This document shows, piece by piece, positions 1-64,000 of a stretch of 64,000 nucleotides of DNA. The position numbers and the translations under genes are program-made. The stretch comes from Atopobacter sp. AH10 (lineage in GTDB: Bacteria; Bacillota; Bacilli; Lactobacillales; Aerococcaceae), in assembly GCF_003664595.1 (NCBI RefSeq), contig NZ_QXPZ01000018.1, positions 1 through 64,000 on the forward strand, written 5' to 3'. Position 1 is the first letter of the stretch; every line of letters starts with the position of its first letter. The notes beneath the pieces were generated by a model. The model did not search any database. It was not told the origin of the DNA and saw only the letters and a list, made by a program, of their open reading frames with translations.

Positions 1-68
1 AAATTTACATGGCGTCTTTTTTTTTCACAATTGAGTGGCTAAGTTCATTCTAAAATCCACCGAAAATT

Positions 69-311
69 TTGGAAGAACTCACTCCAAAAGAATTTAAAAT
101 TCTAGAAAGTCTAGCAGAACATCCAAAACAAGTCTTTTCAAGAGATCATTTATTGAATTTAATCTGGCAAGACCACTATTTGGGTGATGGTCGAACTATT
201 GATGCTCACATTAAGAAACTTCGTCAAAAAATGTCTGTAGCTGGTCCAGATGTCATTCAAACGGTTTGGGGAGTAGGCTATAAATTTGACGATAGCCATG
301 TGGTTTTATAG
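69..311 (+). pseudogene. Remnant of an OmpR/PhoB-family response regulator (DNA-binding domain only)
   Basis: The 80 codons encode a winged-helix effector domain: ELTPKEFKILESL, then FSRDHLLNLIW, then RTIDAHIKKLRQK and the wing VWGVGYKF. No receiver domain precedes it. The same frame is closed by TAA at 51-53, and the first codon would be TTG without a ribosome binding site. A full-length regulator is about 230 residues, so this looks like a truncated or frameshifted gene, or the tail of one whose front lies left of the window. Function is inferred to be lost. A standalone winged-helix protein is possible but unlikely without a start signal. Confidence 0.6.
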
Positions 312-362
312 GCATAGTTTCTTAGTGCTTTAGTAGCGCTGCTTTCAAATAGAATATAAGTA

Positions 363-408
363 AAAAGGCCGCTTCAGAGGAGAGAATAATATCTGAAGTG
401 GTCTTTTT
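363..408 (+). terminator. Intrinsic terminator
   Basis: A 12-bp stem (GGCCGCTTCAGA with TCTGAAGTGGTC, one G-U pair) at about 367-378 and 391-403 is followed by TTTTT. It closes the response-regulator remnant. The A-run on its left may let it act in both directions. Confidence 0.75.
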
Positions 409-453
409 GGGCAATTTGTCAAATGTTGGGGGAGGACAGCCCCCGCTATATGC

Positions 454-497
454 AAATAGCTCGAGCCCTCTTTTTATGGAGGAACTCGAGCTATTTT
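454..497 (-). terminator. Intrinsic terminator of the LtaS-type gene
   Basis: The arms AAATAGCTCGAG (454-465) and CTCGAGCTATTT (485-496) pair perfectly, with a short inner CCTC/GAGG stem. Read on the minus strand the hairpin lies just after the stop codon of the LtaS-type gene. Confidence 0.75.
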
Positions 498-511
498 ACT
501 TTTAAAATCTT

Positions 512-2812
512 CTATTTAGCCTTTTCTGCTAAAGTGTTGTAGTCTGGCAAGCCCTTCTTCTTGGCTTTAGCTTTTGCTTCCTTAATGGTAGATTCCAATT
601 CAGGAGCATCAGTTTTATAAAGACCATAAGTCGTCTTGTTCCCATGTTGAGAAAGGACGGAGCGGTAGTTCTTGCCAAGTGCCTTGATTTGTTTGTCGAG
701 GCGACTGAGGTTATCTGAATAATTTAATGTGGTTTGATCGATTGCTTTGAAGCCTTCTGGTTGATAGAAGCGTAGCAAGTCGTTGGACAAAATTTCTGAA
801 GAGAAGTCTAGAGGTTTTTGAGCTTCCTCTACTTTAGCTGTAATAGCTGCTTTTTCTTCTTCTGTTAAACGATCTGTTAGCTCTTCACCAGTCTTAGTAT
901 CGTAAATCTTGCTTTCAATCACAGTATATTTTGGAGTGACTAAAGTACCATTACGGAAGATGACTTCATTTGGATGATCTTTTGCTAAGAGGTCATGACC
1001 AAACATAGCATATTGATCAGTCTTGATACCTAATAGGTGGAGTAAGGTTGGCAACATATCGATTTGACCACCGAATGTGCTTTGGATACCAGCTTTAATA
1101 CCCTTCTTGGAAATGCCAGGGATGTAGAACAAAGCAGGGATACGTTGAATTTGTGCGTTGTTAAAATCTCCCCAATTTTCAGCATCAGCATTAGGCAAAG
1201 CAGTTGCTAAAGCTTTGTTACGTGAATTAGAAATACCATAGTGATCCCCGTAGAAAACAAATACGGTGTTTTCTAATAAACCAGCTTTCTTCATGTAGTC
1301 GAAGAATTCTTTCAAAGCTTGGTCTGCATAGTGAGCTGTATTGAAGTAACCGTTAACCGTTTCATCTTTAGTATGCATCTTAGGGAAAGAGGCATTCTTT
1401 TCTTCATAAGGGAATGGGAAGTGGTTACTTACGGTAATCATCTTGGAGTAGAATGGTTGAGGTAATTGTTCTAAGTAAGGAATTGAATCACGGAAGAACA
1501 ACTTGTCTTTCAAGCCATATTCCAAGGAGTTTTCTTTGTTAAGAGCATAGTATTGGGAGTCGAAGAAATAATCAACGCCCCATTTCTTGTAGCTGTCATT
1601 TCTGTTCCAGAAGGAGCCTACGTTACCGTGGAAGACAGCAGAAGTATAGTTTCCGTTGTTGCGTAAAATATTTGGCGCAGCTTGGAAGGTATTATCTGAA
1701 CCGAATTGGCTAACGGCAGAACCTTGGCTTAAACCGAAGATAGAGTTTTCCAGCATTAATTCAGCATCAGAAGATTTACCTTGACCAACTTGGTGGAAAA
1801 CGTTGGAGAAAGAGAAGCAATCATTACTGTGATAGAGACTATTTAAGAATGGTGTCGCTTCAACTTCTTTACCATTTTCGTCTTTAGCCTTGTAGTCGAT
1901 CAGGAATTGTTGGATACTTTCCAGGTGAAGGACGACAACGTTACGACCTTTAGCGATCCCGAATGTTTCTGGATTTGGTTGAACTTGGTGCTTTTTGATG
2001 TAATCCATGATAGGTTCCATTTCGGATTCATCAGCTTCAGCACGGACTTTGTTGGCGTGGACGGCTTTTGCAACATCCCAACCAGAGAAGAAGTCCAAAC
2101 CAAGGTATTTGACTAAGTAGTTACGGTCGAAAGTTCTTAACAAGAGTTGTGGACGGGAAATTTCTGCTAATTGCAAATTCAAACCGAAAATCACAACCGC
2201 TAGAGCAGCTAAGGATAGACCATAGCGTTTGTTAAAGCGGTGAGATTGTTCCCGACCAAGGAATTTTTTCTTAGCGGCCCAGACAATTAATGGAAGGTCG
2301 ATCCAGTAAATGAAATCGTACCATTTCATTAATGCTCCTAAAGATCCTGTCATACCAGTCATCTTAAAGCTTTGGGAGCTGAATAAGGACTTGGCAGTTA
2401 GGAAATCACTGAATTCCCGATAGAATAGGATATTACCATAGAGAATAAGCGTTTGGAGAACAACTAATAATAGTAGTACTCGACGACTGTGCTTTTCTTT
2501 AGAAACAAGTAGGGACAAAGAGTAAAAGAATAAGCCAAAAGCGATAGGGTTTAACCAAAGAATAATATGTTGGAAGACCCCTTGAACACCAAGTGAAAAA
2601 TCCACATAATAAGCTATAAGGGTCTTTAACCAAAGAAATGCTGTTGCAAATAAGATTAATTTGACCCGAGGATGCTTGGCGTTTTGTCTAATTTCATTTA
2701 CCCCACGCATGAGCAAGCGTCGGATTGAGAAGTTCTTGAAAGAAATTCTCTTCATTTTATAATCATCTACCTTTTTATGATATCGTTTTTTTGTTACTTT
2801 AAACCAATGCAT
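512..2812 (-). CDS. ltaS: LtaS-type lipoteichoic acid synthase (sulfatase-fold membrane enzyme)
   Basis: The protein is membrane-bound with about five N-terminal hydrophobic helices (to about residue 225) and an extracellular sulfatase-fold domain. The family transfers glycerol phosphate from phosphatidylglycerol onto the growing lipoteichoic acid chain at the outer membrane face. Metal-site motifs are visible: LHLESIQQF, the nucleophile region GQGKSSDAE, and VFYGDHYG. The nucleophile position, usually Thr (GKTSD), is Ser here. I chose the ATG at 2812 because AAGAGG sits 10 bases upstream; a GTG start at 2848 would add 12 residues but has no clear binding site. The 766-residue length is somewhat above the usual 620-720. 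It could be a paralogue rather than the main synthase. Confidence 0.85.
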   Translation of the reverse strand: MHWFKVTKKRYHKKVDDYKMKRISFKNFSIRRLLMRGVNEIRQNAKHPRVKLILFATAFLWLKTLIAYYVDFSLGVQGVFQHIILWLNPIAFGLFFYSLSLLVSKEKHSRRVLLLLVVLQTLILYGNILFYREFSDFLTAKSLFSSQSFKMTGMTGSLGALMKWYDFIYWIDLPLIVWAAKKKFLGREQSHRFNKRYGLSLAALAVVIFGLNLQLAEISRPQLLLRTFDRNYLVKYLGLDFFSGWDVAKAVHANKVRAEADESEMEPIMDYIKKHQVQPNPETFGIAKGRNVVVLHLESIQQFLIDYKAKDENGKEVEATPFLNSLYHSNDCFSFSNVFHQVGQGKSSDAELMLENSIFGLSQGSAVSQFGSDNTFQAAPNILRNNGNYTSAVFHGNVGSFWNRNDSYKKWGVDYFFDSQYYALNKENSLEYGLKDKLFFRDSIPYLEQLPQPFYSKMITVSNHFPFPYEEKNASFPKMHTKDETVNGYFNTAHYADQALKEFFDYMKKAGLLENTVFVFYGDHYGISNSRNKALATALPNADAENWGDFNNAQIQRIPALFYIPGISKKGIKAGIQSTFGGQIDMLPTLLHLLGIKTDQYAMFGHDLLAKDHPNEVIFRNGTLVTPKYTVIESKIYDTKTGEELTDRLTEEEKAAITAKVEEAQKPLDFSSEILSNDLLRFYQPEGFKAIDQTTLNYSDNLSRLDKQIKALGKNYRSVLSQHGNKTTYGLYKTDAPELESTIKEAKAKAKKKGLPDYNTLAEKAK

Positions 2813-2898
2813 GACGGAACGACCTCTTGCAAATGAGACAGGGGTCACGTTTAGCTTGGCAAGTCAGAGGAGTATTAGCTCTTCAAACTCATATGTAT

Positions 2899-2927
2899 AA
2901 TTTACTGATACTGATCGATAAAGTCAA
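2899..2927 (-). promoter_or_regulatory. Possible sigma-A promoter of the LtaS-type gene
   Basis: On the minus strand TTGACT (2922-2927) is followed after 17 bases by TAAATT (2899-2904), about 90 bases before the gene start. The match is reasonable for the -35 box and weaker for the -10 box. Confidence 0.4.
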
Positions 2928-2993
2928 TCCATTCTAAGTCGTAATGACTATTTTTTAGTAAAATCTTATCAATTGAGAGGGGATGCATGAAAA

Positions 2994-4154
2994 GTGCGGC
3001 ATATCAAGCTAAATCAGCCTTATCCAAATTTAGAAAGGCCCTTGCTGAAGAGGGAGCAAATCGCTGAAAAGGATAGTAGCGATTCTGGAGAATTAGTGCT
3101 TCTTCAAACGGCTCAAGGGCAAGACATTGGAGTGGCTTTAATGGGAGCAGAGCAAAAGAGTGTGGCTTGTTTGATTAGTGATAGAAGTGATGTAACAGCC
3201 GATCAGTGGCTTACACAATCTGTCAAAAAAGCCATAGAGAAAAGGAAAACTTATTTTTCTGATCAGGAGACGACAGCTTTTCGTTTAGTAAACGCTGAAG
3301 GAGATAGACTGCCTGGCCTTACTATTGATTGGTATGAAGGTTATTTAGTCGTGAATATTTATACTAAAAGTATGCAGCTATACTTAGACAAGATCATGGA
3401 ATTGATGAAAGATTTCTTGCCTGTCAAGGGGGCTGTCCTGAAACGGCGCTACCATTCTATTAATGAGGCTGATTCAAAGTGGATTATGGGAGAAGTTGCT
3501 CCTGAGCCATTAGTCGTTAAAGAAAATGGATTGAATTATGCTTGCTATTTAAATGAAGGCTGGATGACTGGGATCTTCCTCGACCAGCATGAAGTTCGTC
3601 GATATTTATTGGAAACGAGTCGACCTAGTGACCGCCTGTTGAATTTATTTTCTTATACAGGAGCTTTTTCTCTTGGGACGGCTAAAAAAGGTGGACATAC
3701 GACCAGCGTGGATGTGGCCAATCGTTCAAGGAAGTTAACGGAAGAACAGTTCCAGGTCAATGGGATAGATCCTGAAAGTCAATCGATTTATGTGTTCGAT
3801 GCCTTTAAATTCCTTCCATATGCGAAACGGAAAGGTATGTGTTTTGACCGGATTGTCATTGATCCGCCAAGTTTTGCTCGGACGAAAAAGAGGGTGTTCA
3901 GAATAACAAAAGATTACCCAGAGTTGATAGAAGAGAGCCTTTTAGTTTTGAATAAAGGAGGGGAATTAATCCTATCCACCAATGCGGCAAATTGGACAGC
4001 TAAGGCCTACGATCAAATGATTGCGGATAGCATGAAAAAAGCTGGGAGAAAGTATAGCTACCTCAAATCGTTTGGCCTACCCAATGACTTTCCTACGCCT
4101 AAGCAGTCTTTGCTGAGCCACTATTTGAAGGTTCGTGTGCTCAAAGTCGATTAA
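2994..4154 (+). CDS. RlmI-family class I SAM-dependent rRNA (cytosine-C5) methyltransferase
   Basis: The 386-residue protein has the RlmI/RlmK layout: a PUA-like N-terminal part (about 1-70), a linker domain containing DWYEGYLVVNIY, and a Rossmann methylase with FSYTGAFSLG (SAM loop), VDVANRS and the catalytic-loop motif IDPPSFARTKK. The family methylates cytosine in 23S rRNA. Start is GTG at 2994 behind GAGAGGGG. It is divergent from the LtaS-type gene and stands alone. RlmI orthology is likely, but the target base cannot be read from sequence. Confidence 0.8.
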   Translation: MRHIKLNQPYPNLERPLLKREQIAEKDSSDSGELVLLQTAQGQDIGVALMGAEQKSVACLISDRSDVTADQWLTQSVKKAIEKRKTYFSDQETTAFRLVNAEGDRLPGLTIDWYEGYLVVNIYTKSMQLYLDKIMELMKDFLPVKGAVLKRRYHSINEADSKWIMGEVAPEPLVVKENGLNYACYLNEGWMTGIFLDQHEVRRYLLETSRPSDRLLNLFSYTGAFSLGTAKKGGHTTSVDVANRSRKLTEEQFQVNGIDPESQSIYVFDAFKFLPYAKRKGMCFDRIVIDPPSFARTKKRVFRITKDYPELIEESLLVLNKGGELILSTNAANWTAKAYDQMIADSMKKAGRKYSYLKSFGLPNDFPTPKQSLLSHYLKVRVLKVD

Positions 4155-4190
4155 AAGGGGTCTGCTAGGCTGAAAGGCAGGATGAAAGTA

Positions 4191-4219
4191 CTGAAAAGGC
4201 AAATGAAAAACACTATAAT
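4191..4219 (+). promoter_or_regulatory. Possible sigma-A promoter of the ABC-FtsX pair
   Basis: CTGAAA (4191-4196) is followed after 17 bases by a perfect TATAAT (4214-4219), about 40 bases before the GTG start of the ATPase gene. Confidence 0.55.
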
Positions 4220-4260
4220 ATAGATGAAAGGAAGCTCTTGGAAGCAAGGAGGGATGGTCA

Positions 4261-4962
4261 GTGGCGCATATTCAATTGATAGACGAATCCAAAATATATC
4301 GGGATGGCGACAGCGAAACCCGGGCAAATGATGGAATTAGTTTTAGCATTAATAAAGGACATTTTGTCGTTATTCTAGGGCCAAGCGGAGCCGGCAAGTC
4401 TACACTGTTAAATATTCTGGGAGGTATGGATCAGCCAACTTCAGGAAAGGTGATAGTAGATGGACAAGATATTGCTCAAATGGATGAGGGAGAATTGACC
4501 AATTATCGTCGCTATCAAGTGGGTTTTATTTTCCAAAATTATAATCTTGTCCCTAATTTAACGGCTAAGGAAAATGTGGAATTAGCCAAAGAAATCACTC
4601 AAGCTAAGGTTGATCCTGATGAGATATTGGAATCGGTTGGTTTATTGGATAAAAAAGATCATTTTCCAGCTCAATTATCGGGTGGAGAACAGCAACGAGT
4701 CTCCATTGCTCGGGCTATTGCTAAACAACCAGCACTCTTATTATGTGATGAACCCACAGGAGCTTTAGACTTTGAAACAGGGAAACAAGTGCTGAAATTA
4801 TTGCAGGAAGCTTCTATAAAGCTTGGGACTACAGTTATTGTTATCACACATAATCAAGAAATTGCTAAGATGGCAGACCAAGTGATTCATATTTTAAACG
4901 GTCAGGTATATAAGGCTCTTCATCAGGACAATCCTTTGAATGTTGAAGAGATACAATGGTAG
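4261..4962 (+). CDS. ABC transporter ATP-binding protein, MacB/LolD type
   Basis: This 233-residue nucleotide-binding subunit shows a Walker [10 protein letters not shown] (about 40-48), Q-loop [10 protein letters not shown], signature LSGGEQQRV, Walker [13 protein letters not shown] and the switch histidine ITHN. The sequence [17 protein letters not shown] is typical of the LolD/MacB/FtsE branch that drives FtsX-like permeases. The GTG start follows AAGGAGGG. It directly precedes its permease, so the two form one operon. The cargo is unknown; peptide or lipoprotein export, or stress sensing, is usual for the class. Confidence 0.9.
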
Positions 4963-4971
4963 GTGATAGCA

Positions 4972-7704
4972 ATGCCTAAAATATATTTACGGGCTATTTT
5001 TAGAGATGTCAAGTCGCATATCGGTCGCTTTATGGCGATTTTGATGATTATTTTCTTAGGGATAGCTTTCTTTGTCGGTGTAAAGGCAGCAGGACCCAGC
5101 ATGAAGGGGACGGCAGATCGATATTATCACAAATCCCATTTGGCTGATTTGACACTTATTTCTAACTATGGACTCACCAAAGATGATCTAGATTGGGTGA
5201 AGGGAAAGGTTAAAAGAGCAGATGGTGTGAAAGCCATGCCTTTAACCTTAAAAAATCCATCGGCGACTTTGAATGTGATGGCTTATAACAAGGACAACCA
5301 GTTGAATCAATTAGTGGTCAAGTCTGGACGATTACCCAAGAATGATCATGAAATAGTGATGGATAGTTTTGCGCAACAAAGGTTAGGCTTACATTTGGGG
5401 CAAAAATTACATTTACTAGATGAGAATCAGAAGAATAAAGAAGGGAAAGGATCGCAGGAGCAATCTTTGCAATTGCTTCAAGCAGATTTTACCCTAGTAG
5501 GTTTTGTTCAATCACCAGAGTTTGTTGAGCGAGGATTTAGAAGCTTAGCGCAAAGTGATATACATTATGATTATTTTGCTTATGTAGGAGAAGGCGCCAT
5601 TAAGGGTGAAATTTTTAGCAAAATATTAGTCGCTAATGATTATAGAGATCATTTTGATAGCAAGGCTTATACGGACAAGGTAGACCAATTAAAAAAGAAG
5701 ATTCAAAGAGGATCCAAATCAAGGCGAATAGCTAGACGAGACGAGATCAATAAAAAGGTATTAGAAGAAATAAGGAAATCTAAGGATAGACTGGCTCAAG
5801 CGAAACATAAATTAGCTGAAGGGCAGAAACAATTAGATGAAGGAAAGCGGCAAATTGAGCTGATGAGGAGCCAATTTGGTCAAAGTCAAATGCCGGCTCT
5901 ACTGGCAAAAGCTGAGACTTTTAAGAGAAAGGAAAGCGCATTTTTAGCAGAAAAAGAAAAGAGAGAGAAAGAGATCAGAACGGCCGAGGAAGAGATTGCT
6001 ATTCAGGAAAGGGCGGTAAAGAATAGGCAACTTCCTAAATGGTATCTTCTAGATCGCAATGCCAATCCTGGTTACGCCGAATTTTCGGATAATGCAGAAC
6101 GGATTTCGGCTATTGCTTCCGTATTCCCTGTCTTTTTCTTCCTTGTTGCTGCTTTGATGAGTTTTACCTCTATGAAACGGATGATCGATGAACAACGGTT
6201 ACAAATAGGGATGTACCGAGGAATGGGCTATAGTCGGCAACAAATTATGGCCAAATATCTCATTTATGCACTATTAGCCACAGTGTTAGGATCAGGTTTA
6301 GGTTTAATGGTGGGCTATCCGCTTTTCCCTCCTTTGATTTATGGGGCTTATAGTTCCCTCTATAATATTCCAGATTTTAAAGTGGTGACTTCTATTGTTG
6401 ATAGTACGATTGCTGTTTCTTTTGCCCTTTTCAGTACAGTGGGGGCAGCAGTTTTTATTAGTTTGAGAACGTTAAGAGAGGTACCGGCACAACTCTTACG
6501 GCCTAAACCACCCAAAAAAGGGAAACAGATTTTCTTAGAACGTTGGGAATTCTTTTGGAAAAGAATCAGTTTTAATCGTAAAATGACCCTACGCAACCTT
6601 TTCCGTTATAAGGGTCGAAATGCTATGACTATTTTAGGAGTGGCAGGTTCTACAGCTTTGATAGTGACGGGATTTGGGATTAATGACTCGATTTCTAATT
6701 TGGCTCACCAACAGTTCCGAGAAGTCATTACATATCAAGGAATCGTTCGCTTGGATGAAAAAGCTGAACATGTCAGCCGTAAGCAAGTTCTAAAAAGTCT
6801 TGAAAAAGAAAAGGGAATTCAGGAGATTGTGCCAGTTTATACGAAAGAGCTAACCCTTGAGGTGGCTGGGGGATATGAGGAAACGGCTAGTCTGATGGTT
6901 CCCTTAGATAGCCAGTTTAAAGATGTGGTAGATTTGCGCAAGCGCCTATCACAAGAAGAGATTAAGTTAAAGGACGATGGAGCCGTTGCAACAGAAAAGC
7001 TGTCAAAACTTTTAAAGGGAGAAAAGACCTATCAAGTTACTGGATTAGATAGGGAATGTCGCCTACCGATCAAGGCTATAGCAGAAAATTATCTGGGGCA
7101 CTATCTCTATATGACAGACAAAGGCTATCAATCTTTCTTTGGTCAAAAAGCCCAATGTAATGCTGTTTTGGTTAAATATAAAGACCCATCCAATAAGACT
7201 TGGGAGCGGAATTTGATCAACCGACTATCCCATAAAAAGGCGGTAAGTTCTTATGTCTCTTTGGCTGCTGTTTATCGAAGCTTTCAAGATGCGATTAATG
7301 GTTTATCGATTATTACCACAGTCTTGGTTATTTCAGCTGGCTTGTTAGCTTTTGTAGTTCTCTTTACTTTGACTCAGATGAACATTCAAGAACGTCGCTT
7401 AGAATTAGCCACGATAAAAGTTTTAGGCTTTTATAATAGAGAAGTTTCTTGGTATATTTTTCAAGAGCTCTTGATCTTATCGGCTTGGGGGATCTTTTTA
7501 GGAGGAGGCTTAGGGTATGCCTTAAATGCCTTTGTACTCAAGACTTGTGAGATCAATAAGATGCTTTTCCCACCGACAGTTAGTTGGCAAAGTTACTTGT
7601 ATTCAGCGCTTTTAACCCTGCTATTTGCGGCTATCGTGATGGGCTTTATGGCAATTAAACTCACCCGAGTCAATATGGTAGAGGCCCTGAAAGCAGAAGA
7701 TTAG
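4972..7704 (+). CDS. FtsX-like ABC transporter permease with a large extracytoplasmic coiled coil
   Basis: The 910-residue protein has a first membrane helix at about 20-40, an extracytoplasmic domain whose residues about 250-345 are a charged coiled coil, then a three-helix FtsX block (about 380-500). A second helix with its own periplasmic-type domain and a final FtsX block (about 790-905) follow. The MacB/FtsX fold uses ATPase strokes for mechanotransmission rather than channel transport. I prefer the ATG at 4972 with AGGTGA six bases upstream over the GTG abutting the previous stop. Substrate unknown. Confidence 0.85.
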   Translation: MPKIYLRAIFRDVKSHIGRFMAILMIIFLGIAFFVGVKAAGPSMKGTADRYYHKSHLADLTLISNYGLTKDDLDWVKGKVKRADGVKAMPLTLKNPSATLNVMAYNKDNQLNQLVVKSGRLPKNDHEIVMDSFAQQRLGLHLGQKLHLLDENQKNKEGKGSQEQSLQLLQADFTLVGFVQSPEFVERGFRSLAQSDIHYDYFAYVGEGAIKGEIFSKILVANDYRDHFDSKAYTDKVDQLKKKIQRGSKSRRIARRDEINKKVLEEIRKSKDRLAQAKHKLAEGQKQLDEGKRQIELMRSQFGQSQMPALLAKAETFKRKESAFLAEKEKREKEIRTAEEEIAIQERAVKNRQLPKWYLLDRNANPGYAEFSDNAERISAIASVFPVFFFLVAALMSFTSMKRMIDEQRLQIGMYRGMGYSRQQIMAKYLIYALLATVLGSGLGLMVGYPLFPPLIYGAYSSLYNIPDFKVVTSIVDSTIAVSFALFSTVGAAVFISLRTLREVPAQLLRPKPPKKGKQIFLERWEFFWKRISFNRKMTLRNLFRYKGRNAMTILGVAGSTALIVTGFGINDSISNLAHQQFREVITYQGIVRLDEKAEHVSRKQVLKSLEKEKGIQEIVPVYTKELTLEVAGGYEETASLMVPLDSQFKDVVDLRKRLSQEEIKLKDDGAVATEKLSKLLKGEKTYQVTGLDRECRLPIKAIAENYLGHYLYMTDKGYQSFFGQKAQCNAVLVKYKDPSNKTWERNLINRLSHKKAVSSYVSLAAVYRSFQDAINGLSIITTVLVISAGLLAFVVLFTLTQMNIQERRLELATIKVLGFYNREVSWYIFQELLILSAWGIFLGGGLGYALNAFVLKTCEINKMLFPPTVSWQSYLYSALLTLLFAAIVMGFMAIKLTRVNMVEALKAED

Positions 7705-7790
7705 CTGAAAGACTAGTGAGAGGAAGCAGAAGGTCAGCTGTAAAACTATAGCGGATAGTCAGAAGATAAGGGAAGACGATTGATAAAGAC

Positions 7791-7857
7791 TAAGCACTGT
7801 TTGAAGAAGAAACATTTACTGTAGAAGTGTTTCTAACAACAAGCAGTGCTTTTTTTG
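7791..7857 (+). terminator. Intrinsic terminator of the ABC-FtsX operon
   Basis: An outer stem AAGCACTG (7792-7799) with CAGTGCTT (7844-7851) encloses an inner GAAACA/TGTTTC hairpin and is followed by a run of seven T. Confidence 0.8.
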
Positions 7858-7943
7858 CCTATCTTATATTGCTTAAGGAGCCTATTCAAGAAGACTAGTA
7901 GCGGATCATTGGGGAGTTTATGGAGACTTTTTGACTGTTTACC

Positions 7944-8168
7944 ACTAGGAGGAATAAAGAAAAGGAGCTATTTACCCCCGCTAGGAAGAATGAAGAAAGA
8001 AAAGGAGCTATTTAACCCCACTAGGAAGAATGAAGAAAAGACGCACGTTTACCCCCATTAGGGAGAATAAAGAAAAGGCGCACGTTTACCCCGCTAGGAA
8101 GAATGAAGAGAAGTAGCACGTTTACCCCCCACTAGGAAGAATGAAGAAAGAAAACTAGCTGATTTAAC
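7944..8168 (+). repeat. Six imperfect tandem repeats of about 37 bp
   Basis: Copies begin at 7944, 7981, 8021, 8058, 8094 and 8132. Each starts CTAGGAAGAATGAAGAAA, continues through a variable AGGCGCACG or AGGAGCTA part and ends TTTACCCCC. Unit lengths range from 36 to 40 bp. The plus strand is purine-rich in the first half and pyrimidine-rich at the end. The array lies 50-280 bases upstream of the next gene and could influence its expression or simply be a slippage-prone spacer. Confidence 0.85.
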
Positions 8169-8221
8169 CTAAAAGGTGTATTATAAAGGAAAGGCTTTCT
8201 TTATTCAAAGGGGGGAGTAAG

Positions 8222-8743
8222 ATGCAAGATGCATTAGTTAAAATAGTCTTAGACACTATCCATGAACGTTATGTGAGCGAGAATGCTTTTTATAGCACCA
8301 GATTGGGGATTGCCCCGCAAAGTTGGACCAGGTGGAAAAATGGACAGCGTGGTTTTAAATATGACAATATGCGGATTCTTTCTAGTTTATTTACGGATTA
8401 TGAGTGGATGTTAGTGCAAAAGGTTACTCGTAATGCTCAAGTTTTAACCGAAGTAGAAAGAGACCCTGTTTATGAATACAAGCAATTAAAAATAGCTGTA
8501 GCCAAAAAATGGTTAGCAAGTGGTTTGTGCCAGTCGGAATGGTATGAAACAGAAACCGATAATCAAATTATGAGAGATGGCGTTGCTTGCCTAAGATTAG
8601 TGATGGCAGCAGATTTTTGGTCTTACGCTGATATGATTGAATTACGGGTGCCAAAATCCACTCAAATAAAATTAGCCACAGCTCCTAAAGCCTTGTTGGA
8701 GTGGTTAGAAACAGATGCCATAGAAAGTGTGACACGTGCTTAA
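8222..8743 (+). CDS. Hypothetical protein with an N-terminal HTH-like segment
   Basis: I do not recognise this 173-residue protein. Its first 60 residues contain RLGIAPQSWTRWKNGQRGF, which looks like the recognition helix of a Cro/C1-type helix-turn-helix. The rest is helical without membrane segments. A strong binding site (AGGGGGGAG) precedes the ATG. It is alone between a repeat array and a long spacer. A regulator is a reasonable inference only. Confidence 0.55.
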   Translation: MQDALVKIVLDTIHERYVSENAFYSTRLGIAPQSWTRWKNGQRGFKYDNMRILSSLFTDYEWMLVQKVTRNAQVLTEVERDPVYEYKQLKIAVAKKWLASGLCQSEWYETETDNQIMRDGVACLRLVMAADFWSYADMIELRVPKSTQIKLATAPKALLEWLETDAIESVTRA

Positions 8744-8906
8744 ACGCATTTTAAAAGACTTAGGGAAAGAGAATATGAAGGCTAACTTACTTCGATGAAA
8801 GAACCCTGGTCTAGCGCTAGATAGATTTAGGGATAGCTGTAGCGATAGGATAAAGATAAGCAAGTCGAATAAAAGATATGAGACCTTTTGAAAATCTATC
8901 CAACGA

Positions 8907-8936
8907 TAGACAAGCTTGTATTCTTTATATTATGAT
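8907..8936 (+). promoter_or_regulatory. Possible promoter for the CapA-glucosaminidase pair
   Basis: TAGACA (8907-8912) is followed after 18 bases by TATGAT (8931-8936), about 75 bases upstream of the lipoprotein start. The same 270-base spacer contains the perfect palindrome TCTAGCGCTAGA (8810-8821). Confidence 0.35.
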
Positions 8937-9011
8937 AATAGCTAAAGAGTATATAACGGGTCATCCTCCTTTTGATGGAGATAAACGAGCTGGATGGACG
9001 GGAGGATAAAA

Positions 9012-10253
9012 ATGGAAGGGAAAACAGGCAGAGGGAACTTAGTTGGATGGACGGGTCTCGTGTTGACGATGCTCCTTTTAATAACGGGATGTCAGTCTCA
9101 TTTTTGGGACAAACAAGGGAGCAGTGGCCAAGAAGTGAAATTGCTTGCCATTGGGGATAATCTTATCCATAGTTCGGTTTATGATGCAGCCGATGCAGAA
9201 GATGGAGTGATGGATGGGAAATATAATTTTAAACCTATGTATAAGGCGATTAAAGGAAGAGTTAAGTCGGCAGATATTGCTTTTGTTAACCAAGAAACGA
9301 TTATTTCAGGGAAACAGTATGGCTTGTATGGCTATCCAAAGTTTAATACGCCAGAAGATGTGCTGCCTGCCCTGAAAGATACAGGATTTACGATTGCTAA
9401 TGCCACAACTAATCACTCTCTAGATCGAACGGATCAAGGGGCTTATAATGCCATCAAGAATTTTAAGCGCTATAAAATGGATTACATTGGGATCAATGCT
9501 TCAGCTAAAGAAGCCAAAAAAATTAAAGTAGTGAAGAAGAAGGGGATAAGCTTTGCCTTTTTAGCCTATACTTATGGAACGAATGGGATTCAAGCTAAAC
9601 ATGATTATACAGTGAATTATATTGATGCTAAACGGATTAAAGGGGATGTCAAAAAAGCTCGTCAACAAGCAGATATAGTGATCGTTTCCATGCACTGGGG
9701 GACTGAAAATAGTTTTGCTCCTGATGACTGGCAGGTGAAATTGGCTAAAAAAATGGCTGATTGGGGTGTTGATTTAATTATCGGCACTCACCCTCACACT
9801 ATCCAACCCGTCAAATGGGTAAAAGGTAAAGGGAATCATAAGATGTTAGTGACTTACTCCTTAGGGAATGGCTTAAATGGTATGCTAGAGACACAAAACA
9901 TGTTAGGCTGCTTGTTCACTTGTAAGTTCGTGAAAGCAAATCAAAAGATCCAATTGAAAGAGCCAAAGATGGAGCCTATTGTCAGTCATTTTGAACGGAT
10001 TGGTGAGATACCAGTTGATGTGGAAAGTTTAAGGAAAAATGCGCCAAATGCTGATCATGTCAACTATACTTTTAAATTCCGACTCTATCCATTAAGTGAA
10101 TATAGTGAAGACCAACTATCTCGTCATTTTATCAACGTCTATCAAGGTGAAAATGCGCATATGGAAGACCTTCAAAGGTTATATGATCGGGTGATCTCTA
10201 AAGAATTCAGAAAGGTGACGCATGAAAATAAGGAGAAGACGAAGCAAAACTAG
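9012..10253 (+). CDS. CapA-family lipoprotein (PgsA/CapA metallophosphatase-like)
   Basis: The 413-residue protein starts with a lipoprotein signal peptide ending in the lipobox LITGC. The body carries CapA-type motifs: AIGDNLIHSSVY, FVNQETII, TTNHSLDRT, SMHWGTE and IIGTHPHTIQP, resembling the calcineurin-like metal site of poly-gamma-glutamate synthesis proteins. The role is likely at the outer membrane face in cell-envelope polymer handling. Start is ATG 9012 with GGGAGG upstream; the earlier in-frame ATG at 8994 lacks a site. No capB or capC neighbours are present, so true polyglutamate synthesis is doubtful. Confidence 0.8.
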   Translation: MEGKTGRGNLVGWTGLVLTMLLLITGCQSHFWDKQGSSGQEVKLLAIGDNLIHSSVYDAADAEDGVMDGKYNFKPMYKAIKGRVKSADIAFVNQETIISGKQYGLYGYPKFNTPEDVLPALKDTGFTIANATTNHSLDRTDQGAYNAIKNFKRYKMDYIGINASAKEAKKIKVVKKKGISFAFLAYTYGTNGIQAKHDYTVNYIDAKRIKGDVKKARQQADIVIVSMHWGTENSFAPDDWQVKLAKKMADWGVDLIIGTHPHTIQPVKWVKGKGNHKMLVTYSLGNGLNGMLETQNMLGCLFTCKFVKANQKIQLKEPKMEPIVSHFERIGEIPVDVESLRKNAPNADHVNYTFKFRLYPLSEYSEDQLSRHFINVYQGENAHMEDLQRLYDRVISKEFRKVTHENKEKTKQN

Positions 10254-10854
10254 TTATGTCAAGCGAATGGGGAGAGGGCTAGGGGTAGTTTTGACCCTGG
10301 CCTTCTTTTCAATAGCTATTGTCTGTCTTTTGGGTAGGTGGGTATTCAATCCAGCTCCGCCCATGGACCCTGTAAGGCAGGAGAGAGAAGCTTTTTTCCA
10401 AGAATTAGCACCAATGTCAAAAGAAATAGCTAGGCAAACAGGCTTAAAAGCAAGCGTGGGGTTGGCACAGGCGGCTTTAGAGTCAGATTTTGGCAGTAGT
10501 GGTCTAGCTCAAAAATATAATAATCTATTTGGGATTAAAGCAGGGCCTAATGAACCGCAAGTGTTGCTTGAAACCAAGGAGTATGAAAATGGAGAATGGA
10601 TAGAAATAAAGGCTCCTTTTCGGGTGTATAAGTCAAAAGAAGATTGCTTGTGGGCTCATGTGCGCTTGTTACAGAATGGGACGACATGGAACGCTAATCA
10701 GTATCAAGCTGTTTTTCTAGCGCAAACTGTTGAAGAGCAAGTGCAAGCTTTAGGAAGTTCGGGCTATGCAACAGACCCAGATTATACCGCTAAATTAAAA
10801 GAAATGATCGAACAATACCAACTCAAACGATTTGATCAGCTAAATGAAAAATGA
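10222..10854 (+). CDS. Membrane-anchored GH73-type N-acetylglucosaminidase
   Basis: This 210-residue protein has a basic N-terminus, one membrane helix (about 20-42) and a glucosaminidase domain with AQAALESDFGSSGLAQKYNNLFGIK, in which the Glu of ALES is the likely catalytic acid. GH73 enzymes cut peptidoglycan between GlcNAc and MurNAc. It overlaps the CapA-like gene by 32 bases, so the two are co-translated, which suggests joint work on the cell wall. It lacks LysM or SH3 repeats, so it is a minimal anchored hydrolase. Confidence 0.85.
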   Translation: MKIRRRRSKTSYVKRMGRGLGVVLTLAFFSIAIVCLLGRWVFNPAPPMDPVRQEREAFFQELAPMSKEIARQTGLKASVGLAQAALESDFGSSGLAQKYNNLFGIKAGPNEPQVLLETKEYENGEWIEIKAPFRVYKSKEDCLWAHVRLLQNGTTWNANQYQAVFLAQTVEEQVQALGSSGYATDPDYTAKLKEMIEQYQLKRFDQLNEK

Positions 10855-10939
10855 ACATAGGAAAAGTAAGGAAATCATCAGACAAATTGGCGTATTTCTG
10901 CTAAAATGTGAGATGACGAATTCAGAAAGTAGGGATTAG

Positions 10940-12097
10940 ATGAAAGCGCCAATTTTACCTGGACAAGTATTTGGAATTATCGGCGGGGGACACGAAGCAG
11001 TCTTCCTTGCCTTAACTGCAGCGCGTATGGGTTACTCAGTCAGTTCTTTTGTTGAAGATCCAGATGATGCCATGCATTATGTACCGGTGAAGGTCACAGT
11101 TGGAAGTTACCAAGACGAAAAAGCTCTGATGGAATTCGCTAAGGCGACAGATGTGATCACTTGTGTGACAGGTGCAGTAGAATCTCCTGTATTAAATACC
11201 TTATCAGAAGTGACACGTTTTGATCAAAATAGTGATATGATTTATTTAGAACAAGATGCATTTATGGAAAAGGCTTTGTTGGAAACAGCAGGCGTGCGGA
11301 TTCCACGATATCAATTAGTAACGAACGCAAGTGAATTGAAAGAAGCTGTAGAGGAATTAGACTATCCTTGTATCTTAAAATGTTCCCGCTATGACCATCG
11401 GAAAGTGGCGCCATCCGTTATTTTGGAAAAGGAAAAAGACTTAAAACAAGATGGGGTAGAAAAGATTCTCTCGTCGGGATCGGCTCTATTAGAAGTTTTC
11501 ATTGACAAGGCTCAAGTTCTTTCTCTAGGGGTAGCCCGAAATGCGCAAGGGGATAGTGTCTTATATCCTTTAGTTAGCTTGGAGGAAGAAAATTATCACT
11601 ATAAACGAGCTTTTGTACCAGCTCAACATGGGATGTCTGTGGTGATTGAAGCCCAGTCCATGGCTGAAAAATTGAACCAAGCCTTGCAGACGGTGGGGAT
11701 GTTATCCATCAAGTTGCTTTTGAGCCCTCAAGGAACCCTTTATGTGCAACATGTGGCTAATCGACCAAGTTTATGGTTGGATTATTCCATGACTGTTACA
11801 ACAGTATCTCAATATGAAACGCATATTCGTGCTATAACTGGCCTGCCTTTGCCAGCAGTAGAACTCTTTTCTATGGCCATTTCTACGCCAATTCAGCCGA
11901 AAAATATGGAAGCTATCTTCATGCAAACAATGACCAAAGATAACTGGCATATCAGTGTTCATCATTGTGATGATACGAAAGAACCGAATTGCTTTGGGGA
12001 TGCCACTGTGATGGCGACTAAGGCAGATGAATTATACCGTAGTTTTAATGATATTGAAGATGAACAATTCCATTTTGAATGGCAAAAACCCTACTAA
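10940..12097 (+). CDS. PurK-like ATP-grasp protein, probably not a purine enzyme
   Basis: The 385-residue protein has the PurK arrangement: an N-terminal dinucleotide-like GIIGGGHEAVFLALTA, a central ATP-grasp region with PCILKCSRYD and a C-terminal SQYETHIRAITGLPLP, which matches the SQFEQH...GLPLG motif of N5-CAIR synthase. The glycine-rich loop normally reading GYDGKGQ is absent, and no purE or other pur gene is nearby. It precedes pcrA. Related degenerate PurK proteins upstream of pcrA are known in Lactobacillales, as far as I recall. I infer a diverged ATP-grasp ligase or structural relic. Confidence 0.6.
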   Translation: MKAPILPGQVFGIIGGGHEAVFLALTAARMGYSVSSFVEDPDDAMHYVPVKVTVGSYQDEKALMEFAKATDVITCVTGAVESPVLNTLSEVTRFDQNSDMIYLEQDAFMEKALLETAGVRIPRYQLVTNASELKEAVEELDYPCILKCSRYDHRKVAPSVILEKEKDLKQDGVEKILSSGSALLEVFIDKAQVLSLGVARNAQGDSVLYPLVSLEEENYHYKRAFVPAQHGMSVVIEAQSMAEKLNQALQTVGMLSIKLLLSPQGTLYVQHVANRPSLWLDYSMTVTTVSQYETHIRAITGLPLPAVELFSMAISTPIQPKNMEAIFMQTMTKDNWHISVHHCDDTKEPNCFGDATVMATKADELYRSFNDIEDEQFHFEWQKPY

Positions 12098-12118
12098 AAG
12101 TAGATATAACGAAGGATC

Positions 12119-12152
12119 AATGAGTCATAGCTCTGCTCTGGCTCATTTTTTC
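12119..12152 (+). terminator. Intrinsic terminator after the PurK-like gene
   Basis: The stem ATGAGTCA with TGGCTCAT (one G-U pair) is followed by six T. It separates the PurK-like gene from pcrA. Confidence 0.75.
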
Positions 12153-12227
12153 AGTCAGGCTCCTAAAGGGAAGTCAGTTTTGTTGAAGCATAAGTTTGAA
12201 GCATAAGATAGTTAGAAAGGATAAATT

Positions 12228-14486
12228 GTGATCGAGTCTCAATTAACACAGGGGATGAACCCCCAACAAAAAGAAGCTATTTTAACGACAGAAGGCCCCT
12301 TGCTGGTGATGGCGGGTGCAGGGTCAGGGAAAACGCGTGTGCTTACTTACCGAATTGCTCACTTGGTGCAAGATTGTGGGGTAAAGGCTTGGCGCATCTT
12401 AGCGATTACTTTTACCAACAAAGCAGCTAAGGAAATGAAAGAACGGATCGAAAAATTGATTGGAGAGGAAGCAGAAGGCATGTGGATCTCTACTTTCCAC
12501 TCCATGTGTGTCCGTATATTACGGAGAGAATGTGAATATATAGGTTACACGAAAAACTTTTCCATTGCTGATCCTAGCGAGCAAAAAACAGTTATGAAAA
12601 AGGTCCTCAAGACTTTAAATATTGACAGCAAAAAATATCCTGAGCGAATGATTTTAGGGAAGATCAGTCAGGCGAAGAATGACCTTAAGACGCCAAAAGA
12701 TCTAGCGGATGAAGCAGAAGATTTTATTGGAAAAATGGTGGCTGATTGCTACAAAGGCTATCAAGACTACTTGGAAGAAAGTCAAGCCATGGACTTTGAT
12801 GATTTGATCATGAAAACTGTCCAATTGTTTGAAAGTCAATCAGACCGTTTAGCCTACTATCAAGATAAATTCCAATATATACATGTGGATGAGTATCAAG
12901 ATACCAATGAAGCTCAAGATCGCCTCGTAAGTTTATTGGCAAAAGGACATCAAAATGTTTGCGTGGTAGGGGATGCGGATCAAAGTATCTATGGTTGGCG
13001 TGGAGCTAATATGGAAAATATTTTGAACTTTGAGGAACGTTTCAAAAAAGCTAAAACGATTCTCTTGGAACAAAATTATCGGTCGACCCAAACGATCTTA
13101 GATGCGGCTAATTCTGTCATTAAGCATAATTTTTATCGTAAAGTGAAAAATTTGTGGACGGACAATAAGAAAGGCGATCTCATCAAACTTTATAACGCCC
13201 AATCTGAACGAGATGAAGCTTATAATGTGATCCAAACCATTCAAGACTTGAAGGATAAGGGCAATCGTTCCCTAAATGATTTTGCTATTTTATATCGAAC
13301 CAATGCCCAAAGTCGGGTTTTTGAAGATGCCCTATTGAGGTCGTCTATCCCTTATCGCTTAATCGGGGGGCAACGCTTCTTTGATCGAAAAGAAGTCAAA
13401 GACATCTTGGCCTATCTCAAATTAGCCGTCAATCCTCTAGATAATCTGAGTTTCACTCGAGTAATAAACGAACCTAAACGTGGGGTTGGACCAGCAAGTT
13501 TGGAAAAATTAGCTAATTATGCTACCCAAGCAGGACTAAGTTTATTAGAAGCAGCAGGTCAAGATGTAAAAGGAATGGGTGCAAAAGCTAAGGCATCTCT
13601 AAAAGAATTTGCTGACCTGATTCAAAGGATTAGAAGATTAAGTGAAGAAAAATCACTGAAAGAATTACTGCAAGAAACGATGGAAATTTCCGGTTATAGT
13701 CATATGCTCAAGAGCCAAGAAGATTTAGAAGGGCAAAGTCGACTAGAAAACTTGGAAGAATTATTATCTGCAGCTTCTCAGTTTGAGCAACACGCTGACC
13801 CTGATAGTGAAGAGAGCTTATTGGTTCAATTTTTAACCGACTTAGCTTTAGTGACGGATAATCAAGAAGAGGAAGAAGTGGACGAGAAAGTCACTTTAAT
13901 GACCCTTCATGCTGCTAAGGGATTAGAGTTTCCAGTCGTCTTTTTAGTTGGCTTGGAGGAGGGCATTTTCCCTCTAGGTCGTGCCGTGGAAGATCCAGAC
14001 GAGTTAGAAGAAGAACGACGACTTGCTTATGTTGGAATTACTCGAGCAGAAGAAGCGCTCTATCTATCAAGAGCTTACAGTCGGATGATGTATGGTCAAA
14101 CAAAGACCAATAGAAAGTCTCGCTTCTTAGATGAAATTGATGCGAATTTGATTGAACAGCCAGAAGAAGAGACTTGGGTCAGCTTTAAAAGAACTAGCCC
14201 AGCGCATGAAACGAAGATGCCTTCTCCATATGCCAATCGAAAGGAAAAGAGTCTACAGCGGTCTTCTAGCTTTATGACACGAGGCAAGGCGACAGTGAAA
14301 ACACCATCTGATGTGGCGACTGGACACTACCAGGCTGGTGACAAGGTGAAGCACAAAAAATGGGGAATGGGAACCGTTGTGAAAGTAACCGGAGCAGGTA
14401 ACGATCAACAAATTGATGTGGCCTTTCCTAATGGGGTAGGGGTCAAACGCTTATTGGCTGCTTTTGCACCACTCAGCAAAGTCTAA
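12228..14486 (+). CDS. pcrA: ATP-dependent DNA helicase PcrA (UvrD/Rep family)
   Basis: The 752-residue SF1A helicase contains the full motif set: Walker A AGAGSGKT (about 31-38), AITFTNKAAKEM, DEYQDTNEAQ, QSIYGWRGA, LEQNYRS, VTLMTLHAAKGLEF and EERRLAYVGITRA. The C-terminal tail VKHKKWGMGTVVKV is the PcrA RNA-polymerase-binding Tudor-like segment. PcrA removes obstacles from DNA, including transcription complexes and RecA. GTG start. It heads the conserved pcrA-ligA-camS-gatCAB block. Confidence 0.96.
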   Translation: MIESQLTQGMNPQQKEAILTTEGPLLVMAGAGSGKTRVLTYRIAHLVQDCGVKAWRILAITFTNKAAKEMKERIEKLIGEEAEGMWISTFHSMCVRILRRECEYIGYTKNFSIADPSEQKTVMKKVLKTLNIDSKKYPERMILGKISQAKNDLKTPKDLADEAEDFIGKMVADCYKGYQDYLEESQAMDFDDLIMKTVQLFESQSDRLAYYQDKFQYIHVDEYQDTNEAQDRLVSLLAKGHQNVCVVGDADQSIYGWRGANMENILNFEERFKKAKTILLEQNYRSTQTILDAANSVIKHNFYRKVKNLWTDNKKGDLIKLYNAQSERDEAYNVIQTIQDLKDKGNRSLNDFAILYRTNAQSRVFEDALLRSSIPYRLIGGQRFFDRKEVKDILAYLKLAVNPLDNLSFTRVINEPKRGVGPASLEKLANYATQAGLSLLEAAGQDVKGMGAKAKASLKEFADLIQRIRRLSEEKSLKELLQETMEISGYSHMLKSQEDLEGQSRLENLEELLSAASQFEQHADPDSEESLLVQFLTDLALVTDNQEEEEVDEKVTLMTLHAAKGLEFPVVFLVGLEEGIFPLGRAVEDPDELEEERRLAYVGITRAEEALYLSRAYSRMMYGQTKTNRKSRFLDEIDANLIEQPEEETWVSFKRTSPAHETKMPSPYANRKEKSLQRSSSFMTRGKATVKTPSDVATGHYQAGDKVKHKKWGMGTVVKVTGAGNDQQIDVAFPNGVGVKRLLAAFAPLSKV

Positions 14487-14558
14487 AGTTTTAAAAGAGT
14501 GGGCCTTAATGAGGACTAGTCAATGACACGACTTCTCCAAATAACGTTTAAGCAGTAA

Positions 14559-17674
<3,116 letters not shown>

Positions 17675-17715
17675 GGAGAAACAAGACAAAGAGTCTTAAA
17701 AAGGAGAGACGGCAA

Positions 17716-18018
17716 ATGGAATTATCAAAAGAGGACATTCAGCATGTTGCGCAACTGGCCAAACTGTCCATCTCAGAAGATGATATCGATCAATTCACCA
17801 AAGATATGCGAAATATTATCCATATGGTGGAAGAACTCGAACAAGTTGATACGACAGGGGTGGCTTTAACGACTCACGGACAAGCAATTGAAAATGTGTA
17901 TCGTGAAGATGAAGTGAGCCTAGTTAACGATCGGGACGAACTCCTTAAAAATGTGCCAACGCAGCAAGATGGAATGATCCAAGTGCCTGCAATGTTAGAA
18001 GGAGGAAGCCAAGCGTGA
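17716..18018 (+). CDS. gatC: Asp/Glu-tRNA amidotransferase subunit C
   Basis: The 100-residue protein has the GatC pattern: [14 protein letters not shown] near the start and [17 protein letters not shown] near the end. GatC wraps around GatA and stabilises the GatCAB complex that converts misacylated Glu-tRNA(Gln) or Asp-tRNA(Asn) to the amidated forms. Its stop overlaps the gatA start. Confidence 0.95.
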
Positions 18019-19466
18019 GAATTAGTGAAAGAACTTTAGTTGAGATGCATCGTGGCCTTTATGAAAAGGAATTTACTTCTGTAGAGCTCACTCAAGATGC
18101 CTTGGATTTGGTAGCAGAACGTGATCAAGTCATTGATGCTTTTTTAGCTATTGATAAAGAAGCCGCTCTTAGTCAAGCAAGGGCTGCAGATGAACGGGGC
18201 TATAGTGAAGCTTTTAGCCTTAATGGGATTCCAATTGGGATTAAAGACAACATTGTGACCAAAGATTTAACGACTACAGCTGCCAGTAAGATTTTGGAAA
18301 ACTTTGTGCCAATTTATGATGCAACAGTTGTTCAAAAATTAAAAGATGCAGGTGCTGTGATCATCGGAAAATTGAACTTAGACGAATTCGCAATGGGGTC
18401 TTCTACAGAAACTTCCTATTTCAAAAAGACTAAGAATGCTTGGAATCAAGACTATGTACCAGGGGGATCTTCTGGTGGTTCTGCTGCTGCGGTTGGATCT
18501 AGAATGTTGGCAGGGTCTTTAGGGAGTGATACAGGTGGTTCGATTCGCCAACCAGCTCTCTACAATGGTGTAGTGGGGATGAAGCCAACCTATGGACGAG
18601 TTTCACGTTATGGCTTGATTGCCTTTGCGTCAAGTTTGGATCAAATCGGTCCAATGACACGAACGGTGACAGATAATGCCCATTTATTGGAAGCTATCTG
18701 TGGCCTAGACAAAATGGACTCTACTTCCTCGCCAAAAGAAGTACCTCACTTTGCAGATCTTATTAATCCTGATATTAAAGGGCTTAAAGTGGGTCTACCA
18801 AAAGAATTCATGACGGATGCTGTGTCAGAAGAAACACGCAAAAATGTGGAAGATGTCAAAAAACGTTTAGAAGCTTTGGGGGCTAGTGTTCAAGAAATAA
18901 GCTTACCACACGCTCTTTATGGGATATCTGTCTACTATGTTTTGGCTAGCTCTGAGGCCAGCTCGAATTTACAACGCTTTGACGGGATTCGCTATGGCTT
19001 CCGTGCTGACCATGTGAAAAACCTTGAAGAACTCTTCGTTAAAACGCGTTCAGAAGGATTCGGTAAAGAAGTGAAACGTCGGATTATGTTAGGTACTTTT
19101 TCTCTTTCTTCTGGCTATTATGATGCTTACTTTAAAAAGGCTGCCCAAGTAAGAACCTTGATTAAAGAAGATTTTGCCAAAGCATTTTCGGATATTGACC
19201 TGATTTTGGCTCCTGTATCACCAGATGTAGCCTTTAAGTTTGGTCAAAACGCTGACGACCCAGTGAAAATGTATATGGCAGACTTGTTGACCATTCCAGT
19301 GAATTTGGCAGGATTACCATCTTTGGCCTTACCTACACAATTGAATGCCAAAGGACTACCAATGGGGATTCAATTGATAGGACCTGCTTTCGATGAACAA
19401 ACGCTTTATAATGTTGGTTATGCTTTGGAACAAGATCTAAAGTTTACAGACCAAGCAGAATTTTAG
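18015..19466 (+). CDS. gatA: Asp/Glu-tRNA amidotransferase subunit A
   Basis: This 483-residue amidase-signature enzyme releases ammonia from glutamine for transamidation. The Ser-Ser-Lys triad is visible in [19 protein letters not shown] and [12 protein letters not shown]. The GTG start overlaps gatC. Length and order are standard for Firmicutes gatCAB. Confidence 0.97.
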
Positions 19467-19476
19467 GAGGTACGGC

Positions 19477-20907
19477 ATGAATTTTGAAACAATTATTGGG
19501 CTTGAAGTCCACGTGGAATTAAAAACCAATACCAAGATTTTTTCCGGCTCTCCAGTCGCCTACGGGAGCGAACCCAATACCAATACCAATGTGGTGGACT
19601 GGGCCTATCCAGGGGTTCTACCTGTCTTGAACAAACAAGTCGTCGAATTAGGTATGCGAGCTGCAATGGCCTTACATTGCAAAATCAATCAAGAAACACA
19701 CTTTGACCGTAAAAATTATTTCTACCCCGACAATCCAAAAGCTTATCAAATATCTCAGTTAGATAAACCAATTGGCTATGATGGTTATATCGATATAGAA
19801 GTTGGAGGAAAGAAAAAACGGATTCGTATCGAGAGAATCCACATGGAAGAAGATGCAGGTAAGAATATGCATGGGGTTAACGGCCATTCATTAGTCGATT
19901 TAAACCGGCAAGGGACGCCTTTAGTAGAAATTGTTTCTGAAGCCGATATGAGAAGCCCTGAAGAAGCCTATGCTTATTTAGAAGCTTTACGTGAACGTAT
20001 CCTCTTTACCGGAGTCTCTGATGTCCGTATGGAAGAAGGTTCTATGAGGTGTGATGCCAACCTTTCATTACGTCCTTATGGGCAAGAGAAATTCGGGGTT
20101 AAAACAGAATTGAAGAATTTAAATTCCTTCAACAATGTGAAGAAGGGATTAGCTTACGAAGAAAAACGACAAGCCAATGTGTTGAGAAGTGGAGGCATTA
20201 TCCAACAAGAAACTCGTCGATTTGATGAATCTACTGGAACAACTATCTTGATGCGGGTCAAAGAAGGAGCCAGTGATTACCGTTACTTCCCAGAACCAGA
20301 CGTGCCACCATTGACAATTTCCGATGAATGGGTACAAAAAGTTCGTGATAACTTCCCAGAAATGCCTGAAGAACGCCGGGCACGCTACACTGGACAATAT
20401 GGTTTGCCTGATTATGATGCGATGGTATTGACACTATCTTTAGATATGGCGAACTTCTTTGATGAAACGGTTGCTTCTGGGGCAGATCCTAAGTCGGCTT
20501 CTAACTGGCTAATGGGAGAAGTTTCCGCCTATATGAATAGCGAGCACCTTGAACTGAAAGAAACTAAATTAACACCGAATAACCTCGCTCAAATGATTAA
20601 TTTGATCGAAGATGGAACTATTTCTTCTAAGATGGCTAAAAAAGTTTTCCGCCTTTTAGCGACTGAAGGTGGAGATCCTAAAGAAGTCGTTGTCAAACAT
20701 GGCATGGTGCAATTAAGTGATCCAGCAAAATTATTGCCAATCATTAGGGAAATTCTCGATCAAAACCAACAATCTATTGACGATTACAAGAATGGGAAAG
20801 ACCGTGCTAAAGGCTTCTTGGTTGGCCAAATCATGAAGAAGACAAAGGGTCAAGCTAACCCAGGCGTGGTTAATCAACTATTAGCTGAAGAAATGGCAAA
20901 ACGCTAA
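19477..20907 (+). CDS. gatB: Asp/Glu-tRNA amidotransferase subunit B
   Basis: The 476-residue kinase/transamidase subunit has the GatB signature [20 protein letters not shown], the metal-site segment YYFPDNPK-like [14 protein letters not shown], and the C-terminal YqeY-like helical domain ending [11 protein letters not shown]. It phosphorylates and amidates the misacylated tRNA. It follows gatA by ten bases with AGGAGG in the gap. Confidence 0.97.
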
Positions 20908-20929
20908 AAAAGTGAAGGAAGGTGACGGC

Positions 20930-21922
20930 GTGAAAGCGCGCTTGATCTATAATCCTAGCTCTGGACGTGAGGCTTTAAAACCTTACTTGATGGACATTTT
21001 GGATATTTTAGAAAGGGGCGGTTATGAAACTAGCGCCTTTCGCACCACAGCCGAACCATTATCGGCGCAGAAAGAAGCACGAAGAGCAGGGCTTGCAGGC
21101 TTTGATTTAGTGGTTGCAGCAGGAGGAGACGGCACCATTAATGAAGTGGTATCTGGTTTAGCACCATTAAAAGAAAGACCCAATTTAGGCATTATTCCTG
21201 CTGGTACTACCAATGACTATGCAAGGGCACTCAACATTCCTCGAGACGATGTGTTAGAAGCAGCAAAATTGATTGTTCGAAGTAACCCAATGGCAGTTGA
21301 TGTAGGACAAGTCAATGATAAGTACTTTATTAACATTGCAGCAGGTGGCTATTTAACGGACTTAACCTATGATGTCCCAGCCAAACTTAAAACAGTCTTT
21401 GGTTACTTGGCTTATTTGGTTAAAGGTGCTGAAAAATTGCCACAAATACGCCCAATGATGGTTCGAGTTCAACACGATCAGGGCATTTATGAAGGGATGG
21501 CCTCCATGTTTTTCGTCGCCCTGACGAACTCTATTGGTGGTTTCGAACAAATTGTCCCAGACGCTAATCTGACCGATGGGATGTTTACTCTCCTAGTGGT
21601 AAAAACTGCGAATTTGTTTGATATAGCTCACATGGTCAATCAAATGTTTTTAGGAGGCAAACACATCAACAACCCTAATATTCTTTATGTAAAAACACGC
21701 TTTATTCGTGTAGAAGCCATTGACGGAAGTCGTTTAATGTTGAACGTGGATGGAGAATATGGTGGGGATGCTCCGGCAGTCTTTAGAAATTTGCAACAAC
21801 ATCTCAAAATTTATAATAATCTCAGCCATTACAACTTGGTTACCCCTAATGATATGCAGTTGAAAGAAGCAGAACGGCAGTTTAAAGAGGAAATGGCACG
21901 ACTAGAAGAAAATGATGCTTAA
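20930..21922 (+). CDS. dgkB: Diacylglycerol kinase (DgkB/YegS family)
   Basis: The 330-residue lipid kinase has the catalytic-domain motif AAGGDGTINEVVSGL, PNLGIIPAGTTNDYARAL and a C-terminal beta-sandwich with LMLNVDGEYGG. It recycles diacylglycerol, the by-product of lipoteichoic acid synthesis, so it is functionally tied to LtaS-type activity upstream. The GTG at 20930 has AAGGAAGGTG upstream; an earlier in-frame GTG at 20912 does not. It ends the gat operon. Confidence 0.92.
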   Translation: MKARLIYNPSSGREALKPYLMDILDILERGGYETSAFRTTAEPLSAQKEARRAGLAGFDLVVAAGGDGTINEVVSGLAPLKERPNLGIIPAGTTNDYARALNIPRDDVLEAAKLIVRSNPMAVDVGQVNDKYFINIAAGGYLTDLTYDVPAKLKTVFGYLAYLVKGAEKLPQIRPMMVRVQHDQGIYEGMASMFFVALTNSIGGFEQIVPDANLTDGMFTLLVVKTANLFDIAHMVNQMFLGGKHINNPNILYVKTRFIRVEAIDGSRLMLNVDGEYGGDAPAVFRNLQQHLKIYNNLSHYNLVTPNDMQLKEAERQFKEEMARLEENDA

Positions 21923-22046
21923 CTAGCGACTAGGCAAGTGATTTTTAGGAAGTAAAGAGAAATGAATCCGTAAGTAGCCAAGCTTTGTATAGAACCTTCC
22001 TTACTTGTTTGAACTAGTGAAAGACCTAGTGGATCTTAAGGATAGG

Positions 22047-22071
22047 AAAAGGGGGAAATCCCCTTTCTTGT
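22047..22071 (+). terminator. Intrinsic terminator after dgkB
   Basis: The stem AAAGGGG with CCCCTTT around GAAAT is followed by CTTG, a short T tract. It lies in the 225-base gap before rlmD and is the only clear feature there apart from a second small GGGG/CCCC hairpin at about 22114-22127. Confidence 0.55.
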
Positions 22072-22147
22072 TGCTAGTATGGAAGAGTAAAGAGATTCGC
22101 AAGGATCGAAAAGTGGGGGAAGCCCCTTAATTAAAGGAGAATGAATC

Positions 22148-23521
22148 ATGTTTATCGTCAAAAAAGGCGACAGCTATACCGCTAAGATTGTCGATTTAAC
22201 GCATGATGGAATGGGGGTAGCTAAAATAGATGGCTACCCTCTTTTTCTATCGAATGCTTTGGTAGGAGAAGAAGTGCGTTTGAAAGTCATCAAAGTTGGG
22301 AAAAATTACGGCATCGCCCGAGTGGAAGAAAGAATAAGTGATAGCCCAGAGCGGGTAGCTTTAAAAGACAAGCTGGGTTTCCAAACTGGGACGATGCCTT
22401 TACAGCATTTGTCTTATGAAGGGCAACTACGCTTTAAACAAAAGCAAGTGAAAGAGGCCTTTAAACGAATTGGACACTTAGATGTTGAGGTGGAACTGAC
22501 TTTAGGCGCTAAAAGACAGGAAGGCTATCGAAATAAGGCACAAATTCCTCTTCAAAATAAAAAGGGTCAAATTGAAACAGGTATCTATAGGGCTAGAAGC
22601 CATGATTTGATTCCTATGACGGATTACTATATCCAATATAAAGAAATTGATCAAAACATTTTAAAGGTAAGGGATATCTTAAGAGAAGCCGGACTAGAAG
22701 CCTATGACGAAAGAACACATCGTGGCTACTTGCGCCATCTAGTGGTTAGATACAGTCAGCGTTGTCAGCAATTAATGCTTATTTTTGTGACACGTACATC
22801 GTCTAGTGAGCCTTTGCTACAGTTGTTAGATCGCTTGACGAAAGAATGCCCTCATTTAGTTTCAGTTGTTCAGAATATTCAAAGTGAAAAGACGAATAAA
22901 ATTTTAGGGCAGAAAACGAAAGTGTTGTGGGGAAAGGACTATTATGAAGAAGACTTAATGGGGCTAAGCTTTCATATATCCCCATTATCTTTCTTTCAAG
23001 TAAATACTGAGCAAGCGGAAAGACTTTATCAAGAAGCGATAGATTTTAGCCAAGTTACAGCAGAAGATACGGTATTCGACTTGTATTGCGGCTTGGGATC
23101 GATGACCTTGCCATTTGCCAAGAAAGCTAAAAAGGTGTATGGCATAGAAGTGGTGAAAGAAGCTATTGAACAAGCAAAATTAAATGCTCAGCTGAATGGC
23201 ATTGATAATGTTCACTTTGAAGCAGGAAAATGTGAAGATTTGCTACCGGTATGGGTAGAAGAAAAAGACCTACGACCAGATCTGATTGTCGTAGATCCTC
23301 CTAGAAAAGGCTTGGATCCTGTTGTTAGAGAAAGCATCCTTAAGGTTCAAGCTAAGCGTATAGTGTATGTGTCTTGTCATCCGGGGTCTTTAGCTAGAGA
23401 TGTTGCTGATTTAGTGGCAGGAGGCTATAAGGTAGAAAAAGTCCAACCGGTCGATATGTTCCCTCAGACAAGCCACGTTGAGAGTGTCGTATTGATGTCA
23501 AGAGTTGCACCCACTAAGTAA
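22148..23521 (+). CDS. rlmD: 23S rRNA (uracil-C5)-methyltransferase RlmD/RumA
   Basis: The 457-residue enzyme has an N-terminal TRAM domain (about 1-60), a central domain, and a Rossmann methylase with DLYCGLGSMTLPFA, VVDPPRKGLDP and catalytic Cys in VYVSCHPGSLARD. The Fe-S cysteines of E. coli RumA are missing: the segment that reads CGGCQLQHLSY there is TGTMPLQHLSY here, as in many Lactobacillales. The family converts a 23S U to m5U. Its last residues (about VAPTK) may come from the inserted element next door. Confidence 0.92.
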   Translation: MFIVKKGDSYTAKIVDLTHDGMGVAKIDGYPLFLSNALVGEEVRLKVIKVGKNYGIARVEERISDSPERVALKDKLGFQTGTMPLQHLSYEGQLRFKQKQVKEAFKRIGHLDVEVELTLGAKRQEGYRNKAQIPLQNKKGQIETGIYRARSHDLIPMTDYYIQYKEIDQNILKVRDILREAGLEAYDERTHRGYLRHLVVRYSQRCQQLMLIFVTRTSSSEPLLQLLDRLTKECPHLVSVVQNIQSEKTNKILGQKTKVLWGKDYYEEDLMGLSFHISPLSFFQVNTEQAERLYQEAIDFSQVTAEDTVFDLYCGLGSMTLPFAKKAKKVYGIEVVKEAIEQAKLNAQLNGIDNVHFEAGKCEDLLPVWVEEKDLRPDLIVVDPPRKGLDPVVRESILKVQAKRIVYVSCHPGSLARDVADLVAGGYKVEKVQPVDMFPQTSHVESVVLMSRVAPTK

Positions 23522-23540
23522 ATAAAGTGTAGAAATTATA

Positions 23541-23600
23541 GGCTTCTTCCAGTGCTATCGTTAAAAGGTATAGGTGGGCTGGAATAAGCCTTGTTTTTTG
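23541..23600 (+). terminator. Intrinsic terminator of rlmD
   Basis: GGCTTCTTCCAG (23541-23552) pairs with CTGGAATAAGCC (23579-23590) with one mismatch, followed by a run of six T. The 26-base loop is long. Confidence 0.65.
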
Positions 23601-23846
23601 GACTATAAAATAGGTGTGTGGAAACTTATCGACAGTAAAAGGTCGACAAGACAGAATGGATATTTGCAAAAATGCACCCACCTTAGAATTTATTGATCTT
23701 ATGTTTGATAAACTTGATAAATAAAAAAAGTAATGGCAATATACAATAAACTCCTGGACTTTTATGAGTTTACAGGTTAAAATGGTTATAGAAGTGTAGT
23801 GGAAGTAATGACCATTACAAAATATATTATATTAGGAGAATTATTA
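23601..23846. other. Putative left boundary of the mobile element
   Basis: Together with the terminator this is a 325-base gene-free gap. It holds an imperfect inverted repeat, CTTATCGAC (23625-23633) with GTCGACAAG (23642-23650), and three TTGAT repeats at about 23693-23720. Codon usage and gene type change across it: chromosomal before, AGA-rich viral/defence genes after. I could not find the matching att copy because the other end is outside the window, and no convincing promoter is visible. Confidence 0.45.
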
Positions 23847-25163
23847 ATGGCTTATGCAGTAGATTTATTTTGTGGAGCTGGAGGCTGTTCTGAAGGATTA
23901 ATTCAAGCGGGCTTTCACATTTTATTTAGTTCTGACATAAGTGATATGGTTGAGTTAACTTATGTTAATAGACATAAACAACTTGGATTAATACAAGGTA
24001 AAAATACATGGTTTGAAAGATCAGATATTAAAAATTTAACAGGAGAAACTATATCACGTAGAATTTCAGAATTAGACATATTTAAGAATAAAAAAGTACC
24101 AGAAATTGATTTGATGATTGGAGGTCCTAGTTGTCAAGGGTTCTCTAGAGCTGGTAGAAGAGACAAATCAGACCCAAGAAATATGTTGTTTGGAGAATAT
24201 GTAAGGGTAATAAGTGAAGTAAGACCTAAATATATTGTTTTGGAGAACGTCGAAGGGTTTGTAGACATGCAATTTATGGGATATAAAGGTATAACCGGTA
24301 TTGAATATCCAGATGGATCGGTAACTCCAGAAATATTAACCAATGAATTAAATGAAATTGGCTATAATACATTGGAGCCTAAAATTTTAAATGCGTGTGA
24401 TTATGGCGTTCCACAAAGAAGGAAAAGAATTATATTCATTGGATATAGAAAGGGTTTGAAAAAACCAGCTTATCCAGAACCGACAGTTAAACCGGAAGAA
24501 TATGTAACATTGCAAGATGCTATAGGTGATTTAATTGTTGACGATAGTATAAAAGAAATAATTAATAACAAATTAACTGATTATCAGAAAGATAGTATAA
24601 ATGGTAGAACTCCAAAATTAAACGGAAGGCCTATCAAATCAAAAAAATATAGCAATATAGATTTGCCAAAACAAACAGATATAGTACGTGAAAGATTTAG
24701 CTTATTTAAAGAAGGTGAAAGTGGCTCTAACCTAAAGAAACGTGTTCTAGAGGAAGGGATAGATATTTCAGATAAACCAGCATTAATAAAGTTATGTTCA
24801 GAAAGATTAAACCTTTCTAAATCGGAAGTTATATCACTTTTTAAGAATGCTAAAGCAAGTAAAGAGGATGCAGATGTGCTGTTGACTAAGAAAAATATTA
24901 GACAAAGATGGAGTTCAAATCAACCATCTGCTACAGTTGTTACAATAGCTGATGATTATATTAGTCCTTGGGAATCAAGAACTTTTAGTGTAAGAGAAAT
25001 GGCTAGATGTCAATCGTTTGATGATTCCTTCGAATTTCTAGGGAAAAGAACTACGGGCGGTTTAAGAAGAAGAGTAGAGGTTCCTCAGTATACACAGGTT
25101 GGGAATGCAGTTCCTCCACTATTGGCTAAAGCAATAGCAGAGGAAATACTGAAGGCTTTGTAA
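23847..25163 (+). CDS. C5-cytosine DNA methyltransferase of a restriction-modification pair
   Basis: The 438-residue protein carries the ordered motifs of a C5 methylase: VDLFCGAGGCSEG (I), GGPSCQGFS with the nucleophile Cys (IV, PSCQ instead of PPCQ), VLENVEGF (VI), CDYGVPQRRKR (VIII) and QVGNAVPP (X). The target recognition part lies at about residues 245-360. ATG 23847 has AGGAG upstream; earlier in-frame ATG at 23799 has none. It faces the endonuclease gene with a 3-base gap between stops, so it likely protects the host from that enzyme. Specificity cannot be read here. Confidence 0.9.
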   Translation: MAYAVDLFCGAGGCSEGLIQAGFHILFSSDISDMVELTYVNRHKQLGLIQGKNTWFERSDIKNLTGETISRRISELDIFKNKKVPEIDLMIGGPSCQGFSRAGRRDKSDPRNMLFGEYVRVISEVRPKYIVLENVEGFVDMQFMGYKGITGIEYPDGSVTPEILTNELNEIGYNTLEPKILNACDYGVPQRRKRIIFIGYRKGLKKPAYPEPTVKPEEYVTLQDAIGDLIVDDSIKEIINNKLTDYQKDSINGRTPKLNGRPIKSKKYSNIDLPKQTDIVRERFSLFKEGESGSNLKKRVLEEGIDISDKPALIKLCSERLNLSKSEVISLFKNAKASKEDADVLLTKKNIRQRWSSNQPSATVVTIADDYISPWESRTFSVREMARCQSFDDSFEFLGKRTTGGLRRRVEVPQYTQVGNAVPPLLAKAIAEEILKAL

Positions 25164-25166
25164 AGT

Positions 25167-26129
25167 TTATATGATATCAAAATAGGAATAGGTAGAATTT
25201 AAGTAGGACATAGAGGTGCGAATTGTTGATATAATTCCATTGCTATGTCCACTTTTTAGATTTCGTTCAAGAAGCTCTTTGATTGAACTTGCAACGCCAG
25301 TTTCTGATGGTAATCCCCAATAATTGCCACCTGAAAGATTTAGAACTCGAAGTACAGCGGTAGATGTGTTTTTATATGTTAATCTTCCATTTTTTTTAAT
25401 TTGATTGGACGGAACAGTAACAAATGAATATGTGAATCTTTTGGCATCGTGGATAGAGTAACCGTTAGTTCCAACTGATATTCCATTTCTAAAGGTATTT
25501 GCAGAATATACCGCATCCCATAGCATTGGTATTTGAGCGTTATCATTCCAGTTTGTCTTACATTGAATAATATGTATTTCAATGTCATCAAAGTCTCTTG
25601 CAACAAGAGCATCCAATATAGGTAAAAAATTATAATTTTTTCCTTTACTGATATCTACAGAATTACCATGAATGTCTTTTATTAAAATTTGTTCTTTATC
25701 AATTGTGTATTCGGCTTTATCTGGAAAGGTTATTGCAATCAAATCAGACTCTGTGTTTGAGCGGAAATTCCCATAATTCACTGTAATGGCATCTTTTATT
25801 GGACTAGGTATTAGGTCTTTATTATGTTTTAGAACGAAAGTACGCCTATCGATTAGACAGATGTTGAGATACCAGCACACTAAGGCTTCCCAGTTTGCTC
25901 CACCACCTGATACTTCGCTTTGTGAACGTCCTGCTTGGCCAGTAGTTCTAAAGATATCCCTTAAATTATCACCAATAGAATAAATCAAATGTTCTGTCGG
26001 TGGTGCAGAATTAAATATATCTGTTTGAATTTTATTTTTCCATGTTGGCCAGACGGTTGAAAAACCATTTGTCTCAAATAATTTTTTAATTGAAAGCTCT
26101 CGTGCGTATTCGATAATGTTTTGGTTCAT
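25167..26129 (-). CDS. Probable type II restriction endonuclease, PD-(D/E)XK-like
   Basis: The 320-residue protein has a plausible nuclease core: NTESDLIAITF, followed about 85 residues later by IEIHIIQCKTNWND, fitting an acidic residue and (E/Q)xK pair. A conserved-looking SQSEVSGGGANWEALVCWYL precedes it. It lies tail to tail with the cytosine methylase, which is the strongest evidence for restriction. It is the last gene of the minus-strand operon, 29 bases after the ABC-type ATPase gene, with AGAGGAAG before the ATG. I do not recognise its specificity family. Confidence 0.65.
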   Translation of the reverse strand: MNQNIIEYARELSIKKLFETNGFSTVWPTWKNKIQTDIFNSAPPTEHLIYSIGDNLRDIFRTTGQAGRSQSEVSGGGANWEALVCWYLNICLIDRRTFVLKHNKDLIPSPIKDAITVNYGNFRSNTESDLIAITFPDKAEYTIDKEQILIKDIHGNSVDISKGKNYNFLPILDALVARDFDDIEIHIIQCKTNWNDNAQIPMLWDAVYSANTFRNGISVGTNGYSIHDAKRFTYSFVTVPSNQIKKNGRLTYKNTSTAVLRVLNLSGGNYWGLPSETGVASSIKELLERNLKSGHSNGIISTIRTSMSYLNSTYSYFDII

Positions 26130-26158
26130 TTTTTTCTTCCTCTTTTCCTTAATATTTG

Positions 26159-28420
26159 TTACCTCTTCATCATCATATCAAAATGCTGACCTTGTCCCAT
26201 ATGTCGGAAGATATTTTCAAAAATTCTGCGACAGCTATCGGTATCAACACTAGCATGAATGAAGTTTAAACCATCTGATATACGGTCATTACTTGTACAT
26301 AAATATTGGAGTAATGATGCTGCCATATGTAAATCTGAGCAGTCCTCAGTACCATCTGGTAGTATGGTGATAAAATCATCCCTATGATTCTTTAAAATTA
26401 TATCTTTTATGTCAATTCCGCTATATCCGCATAATTGTAAGAAGTAGTAATCTAAAATTTGTCTGATTACATTAACCAGTGTATTAGGAGATGAAACTTC
26501 TTTATAGGTATCCCAAAGAGCAGCATATGAATTTTGAATAGGGTTTCTGTTCTCTTTAATTGAAGGGGTTTCACGATTAGACTGAGTGCAAAGTATCACA
26601 TCAGAGTTATTATCGAGCTTTACTATTTCAAAGAAAGATACAAACCTGTAATGTTGTGCCTGATTATAAGTGACTTCCTGATGAAAGAACGCATTATGCG
26701 TTAAGATAAATATCTGTTTGATATAATCTTTTGGATGTTCCTTTGTAATGTAATCAGGATTACAAATGGCAATCATATCACGAACCAATGCGCCAACTAC
26801 AAAAAGAGTAGAGCTGTCCATACTGGAAACAGGATCATCGATAACTACTATTTTATCCTTGACATCAGAATCAGCTTCTAAGCTACCAAGAACCAATTGA
26901 TGGAAATATAGAAAGGCGATGAAATTCCTTTCTCCTTCGCTTAAGTTCTCTGCGACTTTTCCTGTCCCGGTTCTTATTACTTCATAGACATTCGGGATAT
27001 CTTCTTTTTCACGAATGAAAAATCCCTGAAATCCTGTATCTGTAAGTAAAGTATTGATACCTTCAACAGCAGCTGAAGTGTTGACGATTTGCTTGCGTAA
27101 ATCAGATAAATGCCTGCGGAGAGATTTAATTTTATCATCAGCTTTACTTTTTTCTAGTGTAAGAGTATCAATTTCTTTTTGTAAGGCACTACGGCTATTT
27201 CGATACTTTTGAATTTCATCGGACAGTATAAATGCGAGATGTTTAATAACATCAGATTTACACTGCGGTTGCATTTTTGATTTGTCATTTACAACTTCAT
27301 TATTTTTTTGAATCTTGCTATTCATAGTCAAAATCATGTTGTTTAATTCGGTTATAATTTCAGTCAAATCCTCAAGCTCAATAATTGAGTCTAATTGGCT
27401 AAATTTTTCATCAAAACGTCTAGTATTTAATTCCACGTTTGTTTTGAAAACATCTAAGAGCTTTGAATATGCAGTTAGCTCTGTTTTAATTTTAGGGTAC
27501 GCATTTTGCAGGTTAGTCTTCAATGTGTTCTCAATTTTATTTATTGCACTGATATAGCTATTTTTAAATGATTTTAGAGTAGCTAAATCTGACTCATACT
27601 CTTTGTCAAAGCAATAAGCAATTTCTTCTTCAAAATTTTCTGGGAGTTCTCTTTGGCAATATGGGCATATACCATCTGTATGAAAATCTTCATGACCTTG
27701 ACGTACCCAATCAGTTGCATTGATTGCCTTCATAAATGTTGAAAAAGGACTATCACTACTACTCATTATCTTTTTAGTTAGAATTGTCGAATTAGGTATT
27801 GTTGTTATATCAACGGTATATAATTCGGGGTATGTAGTAGCATCCTTACTAAAGGCGGCCTCACAAATGGAAATCAAAGATGCTTCATCATACATTTTAG
27901 GGGTTGCTTCAGATAACAAGGCTTTAGAAAGACCATCTTTAGTCTTTTTACCAACTAATGCAGCATCAACGGATTTTCTAAAATCTTTAGTATTTTCCCA
28001 GCATATAGTTTGAAAAGCATCATATTGTTTGTTCAATAGAGTTTCTTTTTCAGCAAGATTTAACGATGCTTCTGCAAAGGTTTTCTGTGCTGTTCCAAGT
28101 TCTGCAGTTGCATCTTCTATTTCTTTTTGAGTCTGAGCGTTTTGCTCGCTTATAGTAAATACTCCGGGCATACCACCATAACTTGCAATATTGTTTTTAA
28201 TGAATTCTTCGTTATATACAAGCATAAGGTAGTCATCTGCAGTACAACCAATATCCCATGTAAGATCAATTTTATCTTTTAGAACTTTGGCAACGGTAGA
28301 TTTTCCGCATCCGTTGTTACCAAATAAAAAATTGATATAGGATGGAGCAAATGTTTTATTATGAAATGTAGCTTGATTAAGCGATACTTCCGTTATCGCT
28401 GATGTTAGTTTATTAGTCAT
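26159..28420 (-). CDS. Zinc-hook ABC-type ATPase (AAA_13/RloC-PrrC-like)
   Basis: The 753-residue protein has Walker A LFGNNGCGKST (about 32-42), then two coiled-coil arms separated by a CPYCQ zinc-hook motif near residue 254. The ABC signature NLSEGERNFIAFLYF, Walker B KIVVIDDPVSSMD and switch ILTHNAFF follow. The C-terminal 150 residues end RRIFENIFRHMGQGQHFD. RloC and PrrC are relatives that sense DNA damage or phage attack and cut tRNA anticodons; an R-x3-E is present at the end but with spacing unlike PrrC, so nuclease activity is not shown. It sits between an HTH gene and the endonuclease. Confidence 0.8.
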   Translation of the reverse strand: MTNKLTSAITEVSLNQATFHNKTFAPSYINFLFGNNGCGKSTVAKVLKDKIDLTWDIGCTADDYLMLVYNEEFIKNNIASYGGMPGVFTISEQNAQTQKEIEDATAELGTAQKTFAEASLNLAEKETLLNKQYDAFQTICWENTKDFRKSVDAALVGKKTKDGLSKALLSEATPKMYDEASLISICEAAFSKDATTYPELYTVDITTIPNSTILTKKIMSSSDSPFSTFMKAINATDWVRQGHEDFHTDGICPYCQRELPENFEEEIAYCFDKEYESDLATLKSFKNSYISAINKIENTLKTNLQNAYPKIKTELTAYSKLLDVFKTNVELNTRRFDEKFSQLDSIIELEDLTEIITELNNMILTMNSKIQKNNEVVNDKSKMQPQCKSDVIKHLAFILSDEIQKYRNSRSALQKEIDTLTLEKSKADDKIKSLRRHLSDLRKQIVNTSAAVEGINTLLTDTGFQGFFIREKEDIPNVYEVIRTGTGKVAENLSEGERNFIAFLYFHQLVLGSLEADSDVKDKIVVIDDPVSSMDSSTLFVVGALVRDMIAICNPDYITKEHPKDYIKQIFILTHNAFFHQEVTYNQAQHYRFVSFFEIVKLDNNSDVILCTQSNRETPSIKENRNPIQNSYAALWDTYKEVSSPNTLVNVIRQILDYYFLQLCGYSGIDIKDIILKNHRDDFITILPDGTEDCSDLHMAASLLQYLCTSNDRISDGLNFIHASVDTDSCRRIFENIFRHMGQGQHFDMMMKR

Positions 28421-28439
28421 AGGCGTACCTCATTAAAAA

Positions 28440-28634
28440 TTATTCTTTGATGCGACCCTCTCGCACCCATTTATCAACCTCTGAAATTTTAAATTTATAC
28501 ATTTTTCCTGCTTTATAAAAGGGAAGTTTTCCATCTTTTATCCATAGTCTCACCGTATCTTTACTAACGCTTAGATGGTCTGCAATATTTTCGAGATTTA
28601 CCCATTTTTCTGCTTCTTGATTTAATTCTGCCAT
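28440..28634 (-). CDS. Small MerR/excisionase-type HTH DNA-binding protein
   Basis: The 64-residue protein is a single HTH_17-type fold: NLENIADHLSVSKDTVRLWIKDGKLPFYKAGKMYKF, then a helix ISEVDKWVREGR. Such proteins act as excisionases or as small regulators. It lies inside the defence-like operon, 15 bases after the 225-residue gene and 20 bases before the ATPase gene, with GGAGGATATC before its ATG. In this position I infer a regulator or DNA-targeting subunit rather than an excisionase. Confidence 0.8.
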   Translation of the reverse strand: MAELNQEAEKWVNLENIADHLSVSKDTVRLWIKDGKLPFYKAGKMYKFKISEVDKWVREGRIKE

Positions 28635-28649
28635 GATATCCTCCGTTTG

Positions 28650-29327
28650 CTATATAGACGGGATTAAAAGGCTAATTCCTTTTAATTTAAGTTCTTCAAC
28701 AATATTTACATTTTTAATTGACCAGTGTGTTCTATCAAATTCGTTAACTTTCTCATTACCTTGTAAATCCAATTCAGTAATCATATGGTTGAGTGTTTCT
28801 TGTGGGATTGGACACATAGGTAATGATTGGAAGTAGATTTTTAAATCTCCATTATGCATTTGCTGTATCTTGGTTATAAATCCGTACTGTGCAAGTTGCG
28901 GACCAGTATGAGGTGCTTCGGGTGGGCTATAACGATAATTCTCTGTGGCAAATATACAAGGATATGACATTATTTCAGCCTTTGCTTCTTCTGAAAATGT
29001 AGCAAGTCGATTATGTATATTCTGGGCAGTTCCTTCATTAACAGTCAAAGCCCTTTTAACATCAACAATAAAGTATGGCTTATCATATTGCTCCCCTAAA
29101 ATAACAAACAGATTGAAAAATTCTGTGTTAATTGTTTTTTTGATATAGTTTTGCGTATAACCACTACCACTATTATTTGTAGGAAGCATTATATTTACAG
29201 TTGTACTTGTTACATTCTGGGCAAGACCTATGTTAGTTCCTTCTCCAGTTTGTTCAAACTTATAGGTGTTGTTATTTTTTGTTGGAAGGCTAGATTCTTG
29301 TTTTGCGATATCTAAATCATTTGTCAT
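28650..29327 (-). CDS. Unrecognised protein B of the defence-like operon, with N-terminal GxGxNIG motif
   Basis: I do not recognise a named family. The 225-residue protein has a disordered, Asn/Thr-rich start, then KFEQTGEGTNIGLAQNV (about 23-39), a spacer with NNSGSGYTQNY, and a folded part with DKPYFIVDVKRALTVNEGTA and SYPCIFATENYRYSP. No membrane segment or obvious catalytic motif is seen. Its start overlaps the stop of the upstream gene by four bases, so the two are translationally coupled and probably act together. The motif recurs at the C-terminus of the neighbour. Confidence 0.7.
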   Translation of the reverse strand: MTNDLDIAKQESSLPTKNNNTYKFEQTGEGTNIGLAQNVTSTTVNIMLPTNNSGSGYTQNYIKKTINTEFFNLFVILGEQYDKPYFIVDVKRALTVNEGTAQNIHNRLATFSEEAKAEIMSYPCIFATENYRYSPPEAPHTGPQLAQYGFITKIQQMHNGDLKIYFQSLPMCPIPQETLNHMITELDLQGNEKVNEFDRTHWSIKNVNIVEELKLKGISLLIPSI

Positions 29328-30238
29328 TCAGCATCAACCACCTTTCCATTTTTTATAATTACGTTAGTAACTTGCCCTATGTTTACGCCACTACCAGATT
29401 GATTGAAAATAAACTGATTGTTAATTGTAGGTTGTTTATTTTCTTGGTGTTGTGATGTTTCATTTGTATCAACAGAATCCAAAATTTCTATTTCAGGTTC
29501 TTCGAAAAAATCTTTATTGACTTCATCACTGATTTCACGCTCAACACTCTCATTTTGTTCAATGAGAGTGCTTATTTTTATATCTAGATGATAGGTACTG
29601 CCAATTGAACTAGTAAAAATGTGAGCCTCACCTTTTTCAAGAGGTTCTTCATGCCAAGACTTAATCGTTGAAGCTCCAATTTTATTATCCTTGCGACTTG
29701 TTAAAATGAAATGCCAAACGCCAAGAATAAGTGAATAAAGATTTATGTCTAGCGTAGATATTAAATCTTTTTTAATTATTCCTGTTCCGTTAGGTAGAGC
29801 ATAAAAGATATCGTCTTGATTAATAGAGTAATCGTTTATTATAAGATTAAGAATCCCATAAACAAGCTCATCTATTTTAGGCGCCTTATCGATGGTAAGA
29901 AAGTAATCAAGTAGCTCCTTCATTCTAACTAAAAGAGTGTAATAGTCTTCTTTAATTTGTCTATCAAATGCAGTAATTAGTGCATTGTCATCAAATGGCA
30001 AACAATCAGCTTTGGAAATTTCACATTTTTTGTAACGTGATGTGTTGGTTTCCAAGGAGGAGCCAGATGGTTCGTAGTAACTGGAATCAAATATCGTAAT
30101 TAAACCCTTCAGAAATTCAGGGTTTGTAATACCGTTAGCACTGTATTTTCGTATATCTTTTTTAGCTTTAGTTCTTTTGGCACGAAGCAGAAGAACAAAA
30201 AATGTTCCGCCACATAGACGGGGATAGCTATTTTTCAT
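29324..30238 (-). CDS. Unrecognised protein A of the defence-like operon, with C-terminal GxGxNIG motif
   Basis: The 304-residue protein opens the minus-strand operon. It starts KNSYPRLCGGTFFVLLLRAK, a short hydrophobic patch but not a clear membrane helix, continues with a helical domain to about 215, then an acidic linker and a terminal motif FNQSGSGVNIGQVTNV followed by IIKNGKVV (about 278-301). The binding site GGAGGCAAATTA precedes ATG 30238. Function unknown; similar proteins seem to travel with the protein-B family, from memory. It could be an effector or sensor arm of an ABC-three-component-like system. Confidence 0.7.
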   Translation of the reverse strand: MKNSYPRLCGGTFFVLLLRAKRTKAKKDIRKYSANGITNPEFLKGLITIFDSSYYEPSGSSLETNTSRYKKCEISKADCLPFDDNALITAFDRQIKEDYYTLLVRMKELLDYFLTIDKAPKIDELVYGILNLIINDYSINQDDIFYALPNGTGIIKKDLISTLDINLYSLILGVWHFILTSRKDNKIGASTIKSWHEEPLEKGEAHIFTSSIGSTYHLDIKISTLIEQNESVEREISDEVNKDFFEEPEIEILDSVDTNETSQHQENKQPTINNQFIFNQSGSGVNIGQVTNVIIKNGKVVDAE

Positions 30239-30274
30239 GTTAATTTGCCTCCTGCAAACTCTTTTTTGAAAATA

Positions 30275-30331
30275 TAAACCTCGTAAACCATATAAACCTT
30301 ATCAAGCATTCTGCTTAAACCTTATAAACTT
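30275..30331. repeat. TAAACCT iterons upstream of the defence-like operon
   Basis: TAAACC(T/A) or TAAACTT occurs at 30275, 30284, 30293, 30316 and 30325. Within each cluster the period is exactly 9 bp. Between the two clusters lies the perfect inverted repeat AAGCA-TTC-TGCTT (30304-30316). The array begins 37 bases before the start codon of the minus-strand operon, so it probably overlaps its promoter. Confidence 0.75.
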
Positions 30332-30339
30332 CAAGGTAA

Positions 30340-30368
30340 CCCTAGAGAGATTTCTCTAGGGATTTTTT
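30340..30368 (+). terminator. Strong intrinsic terminator with no upstream plus-strand gene
   Basis: CCCTAGAGA (30340-30348) and TCTCTAGGG (30353-30361) pair perfectly around GATT and are followed by TTTTTT. Nothing coding on the plus strand precedes it for 5 kb, so it may stop a short RNA, insulate the early operon, or be left over from before the cargo inserted. Confidence 0.8.
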
Positions 30369-30391
30369 GTAATTATGATTTTTATAGTTAC

Positions 30392-30446
30392 GAGCAATTC
30401 ATATTAAATCATATCAATATGATTATACCAAAAAGCCTAATTGCTC
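30392..30446. promoter_or_regulatory. Nested dyad between the cargo and the early operon
   Basis: Outer arms GAGCAATT (30392-30399) and AATTGCTC (30439-30446) enclose a perfect inner palindrome AATCATAT-CA-ATATGATT (30407-30424). It lies 77 bases upstream of the sigma-like gene. Nested dyads of this size suit a repressor operator or an RNA leader fold. The remainder of the 284-base divergent gap holds only the iterons and the terminator. Confidence 0.6.
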
Positions 30447-30522
30447 ACAAGACCGTAAAAATTGTAGTGATGAATTCATAGAGTCAGATCTCTCTGCAAA
30501 TACAGAAAGGCAGGGATATCTA

Positions 30523-31140
30523 ATGAGAATTCGTAAAACGAAACAAGCAGAACGTGGAGTATACAAATACTCATATCAAGTTAGAACGGAAAGTGGTGGG
30601 TACACAACAGAAATGGTAGTACTTAGACCAGGAGAAGATGGTGTAACTGAGATGGACATTAAAAGACTTCATGCACTGGATGATAGTGTGGTTTATTACA
30701 ATTGTAAGAATCTTAGACCGGAAAGAAGTGCTGAAGAAAAAGAAAGAATTAAGGCATTCGAAAAAGAGTATGTTCAAAAATTCAAACTTCAACATGGTTA
30801 TGAACCAAATAAGGACGCTATCAAAGATGCTGTCAGCGAGGCTTTTCCATCAAATTATAATCTATCTTTAGATTTTGCTTTTGAAAATGAGATTGATGAA
30901 GACAAGTCCAGCGTTATTGCAGCAACAGCAGTTCCATTTGATGACAAGTTTGAATGGTCAGAGGAGATGGAAGATATAAGGGAACTTCTATCAGATAAAC
31001 AGCGGGAGGTTCTTGACCTTAAGTTTATTGACGGATACACACAAAAGGAAATTGCAGATATGCTTGGCGTTACCAAGATGGCAATAACAAAGAGACTGGC
31101 ATCTGCGTATGATGTAATCAGAAAAAACATGAAAAGATAA
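30523..31140 (+). CDS. Phage sigma-70 region-4-like transcription regulator
   Basis: The 205-residue protein ends in a clear sigma region-4 helix-turn-helix: LLSDKQREVLDLKFIDGYTQKEIADMLGVTKMAITKRLASAYDVIRK. The N-terminal half, with RKTKQAERGVYKYSYQV and VVYYNCKNLRPERSAEEKE, is unlike housekeeping sigma factors and lacks regions 2 and 3. Proteins like this open the early operon in many Firmicutes phages. Weak ribosome binding site AGGCAGGG. It probably controls early transcription. Confidence 0.75.
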   Translation: MRIRKTKQAERGVYKYSYQVRTESGGYTTEMVVLRPGEDGVTEMDIKRLHALDDSVVYYNCKNLRPERSAEEKERIKAFEKEYVQKFKLQHGYEPNKDAIKDAVSEAFPSNYNLSLDFAFENEIDEDKSSVIAATAVPFDDKFEWSEEMEDIRELLSDKQREVLDLKFIDGYTQKEIADMLGVTKMAITKRLASAYDVIRKNMKR

Positions 31141-31215
31141 AAAATTTTTTAGGCAGGGTTTACTACCTTGCCTTTTTCTTTGCCTGTGATTTGTAAGGGA
31201 GAATACGAGCCCTAC
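31141..31215 (+). promoter_or_regulatory. Repeated two-hairpin leader, copy 1
   Basis: A terminator-like hairpin AGGCAGG/CCTTGCCT (31151-31173) with TTTTT is followed by CTTTGCCTGTGATTTG and a second hairpin GTAAGGG/CCCTAC (31193-31215), then the AAAGGAGG of the next gene. The same block recurs at 35604-35672, so it is a conserved leader or attenuator, not just a terminator. Confidence 0.65.
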
Positions 31216-31232
31216 AGAAAGGAGGCAAAGTT

Positions 31233-31427
31233 ATGAAACACAAAGTCGTAATTAATGTAACAAATGAAGATGGAAAAAAGACACCTGTGCTTAAAGGTGC
31301 AATCAGAAAACTTCCATCAAAAATTATTAAGTGGCTGTTTGGAGATTATACACAGGTCTATCTTCTTAAGCCCGGAGAAACCGTTGAATCTGTAGATGTC
31401 AAAGAAGTATTAAAAGGAGAAATGTAA
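31233..31427 (+). CDS. Small hypothetical phage protein (64 aa)
   Basis: I do not recognise it. The product is basic in the middle (KLPSKIIKWLFGDYTQVYLLKPGETVESVDV), has no membrane span, and starts MKHKVVINVTNED. It has AAAGGAGG eight bases upstream and ends two bases before the next start, so it belongs to the early operon just after the leader element. Confidence 0.65.
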   Translation: MKHKVVINVTNEDGKKTPVLKGAIRKLPSKIIKWLFGDYTQVYLLKPGETVESVDVKEVLKGEM

Positions 31428-31429
31428 TC

Positions 31430-31708
31430 ATGAAAAAAGAAGTAATTAAAAACATCATCACAGACTTAGAATCGCTCGTGAAAAATCTAAAGGAGCTAAT
31501 AAAAGATGAAAAGGAAGAAAAAGTACCGAAGTCAAAAGAGGTAAAACTGGAAGACTTAAGGGCTGTGCTTGCTACCTTAAGTCAGCATGGGAAAACTGCA
31601 GAGGTTAAAGAGCTGATTGTTAAGTTTGGCGGAACGAAGTTATCTGATGTACCAAAGGAAAACTACAGTCAGCTATTAAAAGAAGCGGAGGAAATCAAAA
31701 TTGACTAA
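31430..31708 (+). CDS. Small early phage protein, coiled-coil N-terminus (92 aa)
   Basis: The first 40 residues are a Lys/Glu-rich coiled coil; the rest, LEDLRAVLATLSQHGKTAEVKELIVKFGGTKLSDVP, is a compact helical motif seen in many Firmicutes prophages where it is loosely labelled rrp5-like. No enzymatic motif is visible. It overlaps the DUF2800 gene by eight bases, which points to co-translation with the replication proteins. Confidence 0.65.
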   Translation: MKKEVIKNIITDLESLVKNLKELIKDEKEEKVPKSKEVKLEDLRAVLATLSQHGKTAEVKELIVKFGGTKLSDVPKENYSQLLKEAEEIKID

Positions 31709-32885
31709 ACAGAAGGTGAATTGTACCAAAGGTGCAAGAGAGACTGGCCTGGGCCATGCAATTTTATCTCCATCAAGCTCCCATAGGTGGCTTAACTGTA
31801 CACCAAGTGCTGTGCTTGAGATGGAGTTTGAAAATACCAGTTCATCTGCAGCAGAAGAAGGAACAGCGGCACACGCTTTTTGTGAGCACAAACTAAAAAA
31901 GGCATTAAAGATGCGAAGTAAACGACCTGTATCCGATTATGATTCCGACGAAATGCAGGAATGTACTGATGCCTATGTGGATTTTGTTTTGGAGCAGTTA
32001 GAAATAGCCAAGCAGAAATGTAAGGATCCGGCTATTTTGATTGAACAAAAAGTGGATTTTTCAGAGTATGTCCCAGATGGATTCGGAACGGCAGACTGCT
32101 TGATCGTTTCAGATGATACGCTTTCCATTATTGACTTTAAGTATGGACAGGGAGTTCTTGTGGATGCCTATGATAATTCACAGATGAAATGCTATGCACT
32201 TGGAGCATTGGCAATTTATGAGAGTCTATATGACATAAAGGAAGTCAGTATGTCAATCTTTCAGCCTAGAAGAGAAAATGTGTCTACTTGGATAATTGCT
32301 ACAGAAGAACTGAAGAAGTGGGCAGAGGAAGTTCTAAAGCCTAAAGCAGAGCTTGCTATTAAAGGCGAGGGAGAATATTGCTCAGGTGATTGGTGCAAAT
32401 TTTGTAAGGCTGCAGTTAGGTGTAGAGCAAGAGCTGAAGAAAAGCTGAAACTTGCAAAGGATGAGTTTAAACTACCCCCACTATTAACAGATGCTGAAGT
32501 AGAAGAAATCCTAGTGGTTATTCCCGATTTAACTTCATGGGCAAATAGCATCTTAGCATATGCAACAGATATGGCAGTTAATTACGGTAAAGAGTGGGAA
32601 GGCTTTAAGGTAGTAGAGGGTAGGTCTGTAAGAAAGTATAAGGATGAAAATGCAGTAATAGAAAAGGCGAAAGAAAATGGCTATTCCGATATCTTTAAAA
32701 CCAGTCTTATTACCCTCACTGAAATGCAAAAACTAATGGGAAAGAAGAAATTTGAGGATATTCTAGGTGACCTCATTATCAAACCGCCTGGAAAGTTGAC
32801 GCTTGTACCAAACTCAGATAAGCGTCAGAAAGTAAATGTATCAAATGTAAAAAACGAATTTAATGAAATAACGGAGGAAAATTAA
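31701..32885 (+). CDS. DUF2800 family, Cas4/RecB-like PD-(D/E)XK nuclease
   Basis: The 394-residue protein starts with TTG behind GGAGGAAAT. It has the DUF2800 start LSPSSSHRWLNCTPSAVLE, the nuclease core GFGTADCLIVSDDTLSIIDFKYGQGV, in which D and DxK are the likely metal residues, and a cysteine cluster CSGDWCKFCKAAVRCRARAE like the Fe-S cluster of Cas4/AddB. It is found with DUF2815 and a family-A polymerase in phage replication modules. A role in recombination or replication is inferred. Confidence 0.85.
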   Translation: MTKQKVNCTKGARETGLGHAILSPSSSHRWLNCTPSAVLEMEFENTSSSAAEEGTAAHAFCEHKLKKALKMRSKRPVSDYDSDEMQECTDAYVDFVLEQLEIAKQKCKDPAILIEQKVDFSEYVPDGFGTADCLIVSDDTLSIIDFKYGQGVLVDAYDNSQMKCYALGALAIYESLYDIKEVSMSIFQPRRENVSTWIIATEELKKWAEEVLKPKAELAIKGEGEYCSGDWCKFCKAAVRCRARAEEKLKLAKDEFKLPPLLTDAEVEEILVVIPDLTSWANSILAYATDMAVNYGKEWEGFKVVEGRSVRKYKDENAVIEKAKENGYSDIFKTSLITLTEMQKLMGKKKFEDILGDLIIKPPGKLTLVPNSDKRQKVNVSNVKNEFNEITEEN

Positions 32886-32886
32886 A

Positions 32887-33435
32887 ATGGCAAATATTAG
32901 TAGAACAAAGGTAATCACAGGAAAAGACACAAGACTTTCATATTTTAATGGCTGGGAGCCAAAGTCAATTAATGGAGGACCTGAGAAGTATAGTGTATCT
33001 CTTCTTATTCCAAAGGATGATAAAGAAACAATTACGGCAATTGAAAAGGCAATTGATGTTGCAATCGAAGAAGGAATCGGGAAGTTTGGTGGAAAGAAAC
33101 CAAACAAGGCTGCAATTAAACTTCCTCTTCGTGATGGAGATATTGAGCGTGATGATGAGGCATATAAAGGCCATTATTTCATCAACGCAAATAGCGTGAC
33201 AGCACCTCAAATTGTAGATAAAGCTGTAAAACCTATCCTTGATAGAAGTGAAGTATATTCAGGTTGTTATGCTCGTGTATCCATAAGCTTTTATGCCTTT
33301 AACTCAAATGGTAATAAGGGAATTGCCTGCGGTCTTGGAAATATTCAAAAGATTAGAGATGGTGAGCCACTTGGTGGAAGAAGTAATGCTGCTGATGATT
33401 TTACAAGCCTAGAAGATGATGACTTCTTGGCATAG
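32887..33435 (+). CDS. DUF2815 family phage protein, likely ssDNA-binding
   Basis: The 182-residue protein begins NISRTKVITGKDTRLSYFNGWEPKSINGG and ends with an acidic tail DDFTSLEDDDFLA. OB-fold single-strand binding proteins often finish this way, and DUF2815 usually lies between the DUF2800 nuclease and DNA polymerase, as here. It starts two bases after the DUF2800 stop, with GGAGG overlapping that gene. Function as an SSB-like replication protein is inferred. Confidence 0.8.
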   Translation: MANISRTKVITGKDTRLSYFNGWEPKSINGGPEKYSVSLLIPKDDKETITAIEKAIDVAIEEGIGKFGGKKPNKAAIKLPLRDGDIERDDEAYKGHYFINANSVTAPQIVDKAVKPILDRSEVYSGCYARVSISFYAFNSNGNKGIACGLGNIQKIRDGEPLGGRSNAADDFTSLEDDDFLA

Positions 33436-33444
33436 GAGGTCATT

Positions 33445-33561
33445 ATGACATTAATTGATTGGTTTATCGCTATTTTCATCGGTACATGGCTTTTAGATTT
33501 TGTAGCAAAAACACTGGTAAGTCTTTATCTAGACATCAGAGAAAAGATAAATGGAAAGTAG
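33445..33561 (+). CDS. Very small membrane protein (38 aa)
   Basis: The reading frame has a strong AGGAGG five bases before ATG. It encodes one membrane helix, LIDWFIAIFIGTWLLDFVA, followed by a basic tail. It sits between DUF2815 and the polymerase. I do not know a function. The strong ribosome binding site and fit in the operon argue that it is real. Confidence 0.5.
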   Translation: MTLIDWFIAIFIGTWLLDFVAKTLVSLYLDIREKINGK

Positions 33562-33613
33562 TAAGGTGGGTGGCACTAATCTGCCACCCTTATTTTTAGT
33601 GGAGGTGATGAAG

Positions 33614-35602
33614 ATGGAAACTATCAGTATAGACATTGAAACCTATAGTAGTGTCAATTTGCAAAAAGCTGGTGTATATAAATATGCTGAATCCGATGAT
33701 TTTGAAATACTCTTATTTGCTTACAGTGTTGATGGTAGTGATGTTAAAGTCATAGATTTAGCAAAAGGAGAGGAAATCCCTGCTGAAATATTGGACGCAC
33801 TCACTGATGAGAAAATAAGTAAATGGGCATTTAATGCACAGTTTGAGAGAGTTTGTTTATCAAGGTATTTAAGGGATAAAGGCACCAGTCTAGATCCTTT
33901 CTATGATAATCATGAACTGAGTACATCAATGGCTATGTTTTTAAATCCGACTTCTTGGAAATGCACTATGATTTGGTCAGCAACACTGGGATTGCCACTA
34001 TCTCTTGAAGGAGTGGGTGCTGTGCTAGGACTTGATAAGCAGAAATTAAGCGAAGGTAAAAACCTAATCAAGTATTTTTGTGTCCCCTGCACTCCGACAA
34101 AAACTAACGGAGGAAGAACAAGGAATCTGTACTTTCATGATGAAGAAAAATGGGAACAATTCAAAGCATATAACAAGCGTGATGTGGAAGTAGAAATAGG
34201 TATTCAAACAAAACTATCAAAGTTTCCTGTTTCAGAAGATATATGGGATGAGTTTTATTTAGACCAGGAAATCAACGATAGAGGCATTGCTATTGATCCT
34301 GTACTTGTTGAATCAGCGATAGAAATCGATAGTAATGTTAGAGAAAACATTATGAAAAAACTTGTAGATATTACCGGACTTGAAAATCCTAATTCCGTTC
34401 TGCAGATGAGAACTTGGCTATCGGAGCATGGACTTGAAATGGAGTCTTTAGGCAAAAAGGAAGTAGCAAAAGAAATAAAGACTGCATCAAAAGAATTAGT
34501 AGAAGTCCTTACTTTAAGACAACAGTTATCAAAGTCTTCTGTTAAGAAGTATACAGCAATGAAAAATGCTGCCTGTACAGACAATAGGGAAAGAGGCATG
34601 TTTCGTTATTATGGTGCAAATAGAACTGGAAGATTTGCAGGAAGACTTGTTCAGTTACAAAACCTACCACAAAACCATCTGCCAGATTTAGCTGATGCTA
34701 GATCACTTGTAAAATCAGGAAATGTAGATGCACTTGAAATTTTATATGAAGATATCCCAGATACCTTATCTCAACTGATTAGAACAGCCTTTGTATCACA
34801 GAACAATAACAAATTTATTGTAGCTGACTTTTCAGCCATTGAAGCGAGAGTCCTTGCATGGCTTGCAGGAGAAAAATGGAGAATGAAGGTCTTTGAAGAA
34901 GGTAAAGATATCTACTGTTCATCGGCTAGTCAGATGTTTGGCGTTCCTGTTGAAAAGCATGGGGTAAATAGCCACCTTAGACAAAAAGGAAAAATCGCAG
35001 AACTAGCACTTGGCTATGGTGGTTCGGTAGGTGCCTTAAAAGCTATGGGAGCACTTGATATGGGACTTACAGAAGATGAACTTCAGCCACTGGTTGATGC
35101 ATGGAGAAACTCTAATCCTATGATTACCAGTCTTTGGTGGAATGTGGATAGAGCAGTCAAAACCTGTATAAAGCAAAGAATAAATACTAAAACTCATGGC
35201 ATAAAATTCTCATGGAAAAGTGGATTTTTATTTATAGAACTTCCTTCAGGAAGAAAGCTTGCCTATGTAAAACCTAGAATTGGCGAGAATAAATTCGGTG
35301 GAGAGTCAGTTACTTATGAAGGTGTTGGGAATGCTAAAAAGTGGGAAAGGCTGGAAAGTTATGGTCCTAAATTTGTAGAAAATATTATTCAAGGAACAGC
35401 GAGAGATATTTTGATTTTTGCTATGAAGACATTAAAAAACTGCCAGATAGTAGCACATGTCCATGATGAAATAATAATAGAGGCAGATAAAAGAATGAGC
35501 CTTGATGCAGTATGTGAGCAAATGGGAAGAACACCACCTTGGGCGAAGGGATTACTTCTTCGTGCCGATGGTTACGAATGCGAATTTTATAAAAAAGATT
35601 AG
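33614..35602 (+). CDS. Phage family-A DNA polymerase
   Basis: The 662-residue protein has a DnaQ-like 3'-5' exonuclease start SIDIETYSS and family-A polymerase motifs: A, FIVADFSAIEARVLAWLAGE; B, RQKGKIAELALGYGG; C, VAHVHDEIIIE. It lacks the 5' nuclease domain of bacterial PolA. It replicates the element. I chose ATG 33614, eight bases after GGAGG; ATG 33608 is too close and ATG 33551 is weak. Confidence 0.93.
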   Translation: METISIDIETYSSVNLQKAGVYKYAESDDFEILLFAYSVDGSDVKVIDLAKGEEIPAEILDALTDEKISKWAFNAQFERVCLSRYLRDKGTSLDPFYDNHELSTSMAMFLNPTSWKCTMIWSATLGLPLSLEGVGAVLGLDKQKLSEGKNLIKYFCVPCTPTKTNGGRTRNLYFHDEEKWEQFKAYNKRDVEVEIGIQTKLSKFPVSEDIWDEFYLDQEINDRGIAIDPVLVESAIEIDSNVRENIMKKLVDITGLENPNSVLQMRTWLSEHGLEMESLGKKEVAKEIKTASKELVEVLTLRQQLSKSSVKKYTAMKNAACTDNRERGMFRYYGANRTGRFAGRLVQLQNLPQNHLPDLADARSLVKSGNVDALEILYEDIPDTLSQLIRTAFVSQNNNKFIVADFSAIEARVLAWLAGEKWRMKVFEEGKDIYCSSASQMFGVPVEKHGVNSHLRQKGKIAELALGYGGSVGALKAMGALDMGLTEDELQPLVDAWRNSNPMITSLWWNVDRAVKTCIKQRINTKTHGIKFSWKSGFLFIELPSGRKLAYVKPRIGENKFGGESVTYEGVGNAKKWERLESYGPKFVENIIQGTARDILIFAMKTLKNCQIVAHVHDEIIIEADKRMSLDAVCEQMGRTPPWAKGLLLRADGYECEFYKKD

Positions 35603-35603
35603 A

Positions 35604-35672
35604 AAAATTTTGAGCGGGGTTTACTATCCGCTCTTTTTCTTTGCCTGTGATTTAGAAGGTAATAGTGCCTTC
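35604..35672 (+). promoter_or_regulatory. Repeated two-hairpin leader, copy 2
   Basis: GAGCGG/CCGCTC (35612-35633) with TTTTT is followed by CTTTGCCTGTGATTT and a second hairpin GAAGG/CCTTC (35655-35672), then AGGAGG and a small gene. The common parts match copy 1 at 31141-31215 almost base for base, while the stem sequences differ but keep pairing. Confidence 0.65.
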
Positions 35673-35697
35673 AAAAAAATTACAGGAGGTCAAATAG

Positions 35698-35844
35698 ATG
35701 ACTATTGAAGAAAAAATCACCTACTTGGAAACAATGGATAAGGTAAGAGACCAGCAAATAAAAGAGCTCCAAGTGGCAGTAGAAGAATTAAGCGGATGTG
35801 TGAATGGAGGTGTTAATCATGAAAGCAATGATTCCAATGAATGA
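35698..35844 (+). CDS. Small coiled-coil phage protein (48 aa)
   Basis: AGGAGG lies nine bases before ATG. The product TIEEKITYLETMDKVRDQQI continues as a heptad-rich helix and a polar tail. It overlaps the Rha-type gene by 26 bases. It is probably expressed, but no function can be given. Confidence 0.5.
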   Translation: MTIEEKITYLETMDKVRDQQIKELQVAVEELSGCVNGGVNHESNDSNE

Positions 35845-36493
35845 TTATGGCATTATGGCTGACAAGCACAACACCGCCAGAGTAGACAGCAGATTTGTTG
35901 CACAGTTCTTTGAGAAGAATCATAAAGAAGTGCTAAGGGATATCAGAAAAGTAGTATCAACTGACTCTGGCTTAAGTGAAGAATTCACTGAGCTCAATTT
36001 TGCGCTCAGTGAATATAGAGATACTACTGGAAGAAAACTACCATGCTATCTGTTAACAAGAGACGGTTTTACCATTTTGGCAATGGGCTATACCGGACCA
36101 AAGGCTATGAAGTTTAAAGAACTATATATCAAAAAGTTTAATGAGATGGAAGATTTCATAACAACGCTTATTTCAGCAAGAGAGATGTTTCCTATCTTAA
36201 CTGAAAATATTACTTTAATTCATGACCATCCAAAGGCTTACCACTACAGTAACGAATGCGACATGATAAATCGACTTGTTCTTGGGATGTCAGCAAAACA
36301 GTTCAGGGAATTGTATGGGCTAGATAAAGGACAAAGTATTCGTCCTTATCTAAACTCTGGTCAAATGTATCTAATAGATAGATTGCAAAAAATTGATGCA
36401 GGGTTACTTATTTCAACACCGGACTATCAATCAAGAAAAAGACAACTCGAATGGTATTTAGGAAAGATTGGAAGGGAGGCAGATTATGAGTAA
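35819..36493 (+). CDS. Rha-family phage regulatory protein
   Basis: The 224-residue protein has the Rha (pRha) N-terminal domain: RVDSRFVAQFFEKNHKEVLRDIRKV, then YLLTRDGFTILAMGYTGPKAMKFKELYIKKFNEME. Its C-terminal part is unlike ORF6N or KilA-C and is not recognised. Rha proteins are associated with lysogeny control and host interference. Start ATG 35819 has GGAGGTG upstream. Confidence 0.85.
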   Translation: MKAMIPMNDYGIMADKHNTARVDSRFVAQFFEKNHKEVLRDIRKVVSTDSGLSEEFTELNFALSEYRDTTGRKLPCYLLTRDGFTILAMGYTGPKAMKFKELYIKKFNEMEDFITTLISAREMFPILTENITLIHDHPKAYHYSNECDMINRLVLGMSAKQFRELYGLDKGQSIRPYLNSGQMYLIDRLQKIDAGLLISTPDYQSRKRQLEWYLGKIGREADYE

Positions 36494-36863
36494 GACATAC
36501 AAGAAGCACCTTGAAAATCCAAACTTCAGACCACTTGCATATATCTGCTCTCCATATAGTGGTGATAAAGAGTTAAACATCAAGAAAGCCATTCACTATG
36601 CAGAACTTGCCTATAAGAATGGTGCAATTCCTGTAACTCCACATCTCTTGTTCCCTTTTATGGATGATAGAGAGTTAGAACAAAGAAAGGATGCACTTTT
36701 TATGGATATCATACTTCTAGGTAAATGCCAGGAAGTATGGGTGTTTGGTAGTGAAATTACCGAAGGCATGAAGAGAGAAATTGAAATCGCTGAAAAAAGA
36801 AAACAGGTTATTAAGTATTTTACAAGTGAGGGTTTGGAGGTTAAGACAAATGCTAAATTTTAA
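36486..36863 (+). CDS. DUF4406, nucleoside 2-deoxyribosyltransferase-like
   Basis: The 125-residue protein has LAYICSPYSGDKELNIKKAIHYAELAYKNGAIPVTPHLLFP and EVWVFGSEITEGMKREIEIAEK, the DUF4406/nucleoside deoxyribosyltransferase-like pattern with an SPYSG loop. It could process nucleosides for phage DNA or bind nucleotides. ATG 36486 overlaps the previous stop and has AGGGAGG upstream. Confidence 0.8.
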   Translation: MSKTYKKHLENPNFRPLAYICSPYSGDKELNIKKAIHYAELAYKNGAIPVTPHLLFPFMDDRELEQRKDALFMDIILLGKCQEVWVFGSEITEGMKREIEIAEKRKQVIKYFTSEGLEVKTNAKF

Positions 36864-39123
36864 AATTCATACTGCTACTTGTATTGGAAATAGTAGCAAT
36901 TGTATATATCCAAATGAGGTCTTGGTATCTGATAGGGATAGCTTTATAAAAGCTATCTCTTTTGACCATGTTTGCGGAAGTTTTAATGGTAGTTACAGAA
37001 GTAAAGATAACTTCATAAAGTCAGACTGTATACCGATGGATTGTGATAATGACCATTCTGATGACCCAGATGATTGGGTGACACCTTTTGATGTTGCATT
37101 AGCCTTTCCAGGAGTATGCTTTTTTGCATCGTATAGTAGAAACCATATGAAAGACAAAGCAGGTAAATCTGCAAGACCGAGGTTTCATGTCTATTTTCCA
37201 ATTGAAGAAATAAAGGATGCTGATGAATACGCTGATTATAAAGTGCAAATTCAAGCTAAATTTCCATACTTTGATGATAATGCCTTAGATGCCGCAAGGT
37301 TTATTTATGGAACATCAAATCCGGAAGTAGAACTTTATGAAGGGGATTTAACAGTTACTGACTATTTAGGAAGAAGAAAATTTGAAGATCTACCTATATT
37401 AGGTAGCCAAATACAAGAAGGAAGCCGTAATTCTACATTAAGCCATTTTGCAGGAATTATCTTAAAACGATACGGGAAAAGCGAAAAGGCAAAAAAAGCA
37501 TTTTTAGAGGAATCTGAAAAGTGTAACCCTCCTTTGGATAGGGAAGAACTTTCACTCATTTGGAAGAGTGCAATCAGCTTTTATGAAAATATATCTAAAC
37601 AAAAAGGATATATACCTCCAGACGAATATAAAAAAGTTTCTTGGGAGAAGCCATTACCGTTTACGGGAGAAAAGATGCCAGATTTTCCTATTGAAGCCCT
37701 TCCTAAGGCTTTACGAAACTATGCAATTGCTGTAGGAAAATCAACACAGACTCCTGTGGATATGGCAGCAGTTGGAGTTCTTGCTACTGTATCAGCTTGT
37801 ATGAAAAATTTATATAAAGTTGAGGGAAAAGCGGATTGGCATGAACCAACTAATATTTACAGCGTAATTATAGCAGAGCCTTCGGAAAGAAAGTCTGCAG
37901 TTATTTCGCTTGTCATAAAACCTGTGGATGAATATATCAAAAAATATAACCAAATTCATAAAGTGGAGTTTGAAATGTCTAAAGTCATCAAACAGAGACT
38001 AGAAAACAAGAAAAACAGTCTTCTGAGCCAAAGTAAGAAAAAGGGAGAGGACAAAACTGCTAGTGAATTTAATGATGAAATCAGAAGTGTGGTAGAAGAA
38101 CTTGTAAATTTTACAGAAAGTAAGCCTTTAAAGGTTTATGTGGATGATACGACTACTGAAAAACTCACAGAAAGTTTGGCAGAAAATAATAATGCTATTT
38201 CTATTATTTCATCCGAAGGTGGAATTTTTGATGTCATATCAGGCACTTATTCCAGCAAGGTAAATATTGATGTTTTCCTTAAAGCCTACTCCGGAGAAAA
38301 CATATCCGTAGATAGAATTATGAGAAATTCTATTTATGTTGAAAATGCGTGTCTTAGCATTCTTTTGTCTGTTCAACCTGTAGTGATTGGTGAGCTAATG
38401 AGAAATAAGAAGTTTCGTCATAGAGGGCTAACCGCAAGATTTCTATACACTACACCACAATCTTTTGTTGGAAAAAGGACCTTAGAATCAGAATGCATTT
38501 CCAAAGATGTATATAGGGAATATAAGGAGTTAATCGATAATATTCTGATGGAAGAAAAGACGGGAAATACACAAATTATAAAGCTGAGTGAAAAGGCAAA
38601 GGAACTCTTAAAAGAGTATTTTGACTGGGTGGAACAAAAGCTTGTAGGTGAATTTACTATGTACAGCGATTGGCTCGGAAAACTAGTGGGAAATACGCTT
38701 CGCATTGCAGGGATACTTGCAAGAAGTAGTGTGATAAAAAAAGATGTGGGAGATGCTCTTTTAGAAGAAGATTCACCGATTGTAATTGATGAAGAAGTTT
38801 TTTCTAATGCTTGTAAAATTGGAAAATATTTTTTAGTCCATGCAGTTAATGCCTATGGAGATATGGGAGTTCGTTCAGACTTTAAGGCAGCTCTTATGGT
38901 TCTTGAAAAATTAAAAGAAAAAGAACTTGTAAACATTACAAGAAGGGAAGTCATGAGACTTTGCAGGTGGGTTGGAAGTGCAGAAGAGGCACAGAGCATA
39001 CTGGACAATCTTGAAGACTATGGATATATCCGTCTTTCAGAAATAGATCCGGCAGAAAAAATGAGAAATGGAAGACCTAAGAATGTGGTGTATTCCATCA
39101 ATCCGAGTGTTTTATCGGAGTAA
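36850..39123 (+). CDS. Phage primase/helicase-type replication protein, DUF3987 (YfjI-like)
   Basis: The 757-residue protein has an N-terminal AEP-like part with DCIPMDCDNDHSDDPDDW and RFHVYFPI, a PriCT-like segment RNSTLSHFAGIILKRYG, and a DUF3987 helicase-like core with a degenerate P-loop AEPSERKSAV and VDDTTTEKL. A C-terminal winged-helix-like tail ends it. It likely initiates replication. ATG 36850 has GGAGG upstream; the longer frame from 36781 lies inside DUF4406. The putative origin is immediately downstream. Confidence 0.82.
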   Translation: MLNFKIHTATCIGNSSNCIYPNEVLVSDRDSFIKAISFDHVCGSFNGSYRSKDNFIKSDCIPMDCDNDHSDDPDDWVTPFDVALAFPGVCFFASYSRNHMKDKAGKSARPRFHVYFPIEEIKDADEYADYKVQIQAKFPYFDDNALDAARFIYGTSNPEVELYEGDLTVTDYLGRRKFEDLPILGSQIQEGSRNSTLSHFAGIILKRYGKSEKAKKAFLEESEKCNPPLDREELSLIWKSAISFYENISKQKGYIPPDEYKKVSWEKPLPFTGEKMPDFPIEALPKALRNYAIAVGKSTQTPVDMAAVGVLATVSACMKNLYKVEGKADWHEPTNIYSVIIAEPSERKSAVISLVIKPVDEYIKKYNQIHKVEFEMSKVIKQRLENKKNSLLSQSKKKGEDKTASEFNDEIRSVVEELVNFTESKPLKVYVDDTTTEKLTESLAENNNAISIISSEGGIFDVISGTYSSKVNIDVFLKAYSGENISVDRIMRNSIYVENACLSILLSVQPVVIGELMRNKKFRHRGLTARFLYTTPQSFVGKRTLESECISKDVYREYKELIDNILMEEKTGNTQIIKLSEKAKELLKEYFDWVEQKLVGEFTMYSDWLGKLVGNTLRIAGILARSSVIKKDVGDALLEEDSPIVIDEEVFSNACKIGKYFLVHAVNAYGDMGVRSDFKAALMVLEKLKEKELVNITRREVMRLCRWVGSAEEAQSILDNLEDYGYIRLSEIDPAEKMRNGRPKNVVYSINPSVLSE

Positions 39124-39129
39124 AAGACT

Positions 39130-39272
39130 TTTTTGTCACACATATAAGGGTTTTGTCACGCTGTTCCCACGTCCCATACACAGTTCTATATGTAGCAATA
39201 CTTTATATATAAATAAATTAATTTAAAAAAGCTATCTATATAGCGACAGCGTGACAAAATAGGACAAAACTA
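39130..39272. other. Candidate replication origin: inverted repeats around an AT-rich core
   Basis: TTTTGTCACGCTGT (39151-39164) and ACAGCGTGACAAAA (39246-39259) form a perfect 14-bp inverted repeat 81 bases apart. Extra half copies TTTTGTCAC (39131-39139) and GGACAAAAC (39262-39270) flank it. The core is nearly pure A/T (39211-39230) and ends in a hairpin GCTAT/ATAGC. The region directly follows the replication initiator gene. This layout fits iteron binding next to an unwinding element. Confidence 0.5.
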
Positions 39273-39306
39273 TTTTTAACAATTTGATGAAAGGAATAGA
39301 AATACG

Positions 39307-39636
39307 ATGATTACAAGAAATGAAAGAAAAATTGAAGTTTATGAAAATGCAGGAGCGTATATGAGACTCCTTAAGACAGTTGGGACAAAAGCGGTAGTTG
39401 CAATTAGTCCTATACTTCATGCCAAGGATACAGGTAGGTTATTAAACGCATTAAATACTATTGATGAAATCTGTTCAAAGGCTGATAGTAATATGTTTTC
39501 TGACTATCCTAATCTTGGAAATAAATATGTTGATGTGTTTTACGGCAATTTAGCTAGTGAGACAAGAAATGATATTGATGAAAAAATAAAGGCTATGGCA
39601 AAGGAGAGAGCAGATGAGCTGTTTAAGAGAAAGTGA
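39307..39636 (+). CDS. Hypothetical phage protein (109 aa)
   Basis: I do not recognise it. The product is helical, with RKIEVYENAGAYMRLLKTVGTKAVVAISPILHAKDTGRLLNALNTIDEIC and a charged C-terminus DIDEKIKAMAKERADELFKRK. It overlaps the VRR-NUC gene by 23 bases and lies just after the candidate origin. Confidence 0.6.
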   Translation: MITRNERKIEVYENAGAYMRLLKTVGTKAVVAISPILHAKDTGRLLNALNTIDEICSKADSNMFSDYPNLGNKYVDVFYGNLASETRNDIDEKIKAMAKERADELFKRK

Positions 39637-39907
39637 TATTGAAAAATGCTTAGTTCGTAAGGTGAAAGAAAAAGGTGGTTTTGCAATAAAATTTGTAAGT
39701 CCTAGTCTATCTGGTATTCCAGATCGTTTACTTCTTCTCCCGGAAGGGAAGTTTGCTTTTGTAGAACTTAAGACAAAAGGTAAAAAACCAAGACCTCTTC
39801 AGCTAAAAAGAATGGCTGATTTTAGGAAGTTAGGTTTTAAATGTTTTGTGATTGATGATAAAGAAATGATCGGTGGTGTGATTGATGAAATTAAAAAATT
39901 GCAGTAA
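39614..39907 (+). CDS. VRR-NUC domain nuclease
   Basis: The 97-residue protein is a minimal VRR-NUC domain: ESDIEKCLVRKVKEKGGFAIKF, GIPDRLLLLPEGKFAFVELKTKGKKPRPLQ and RMADFRKLGFKCFVID. The D and ExK residues form a PD-(D/E)XK metal site. Phage VRR-NUC proteins are thought to resolve branched DNA. It is co-translated with its neighbours. Confidence 0.9.
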   Translation: MSCLRESDIEKCLVRKVKEKGGFAIKFVSPSLSGIPDRLLLLPEGKFAFVELKTKGKKPRPLQLKRMADFRKLGFKCFVIDDKEMIGGVIDEIKKLQ

Positions 39908-40004
39908 CTGTGGCACCAGATTTGAATATCAAGGCAGGCATGGTAATAGAAATAAAAATTTTTTCTGTTCATATAATTCATGCAGCAGGAAAGGAGAGAG
40001 ATAG
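39885..40004 (+). CDS. Tiny zinc-ribbon-like protein (39 aa)
   Basis: The frame begins with ATG 39885 inside the VRR-NUC gene and encodes CSNCGTRFEYQ, then FFCSYNSCSRKGER. The Cys pairs (C-x2-C and C-x4-C) suggest a zinc ribbon. No strong ribosome binding site is visible, so translation would depend on coupling. It bridges VRR-NUC and the helicase gene. Confidence 0.4.
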   Translation: MKLKNCSNCGTRFEYQGRHGNRNKNFFCSYNSCSRKGER

Positions 40005-40006
40005 AT

Positions 40007-41365
40007 TTGGGAGATTTGTTAAAGCAAAGTCAGATGCATAATTACCAAAACTTTGCAAGCAATCATATAGTAACTCATCCTGTTTCAGCGGTATTGCTTG
40101 AATGTGGCTTAGGAAAAACAATAATAACTCTTACAGCTATAAATGATTTAATGTATGACTATTTTGATGTGTGTAAAGTTTTAGTGATATGTCCACTTCG
40201 CATTGGATTGAATGTATGGAAACAAGAGTGCGAAAGATGGGAACACACTAAAAATCTTAGATGTTCTATTGCGATTGGAACAGAAGAAGAAAGAAAAAAA
40301 GCCTTATCCAATTCAGCTGATATTTATATTATTAACCGTGAAAATGTAGACTGGCTTATTACAAAAAGTGGATTCAAGTGGACATTTGATATGGTAGTCA
40401 TTGATGAACTATCCTCTTTTAAAAGTTATCAGGCAAAAAGGTTTAAGTCACTTCTTAAAGTAAGACCAAAGGTAAAGAGAATCGTAGGACTTACAGGTAC
40501 ACCATCCAGTAATGGACTTATGGATTTGTGGGCAGAGTTTAGACTCCTAGATATGGGAGAAAGGCTTGGAAGATATATCACTCACTACAGACAGAACTTC
40601 TTTATACCAGACAAAAGAAATCAGCAGATGATATTTTCATATAAACCTAAAGATGGAGCAGAGAAAGAAATCTATCAGCTTATATCAGATATTACGATTT
40701 CCATGAAATCAAAAGATTTTCTGAAAATGCCAGAGTGTATCATGAACGAAGTGATAGTTACTTTATCGGAAAAGGAACAAAAACTATATGATTCCTTAAA
40801 AAAGGATATGGTGCTATCCATTGAAGATGAAGAAATCGATGCTATAAATGCTGCAGCGCTTTCAAATAAACTTCTCCAAATGGCAAGTGGAGCTGTCTAT
40901 AACGATGATAAGGAAAGTATTCATATTCACGATAGAAAACTTGATGCACTTGAAGATTTAATTGAAGGTGCTAATGGTAAACCTGTTCTTGTAGCATACT
41001 GGTTTAAACATGATTTGGAAAGAATAAAGAAAAGATTTGATGTTAGAGAGATTAAGACCAGTAAGGATATAAGTGATTGGAATAATGGGAAAATTCCTAT
41101 AGCTATCATTCATCCTGCAAGTGCTGGTCATGGACTTAACTTGCAATTAGGTGGATCAACACTTATATGGTTTTCACTTACTTGGAGTTTAGAACTTTAT
41201 CAGCAAACCAATGCAAGGCTTTATAGACAAGGACAAAAAGACACAGTAGTTATTCATCACATTGTTTCTGAAGGTACTATTGACGAAGATGTGATGAAAG
41301 CACTAAAGGCAAAAGAGAAAATGCAAGATGCACTGATTGATTCAGTTAAAGCAAGATTAAAGTAA
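40007..41365 (+). CDS. Phage SNF2-family DEAD/DEAH helicase
   Basis: The 452-residue protein has the SF2/SNF2 motifs: I, LLECGLGKTIITL; II, VVIDELSSFKS (DELS); III, GLTGTPSSNG; V, HPASAGHGLNLQLGG; VI, QQTNARLYRQGQKDTV. Phage copies are usually about 450 residues and sit after VRR-NUC. I chose the TTG at 40007 with AAAGGAG upstream; an ATG at 39980 adds nine residues but lacks a site. Confidence 0.9.
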   Translation: MGDLLKQSQMHNYQNFASNHIVTHPVSAVLLECGLGKTIITLTAINDLMYDYFDVCKVLVICPLRIGLNVWKQECERWEHTKNLRCSIAIGTEEERKKALSNSADIYIINRENVDWLITKSGFKWTFDMVVIDELSSFKSYQAKRFKSLLKVRPKVKRIVGLTGTPSSNGLMDLWAEFRLLDMGERLGRYITHYRQNFFIPDKRNQQMIFSYKPKDGAEKEIYQLISDITISMKSKDFLKMPECIMNEVIVTLSEKEQKLYDSLKKDMVLSIEDEEIDAINAAALSNKLLQMASGAVYNDDKESIHIHDRKLDALEDLIEGANGKPVLVAYWFKHDLERIKKRFDVREIKTSKDISDWNNGKIPIAIIHPASAGHGLNLQLGGSTLIWFSLTWSLELYQQTNARLYRQGQKDTVVIHHIVSEGTIDEDVMKALKAKEKMQDALIDSVKARLK

Positions 41366-41413
41366 CGAGGAAAAGAGGTTCTAGAGAGAACTTACCTCAA
41401 GTTGGAGGTAAGA

Positions 41414-41848
41414 ATGGAAATAAAAGAATATTTAAAGCAAGCATATCTGCTTGATAAAAGAATACAGCATTACCTAGAAGATATAAAAAGACTTAGGTTA
41501 ATGGCAACAAGTGTATCCTCTCCAAGATATGATATAGACAGAGTTCAAACTAGCAAAAATACTGAAGCACCTTTTGTGAAAAGTTTAAATAAAATAATGG
41601 ACTTAGAGGCAAAGATAAATGAGAAACTTATATTGTTTATCAGGCTTAAAGAGCAAATTCTTGACATGATTTCAAAACTTGAAAGTGTGGATGAACAACT
41701 GCTACTTACCTATCGTTATTTAAACAATATGACATGGGATGAAATAGCAAAGGAACTTCATGCTTCAAGAGCTACAGTTTTAAGGTGGCATGGGAATGCA
41801 CTAGTTAAGTTAAAAATGCCTGAAAATCCTATAGAGATAAAAAGTTGA
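41414..41848 (+). CDS. DUF1492/ArpU-like late transcription regulator
   Basis: The 144-residue protein ends in a sigma region-4-like HTH: LESVDEQLLLTYRYLNNMTWDEIAKELHASRATVLRWHGNALVKLK. Its N-terminal half is a coiled coil. DUF1492 and ArpU proteins lie at the end of the early region and are thought to switch on late genes. ATG 41414 has GGAGG upstream. The likely late promoter is about 70 bases downstream. Confidence 0.82.
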   Translation: MEIKEYLKQAYLLDKRIQHYLEDIKRLRLMATSVSSPRYDIDRVQTSKNTEAPFVKSLNKIMDLEAKINEKLILFIRLKEQILDMISKLESVDEQLLLTYRYLNNMTWDEIAKELHASRATVLRWHGNALVKLKMPENPIEIKS

Positions 41849-41918
41849 TACAAAATGAGACGCTTTGAGACTAAATAATACTGTTTGACTATCTTTTAAT
41901 AGTTTTGCCTTTGTGGTA

Positions 41919-41985
41919 TGCTATACTTAGCAAAAATTATAGGAATATAAGCCTTGAGAGAGAAATCTTTCAGGGCTTTTCTTAT
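41919..41985 (+). promoter_or_regulatory. Putative late promoter (extended -10) and attenuator hairpin
   Basis: TGCTATACT (41919-41927) is an extended -10 box without a good -35, a form often used with an activator. About 20 bases further an AAGCCTTGAGAG/CTTTCAGGGCTT hairpin (41949-41976) followed by TTTTCTT resembles an attenuator. The HNH and terminase genes follow. Confidence 0.45.
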
Positions 41986-42006
41986 GCCCAAAAGGAGGTG
42001 GAAGAC

Positions 42007-42363
42007 TTGCCAAGAAAACCAAAGCGTCCATGTTCTTACTCTGGATGTCCTAACTTAACTGATGGCAGGTTTTGCGAAAAGCATCAAAGGGAAGAGAACA
42101 AACGATACGAGAAGTACGACAGGAATCCTGCTGTACGCCGTAGGTATGGACGAGTGTGGAAAAGAGTAAGAGATGCTTATGTTAAGGAGCATCCATTTTG
42201 TGAGGAGTGCTTTAAGAAGAAAATTTTAGTTCCTGTAGAAGAAGTGCATCACATCAAACCTCTTTCTGAAGGTGGAAATCATAATAAAAGTAATTTGATA
42301 TCTTTATGCAAATCGTGTCATGCGAGAATTCATGCCCAAAGAGGAGACCGTTGGAATAAATAG
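42007..42363 (+). CDS. Phage HNH endonuclease
   Basis: The 118-residue protein has zinc cysteines (CSYSGCPN, CEKH, CEEC, CKSCH) and the HNH core VEEVHHIKPLSEGGNHNKSNLISLCKSCHARIH. In cos-type HK97-like phages such a nuclease next to the small terminase is needed for packaging. The TTG start at 42007 follows AAAGGAGGT; the frame extends upstream but without a site. The cos-like element lies directly downstream. Confidence 0.9.
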   Translation: MPRKPKRPCSYSGCPNLTDGRFCEKHQREENKRYEKYDRNPAVRRRYGRVWKRVRDAYVKEHPFCEECFKKKILVPVEEVHHIKPLSEGGNHNKSNLISLCKSCHARIHAQRGDRWNK

Positions 42364-42367
42364 TAAA

Positions 42368-42440
42368 TGGGGAGGGGCGGTCATTATCTCTACGAACCTA
42401 GCCACGTGGAACGGGCGTGGGGTCTCACGCACAAAAACGC
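42368..42440. other. GC-rich cos-like element between HNH nuclease and small terminase
   Basis: This short stretch is far richer in G and C than its surroundings. It has GGGGAGGGGCGGTCATTATC, the palindrome CCACGTGG (42402-42409) and an inverted repeat GCGTG/CACGC (42415-42430). From memory, a GGGG-GGTCA...CACG-rich block of this kind is conserved between HNH and terS genes in many Firmicutes phages and is a candidate cohesive-end site. Confidence 0.5.
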
Positions 42441-42499
42441 AGGTTCAAAGAGGGTATTAAAGAAAACTAAAAAATATGAATGGAAAGGAAGTGATGAAT

Positions 42500-43072
42500 G
42501 TGGCCAAAGACGGAACATACAGAGGTGGCAGAAGAGTAAAAGCAGGAGATAAACCAAGACCAATAGCTGAAAAAATACAAAATGGAGAAAAAGTAAAACT
42601 GCTTGCAAATGATATACCGGATATGTACTATGCAGAACTTGATTCTGTAGATTTACCTGATGGTGTAGAACTTGATGGAATAGATATGCCAAAACCTGGT
42701 GAGTACCTATCTGCAAAACAAAAGGATGGTATTCCACTAGGCGCAGATGAAATATATAAAGAAACATGGCTGTGGCTAAAGGAGAGAAAATGCGAAAAGT
42801 TAGTAAATAAAAGATTGCTTGAGTCATATTCGCAGGCCTTTGCCAGATATATTCAATGCGAGGATGCTATTAGCAGGTATGGAATGCTTGGAAAGCATCC
42901 AACAACAGGTGGAGTAATTGCTTCGCCATTTATTCAGATGTCATCACAGTTTCAAAAAACAGCAAATCTTATTTGGTATGAGATATACGATATCGTCAAA
43001 CAGAACTGTACAGAAATTTATGAAGAAGATAGCGATGATCTTATGGAGCAGCTATTAAGAAGAAGGAGATAA
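42500..43072 (+). CDS. Phage terminase small subunit (P27 family)
   Basis: The 190-residue protein has AKDGTYRGGRRVKAGDKPRP, the usual start of P27-type small terminases in Firmicutes phages, and the helical segment LESYSQAFARYIQCEDAISRYGML and SPFIQMSSQFQKTANLIWYEIY. It binds packaging-site DNA and recruits the large subunit. GTG 42500 has AAAGGAAG eight bases upstream; ATG 42494 is too close. Confidence 0.85.
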   Translation: MAKDGTYRGGRRVKAGDKPRPIAEKIQNGEKVKLLANDIPDMYYAELDSVDLPDGVELDGIDMPKPGEYLSAKQKDGIPLGADEIYKETWLWLKERKCEKLVNKRLLESYSQAFARYIQCEDAISRYGMLGKHPTTGGVIASPFIQMSSQFQKTANLIWYEIYDIVKQNCTEIYEEDSDDLMEQLLRRRR

Positions 43073-43077
43073 GAAAA

Positions 43078-43860
43078 ATGATAGAAAAAGTAAATCCAAA
43101 ACACCCGGATAAAATTGCAGATAGAATTGCAGGTGCTATCGTAGATATAGCATATAAAAATTGTGATAATCCTAAAGTTGCCGTAGAAGTCTTAATCGGT
43201 CATGGCGTGTGCCATGTGATTATAGAAAGCACGGTCAACTTTAAGTATAAGGATATTAAAGAGGCAATAGCTCGTATTGCTGGAAAGGTTAAAAAAGATA
43301 TTGTTATTGTAAGACAGGATAAATATCTATCTAAAAACCAAGAAGAAACTATCCGATGTGGGGATAATGGCATATTTAAAGGAGTACCTCTTACACTTGA
43401 ACAAAAACAGTTATCTAAGATAGCAAGAAAAATTTATTCTAAATACCCATATGATGGCAAATATATCCTAGATGATACAAAGCTTATTATTTGTCAAAGT
43501 AATGCAAGTAAAAATGAACTTGAAAATCTTTATCCAAATGCAATCATCAATCCCTTAGGAGATTGGACTGGTGGATTTAATGTTGATACAGGAGCTACCA
43601 ACAGAAAACTTGGATCAGATATGGCAGGCTCGGTTACAGGTGGCGGACTTCATGGTAAAGACTTATCCAAAGCAGATGTATCAGTAAATATCTACGCTTT
43701 TCTTAAAGCACAGGTAGAACAAAGACCGATTGAACTTAGCTGTGCCATTGGTGATGAAGTAGTTGATGGTAAGCTGTATAGCGAAATCGTAAATATCGCA
43801 AGAAAGTATATAGACTCTATTGGTGGATTTGAAAAATTCGCTGAATGGGGTCTTTTTTAA
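43078..43860 (+). CDS. Phage S-adenosylmethionine synthetase (short MetK)
   Basis: The 260-residue protein has MetK motifs: KHPDKIADRIAGAIVD, RCGDNGIFKG (GDQG-like), INPLGDWTGGFNVDTGATNRKLG and GGGLHGKDLSKADVSVN. Cellular MetK is about 390 residues, so internal and C-terminal parts are reduced, as in other phage copies. It lies right before two DNA methyltransferase genes and so could supply SAM for them. Activity of the short form is not certain. Confidence 0.85.
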   Translation: MIEKVNPKHPDKIADRIAGAIVDIAYKNCDNPKVAVEVLIGHGVCHVIIESTVNFKYKDIKEAIARIAGKVKKDIVIVRQDKYLSKNQEETIRCGDNGIFKGVPLTLEQKQLSKIARKIYSKYPYDGKYILDDTKLIICQSNASKNELENLYPNAIINPLGDWTGGFNVDTGATNRKLGSDMAGSVTGGGLHGKDLSKADVSVNIYAFLKAQVEQRPIELSCAIGDEVVDGKLYSEIVNIARKYIDSIGGFEKFAEWGLF

Positions 43861-43872
43861 TGGGGTGAGCTT

Positions 43873-45135
43873 ATGAAAACAAAAATGGAAATGGTGGAAA
43901 TTAGTAAACTAGTCCCTTATGTGAATAATGCAAGAACTCACTCTCCAGAGCAGATTATGAAACTTAGATCCTCTTTACGAGAATTTGGTTTTATCAATCC
44001 AGTCATCATTGATTCCAAGTTTAATATCATCGCAGGTCACGGAAGAGTTATGGCAGCCAAAGAAGAAAAGATGGAAGAAGTGCCATGCGTACTGGTTGAT
44101 TATCTATCTGAGGCACAGAAGAAAGCCTATATCATAGCTGACAACAAAATGGCACTGGATGCTGGCTGGGATGAGGAACTATTAAGAATTGAGATTGAAG
44201 AATTAGAAGGCATGGATTTTGATTTAACCCTAACGGGCTTTGATGGAGCAGAACTGGATGAGTTATTTGGAAACTCTGAAAAGGAAACGGTAGAAGATGA
44301 TAAATTTGACTTGACATCAGCACTTGAAAAAGCCTCCTTTGTAGAAAAAGGCGATGTCTGGAATGTTGGCAAACACACTCTGATGTGTGGTGATGCAACA
44401 AGTAAGGAAGATGTAGACAAGTTAATGGGTGGTAAAAAAGCCAATCTCATTATTACCGATCCCCCTTATGGGGTCTCATTTAAAAGTGCCAGTGGACTTA
44501 CGATAAAAAACGATTCGATGAAAGAGGAAGAGTTTTATAATTTCCTTCTTCTATCCTTTCAAAATATGGCCGAGCATTTGGAAAGTGGTGGAGCAGCCTA
44601 TATCTTTCACGCTGATACGGAAGGACTTAATTTTAGAAAAGCTTTTATTGATGCAGGATTTCATCTTGCAGGCTGTTGTATATGGGTAAAGAACTCACTT
44701 GTTCTTGGTAGAAGTGACTATCAGTGGCAACATGAACCTGTGCTTTATGGCTTTCTTAAAAATGGCAAGCATTCATGGTATTCCGATAGAAAACAAACAA
44801 CTATTTGGAACTTTGATAAACCAAAGAGAAATGAAAATCATCCGACATCAAAGCCACTAGATTTACTTTCCTATCCGATTCAAAACTCAAGTCAGGAAAA
44901 TGCCATCGTCATTGATACCTTTGGAGGTAGTGGTTCAACCTTAATGGCTTGTGAAAAGACAAATCGAATCTGTCATACGATGGAACTTGATGAAAAGTAT
45001 GCATCAGTTATTTTAAGACGATATGTGGAAGATACCGGAGATAGTGAAAATGTCTATGTGATTCGTAGTGGTAAGAAATTATCATATAAAGATTTGGTGA
45101 AAGAGGTAGAAATAGATGGAGAAAAAACAGAATAA
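43873..45135 (+). CDS. ParB-domain DNA N6-adenine/N4-cytosine methyltransferase
   Basis: The 420-residue protein fuses an N-terminal ParB/sulfiredoxin-like domain (LVPYVNNARTHSPEQIMKLRSS, IIAGHGRVMAAKE) to a beta-class amino-methyltransferase with IITDPPYGVSF (motif IV) and VIDTFGGSGSTLMACE (motif I). Such solitary phage methylases protect phage DNA from host restriction. The gene overlaps the next methylase by 20 bases. Target unknown. Confidence 0.9.
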   Translation: MKTKMEMVEISKLVPYVNNARTHSPEQIMKLRSSLREFGFINPVIIDSKFNIIAGHGRVMAAKEEKMEEVPCVLVDYLSEAQKKAYIIADNKMALDAGWDEELLRIEIEELEGMDFDLTLTGFDGAELDELFGNSEKETVEDDKFDLTSALEKASFVEKGDVWNVGKHTLMCGDATSKEDVDKLMGGKKANLIITDPPYGVSFKSASGLTIKNDSMKEEEFYNFLLLSFQNMAEHLESGGAAYIFHADTEGLNFRKAFIDAGFHLAGCCIWVKNSLVLGRSDYQWQHEPVLYGFLKNGKHSWYSDRKQTTIWNFDKPKRNENHPTSKPLDLLSYPIQNSSQENAIVIDTFGGSGSTLMACEKTNRICHTMELDEKYASVILRRYVEDTGDSENVYVIRSGKKLSYKDLVKEVEIDGEKTE

Positions 45136-46708
45136 ACCTCTTACACTTTGTTCTCTATTTGATGGTTCAGGAGGATTTTGTTTAGGAGCAAAACTTGTAG
45201 GTATAAAGCCTATTAGTTGTTCAGAAATTGAGCCTTTTCCAATTAGGGTAACTACAAAAAGAATGCCGGATGTAAAACATTTAGGAGATATATCTGGTAT
45301 TAAAGGAAATGAAATAGAACCTGTGGACATTATCACTTTTGGCAGTCCATGCCAAGATATGTCTATAGCAGGTAAAAGAGCAGGGCTAAGTGGTTCTCGC
45401 TCTAATTTATTTTATGAGGCAATCAGAATTATTAAAGAAATGAGGGAGGAAACGCATGGAGAAAAACCAAGATATATCGTTTGGGAAAATGTGCCAGGCG
45501 CATTCTCCTCAAACAAAGGAGAGGACTTCTTCTCAGTCCTCAAAGAAATCTGTCAAATCAAAGGACATCAAATTGATGAAGCTAGACCTAAGAAATGGCA
45601 AAATGCAGGTCTTATCGTGGCAGGAGATTTCTCACTTAGCTGGAGGGTATTTGATGCTCAGTACTGGGGAGTTCCCCAAAGAAGAAGACGTATCTACCTT
45701 GTCTGCGATTTTAATGGAGAAAGTGCCGGAAAAATATTATTTGAGTCCGAAGGCATGCCTTGGCATCTTGAAAAGAGCAAATGCCCGTGGAAAAGAACTG
45801 CCGGAGGTCTTAAAGAAAGCACTAGAGATGCAGTCACAAATCTGTGCTTAAATGACCAAGGTGGTCAGAGGATGGATGTTCATGAAAAAAAGACTGGAAC
45901 AATCACTGCAAGTGTAGGAAATCATCCGCCACTGGTATTTGAAAATCATGGACAAGATTCCAGATTTAAAGGACCTCTTGCTGTGAGTAATACTATAGGA
46001 GCAAGTCTTGGAACGGGAGGAAACAATCAGCCTTTTGTAGTAGAAGATAGTACCAGAACATTTGATGTCCGTATTACCTCAGAAAACACCAAAAATCACA
46101 GAGCCAATATCTATGAAACCGATGTGGCAAGAACCATTAACACGGGTCAAAACTCACCGGAAGCTAATCAAGGCGGACTTGCCATTGTCTACTGTGACAA
46201 AACAGCAGGTACATTATGTGCGATGGATGGACCAAAGGGTGTTCATAGTGAGATGGCAGGTCAAGGTAAACTTATCGTAGAAAAGGAAATTTATTCAACC
46301 AGCAAAAACTCCCATCATACTGAGGCAGTGGAAAATCTAGCCAACACTTTAGTTGCAAGTGACTATAAAGATCCTCCGGTTGTAAATGACGTGGCGGGTC
46401 AAAGATATATTGTTAGAAGACTAACTCCAAAGGAGTGCGGCAGACTTCAAGGTTTCCCGGATGGTTGGTGTGAAGGACTTGAAACAGAAAATCCTAGCAG
46501 TGAAGAATTAAACTTTTGGACTGAAGTCTTTGAAACCTATAGAGAAGTTGTAACGAAAGCTACTAAGCCAAGAAGTGAAAAGCAGATAAGAAAATGGCTT
46601 GCAAATCCTCATACAGATTCAGCAGAATACAAAATGTGGGGGAATGGCGTGGCACTTCCTAATGTATGCTTTGTACTTGCAGGAATTAAGCACTTTTATT
46701 TTAAGTAA
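45116..46708 (+). CDS. Solitary phage C5-cytosine DNA methyltransferase with an expanded target region
   Basis: Motifs appear in order: LCSLFDGSGGFCLGA (I), TFGSPCQDMSIAG (IV), VWENVPGAF (VI), AQYWGVPQRRRR (VIII) and WGNGVALPN (X). The 530-residue length exceeds the usual 330-430 because the target region (about 240-430) holds about five loosely repeated units of the form TxTxxASxxxPPxVxE. No cognate endonuclease adjoins it, so protection or regulation of phage DNA is the likely role. Confidence 0.88.
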   Translation: MEKKQNKPLTLCSLFDGSGGFCLGAKLVGIKPISCSEIEPFPIRVTTKRMPDVKHLGDISGIKGNEIEPVDIITFGSPCQDMSIAGKRAGLSGSRSNLFYEAIRIIKEMREETHGEKPRYIVWENVPGAFSSNKGEDFFSVLKEICQIKGHQIDEARPKKWQNAGLIVAGDFSLSWRVFDAQYWGVPQRRRRIYLVCDFNGESAGKILFESEGMPWHLEKSKCPWKRTAGGLKESTRDAVTNLCLNDQGGQRMDVHEKKTGTITASVGNHPPLVFENHGQDSRFKGPLAVSNTIGASLGTGGNNQPFVVEDSTRTFDVRITSENTKNHRANIYETDVARTINTGQNSPEANQGGLAIVYCDKTAGTLCAMDGPKGVHSEMAGQGKLIVEKEIYSTSKNSHHTEAVENLANTLVASDYKDPPVVNDVAGQRYIVRRLTPKECGRLQGFPDGWCEGLETENPSSEELNFWTEVFETYREVVTKATKPRSEKQIRKWLANPHTDSAEYKMWGNGVALPNVCFVLAGIKHFYFK

Positions 46709-46740
46709 TGAACAGATATAACTTGATAAATCTCTGATAG

Positions 46741-46773
46741 TACGGGAATATACACATACCAAAACTAAAGGAG
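46741..46773 (+). repeat. Leader repeat, copy 1
   Basis: TACGGGAATATACACATACC and the following AAAACTAAAGGAG lie directly before the gene at 46783. The same 20 bases recur at 47882. Confidence 0.85.
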
Positions 46774-46782
46774 GAAAAACAA

Positions 46783-47421
46783 GTGCAAGTAAAATTTAAT
46801 GTTACAGGTAAAGAGAGAAAAGAGCTTGTCAAAGGGATTGAAAGAATCACAAATGAAAAATCCAAGTATTTAGGAATGCCAAGTACAGCTTATGAGGTTG
46901 GAATCTTTATAATTGATAAGACGGGGACAGTTTTATGTGAAGATGATTTCGCACTTGAAAGGTTAGTTCACAATCTTATCGGTGACGGCTTTGTACCTAA
47001 AGAAGAGATTAAAAGGGAGCCAGTGGCCACACAGGGGCTTACAGTGGCAATTCCAAGAGAGAAGGTGGATTTATCCAAACTCAATAAAATTCTTGAAAAT
47101 AAGGGCGATTTAATCAAAAAGGCACTGGGAGTTACAAGCTTTGAGATAGAGGAAGATGAAGAAAAAGTAAGTTTTCCTTGGTTTGAAAATATCGATAACG
47201 AACATCTAATGACATACACAAAATTCATTGCAGCACTTTGTAAGATGAGCGTAGGTGCCAAACGCATCAACGAATCTTCAAAAGAAGTGGTCAATGAAAA
47301 GTATGCCTTTAGATGTTTTCTTTTAAGGCTTGGCTTTATCGGAGATGAATTTAAGAAAGACAGAAAATTACTTCTTGAAAAACTATCTGGTTCATCAGCT
47401 TTTAGAAATGGAGGTCATTAA
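46783..47421 (+). CDS. Phage hypothetical protein (virulence-protein-like label, 212 aa)
   Basis: The GTG start follows AAAGGAGG in leader repeat copy 1. The product begins VKFNVTGKERKELVKGIERITNEKSKYLGMPSTAYEVG, then IIDKTGTVLCE and a helical C-terminus. Related proteins in Firmicutes phages are loosely called virulence proteins, from memory, without known activity. It sits after the methylases and before small accessory genes. Confidence 0.65.
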   Translation: MQVKFNVTGKERKELVKGIERITNEKSKYLGMPSTAYEVGIFIIDKTGTVLCEDDFALERLVHNLIGDGFVPKEEIKREPVATQGLTVAIPREKVDLSKLNKILENKGDLIKKALGVTSFEIEEDEEKVSFPWFENIDNEHLMTYTKFIAALCKMSVGAKRINESSKEVVNEKYAFRCFLLRLGFIGDEFKKDRKLLLEKLSGSSAFRNGGH

Positions 47422-47422
47422 G

Positions 47423-47653
47423 ATGAGATTTCCAAGTAGAGAGGTTGTTGAAGGAATAAGGAAAAGATATCCGGTGGGAAGTAGAGTGGACCTTGTATCT
47501 ATGGATGATATCCAAGCACCGCCTATTGGTACAAAAGGAACGGTAAGGGGAGTTGATGATATTGGCTCCATTATGGTTTCTTGGGATAATGGAAGTAGCC
47601 TAAGCATAGCTTATGGTGAAGATTCCTGCAGGAGGGTTTCAGATGAACGATAA
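47423..47653 (+). CDS. DUF4314 family small protein (76 aa)
   Basis: The product, RFPSREVVEGIRKRYPVGSRV then LVSMDDIQAPPIGTKGTVRGVDDIGSIMVSWDNGSSLSIAYGEDSC, matches the DUF4314 pattern, a small SH3-like beta-barrel common in Firmicutes mobile elements. It starts at ATG 47423 with GGAGG inside the previous gene. It overlaps the next gene. Confidence 0.8.
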   Translation: MRFPSREVVEGIRKRYPVGSRVDLVSMDDIQAPPIGTKGTVRGVDDIGSIMVSWDNGSSLSIAYGEDSCRRVSDER

Positions 47654-47816
47654 AATAAAGGAGCAAATCCTCGCAATAAGAAAAATGGGACTCACAAATA
47701 TGTTTGATGTAAATACTGTTCAAAGAATCGCTTACGAAATGGACTTTTATGAGCTTGTAGATTTTCTTGAAACGGATAGAAAGGCTTATGTTGATTTCAT
47801 TATTTATGGCAAATAA
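47643..47816 (+). CDS. DUF5049-like small protein (57 aa)
   Basis: The product KIKEQILAIRKMGLTNMFDV then NTVQRIAYEMDFYELVDFLE resembles DUF5049 from clostridial and streptococcal elements. ATG 47643 has GGAGGG upstream and overlaps the DUF4314 stop. The pair is a common cassette in prophages and ICEs; function unknown. Confidence 0.7.
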   Translation: MNDKIKEQILAIRKMGLTNMFDVNTVQRIAYEMDFYELVDFLETDRKAYVDFIIYGK

Positions 47817-47881
47817 AACTACTATTATTATGAAAATAAAGCACATATTTCTTTAAAAACGACTTGCTATATCCTTCAAAT

Positions 47882-47914
47882 TACGGGAATATACACATAC
47901 CAAAAACAAAGGAG
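47882..47914 (+). repeat. Leader repeat, copy 2
   Basis: TACGGGAATATACACATACC followed by AAAAACAAAGGAG, matching the copy at 46741 in 20 consecutive bases and nearly all of the next 13. It stands directly before the gene at 47923. Confidence 0.85.
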
Positions 47915-47922
47915 AAACGAAC

Positions 47923-48177
47923 ATGACAAAGCAAGAAATTTTTAAGGAAGCAACAAAAAAACTAAATGAGAAGAAAGCAGCATTTTATAAAAGAGAGCCT
48001 GAAAGAAAACTTTATGACGAAGGCAAGATTGGCTGGAATGAATACCTAAAAAGAGCCAAAGCAAGAGAAGAAAAAGAAAGAGAATTCTACAAGGGCAATG
48101 AAAACTTTGAGCTCTATGACGAAGACCTCATCACCTACGATGAATTCTTAGAATTGGAGGGGAAATACGATGAGTAA
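47923..48177 (+). CDS. Small charged phage protein (84 aa)
   Basis: The highly charged, helical product shows two similar acidic segments, RKLYDEGKIGWNEYLKRAK and FELYDEDLITYDEFLELEG, suggestive of an internal duplication. No known fold is recognised. It follows leader repeat copy 2 and overlaps the next start by eight bases. Confidence 0.65.
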   Translation: MTKQEIFKEATKKLNEKKAAFYKREPERKLYDEGKIGWNEYLKRAKAREEKEREFYKGNENFELYDEDLITYDEFLELEGKYDE

Positions 48178-48448
48178 GATGAAAGATTTGGCTAACAAGT
48201 ACAAGATACCAACACAGGCAACACCGGAAGATTTAGAAACTAGATGGGGTAAGGTCATAACCTTTGGAGATAGGGTGATTCTTGTAGGACACTATTATCA
48301 TTCAGATGGGAACTGCTACTTTGCAGCCGTTTATGAATTTTTAGATGATGACCATTCATGCGAAGGTTTTATTGGACTAAGGGAAGTAAGCGAAGAAAGA
48401 TTTGAAGATGATGGTCACGCAATTGAGTGGTCATTAAAACAAAATTAA
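48170..48448 (+). CDS. Small hypothetical phage protein (92 aa)
   Basis: The product has RWGKVITFGDRVILVGHYYHSDGNCYFAAVYEFLDDDHSCEGF, a compact beta-rich protein with acidic patches. I do not recognise it. GGAGG precedes ATG 48170. It ends this accessory block just before the terminator. Confidence 0.65.
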   Translation: MSKMKDLANKYKIPTQATPEDLETRWGKVITFGDRVILVGHYYHSDGNCYFAAVYEFLDDDHSCEGFIGLREVSEERFEDDGHAIEWSLKQN

Positions 48449-48490
48449 CAATAAAAGAATTTCAGAGCCTAGGCTCTGTTTCTCGTAGTA

Positions 48491-48514
48491 GCAGCCAAAG
48501 GGCTGTATTTTTTT
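48491..48514 (+). terminator. Intrinsic terminator before the large terminase
   Basis: CAGCC/GGCTG around AAAG is followed by T and seven more T after one A. Another perfect palindrome, CAGAGCC-TA-GGCTCTG (48463-48478), lies just upstream. Confidence 0.65.
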
Positions 48515-48516
48515 AT

Positions 48517-48593
48517 GACCTAACAGAAATCTTTAATTTCGTAGTAGGTCAGATATCGCATTGTTTCAAATCTGTGATTTGTCAAAATGCGAT
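48517..48593 (+). promoter_or_regulatory. Structured leader of the large terminase gene
   Basis: GACCTA/TAGGTC (48517-48550) encloses an AGAAAT/ATTTC stem. Then ATCGCATT (48555-48562) pairs with AATGCGAT (48586-48593) around AAATC-TGT-GATTT. The loop carries CTGTGATTTG, shared with the two early leaders. It ends 15 bases before AAAGGAGGTGA. Confidence 0.5.
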
Positions 48594-48616
48594 TATAACG
48601 TAAAGGAGGTGATTTG

Positions 48617-50209
48617 ATGGCAAAATACAAGACTACAAAGTTTAAAGCAAAAGATTCTAAATATAGTAAAAGTCATGCTGACTATGCTGTAAATTTCATT
48701 GAATGCCTAAGCCACACCAAAGGTACATGGGCTGGTAAGCCATTTAAGTTACTCCCTTGGCAGGAACAAATCATACGAGATTTATTTGGTGTGATTAAGC
48801 CAAACGGATACAGGCAGTTTAATACAGCCTACATTGAAATCCCAAAGAAAATGGGAAAGAGTGAGCTTGCAGCAGCTGTTGCCTTACTTCTTTGTTGTGG
48901 TGATGGTGAAGAAAGAGCTGAAGTGTATGGCTGTGCTGCTGATAGACAGCAGGCTACTATCGTTTTTGATGTGGCTGCAGATATGGTAAGGATGTGCCCT
49001 GCACTTAATAAAAGGGTTAAGATACTGGCATCACAAAAAAGAATTATCTATAAGCCAACAAATTCTTTCTATCAAGTCTTATCAGCAGAAGCTTACTCCA
49101 AGCATGGCTTTAATATTCATGGAGTAGTATTTGATGAACTTCATACCCAGCCAAATAGAAAACTCTTTGATGTTATGACAAAAGGTTCAGGTGATGCAAG
49201 AACTCAGCCTTTATATTTTCTTATTACAACTGCAGGTACAGATACTCATTCTATTTGCTACGAAACGCATCAAAAGGCTAAGGATATTTTAGAAGGAAGA
49301 AAAATTGATCCCACTTTTTATCCGGTCATTTATGGAGCAGATGAAACTGACGATTGGACAGATCCAAAGGTATGGAAGAAAGCAAACCCATCTCTAGGAG
49401 TGACGGTTGGAATAGATAAAGTAAAGGCAGCCTGTGAATCAGCAAAGCAAAATCCGGGTGAAGAAAATTCCTTCAGACAATTAAGACTTAACCAATGGGT
49501 AAAACAAGCAATTAGATGGATGCCAATGGAAAAGTGGGATGCTTGTTCTTTTGCAGTAGATGAAGAGAAATTAGAAGGAAGAGTCTGTTATGGAGGACTT
49601 GACCTTTCATCTACAACGGATATTACAGCCTTTGTTTTAGTCTTTCCACCAATAGATGAAGATGACAAGTATGTTGTAATGCCTTACTTTTGGATACCGG
49701 AAGATACGCTGGATTTAAGAGTAAAACGTGACCATGTACCCTATGATGTCTGGGAAAGACAAGGATATATCCAAACAACGGAAGGCAATGTGGTTCACTA
49801 TGGCTATATTGAAAAATTCATAGAAAAGCTAGGAGAAAGGTTCAACATTAGAGAAATTGCCTTTGACCGTTGGGGTGCTGTTCAGATGGTACAAAACTTA
49901 GAGGGAATGGGTTTTACAGTAGTTCCTTTTGGACAAGGATTTAAGGATATGAGTCCCCCTACTAAGGAACTAATGAAACTAACACTAGAGCAAAAACTTG
50001 CTCATGGTGGAAATCCAGTTCTTAGATGGATGATGGATAATATCTTTATTAGAACAGATCCGGCTGGAAACATAAAAGCAGATAAAGAAAAGTCTACTGA
50101 AAAAATTGATGGTGCAATTGCTACCATCATGGGACTTGATAGAGCAATAAGATGTGGAAATGCCAATACAGAAAGTGTGTACGACAGCAGAGGGATTTTG
50201 TTTATGTAG
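48617..50209 (+). CDS. Phage terminase large subunit (Terminase_1 family)
   Basis: The 530-residue packaging motor has an ATPase with the Walker A-like IPKKMGKSELAAAVAL, Walker B HGVVFDELHTQP and coupling motif LITTAGT, then an RNase H-type nuclease with CYGGLDLSSTTDITA, IAFDRW and a terminal AIATIMGLDRA. It translocates DNA into the prohead. ATG 48617 has AAAGGAGGTGA upstream. Confidence 0.95.
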   Translation: MAKYKTTKFKAKDSKYSKSHADYAVNFIECLSHTKGTWAGKPFKLLPWQEQIIRDLFGVIKPNGYRQFNTAYIEIPKKMGKSELAAAVALLLCCGDGEERAEVYGCAADRQQATIVFDVAADMVRMCPALNKRVKILASQKRIIYKPTNSFYQVLSAEAYSKHGFNIHGVVFDELHTQPNRKLFDVMTKGSGDARTQPLYFLITTAGTDTHSICYETHQKAKDILEGRKIDPTFYPVIYGADETDDWTDPKVWKKANPSLGVTVGIDKVKAACESAKQNPGEENSFRQLRLNQWVKQAIRWMPMEKWDACSFAVDEEKLEGRVCYGGLDLSSTTDITAFVLVFPPIDEDDKYVVMPYFWIPEDTLDLRVKRDHVPYDVWERQGYIQTTEGNVVHYGYIEKFIEKLGERFNIREIAFDRWGAVQMVQNLEGMGFTVVPFGQGFKDMSPPTKELMKLTLEQKLAHGGNPVLRWMMDNIFIRTDPAGNIKADKEKSTEKIDGAIATIMGLDRAIRCGNANTESVYDSRGILFM

Positions 50210-50280
50210 ATACATGTTTTGAAATATGGATAGGAAAATGGTACTCTTATTTCAGAAAAAGTTGATTTATTAAAATAAGA

Positions 50281-50337
50281 AAAGTTTAGGGAATTGAAAC
50301 CTCAAACTTGATAAAAATAAAAGTTTAGGGTATAATG
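50281..50337 (+). promoter_or_regulatory. Strong promoter with 12-bp direct repeats for the ATPase cassette
   Basis: TTGATA (50309-50314), a 17-base spacer and TATAAT (50332-50337) form a near-consensus promoter. AAAAGTTTAGGG occurs at 50281-50292 and again at 50320-50331, inside the spacer, suggesting an operator. It drives the gene at 50363 independently of the late operon. Confidence 0.75.
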
Positions 50338-50362
50338 TAATCAAAAAAAGGAGGGATATAGT

Positions 50363-51682
50363 ATGTTGCGTTATGAGAGAAAGCTAAAAACTAGAAATAT
50401 ATACCTGAATCAATTGATTGCATTTAAAGACAAAGAACCCGTAAAGGTTATAACAGGAATTAGAAGATGTGGAAAATCAAGTTTATTAAAACTAATGCAG
50501 GAACATCTTTTGAATTCCGGAGTTAAACAAGATGAGATTATTGCGATAAATTTTGAATCCCTTGAATTTCAAGAGATGAATTACAAAGAATTATATGACT
50601 ATGTAAAGAAAAAAATTCCAACTACAAAAAGAGCATATTTATTCTTTGATGAACTTCAAAGGATAGAAAGATGGGAAGATGCCATAAACTCATTTCGTGT
50701 TGATTTTGATTGTGATATATATATAACCGGATCTAACTCATACCTATTGTCATCGGAATACTCCACATATTTATCCGGTAGATATGTAGAAATAAAAATG
50801 TATCCATTGTCATTCAAGGAATTTATAGATTTTCATGGATATAAACTAAAGGAATATAAAACACCAATTGGGGAAAAGAAAAAAAGAGCAGTAAATGAGA
50901 ATGATGAAATTGTTGAAATCCGGGATCTATTTGATGCATATATGCGATATGGAGGTATGCCTGGAATAGCTGATGTTGGACTTGAACAAGACAAAGCGAT
51001 GACATTACTCGATGGAGTATATTCAACTGTCGTTGTTAGAGATATCCTTGAACGTGAAAAAAGAAGAGGATTAAGACAAATTACTGATGCAGAATTACTT
51101 AGAAAAATTATATTATTTTTAGCGGATAATATCGGAAATAATACCTCTCTTAATTCGGTAAGCAATACACTTGTATCTGAAAACATGATTCAAAATCGTG
51201 AAAGGCAAGGTAAACCGGCAACGAAAACTATTGCATCATATGTAGGAGCATTGAAAGAATCCTACATGTTTTATGATGTTAAGCGATTTGATATAAAGGG
51301 AAAAGAATATCTAAGAACACTTGGGAAGTATTATATCGTAGATATTGGACTAAGAAATTATTTACTTGGATTTAGAGATAGAGACAGAGGACATGCATTA
51401 GAAAATATAGTTTACTTTGAATTGTTAAGACGTGGGTTTGATGTAGCAATTGGAAAAATTGACAATTTAGAAGTCGATTTTATTGTTACAAATGCAAATG
51501 AAAAAATGTATGTTCAAGTAACAGAAAGCATGAAAAATGAATCTGTAAGAGAAAGAGAATTAAAACCGTTACAAAAAATCCATAATAATTATAAAAAAAT
51601 GGTTATTACTTTAGACAAAGCTATTGATGATGAATATGATGGAATTCAGTCTATTGATATAATTGATTGGTTGTTAAAGTAA
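50363..51682 (+). CDS. AAA_14/DUF4143 ATPase inserted between terminase and portal
   Basis: The 439-residue protein has a P-loop ITGIRRCGKSSLL, Walker B LFFDELQRIERW, sensor ITGSNSYLLSSEYS, a winged helix, and a DUF4143 C-terminus with GHALENIVYFELLRRGFDV and EVDFIVTNANEKMYVQV, resembling a PD-(D/E)XK fold. The family is common, mobile and of unclear role. Its own promoter and terminator, and its place inside a morphogenesis operon, mark it as a moron-type insertion. A role in defence or superinfection immunity is speculative. Confidence 0.85.
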   Translation: MLRYERKLKTRNIYLNQLIAFKDKEPVKVITGIRRCGKSSLLKLMQEHLLNSGVKQDEIIAINFESLEFQEMNYKELYDYVKKKIPTTKRAYLFFDELQRIERWEDAINSFRVDFDCDIYITGSNSYLLSSEYSTYLSGRYVEIKMYPLSFKEFIDFHGYKLKEYKTPIGEKKKRAVNENDEIVEIRDLFDAYMRYGGMPGIADVGLEQDKAMTLLDGVYSTVVVRDILEREKRRGLRQITDAELLRKIILFLADNIGNNTSLNSVSNTLVSENMIQNRERQGKPATKTIASYVGALKESYMFYDVKRFDIKGKEYLRTLGKYYIVDIGLRNYLLGFRDRDRGHALENIVYFELLRRGFDVAIGKIDNLEVDFIVTNANEKMYVQVTESMKNESVRERELKPLQKIHNNYKKMVITLDKAIDDEYDGIQSIDIIDWLLK

Positions 51683-51767
51683 GATAATGTAGTTATAAAA
51701 ATTAATATTGGGGAACTTTATGCATGGTGATCTATAAATTTGTTTCCCAAACATAAATAATAATATA

Positions 51768-51800
51768 AGGCATCTACTAATTACAGTAGGTGCTTTTGTT
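51768..51800 (+). terminator. Intrinsic terminator of the ATPase cassette
   Basis: GCATCTACT (51770-51778) pairs with AGTAGGTGC (51785-51793) and is followed by TTTTGTTTT. It closes the cassette right before the portal gene, whose transcription must read through or restart. Confidence 0.75.
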
Positions 51801-51825
51801 TTGCAAAAAATTAGGAGGAATGTGT

Positions 51826-53154
51826 ATGGGCGTATTAAGTGGCCTATTTAAGAGTAGGGATAAGCCTACAAATAGAACAAATGGATCATCATATAGCTTT
51901 TTAATGGGCGGTTCATCATCCGGAAGAAGAGTAAATGAACGATCTGCTATGCAGATGACTGCAGTATATAGCTGCGTAAGAATACTATCTGAGGCTGTGG
52001 CAAGTTTGCCACTTCATGTGTATGAAAGAATCGATACAGGGACAGAAAAAGCTATAGCACACCCGTTATATAAGGTCCTTCATGATGAACCGAATCCTGA
52101 AATGACAAGTTTTGTCTTTAGAGAAACTATGATGACACATTTACTTCTATGGGGTAATGCTTATGCACAAGTAATTAGAAACGGTAAGGGTGAAGTATTA
52201 GGACTTTATCCGCTTATGCCGGATAGGATGAATGTAGATAGGGATGATAAAGGTCAAATTTATTATGAATACTTTGTCAGTGATTCTGATGCAGGAACAG
52301 AAAAACAAGGAAGAGTGAAGTTAAACCAGTCCGATGTTCTTCATATTCCTGGACTTGGCTTTGATGGACTTGTTGGCTATTCACCAATTGCGATGGCTAA
52401 AAATGCCATAGGTATGGCAATTGCGACAGAAGAATATGGAGCTAAGTTCTTTGCTAATGGAGCAACTCCGAGTGGAATCTTAGAGTATCCCGGAACAGTA
52501 AAAGATCCTGAAGGCATGAGGGAAAGCTGGTCAAAAGGATTCTCTGGTAGCAATAGTCATAAAATAGCGATTTTGGAAGAAGGAATGAAGTATACACCTA
52601 TTTCGATTTCTCCAAATGAAGCACAGTTTTTAGAAACAAGAAAATTTCAAATCAATGAGATAGCTCGAATCTTTAGAGTCCCACCACATATGGTAGGTGA
52701 CCTTGAGAAGTCGAGCTTTTCTAATATTGAGCAGCAGTCACTTGAGTTTGTAAAGTATACCCTTGACCCTTGGGTAGCAAGATGGGAACAAGCAATTGTC
52801 AGAAGGCTTTTTACTGAGGAGGAAAAGAAAAAGTACTATGTCAAATTCAATGTGGACGGACTCCTTCGTGGCGATTACCAATCAAGAATGAATGGCTATG
52901 CTACAGCAAGACAAAACGGATGGATGTCTGCCAATGATATTAGAGAATTAGAAAACCTAGACCGTATTCCAAGTGAAGATGGAGGTGACCTATATCTCAT
53001 AAATGGAAATATGCTCCCGCTTAAAAAGGCAGGAGCATTTGCAGGTGAAGATGGAAAGGAGGAAGAACCTAATGAAGAAGTTTTGGAAGTGGAAGAATCA
53101 AGTAATGAGAAACCAAAACGAAGAGGAAGTGACAGAACGCATCCTATTCCTTAA
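51826..53154 (+). CDS. HK97-type portal protein
   Basis: The 442-residue portal has GRRVNERSAMQMTAVYSCVRILSEAVASLPLHVYER near the start, GNAYAQVIRNGKGEVLGLYPL and IFRVPPHMVGDLEKSSFSNIEQQSLEFVKYTLDPW, all hallmarks of HK97 phage_portal. It forms the dodecameric DNA gate. ATG 51826 has AGGAGG upstream. The acidic tail overlaps the protease gene by 83 bases. Confidence 0.95.
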   Translation: MGVLSGLFKSRDKPTNRTNGSSYSFLMGGSSSGRRVNERSAMQMTAVYSCVRILSEAVASLPLHVYERIDTGTEKAIAHPLYKVLHDEPNPEMTSFVFRETMMTHLLLWGNAYAQVIRNGKGEVLGLYPLMPDRMNVDRDDKGQIYYEYFVSDSDAGTEKQGRVKLNQSDVLHIPGLGFDGLVGYSPIAMAKNAIGMAIATEEYGAKFFANGATPSGILEYPGTVKDPEGMRESWSKGFSGSNSHKIAILEEGMKYTPISISPNEAQFLETRKFQINEIARIFRVPPHMVGDLEKSSFSNIEQQSLEFVKYTLDPWVARWEQAIVRRLFTEEEKKKYYVKFNVDGLLRGDYQSRMNGYATARQNGWMSANDIRELENLDRIPSEDGGDLYLINGNMLPLKKAGAFAGEDGKEEEPNEEVLEVEESSNEKPKRRGSDRTHPIP

Positions 53155-53812
53155 TGGAACGATAGCTGAAGAATCGTGGTTTGATGATGATGTGACACCA
53201 CAGCTTTTCAAAGAGGAGTTAAATCAGGGGAATGGAAACATTACCGTTTGGATTAACTCGCCAGGAGGTGACTGTGTGGCAGCAGCTCAAATCTACAATA
53301 TGCTAATTGACTATAAGGGAGATGTCACAGTAAAAGTTGATGGTATCGCAGCAAGTGCAGCATCAGTTATTGCAATGGCAGGGACAAATGTATTAATGAG
53401 TCCAGTATCTATGCTCATGATCCATAATCCTATGACCATAGCGTTTGGAAATAAGGGGGAGATGGAAAAAGCAATTTCAATGCTGGACGAAGTAAAAGAA
53501 TCCATCATCAATGCTTATGAAATTAAGACAGGGTTGTCTAGAACGAAATTGTCACATTTAATGGACTCAGAAACTTGGATGGATGCACATAAAGCTGTGG
53601 AACTTGGATTTGCAGATGATATCTTAAAAAGAAGTGAAACTACAGACATAGAGGTACCACAAGTTTCCATGATGTATTCAAAGGCACAGGTTGTAAATTC
53701 ACTGATGGATAAGATTGCTTCTAAATGCAGGATAGAAAACAAAGAAAGAAATACAGGTATTAAGGCGGACGAATTAATGGACCGTCTTTTTTTAATGAAA
53801 AATTGGAGGTAG
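53072..53812 (+). CDS. ClpP-like prohead protease
   Basis: The 246-residue ClpP-fold serine protease shows VWINSPGGDCVAAAQIYNML, VDGIAASAASVIAMAG with the catalytic Ser, and LMIHNPMTIAFGN with the catalytic His; the Asp lies near LMDSETWMDA. It processes capsid proteins during head maturation in this phage family. ATG 53072 has AAGGAGG upstream. The last residues read FLMKNWR, encoded by DNA that also holds the binding site of the following mini-ORF. Confidence 0.93.
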   Translation: MKKFWKWKNQVMRNQNEEEVTERILFLNGTIAEESWFDDDVTPQLFKEELNQGNGNITVWINSPGGDCVAAAQIYNMLIDYKGDVTVKVDGIAASAASVIAMAGTNVLMSPVSMLMIHNPMTIAFGNKGEMEKAISMLDEVKESIINAYEIKTGLSRTKLSHLMDSETWMDAHKAVELGFADDILKRSETTDIEVPQVSMMYSKAQVVNSLMDKIASKCRIENKERNTGIKADELMDRLFLMKNWR

Positions 53813-53818
53813 AACACT

Positions 53819-53929
53819 ATGTACCCTTCCGATGAAATATCACGAAATCAAAGATTTCTATATTTCTATCGTTGGGCACGAGAACATTTTTCATTGATTA
53901 ATAAAATTAGGAGGAAGAAAAATGAGTAA
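53819..53929 (+). CDS. Mini-ORF on the 70-bp duplication, copy 1 (36 aa)
   Basis: ATG 53819 stands nine bases after GGAGG. The product starts YPSDEISRNQRFLYFYRWAR and ends in a basic tail, stopping inside the start of the capsid gene, whose binding site it contains. It may be a real coupled peptide or a passenger of the duplicated DNA. Confidence 0.4.
   Translation: MYPSDEISRNQRFLYFYRWAREHFSLINKIRRKKNE
53823..53892 (+). repeat. 70-bp direct repeat, copy 1
   Basis: The 70 bases from ACCCTTCCGATGAAATATCA onward are identical to 55415-55484. The unit holds a small inverted repeat GAAATC-AAA-GATTTC (53844-53858). It lies between the protease and capsid genes. Confidence 0.95.
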
Positions 53930-55115
53930 GATTTTAGAAATGATTGAAAAACGTAATAAGGCTTGGGAAGGTGCTAAGGCTTTTCTTGAAAGTAAGAGAG
54001 ATAAAGACGGACTTATTTCTGAAGAAGATGCTTTAAGCTATGATGAAATGGAAAAGAAAGTCCATAACTACAGCTTAGAAATTGAAAGATTGCAGAAGAT
54101 GGAGGAGATGGACAAAGAGCTATCTAAACCTATGTCTGATGCTATCGTAACAAAACCAATGAAAGTGGATGACAATCCGGAGAAAAAGGGAAGAGCATCC
54201 GATGAATACAGAAGGGATATGCTTAAGGCAATCAGAAGTAACTTTAAGCAGATTACAAACCTTTTGCAGGAAGGAGTGGACACTGATGGAGGATATCTTG
54301 TTCCGGAGGAATATGATAAGAGACTGATTGATGTATTAACGGAAAATAACATCATGAGAACTCTTGGAACAAAGATTACCACATCCGGGCTTCATAGAAT
54401 TACGGTGACTGCAACAAAACCTGCAGCACTTTGGGTTGAAGAAGGTGGCAAGATTCCATTTGATGATGCGACATTCGGCCAAATTACCATTGATGCCTTT
54501 AAACTTGCTGTTGGAGTTAAGATTACAAACGAGCTTTTATATGACAGTATGTTCCCGCTTGAAAATTATATTATTGAGCAGTTTGGTAAGGCAATCGGTA
54601 ATGCCGAGGAAGATGCGTTTCTTAATGGAGATGGAAAGAAAAAGCCACTTGGAATTTTCCATAAAGATGGTGGTGCAATTAGTGATGTAACAACAGCAGG
54701 AGCAACTATTTCATCTGACGATATTATCAGTCTCGTGTATGCACTTGGAAGACCATATCGTCAAAAGGCTAAATTCATTATGAATGACCAGACCATTGCC
54801 ATCATTAGAAAACTGAAAGATGGTAACGGAAACTATATGTGGCAGCCTTCCATTAAAGAAGGAGAACCGGATAGACTGCTTGGTTATCCTATTTTCACAT
54901 CAGCGTATGCACCTCTTGTAGAAGCGGGAAAACCTGCCATTGCATTCGGTGATTTTTCTTATTACAACATTGCAGACAGAGGAACAAGGTCTATGCAGGA
55001 ACTTACGGAGCTTTATGCTGAAACGGATACGACAGGCTTTATTGCAAAGGAAAGAGTGGATGGAAAACTGATTCTTCCTGAGGCGGTTCATCTTTTAACT
55101 ATTAAAGCAAAATAA
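53922..55115 (+). CDS. HK97-type major capsid protein
   Basis: The 397-residue precursor has an N-terminal coiled-coil scaffolding (delta) domain to about residue 110, then the HK97 fold with VDTDGGYLVPEEYDKRLIDVLTENNIMRTLGT, AVGVKITNELLYDS, EDAFLNGDGKKKPLGIF and AYAPLVEAGKPAIAFGDFSYYNI. The protease upstream likely removes the delta domain. ATG 53922 follows AGGAGG. It overlaps the mini-ORF stop. Confidence 0.95.
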   Translation: MSKILEMIEKRNKAWEGAKAFLESKRDKDGLISEEDALSYDEMEKKVHNYSLEIERLQKMEEMDKELSKPMSDAIVTKPMKVDDNPEKKGRASDEYRRDMLKAIRSNFKQITNLLQEGVDTDGGYLVPEEYDKRLIDVLTENNIMRTLGTKITTSGLHRITVTATKPAALWVEEGGKIPFDDATFGQITIDAFKLAVGVKITNELLYDSMFPLENYIIEQFGKAIGNAEEDAFLNGDGKKKPLGIFHKDGGAISDVTTAGATISSDDIISLVYALGRPYRQKAKFIMNDQTIAIIRKLKDGNGNYMWQPSIKEGEPDRLLGYPIFTSAYAPLVEAGKPAIAFGDFSYYNIADRGTRSMQELTELYAETDTTGFIAKERVDGKLILPEAVHLLTIKAK

Positions 55116-55132
55116 AGGAGGGGGTGCTAGTT

Positions 55133-55411
55133 ATGGTTGTAAGTCTTGAAGAAATGAAAAATTATCTCAGAGTAGATACCAGTGAAGATGATAATCTGAT
55201 TAGCACCCTCATAAAGTCTTCCGAGAAGATGTGCCTTGCTATTGCAAGAAAAGATGAAGAAGAAATCATTGGTGAAAATTTTGAAGAATATAAGGTGGCA
55301 GTGCTATATGCTGTCGCCTATCTTTATGAGCATAGGGAAGAAGCTGACCATCATGAACTAACGATCACCCTTAGGTCAATGTTATTTGGAGTAAGAAAGG
55401 CGGGATTTTAA
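55133..55411 (+). CDS. Head-tail connector (HK97 gp6-like)
   Basis: The 92-residue protein has SLEEMKNYLRVDTSEDDNLISTLIKSSEKMCLAIARK and AVAYLYEHREEADHHELTITLRSMLFGVRKAGF, the gp6/YqbG-type connector pattern. It forms a ring below the portal. ATG 55133 is eight bases after AAAGGAGGGGG; the upstream GTG at 55124 is too close. Confidence 0.9.
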   Translation: MVVSLEEMKNYLRVDTSEDDNLISTLIKSSEKMCLAIARKDEEEIIGENFEEYKVAVLYAVAYLYEHREEADHHELTITLRSMLFGVRKAGF

Positions 55412-55494
55412 TGCACCCTTCCGATGAAATATCACGAAATCAAAGATTTCTATATTTCTATCGTTGGGCACGAGAACATTTTTCTTGTTATTGA
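55411..55494 (+). CDS. Mini-ORF on the 70-bp duplication, copy 2 (27 aa)
   Basis: ATG 55411 overlaps the connector stop (TAATG). The first residues HPSDEISRNQRFLYFYRWAR repeat copy 1 apart from the second residue. In another frame the same DNA is open from 55424 into the head-closure gene and could extend it. Confidence 0.35.
   Translation: MHPSDEISRNQRFLYFYRWAREHFSCY
55415..55484 (+). repeat. 70-bp direct repeat, copy 2
   Basis: Identical to 53823-53892 over all 70 bases. It lies between the connector and the head-closure gene, again just before the next gene's ribosome binding site. Confidence 0.95.
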
Positions 55495-55510
55495 AAATGG
55501 AGGTAGAAAA

Positions 55511-55843
55511 ATGAAGATATCACTCTTAAGTGAACGCATCGAACTTCAAAAAAGTATGGTCGAGGTAGATGAGATAGGAAACCACAAAAATGTATGGAGT
55601 AAATTTTACTCTTGCTATGCAACTATCAGCAGTGAAAGTCCAAAGGAAGAAACAAGTAGTGGTGCTATATGGGATGAAAGCAAGATTGACTTTACCATTC
55701 GCTATAGTAAGGAAGTATCGGTCTTATCTTCTGTTGGATATAGAGTTATTTTTCATAATGATATTTATGAAATTGAGGGCATAGACCATATGAATTACAA
55801 GAAGAAAAGTGTGAAACTGCACTGCAGGAGAGTGGAAAGATGA
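55511..55843 (+). CDS. Head closure / head-tail adaptor protein
   Basis: The 110-residue protein starts KISLLSERIELQKSMVEVDEIGNHKNVWSKFYSCYATIS and ends in IDFTIRYSKEVSVLSSVGYRVIFHNDIYEIEGIDHMNYKKKSVKLHCRRVE, typical of the phage head-tail joining family (SPP1 gp16-like). ATG 55511 has GGAGG upstream. It overlaps the next start. Confidence 0.9.
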   Translation: MKISLLSERIELQKSMVEVDEIGNHKNVWSKFYSCYATISSESPKEETSSGAIWDESKIDFTIRYSKEVSVLSSVGYRVIFHNDIYEIEGIDHMNYKKKSVKLHCRRVER

Positions 55844-56220
55844 GTAAGGTAAAAATTGATAGTCTTTCATCTGAAGTGATGAAGGAGCTTGAAAAATATG
55901 CTGATGTTACAACTGAAAATGTGAAAAAGGCAGTTCAAAAAGCAGGAAAGATTGTGCGTGATGAAATCAGTGCGAATGCTCCAAGTGATACAGGAAAATA
56001 TGGGAAAAGCTGGACTGTAAAAACTGTGAGAGAAACATCAAGTAGCCTTGAGCTTGTAGTTCATTCAAGAAACAAATATCAGCTTACTCACCTTCTTGAA
56101 TTTGGTCATGTAAAACGTGGTGGAGGAAGAGTATCTGCAAGACCACATATAGCAAATGCTGAAGAAAAGGCCATAAAGGTTTTTGAAGAAGAGATAAAGG
56201 AGACTATTTCCAATGGATAA
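55840..56220 (+). CDS. HK97 gp10-family tail-completion protein
   Basis: The 126-residue protein has KAVQKAGKIVRDEISANAPSDTGKYGKSW and HSRNKYQLTHLLEFGHVKRGGGRVSARPHI, the gp10/Ne1-type signature. It works at the head-tail junction. It overlaps both neighbours by a few bases. Confidence 0.92.
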   Translation: MSKVKIDSLSSEVMKELEKYADVTTENVKKAVQKAGKIVRDEISANAPSDTGKYGKSWTVKTVRETSSSLELVVHSRNKYQLTHLLEFGHVKRGGGRVSARPHIANAEEKAIKVFEEEIKETISNG

Positions 56221-56545
56221 GCTACTAGAAATTATAAAGGATATAGGGCTTCCAAATGCTTATCATCACTTTGCTGAAGGGGAATCGCCAGAGTCACCTT
56301 TTCTTATTTATCTACTGCCAGCAAGCGATAACTTTTCAGCAGATGGAAGAGTGTATTTTAAAGCAAATGAAGTTCATATTGAAATCTATACGGATTACAA
56401 AAGTCCGAACATAGAAAAGAAAGTAGAAGCTGTGCTCGATGAGCATGGCATTTTTTATAACAAATCAGAGGTCTTTATAGAGTCAGAAAAGCTCTATGAA
56501 GTCTTATATATTTTTGAAATGGAGGAAGAAAATCATGGGAAATAA
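56213..56545 (+). CDS. Tail terminator-like protein
   Basis: The 110-residue protein has YHHFAEGESPESPFLIYLLPASDNFSADGRVYFKANEVHIEIYTDYKSPNIEKKVEAVLDE, the pattern of small tail-terminator/minor capsid proteins placed between gp10 and the tail tube. It probably caps the tail at its head-proximal end. It overlaps both neighbours. Confidence 0.85.
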   Translation: MDKLLEIIKDIGLPNAYHHFAEGESPESPFLIYLLPASDNFSADGRVYFKANEVHIEIYTDYKSPNIEKKVEAVLDEHGIFYNKSEVFIESEKLYEVLYIFEMEEENHGK

Positions 56546-57125
56546 AGTGAAATATAACCTTAAAAATGTCCATGCAGCAAAACTTAAAAAATCAAGCGAA
56601 GGGACATTTTCTTATGAAAATCCTAAAGCAATCCCAGGGGCGGTAAGTATCAGCCTTGAAGCTGAAGGAGAATCCAGTCCTTTTTATGCAGATGGTATTG
56701 TATATTTTAGGTCTACTGCAAATAACGGATATAGTGGTGACCTTGAAATTGCACTGATACCTGAATGGTTTAGAACGGAAATCTTAAAGGAAGAACTGGA
56801 TAAAAACGGAGTACTTGTAGAAAAGGCAAATGTATCGGAAACAGAAAAGTTTGCACTCTTATTTGAATTTGACGGTGATGTAAATGCAATTAGGCACGTC
56901 CTATATAACTGCTCCGCATCTCGTCCGTCCATTGAATCTGAAACTAAGGAAGATACCATTGAACCAGGGACAGAAACACTGTCCCTTACAGCAGATCCAA
57001 GAGAAGATGGACTTGTAAAATCAAGAACTGGAGATACTACATCGGCTGATACCTATGCTAATTGGTATAAGAGCGTTTATATTCCACAGGCTAATTCTGA
57101 AACACCAAAACCAGCAGGGGAATAA
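56535..57125 (+). CDS. Major tail tube protein
   Basis: The 196-residue protein has KYNLKNVHAAKLKKSSEGTFSYENPKAIPGAVSISLEAEGESSPFYADGIVYFRSTANNGYSGDLEIA, the standard siphovirus tube pattern, and ends in a Pro/Thr-rich stretch. ATG 56535 has GGAGG upstream. Its position before the chaperones and tape measure identifies a long non-contractile tail. Confidence 0.93.
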   Translation: MGNKVKYNLKNVHAAKLKKSSEGTFSYENPKAIPGAVSISLEAEGESSPFYADGIVYFRSTANNGYSGDLEIALIPEWFRTEILKEELDKNGVLVEKANVSETEKFALLFEFDGDVNAIRHVLYNCSASRPSIESETKEDTIEPGTETLSLTADPREDGLVKSRTGDTTSADTYANWYKSVYIPQANSETPKPAGE

Positions 57126-57136
57126 GGAGGGAAAAT

Positions 57137-57502
57137 ATGCTTGAGAAAACAGTAAAAGTAGGAGAGGTTGATGTAAAGTTTCGTTCATCTGCTACAATAC
57201 CAAGACTATACAGAATTAAATTTAAGAGAGATATTTTCAAGGACCTATCAAAGCTAGAAAAAACCTTCAAAGCAAGTGAGGGTTCATTTGAAATAGATGA
57301 CCTTGAGATATTTGAAAATGTAGCCTATATTATGGCTTACCATGCAGATAGGAGTATTGCTGGAAATATTGATGATTGGCTTGACCAATTTGAGATGTTT
57401 TCAATCTATGAAATACTCCCTGAGATTCTTGAACTTTGGGGAGCAAACCTTGAAACGGAAGTTCAGTCTAAAAAAAACTTCCAAAAAGTAGCAGGGAAAT
57501 GA
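57137..57502 (+). CDS. Tail assembly chaperone, G-type
   Basis: The 121-residue helical protein has RSSATIPRLYRIKFKRDIFKDLSKLEKTF and YIMAYHADRSIAGNIDDWLDQFEMFSIYEILPEILELWG, typical of chaperone G in Firmicutes siphoviruses. It binds the tape measure during tail building. An in-frame slippery site near its end could extend it into the next frame. Confidence 0.88.
   Translation: MLEKTVKVGEVDVKFRSSATIPRLYRIKFKRDIFKDLSKLEKTFKASEGSFEIDDLEIFENVAYIMAYHADRSIAGNIDDWLDQFEMFSIYEILPEILELWGANLETEVQSKKNFQKVAGK
57472..57478 (+). other. Slippery heptamer for programmed -1 frameshifting (G to GT)
   Basis: A-AAA-AAC is in the zero frame of the G gene (codons AAA AAA AAC). A -1 slip continues CTT CCA AAA AGT AGC AGG GAA ATG with no stop into the 57499-57663 frame, giving a G-T fusion as in lambda. 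Confidence 0.75.
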
Positions 57503-57663
57503 CAACTGCCCTATTTCTACTAAGATGCGTGGAAATAGGGATAAGCATTTCTGAACTGGATTTACTTACAATTGGTATGGTACTAGATATTTGGACTGAA
57601 AAATCAAATGACGGAGTGAAATATAGCAAGGTGGCAGGACAAGCTGACTTTGATAAGTTTTGA
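57499..57663 (+). CDS. Tail assembly chaperone, T-part (mostly made by frameshift)
   Basis: The 54-residue frame overlaps the G gene stop in ATGA form and encodes TALFLLRCVEIGISISELDLL, then IGMVLDIWTEKSNDGVKYSKVAGQADFDKF, the pattern of T-type chaperones with a DIW(T/S)E core. It is most likely expressed as a -1 fusion to G rather than alone. Confidence 0.75.
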   Translation: MTTALFLLRCVEIGISISELDLLTIGMVLDIWTEKSNDGVKYSKVAGQADFDKF

Positions 57664-57688
57664 TTTGAAAATAAATTTCCAAAAAATA

Positions 57689-57739
57689 TTGACAAGTTTA
57701 CTTGGCTATAATATAATAATTTTGACAATAAAACTTGGC
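57689..57739 (+). promoter_or_regulatory. Strong promoter with operator-like palindrome and direct repeats
   Basis: TTGACA (57689-57694), 17 bases, TATAAT (57712-57717) form a consensus promoter. The palindrome CAAGT-TT-ACTTG (57693-57704) lies within it. TTGACAAGTTTACTTGGC is echoed as TTGACAATAAAACTTGGC at 57722-57739. Autoregulation by the XRE protein is inferred. Confidence 0.75.
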
Positions 57740-57752
57740 AGGAGGCTACGGA

Positions 57753-58082
57753 ATGAATAAAGAAGAAATATTATCTAGAAGTCGAAACGAATTAAAAAAT
57801 GCTGACTTGGTCGAAATGCAAACTAACTATCAAGCTGGTAATATAGCTGGAAGAGTTGGAGCGACAATATGTGTTCTGCTCTCTGTTATTGCGAGAATAT
57901 TTACAGATGAATATATAGTAAGCCCTTGGATTATTTATTTTTCGATTCTTGGGACAAATTGGTTAGTTAGATTCATAAAATTAAAAAGGAAAACTGATTT
58001 GCTTGTAAGTTTACTATTTATAGCTTTAGCGTTTATATTATTCATTGTTCAAGTTAAGCAATTAATGGGTGCAAGTGTATGA
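57753..58082 (+). CDS. DUF6442-like small membrane protein (109 aa)
   Basis: The product begins NKEEILSRSRNELKNADLVE and has three or four membrane helices (about 35-50, 60-75, 88-105). The start and topology resemble DUF6442 proteins that usually precede a small XRE regulator, as here. ATG 57753 follows AGGAGG. It heads an independently promoted cassette in the tail operon. Function unknown. Confidence 0.75.
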   Translation: MNKEEILSRSRNELKNADLVEMQTNYQAGNIAGRVGATICVLLSVIARIFTDEYIVSPWIIYFSILGTNWLVRFIKLKRKTDLLVSLLFIALAFILFIVQVKQLMGASV

Positions 58083-58285
58083 ATGAAGAATTAATATTAA
58101 AGAATAATTTAAAAGAAGTACGCTCGGAAGCAAAATTATCCCAAGCAAAATTGGCGGAAATGGTAGGTGTATCAAGGAATACAATTAGCTCAATTGAGAC
58201 GGGGCAATTTAATCCAACTGCTAAATTGGCCTTAATTTTATGTATTGCTTTGGATAAAAAATTTGAAGATTTATTTTATTTTTAG
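58079..58285 (+). CDS. XRE-family HTH regulator (68 aa)
   Basis: The protein is a single Cro/C1 HTH: NLKEVRSEAKLSQAKLAEMVGVSRNTISSIETGQFNPTAKLALILCIALDKKFEDLF. It matches the short YozG-like regulators found with small membrane proteins. Its ATG overlaps the previous stop by four bases. It probably represses its own promoter at 57689. Confidence 0.9.
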   Translation: MNEELILKNNLKEVRSEAKLSQAKLAEMVGVSRNTISSIETGQFNPTAKLALILCIALDKKFEDLFYF

Positions 58286-58298
58286 GAGGAATGCAAGC

Positions 58299-58604
58299 AT
58301 GAAAGATATCAGTTTACTATTGATCGGATTATTAATATCAATTTTAGGAATCGTGAATATTACAGGAAATATCAGTACAATCCATTCATATAATCGCAGA
58401 AAAGTCAAGGAAGAGGATGTACCTAAATATGGAAGGATTGTTGGAATTGGAACTCTGATAATCGGCTTATCTTTAATTATAGGATTTATATTACCATTAC
58501 TGCATATTAATATTCCGTTAGAATATGTTATAGCTCCTATGGGTGGAGTCGGAATACTTTTAATATTATATGGTCAATTTAAATATAATAAAGGTATTTT
58601 CTAG
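58299..58604 (+). CDS. Small two- or three-helix membrane protein (101 aa)
   Basis: The protein has a first helix LLLIGLLISILGIVNITG, a short basic linker with SYNRRKVKEEDVPKYGRIVG, and two further helices. I do not recognise the family. ATG 58299 follows AGGAGG. It completes the DUF6442-XRE cassette and ends before a terminator. Confidence 0.7.
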   Translation: MKDISLLLIGLLISILGIVNITGNISTIHSYNRRKVKEEDVPKYGRIVGIGTLIIGLSLIIGFILPLLHINIPLEYVIAPMGGVGILLILYGQFKYNKGIF

Positions 58605-58649
58605 TTGATACTATTTAAAAATATTGAATATGATATTAGTTCGATTTTA

Positions 58650-58676
58650 AGGCTCAGAATAATCTGAGCTTTTTTC
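58650..58676 (+). terminator. Intrinsic terminator of the XRE cassette
   Basis: GCTCAGA (58652-58658) pairs with TCTGAGC (58663-58669), loop ATAA, followed by six T. It isolates the cassette from the tape measure gene. Confidence 0.8.
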
Positions 58677-58706
58677 ATGCTCATTTTTAGGAAAGGAGGG
58701 GTTAAA

Positions 58707-61532
58707 GTGGCCAATAGAATAAAAGGTATTACTGTTGAGATTGGTGGAGATACTACTGGTCTTGATAAAGCCTTAAAAGGTGTAAACTCTACTATAAAAA
58801 GCACTCAGTCACAGCTTCGTGATGTAAATAGACTTCTTAAACTTGATCCCTCCAATGCAAAACTGCTTGCTCAAAAACAACAGTTACTACAAAAGGAAAT
58901 CTCTGAAACTAGCGAAAAGTTAAATGCCTTAAAAGAGGCAGATAAGCAGGCAAAAATGCAGCTTGAAAATGGGGAACTTGGACAAGATAAGTATGATGCC
59001 CTGCAAAGAGAAATTATTGAAACAGAAAACAACCTAAAGGCTCTTGAGGAAGAGGCTAAAAAAGTGCCATCAGCACTATCTGTTTCCATGAAAGAGGCAG
59101 GAGATAAAATTAAAGAAGTTGGAGATAAGACCACTGAAGTTGGTAAAGGTCTATCAACTCATGTAACAGCACCTATCGTAGCAATAGGTGCTGCATCTTT
59201 ATCTGCCTTTAATGAAGTGGATAAAGGAATGGATATCATTGTTCAGAAAACAGGTGCATCTGGTAAAGCACTTGAAGAAATGCAAACAAGCATGAAGAAC
59301 CTTGCGACTTCAATTCCTACAGACTTTGAAACAGCAGGTGCTGCAATTGGTGAGGTGAATACTAGATTTGGTCTTACTGGTAAAAAGCTAGAAGAACTTT
59401 CTGGTAAATTTATAAAATTTGCTCAGCTTAATAATACAGATGTTTCCACTGCTATTGATAATACGCAGAAAGTCATATCTGCATTTGGACTAAAGGCAGA
59501 AGATGCAGGAGCCTTACTTGATACCATGAATGCTGTCGGACAAAGAACCGGTATCAGTATGGATACTCTTGCAAAGAGTATGGTGACAAACTCTGCAGCA
59601 CTTCAGCAACTAGGATTTTCTGCAAGTGATGCAGCAAACTTCCTCGGAAATGTTGAAATGTCTGGTGCAGATACTTCACAGGTTATGACAGGACTTACAA
59701 AGGCACTTGCTAATGCTACAGCAAATGGAAAGCCTATGAAAGAGGCACTAAAAGAAATCCAAGACAGCATGGTGAATGCTAGTAGTGAAACGGAAGGACT
59801 ACAAGCGGCTTATGAACTCTTTGGTAAAAGAGCAGGTGGTGCAATTTATCAAGCTTGTAAAAATGGCTCCTTATCATTTGAAGAATTAGGTACATCATTA
59901 AAAGATAATATTGGAAATGTAGATAGCACATTTAATGAAACACTTGATCCAATCGATAAGTTTCAGACTTCCCTTAATAGCTTAAAGATAGTAGGAGCTG
60001 ATGTTGGTAATTCTCTTATGAGCGTTCTTGCACCAATGCTTACCAAGTTCTCAGAGATGATGAAATCCTTAAATGAAAGGTGGAATAGTCTATCTCCTGG
60101 TATGCAAGATGCCATTGTAAAAATTGCCCTTATTGCTGCAACTGTAGGACCTGTTTTAGTTGTCATAGGAAAAGTCATCACAGCAGTGGGAACAATTACA
60201 TCTGCACTAGGAAGTTTAATTGGCCTTATTACGGGAACGACAGTAGCAACTACAGCTGCGGGAGTTGCAGGAGGTGCAAGTGCAGCAGGAACAGCAGCTG
60301 CAGGGACTGCCGCTGGTGGAGCGGCGGTTGGCTTTGGAGCACTTAATGTTTCACTTCTTCCAATTATAGGAATTATTGCAGCAATCATAGTAGCAGTAGT
60401 GGCCATCATTGCCATTATAAAAAACTGGGGTGCTATTACAGAGTGGTTCAAAGGCTTATGGGAAACAGTATCCACTACAATTATGAGTATTTGGCAGACT
60501 ATATCAGATTTCTTTAAAGGAATATGGGAAGGTCTAGTTAGTATCTTCACTACAGTTTGGGAAACTATAAAAAATATACTTACTGTAGCATTGATGTTTA
60601 TTGTGGAGCTTATTAAAGGCTACTTTGAACTGATCACACTTCCTTTTAGGTTTATTTGGGAAAACTGTAAGGAAACCATTATGGCTGTGTGGGAGGCTAT
60701 AAAGACGGTAGTAATGACGGTCTTAAATACGATTAGTACTTTTATTTCTACCGTTATGAATGCCATAAAAACAGTCATTACAACTGTATGGAATGCAATT
60801 AGTACTACGATTTCAACAGTACTTAATGCTATCAAAACTGTGATTACTACAATCTTTAATGCAATAAAATCAGTTGTAACAAGTGTATGGAACGGAATCA
60901 AAAGTGTAATTGGATCTGTGGTGGACGGGATAAAGTCAAAGGTATCATCGGTATTTAATGCAGTTTCTAGTACGGTAAGTTATATATTTAATGGAATTAA
61001 AAATACAGCCGTTTCCATTTGGAATGGTATAAAGAGTGCCATTGTTACACCGATTGAAGAGGCAAAGAATAAGGTTAAAAGCGTAGTTGATGCAATTAAA
61101 GGTTTCTTTGCTGGTATTAGATTAAAACTGCCACATATCAAACTGCCTCATTTTAGCATCAGTGGACACTTTTCTTTAGCACCACCATCCGTACCACATC
61201 TCTCTATTGACTGGTATAAAAAGGCGATGAATAAGCCAATGCTCTTGAATGGAGCAACTATTTTTGGTAGTAAAGGCGGACATTTTCTTGGAGGTGGAGA
61301 GGCTGGACCGGAAGTAATCATGGGACTTGATACTCTTCAGAATATGACAGCTGGAGCAAACGGAGATTTACTGAGTGTCATGAATAGAATAGTAGCCATC
61401 ATGGATGCCTATTTTCCTAAGTTTTCTGAAACAAGTATTGTACTTGACTCTGGAGAACTTGTTGGAGGAATTGCACCGCAGATGGATATGGCACTAGGGA
61501 AATTACAAAATAGGAAGGCAAGGGGGTGGTAA
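58707..61532 (+). CDS. Tail tape measure protein
   Basis: The 941-residue protein has a coiled-coil N-terminus (KALKGVNSTIKSTQSQLRDVNRLLKLD), the PhageMin_Tail domain with FNEVDKGMDIIVQKTGAS and SGADTSQVMTGLTKALANA, and hydrophobic helices (about 460-560). A run of roughly 11-residue TVWNAI/VLNAI repeats (about 655-760) and a C-terminal globular part follow. It sets tail length, which at about 1.5 angstrom per residue suggests roughly 140 nm. GTG 58707 follows AAAGGAGGGG. Confidence 0.95.
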   Translation: MANRIKGITVEIGGDTTGLDKALKGVNSTIKSTQSQLRDVNRLLKLDPSNAKLLAQKQQLLQKEISETSEKLNALKEADKQAKMQLENGELGQDKYDALQREIIETENNLKALEEEAKKVPSALSVSMKEAGDKIKEVGDKTTEVGKGLSTHVTAPIVAIGAASLSAFNEVDKGMDIIVQKTGASGKALEEMQTSMKNLATSIPTDFETAGAAIGEVNTRFGLTGKKLEELSGKFIKFAQLNNTDVSTAIDNTQKVISAFGLKAEDAGALLDTMNAVGQRTGISMDTLAKSMVTNSAALQQLGFSASDAANFLGNVEMSGADTSQVMTGLTKALANATANGKPMKEALKEIQDSMVNASSETEGLQAAYELFGKRAGGAIYQACKNGSLSFEELGTSLKDNIGNVDSTFNETLDPIDKFQTSLNSLKIVGADVGNSLMSVLAPMLTKFSEMMKSLNERWNSLSPGMQDAIVKIALIAATVGPVLVVIGKVITAVGTITSALGSLIGLITGTTVATTAAGVAGGASAAGTAAAGTAAGGAAVGFGALNVSLLPIIGIIAAIIVAVVAIIAIIKNWGAITEWFKGLWETVSTTIMSIWQTISDFFKGIWEGLVSIFTTVWETIKNILTVALMFIVELIKGYFELITLPFRFIWENCKETIMAVWEAIKTVVMTVLNTISTFISTVMNAIKTVITTVWNAISTTISTVLNAIKTVITTIFNAIKSVVTSVWNGIKSVIGSVVDGIKSKVSSVFNAVSSTVSYIFNGIKNTAVSIWNGIKSAIVTPIEEAKNKVKSVVDAIKGFFAGIRLKLPHIKLPHFSISGHFSLAPPSVPHLSIDWYKKAMNKPMLLNGATIFGSKGGHFLGGGEAGPEVIMGLDTLQNMTAGANGDLLSVMNRIVAIMDAYFPKFSETSIVLDSGELVGGIAPQMDMALGKLQNRKARGW

Positions 61533-61534
61533 GA

Positions 61535-62206
61535 ATGTACGGAATGAAAATAGGAGAGTTTCATAGTTATAAAGACTTTGGACTTGTGCCGACAAGTAAG
61601 CCGGTTATTAACTTGCCATCACCAAAGCTAGAGTATCTTGATATACCGGGAAGACATGGTGAAATTGATATAACGGAAAGCCTTACAGGTGAAGTGATTT
61701 ATGAAATGAGAACAGGATCATTTGAGTTTATTGTTTCAGACATAGAAAAGTGGCAAGAGGTTTATAGGAAACTACTAAGTACAGTTCATGGTAAAAAGAC
61801 AAAGCTAGTACTTGATACAGAAAAAGACTATGTCTATCAAGGTAGGCTTTGGGTAAGTGAATTTAAGTCAGATAAAAATTATTCTCTGATTACTTTGGAA
61901 TATAAGCTTGAGCCATATAAGTATAGGCTAGAAGATTTGAAAAATGGTGAGTTTACTCATAAAGTTAATGGGATTGTTATTACAAGTAGTAAAACTATAA
62001 CATTACCCTTTGATTCAGATATGACCATAGTTCCTGAATTTAATAACAAAACAGAAAATGTTCTAAGCTTAAATTTTCAAGGAAAGAAGTTTACTTTACC
62101 TAAAGGCATGAGCAGGTTTCCCGAAGTTAGAGGAAGAAAGAACTTAGTGCTTACCTTCACAGGTAGTAGCACACTAGATATTTCATATAAGAGGGGGTGG
62201 ATATAA
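61535..62206 (+). CDS. Distal tail (Dit) protein
   Basis: The 223-residue protein has YKDFGLVPTSKPVINLPSPKLEYLDIPGRHGEIDITESLTG, the Dit/phage tail family hallmark, and a C-terminal beta domain. It forms the hexameric hub between tube and tip. ATG 61535 follows GGGGGTGG; the GTG at 61526 overlaps the tape measure end and is less likely. Confidence 0.9.
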   Translation: MYGMKIGEFHSYKDFGLVPTSKPVINLPSPKLEYLDIPGRHGEIDITESLTGEVIYEMRTGSFEFIVSDIEKWQEVYRKLLSTVHGKKTKLVLDTEKDYVYQGRLWVSEFKSDKNYSLITLEYKLEPYKYRLEDLKNGEFTHKVNGIVITSSKTITLPFDSDMTIVPEFNNKTENVLSLNFQGKKFTLPKGMSRFPEVRGRKNLVLTFTGSSTLDISYKRGWI

Positions 62207-64000
62207 GTGTATAAAATTGTGATGGATGGAAATACCATCTATTATCCGGGTGATGAAAAGGCAGTTTTAATGAGTTCTACACTAAATTTGGAACTAAATA
62301 CTGCTGGAACTCTTATCTTTATATGCCCGCCTGAAAATCCATACTACGAAAGAATTTATAACAGAAAATCTATTGTCAGCGTATACCGAGATGAAAGAGA
62401 AATCTTTATAGGAGAAGTAAGAGAACAGACAAAAGACCTACGAGGAAATAAGAAAGTCCAGTGCGTAGGTCTTTTGTCATATCTAGCTGATAGTATCCAG
62501 CCTCAAATGGAATATCATAACCAGACGCCATACCAGCTACTATCAAAGTTTTTAGAGATTCATAACGAACAAGTGGATGAAAGAAAAAGAATAAAGCTTG
62601 GAAGAGTAACTGTTACCGATCCAAATGATTCCTTATATCGCTACACCAATTATGAAACCACACTAGAAGCAATTATGACAAAGATGGTAGAAAAACTTGG
62701 TGGCTATTTGAAACTAAGAAGAGAAGGTAGTCATTTAATTCTTGATTATTTAAGGCTTGAAGAAATGGGAAAAGACACGGGACAGAGCATAGAGTTTGGA
62801 CTTAACCTTCTTGATTATACTGAGGACTTATCTGCAGAAGATGTGGCAACAGCCATCATCCCACTTGGTAAGGAAATAGAAGGTGATGCTAATGCTGTCC
62901 TAAAACAATATACAGATATTACTTCAGTAAATAATGGTAAAAATTATCTTGTTTCTAAAGAGGCACTTACTGAATTTGACTGGGTTTGTAAGGTGGTACG
63001 ATGGGATGATGTGACCGTACCTGCAAACCTTATACGAAAAGGAACAGAGTGGCTTAAGGATAATCAGTTTGAAATGGTAGAGCTAAACCTTTCAGCTGTT
63101 GACTTATCAGAGTTTGGAATCGCTACAGAAACCATTGAATGTGGAGATAGGGTAAGGTGCATAGCCTATCCATTTGGAATGGACAGAATATTTCCTGTTA
63201 TGAAACAGACCATACCACTGCAAAAGCCCGGAGAAATTAAGGTGGTGCTTGGAAGTAATCAAAGTAAAGGATATATACAAAGTTCTCAAGATGCAGTAAG
63301 GCAGATAAAAGAAGAAGGTATAACTACAAGAAAAATTGATAATGAAAGAGTCCAAAGTGCCATTGATAACCTTAAGGCTCAAATGAATACAGGTACTGGT
63401 GGATACAAGCTGACAGAATATGATTCCTCTGGTAGATGGCTTAGAGACTTATATATGGATACACCAGATAAGGACACTGCCACAAAGGTTCTTCAGATAA
63501 ATATGAATGGAATCGGTGGAAGTCGTAATGGATATAAGGGTCCATATGCTGTTGGTATGACACTTGATGGAATGATCTATGGCGAAAGAATTATGAGTCA
63601 CTCCATTGATGCTGAAAAACTATCAGTTTCCTATACCTCGCAAGTGGAAAGGCAGATTCTTGATTCAAAGAAAGAGGCCATATCTGATACAGATAAGAAG
63701 TTAAAAAGCTACTATACAATCAATGAAGTGAATACAAAGTTTTCTGCTACGGATAAAAAGATTGAGGCAAGTGTAGAAACTGTTAATCAAAAGCTTGAGC
63801 AGAAAAATGGCAATTATTACGGCACCTATGTTCCTAATTATTCAAGAGCACCAACCAATAGCTGGAATAGTGATAGATTAAGGCTTACCCATGTTGGTGA
63901 TTTTTTCTATGATACAACAACGGGATATGCGTATAGATATATTGTGAAAAAGCAAGGATTAGAGCTTAAATTCAATGCAAGTTCTAGGACAGAAAGTGAA
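62207..64000 (+). CDS. Tail-associated (Tal/prophage endopeptidase-type) protein, 3' end beyond window
   Basis: The frame opens with GTG 62207, after the GAGGGGGTGG site, and runs without a stop for 598 codons to the window edge. It starts YKIVMDGNTIYYPGDEKAVL and has a Tal-like N-terminus (SIVSVYRDEREIFIGEVREQTKDLRGNKKVQCVGLLSYL), then helical linkers and a beta-rich part. It forms the tail tip and may carry an endopeptidase or fibre. The C-terminal receptor-binding part is missing. Confidence 0.85.
   Translation, partial: MYKIVMDGNTIYYPGDEKAVLMSSTLNLELNTAGTLIFICPPENPYYERIYNRKSIVSVYRDEREIFIGEVREQTKDLRGNKKVQCVGLLSYLADSIQPQMEYHNQTPYQLLSKFLEIHNEQVDERKRIKLGRVTVTDPNDSLYRYTNYETTLEAIMTKMVEKLGGYLKLRREGSHLILDYLRLEEMGKDTGQSIEFGLNLLDYTEDLSAEDVATAIIPLGKEIEGDANAVLKQYTDITSVNNGKNYLVSKEALTEFDWVCKVVRWDDVTVPANLIRKGTEWLKDNQFEMVELNLSAVDLSEFGIATETIECGDRVRCIAYPFGMDRIFPVMKQTIPLQKPGEIKVVLGSNQSKGYIQSSQDAVRQIKEEGITTRKIDNERVQSAIDNLKAQMNTGTGGYKLTEYDSSGRWLRDLYMDTPDKDTATKVLQINMNGIGGSRNGYKGPYAVGMTLDGMIYGERIMSHSIDAEKLSVSYTSQVERQILDSKKEAISDTDKKLKSYYTINEVNTKFSATDKKIEASVETVNQKLEQKNGNYYGTYVPNYSRAPTNSWNSDRLRLTHVGDFFYDTTTGYAYRYIVKKQGLELKFNASSRTESE

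Follow-up and report, generated by a model that had tools for sequence, protein, structure and literature searches.

Why should two structural genes of a single phage head cluster each be preceded by almost exactly the same sequence? In the window, by which we mean the whole 64,000-nucleotide stretch analysed here, positions 53819–53892 and 55411–55484 match at 73 of 74 bases, the sole difference being T/C at the fourth base. The initial annotation had reported a 70-bp identity, and 53823–53892 is indeed exactly identical to 55415–55484, with the match extending to 74 bases. It had also correctly placed the copies in front of structural genes, which encode the major capsid protein (PF05065) and a head completion protein (PF05521), and each copy does open with an ATG, that of a mini-ORF reading YPSDEISRNQ or HPSDEISRNQ. 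A genome-wide search located these two copies only in the 2.2-Mb genome; the same two are carried by IMGVR_UViG_2832883297, a record that may be the same isolate as the window. The first position (capsid) is occupied alone in Parvimonas parva (L094; L numbers denote the loci compared), and the second (head-closure) is occupied alone in Streptococcus phage Javan191 (L004), L007, L008 and L010. Because each position is filled independently in other phages, an assembly error is excluded. The best explanation is that the 74-bp repeat is the conserved body of a folded, apparently non-coding insertion element of ~100 bp, hereafter E1. The gene content of the window is ordinary; this small insertion element is what is unusual about it.

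Alignment with empty sites in relatives defines both copies as inserts (slashes mark insertion points). Copy 1 (53821–53923, plus strand) is a 103-bp insert in the start codon of the major capsid gene, bounded as CACTAT/GTACCC...GAAAAAT/GAGTAAG, with ends that are ambiguous by 1–3 bases owing to the flanking ATG. This clpP–mcp junction (site 1) is filled in the window and L094, where the window reads ..AACACTATG-TACCC....AGGAGGAAGAAAAATGAGT.., and is empty in L004, L006–L010 and L014, the empty form being ..GGAGGTAGAACACTATGAGT.. or similar upstream of the capsid gene. Copy 2 (55413–55512, plus strand) is a 100-bp insert in the head-closure start codon, bounded as TTTTAAT/GCACCC...GAAAAAT/GAAGATATC. 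Here, at the connector–head-closure junction (site 2), L006, L009 and L014 are empty (..TTTTAATGAAG..), and the filled form has 100 additional bases ending in GGAGGTAGAAAAATG; it is found in the window, L004, L007, L008 and L010, and as a shortened, degenerate copy in L149. In the relatives with clean empty sites at these two positions the capsid protein is 92–99% identical.

Searching phage genomes for the repeat, as the initial annotation had proposed, placed the unit at five junctions in all, with one copy per carrier phage and two only in the phage of the window; the carriers are related tailed phages of Peptoniphilaceae-type hosts, Eubacterium and Streptococcus. The three further junctions, detected by pattern scans, are gp10-like–next gene (site 3, filled in L087, L089 and L090), portal–clpP (filled in L092, a Lagierella MAG) and terS–metK (site 5, filled in L095, L096 and L098). 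At site 3 the empty form AAATTACAAGATGGATAGG compares with the filled form AAATTACAAGATG-CACCC...GAAAAATGGATAGG, which sets the exact insertion point at AAATTACAAGATG/GATAGG among relatives whose gp10-like protein is 95–98% identical. Site 5 is empty in L166 (GGAGGTAATTGTATTG/TTTGAAAAAG) and filled in L167, with the insert lying between TTG and TTT and ending in ATG; a second pair contrasts L176 (empty, AATAAATTTG/TTTG) with L177 (filled). Sites 1, 2, 3 and 5 thus display the general hallmark of a mobile element, namely filled and exactly empty sites in close relatives. Given five different junctions and such empty sites, the active small mobile unit that the initial annotation had offered as one possibility is the best reading, and E1 is probably a small, non-autonomous, structured mobile element of an HK97-type siphophage lineage that spares its target gene.

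How the target gene is spared can be read from the insertion points. E1 lies in the sense orientation at all five junctions, and at four of them the insertion falls exactly inside the start codon (NT/G), following a T and usually as AT/G. At these start-codon junctions the element ends in a Shine-Dalgarno sequence and an ATG. Since the native start of metK is TTG and the insert there ends in ATG, the right-end ATG is E1's own. In the window, the original ribosome binding site of the capsid gene (GGAGG) and its start codon (53805–53821, plus strand) now lie upstream of the insert, and the gene itself (53922–55115, plus strand; PF05065, E=1.3e-76) starts at the ATG that ends copy 1; the head-closure gene (55511–55843, plus strand; PF05521) has GGAGG at 55499. 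The start-codon precision is not absolute, as seen in L149 and in L092, where the insert is placed ~7 bases past the ATG (ATGAAAAAT/AAAATATTTTGG, compared with L150).

Folding predicts two hairpins in each copy. Hairpin 1 (53824–53876 in copy 1 and 55416–55468 in copy 2, both plus strand) is made up in copy 1 of CCC, CGAT(bulged T)GAAATAT and GAAATC-AAA-GATTTC; the GAAATC/GATTTC stem of the initial annotation is therefore present, but as the tip of a longer hairpin rather than the whole of it. Among 12 distinct copies the consensus runs CCC, CGAT, GAAAYA, loop, GAAATC-AAA-GATTTC, TRTTTC, unpaired T, ATCG, GGG, with standard pairs in 97.1% of cells versus 35–55% for slid partners and with the bulged T at column 49 invariant (12/12). 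Compensatory changes accompany the pairing: column 20/44 is C-G in seven copies, U-A in three and G-C in two, and both sides of column 22/42 change as well. None of 500 shuffles attained the covariation score of the copies, although kinship among them weakens this test. In hairpin 2 (53885–53924 in copy 1 and 55477–55513 in copy 2, both plus strand), CATTTTTC, just past the linker, pairs with the insert's final GAAAAATG, within which the start codon is located in copy 1, and the loop bears the Shine-Dalgarno sequence (AGGAGG at 53909–53914 in copy 1, GGAGG at 55499–55503 in copy 2). Both arms of this hairpin are replaced in L092 (AGTATTTATT/AATAAATACT) and are still complementary (p=0.0006 versus shuffled left arms), and the metK copies have a stem shortened by one base on each side; the individual stem-2 matches of the other copies are weak when taken alone (p 0.002–0.2). 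A comparison with Rfam 15 returned no meaningful match for E1. Taken together, and at the level of sequence, the alignments and folds establish precise, sense and sporadic insertion at several start codons by an element with a conserved fold; they likewise establish that E1 supplies a ribosome binding site and ATG, which leaves the coding sequence of the target gene complete.

E1 could alternatively be a start-associated regulatory RNA (a translational operator, attenuator or coupling device) gained at chosen genes by recombination; its hairpin, the 3′ stem of which includes the start codon, would then tune translation of the gene that follows. Its invariable sense orientation and position at translation starts, the compensatory changes that preserve the fold and the inclusion of the start codon in hairpin 2 are all consistent with such a role, for which the Start-Associated Sequences (SAS/ESAS) of Cluster K mycobacteriophages provide a real precedent (PMC3203893). 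However, occupancy is sporadic, with most close relatives lacking E1 at each gene, the genes concerned (capsid, metK, clpP) are unrelated, and loop sequences, spacing and the fate of the mini-ORF vary among copies; moreover, SAS/ESAS stay with the same gene families and E1 does not. We therefore consider regulation unlikely to account for E1, and because most relatives lack the element at each site, the conserved regulatory unit entertained in the initial annotation is unlikely too. Separately, the motif AAATCNNNGATTT occurs at three sites versus 0.34 expected; since two of the three are the E1 copies themselves, it is kept only as a weak lead to a putative regulator-binding site. A resemblance to integron attC (GTTGGGC beside the stem) was considered and discarded: the motif is not constant among copies (GCTGGGC, GTAGGGC), and the paired box is missing.

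Could the unit instead be coding? Three frames (the forward mini-ORF, the frame at 55424 and a reverse-strand frame) were assessed by codon-position counts and by tblastn or Pfam, and none was supported. The mini-ORF (53819–53929, plus strand; 36 codons and a stop, overlapping the capsid start) would, if translated (MYPSDEISRNQRFLYFYRWAREHF...), be a small gene spreading as a mini-moron and using the host gene's original ribosome binding site. No stop interrupts its frame within the unit at sites 1, 3 and 5 or in most site-2 copies, and the frame often ends overlapping the next start, as that of such a gene might, but the 16 variable columns split 4/8/4 over codon positions 1/2/3, placing most changes at positions 1 and 2 and half of them at position 2. 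It is also interrupted by in-frame stops in L007/L008 and L092, and it has no Pfam match and no homologue besides Javan191. We regard a translated small gene as highly improbable and the mini-ORF as probably a by-product of insertion. The suggested lengthening of the head-closure protein through the frame at 55424 is not supported either: the PF05521 match begins at residue 30, which is the native start at 55511. Only the window, its IMG/VR twin and L007/L008 have this frame fused to the head-closure gene; in L004/L010 it stops and, while open across the unit in all copies, it is without wobble bias. The head-closure start is most likely 55511 rather than 55424. As for the reverse-strand frame, no copy interrupts it, and wobble positions account for 8 of its 16 variable columns, an excess that is not significant once the number of frames and the paired columns are allowed for. 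Annotators are cautioned against accepting either the mini-ORF or an N-terminally extended head-closure protein as real.

The near-identity of the two window copies, for which the initial annotation had offered a recent duplication as one possibility, has a more composite history, of which duplication is one part. Two bases separate copy 2 from its nearest site-2 relatives (L007/L008), and at both it has the site-1 alleles (those of copy 1 and L094), but its downstream loop is of the site-2 type and resembles site-2 relatives. This combination points to conversion between the copies, which would be the simplest explanation of their likeness, the other candidate being a very recent move. Pairwise identity between sites is about 85–99%, so relocation need not have been recent. 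At site 1 the window and L094 have in common a ~200-bp, 100% identical tract inside flanks that are 80–90% identical, and therefore exchange from phage to phage also occurs. That tract, the mosaicism of the relatives and the copy-to-copy conversion in the window would all suit a recombination linker, in which a short stretch of homology passes from phage to phage by modular exchange, with no transposition involved. Homologous exchange, however, cannot bring the unit to a new junction whose flanks have only ATG or TG in common with it, and at sites 3 and 5 the empty and filled forms differ by exactly the insert, with very similar flanks; we judge this explanation quite improbable.

Read as a mobile element, E1 comprises, in order, a 5′ hairpin bearing the bulged T, a short linker and a 3′ hairpin, the right arm of which forms the element's end. 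We infer that the folded strand, either ssDNA or RNA, may be copied into a new site by an enzyme acting in trans, and that start-codon insertions would survive because E1 rebuilds the translation start. As the start codon lies in the 3′ stem, this stem may be opened in part by ribosomes that initiate at the old start codon and continue across the insert. Y1 transposase genes (PF01797) are absent from the window's own genome and from all E1-bearing phage records and are present only in the Eubacterium host genome of L093, with two genes located elsewhere in that genome; reverse transcriptase is absent from all carrier records searched. Against mobility stand the absence of both enzymes from the carrier phages, a copy number below that of typical MITE or REP families, the divergence between sites and the imperfect start-codon precision described above, and the small number of independent transposition events that five junctions represent; selection alone could also explain the start-codon positions.

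The range of E1 is narrow. It is absent from plasmids in a plasmid search, from all GenBank phages in the collection except Javan191, and from the 397 other genomes of a 398-genome sample of the phylum; 75 other genomes of the family gave weak model hits only, and the three loci inspected looked unrelated. A scan of 85,000 species genomes with the exact core pattern added three further contigs only; in two the match falls in the corresponding head gene cluster, in the third in the portal–clpP region. Literature searches outside subscription journals found no published description of E1.

A weak hit of the E1 model at 48502–48554 of the window led to a second folded family, E2, which consists of GACCTAAC-hairpin-GGTAGGTCAGAT followed by a second hairpin and a ribosome binding site, and for which there was no Rfam match. 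E2 lies before terL in the window (48517–48600, plus strand) and in Javan105/191, before terS in L098, in clpP of L092, L121, L124 and L128, and before the major tail gene in L128 and others (mapped at 814 in L098, 384 in L124, 367 and 3732 in L128 and 1741–1840, minus strand, in L092, and also in L211 and L212). At clpP and the major tail gene E2 is preceded by a partial copy (~12–35 codons) of the gene's 5′ end, the complete gene then following (L128 ~3690–3870; L121/L124/L128 ~260–520; L092 ~1700–1960, minus strand); judged by their sequence, these partial copies are a duplication associated with E2 insertion. In the phylum sample, contig C3 of genome G101 (L213–L222) holds 12 chromosomal E2-like copies, several of them inside TAGGGGC-type repeats, and this genome has three Y1 transposase genes, one of which is ~5 kb from a cluster of E2-like copies. 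For Javan191 and L210, the apical hairpin of E2 matches 20 E1 bases (ACGAAATCAAAGATTTCTGT) exactly in reverse complement, which may point to a relation between the two families. The E2 findings are a lead and stand apart from the conclusion on E1. The hairpin common to both suggests a wider, undescribed group. A bolder proposal, possible but in our estimation unlikely, is that E1 and its sister family E2 form a class of mobile folded elements that target the translation start itself, perhaps by recognising, on ssDNA or mRNA, either an initiation site or a target the size of a start codon, with the replacement ribosome binding site and ATG making insertion into essential, packed operons harmless.

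Other repeats and variable sites lie nearby. A 56-base repeat (46721–46776 and 47862–47917; 82% identical, ..TACGGGAATATACACATACCAAAA..AAAGGAGRAA) directly precedes the starts of two unrelated genes, making it a third start-associated repeat in this prophage; it was not found in the other loci fetched. A small cassette of membrane-protein-like and helix-turn-helix-like ORFs (..GVSRNTISSIETGQFNPTAKLALILCIAL..) is located between tail genes in the window (57735–58604) and upstream of terS in L095 (2299–2838, minus strand). The terL–portal interval, which holds an ATPase-like gene (GIRRCGKSS motif) in the window (50363–51682) and a RelB/DinJ-Doc toxin-antitoxin pair in Javan191 (L004 396–1030), is by this comparison a variable accessory-gene site.

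Because the genes of phage head operons leave so little room between them, most insertions there would be expected to be lethal. An element that enters a start codon and rebuilds the translation signal illustrates how selfish DNA could persist within essential viral operons, and E1, whose sites are filled in some close relatives and empty in others, offers a concrete, testable case.

E1 behaves like a passenger that leaves its target unharmed, and it departs in at least one tested feature from every named class considered. The SAS of Cluster K mycobacteriophages are 13 bp long, occur in 11–19 copies per genome at non-structural genes and are conserved with their genes, and their authors found little support for RNA hairpins (PMC3203893). 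Like E1, SAS and ESAS are short phage repeats that lie in one orientation right before translation starts and are rare elsewhere, the corresponding figures for E1 being start-codon insertion at four of five junctions, all sense; the inverted repeats of some of them are a further likeness. Unlike SAS, which are found in many copies at the same gene families, E1 is ~100 bp, has one or two copies per phage, is sporadic at each gene and sits mostly on structural genes, and it has exact empty sites, covarying stems and its own ATG.

Palindrome-associated elements known as PATEs are reportedly grouped with REP-type, Y1-mobilised elements. REP and REPIN sequences owe their mobility to Y1 (HuH) transposases of the IS200/IS605 type (PMC8266576). 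Like all three, E1 is small and apparently non-coding, forms an imperfect palindrome in which a bulge is conserved, is oriented strand-specifically and lacks a long target duplication; its imperfect hairpin with a conserved unpaired base is as in non-autonomous elements derived from IS200/IS605. It differs in that a tetranucleotide of the GTAG type was not seen where the stem has its foot, copy number is low, no cognate Y1 transposase was found in the carrier phages or the window's genome, and the ends do not have similar hairpins, the 3′ stem CATTTTTC/GAAAAATG being unrelated to hairpin 1 rather than a copy of it. Nor does E1 have the terminal inverted repeats and fixed-length target duplication of MITEs mobilised by DDE transposases: its ends are GYACCC.. 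and ..GAAAAAT, with only T or TG common to the target.

Mycobacteriophage Mobile Elements (MPMEs) measure ~440 bp, code for a protein of 123 residues and carry terminal inverted repeats (PMC4351075). Both they and E1 are very small phage-specific mobile elements that insert between genes, but E1 is ~100 bp, apparently non-coding and without terminal inverted repeats. Finally, translational bypassing inserts are known from phage T4 gene 60 and from Magnusiomyces mitochondria (PMC5009743). Like E1, they bear hairpins, lie between matching codons and leave the gene product unharmed. In E1, however, expression would be restored through a Shine-Dalgarno sequence and a start codon rather than by ribosome skipping, and neither a nascent-peptide signal nor a take-off signal was identified.
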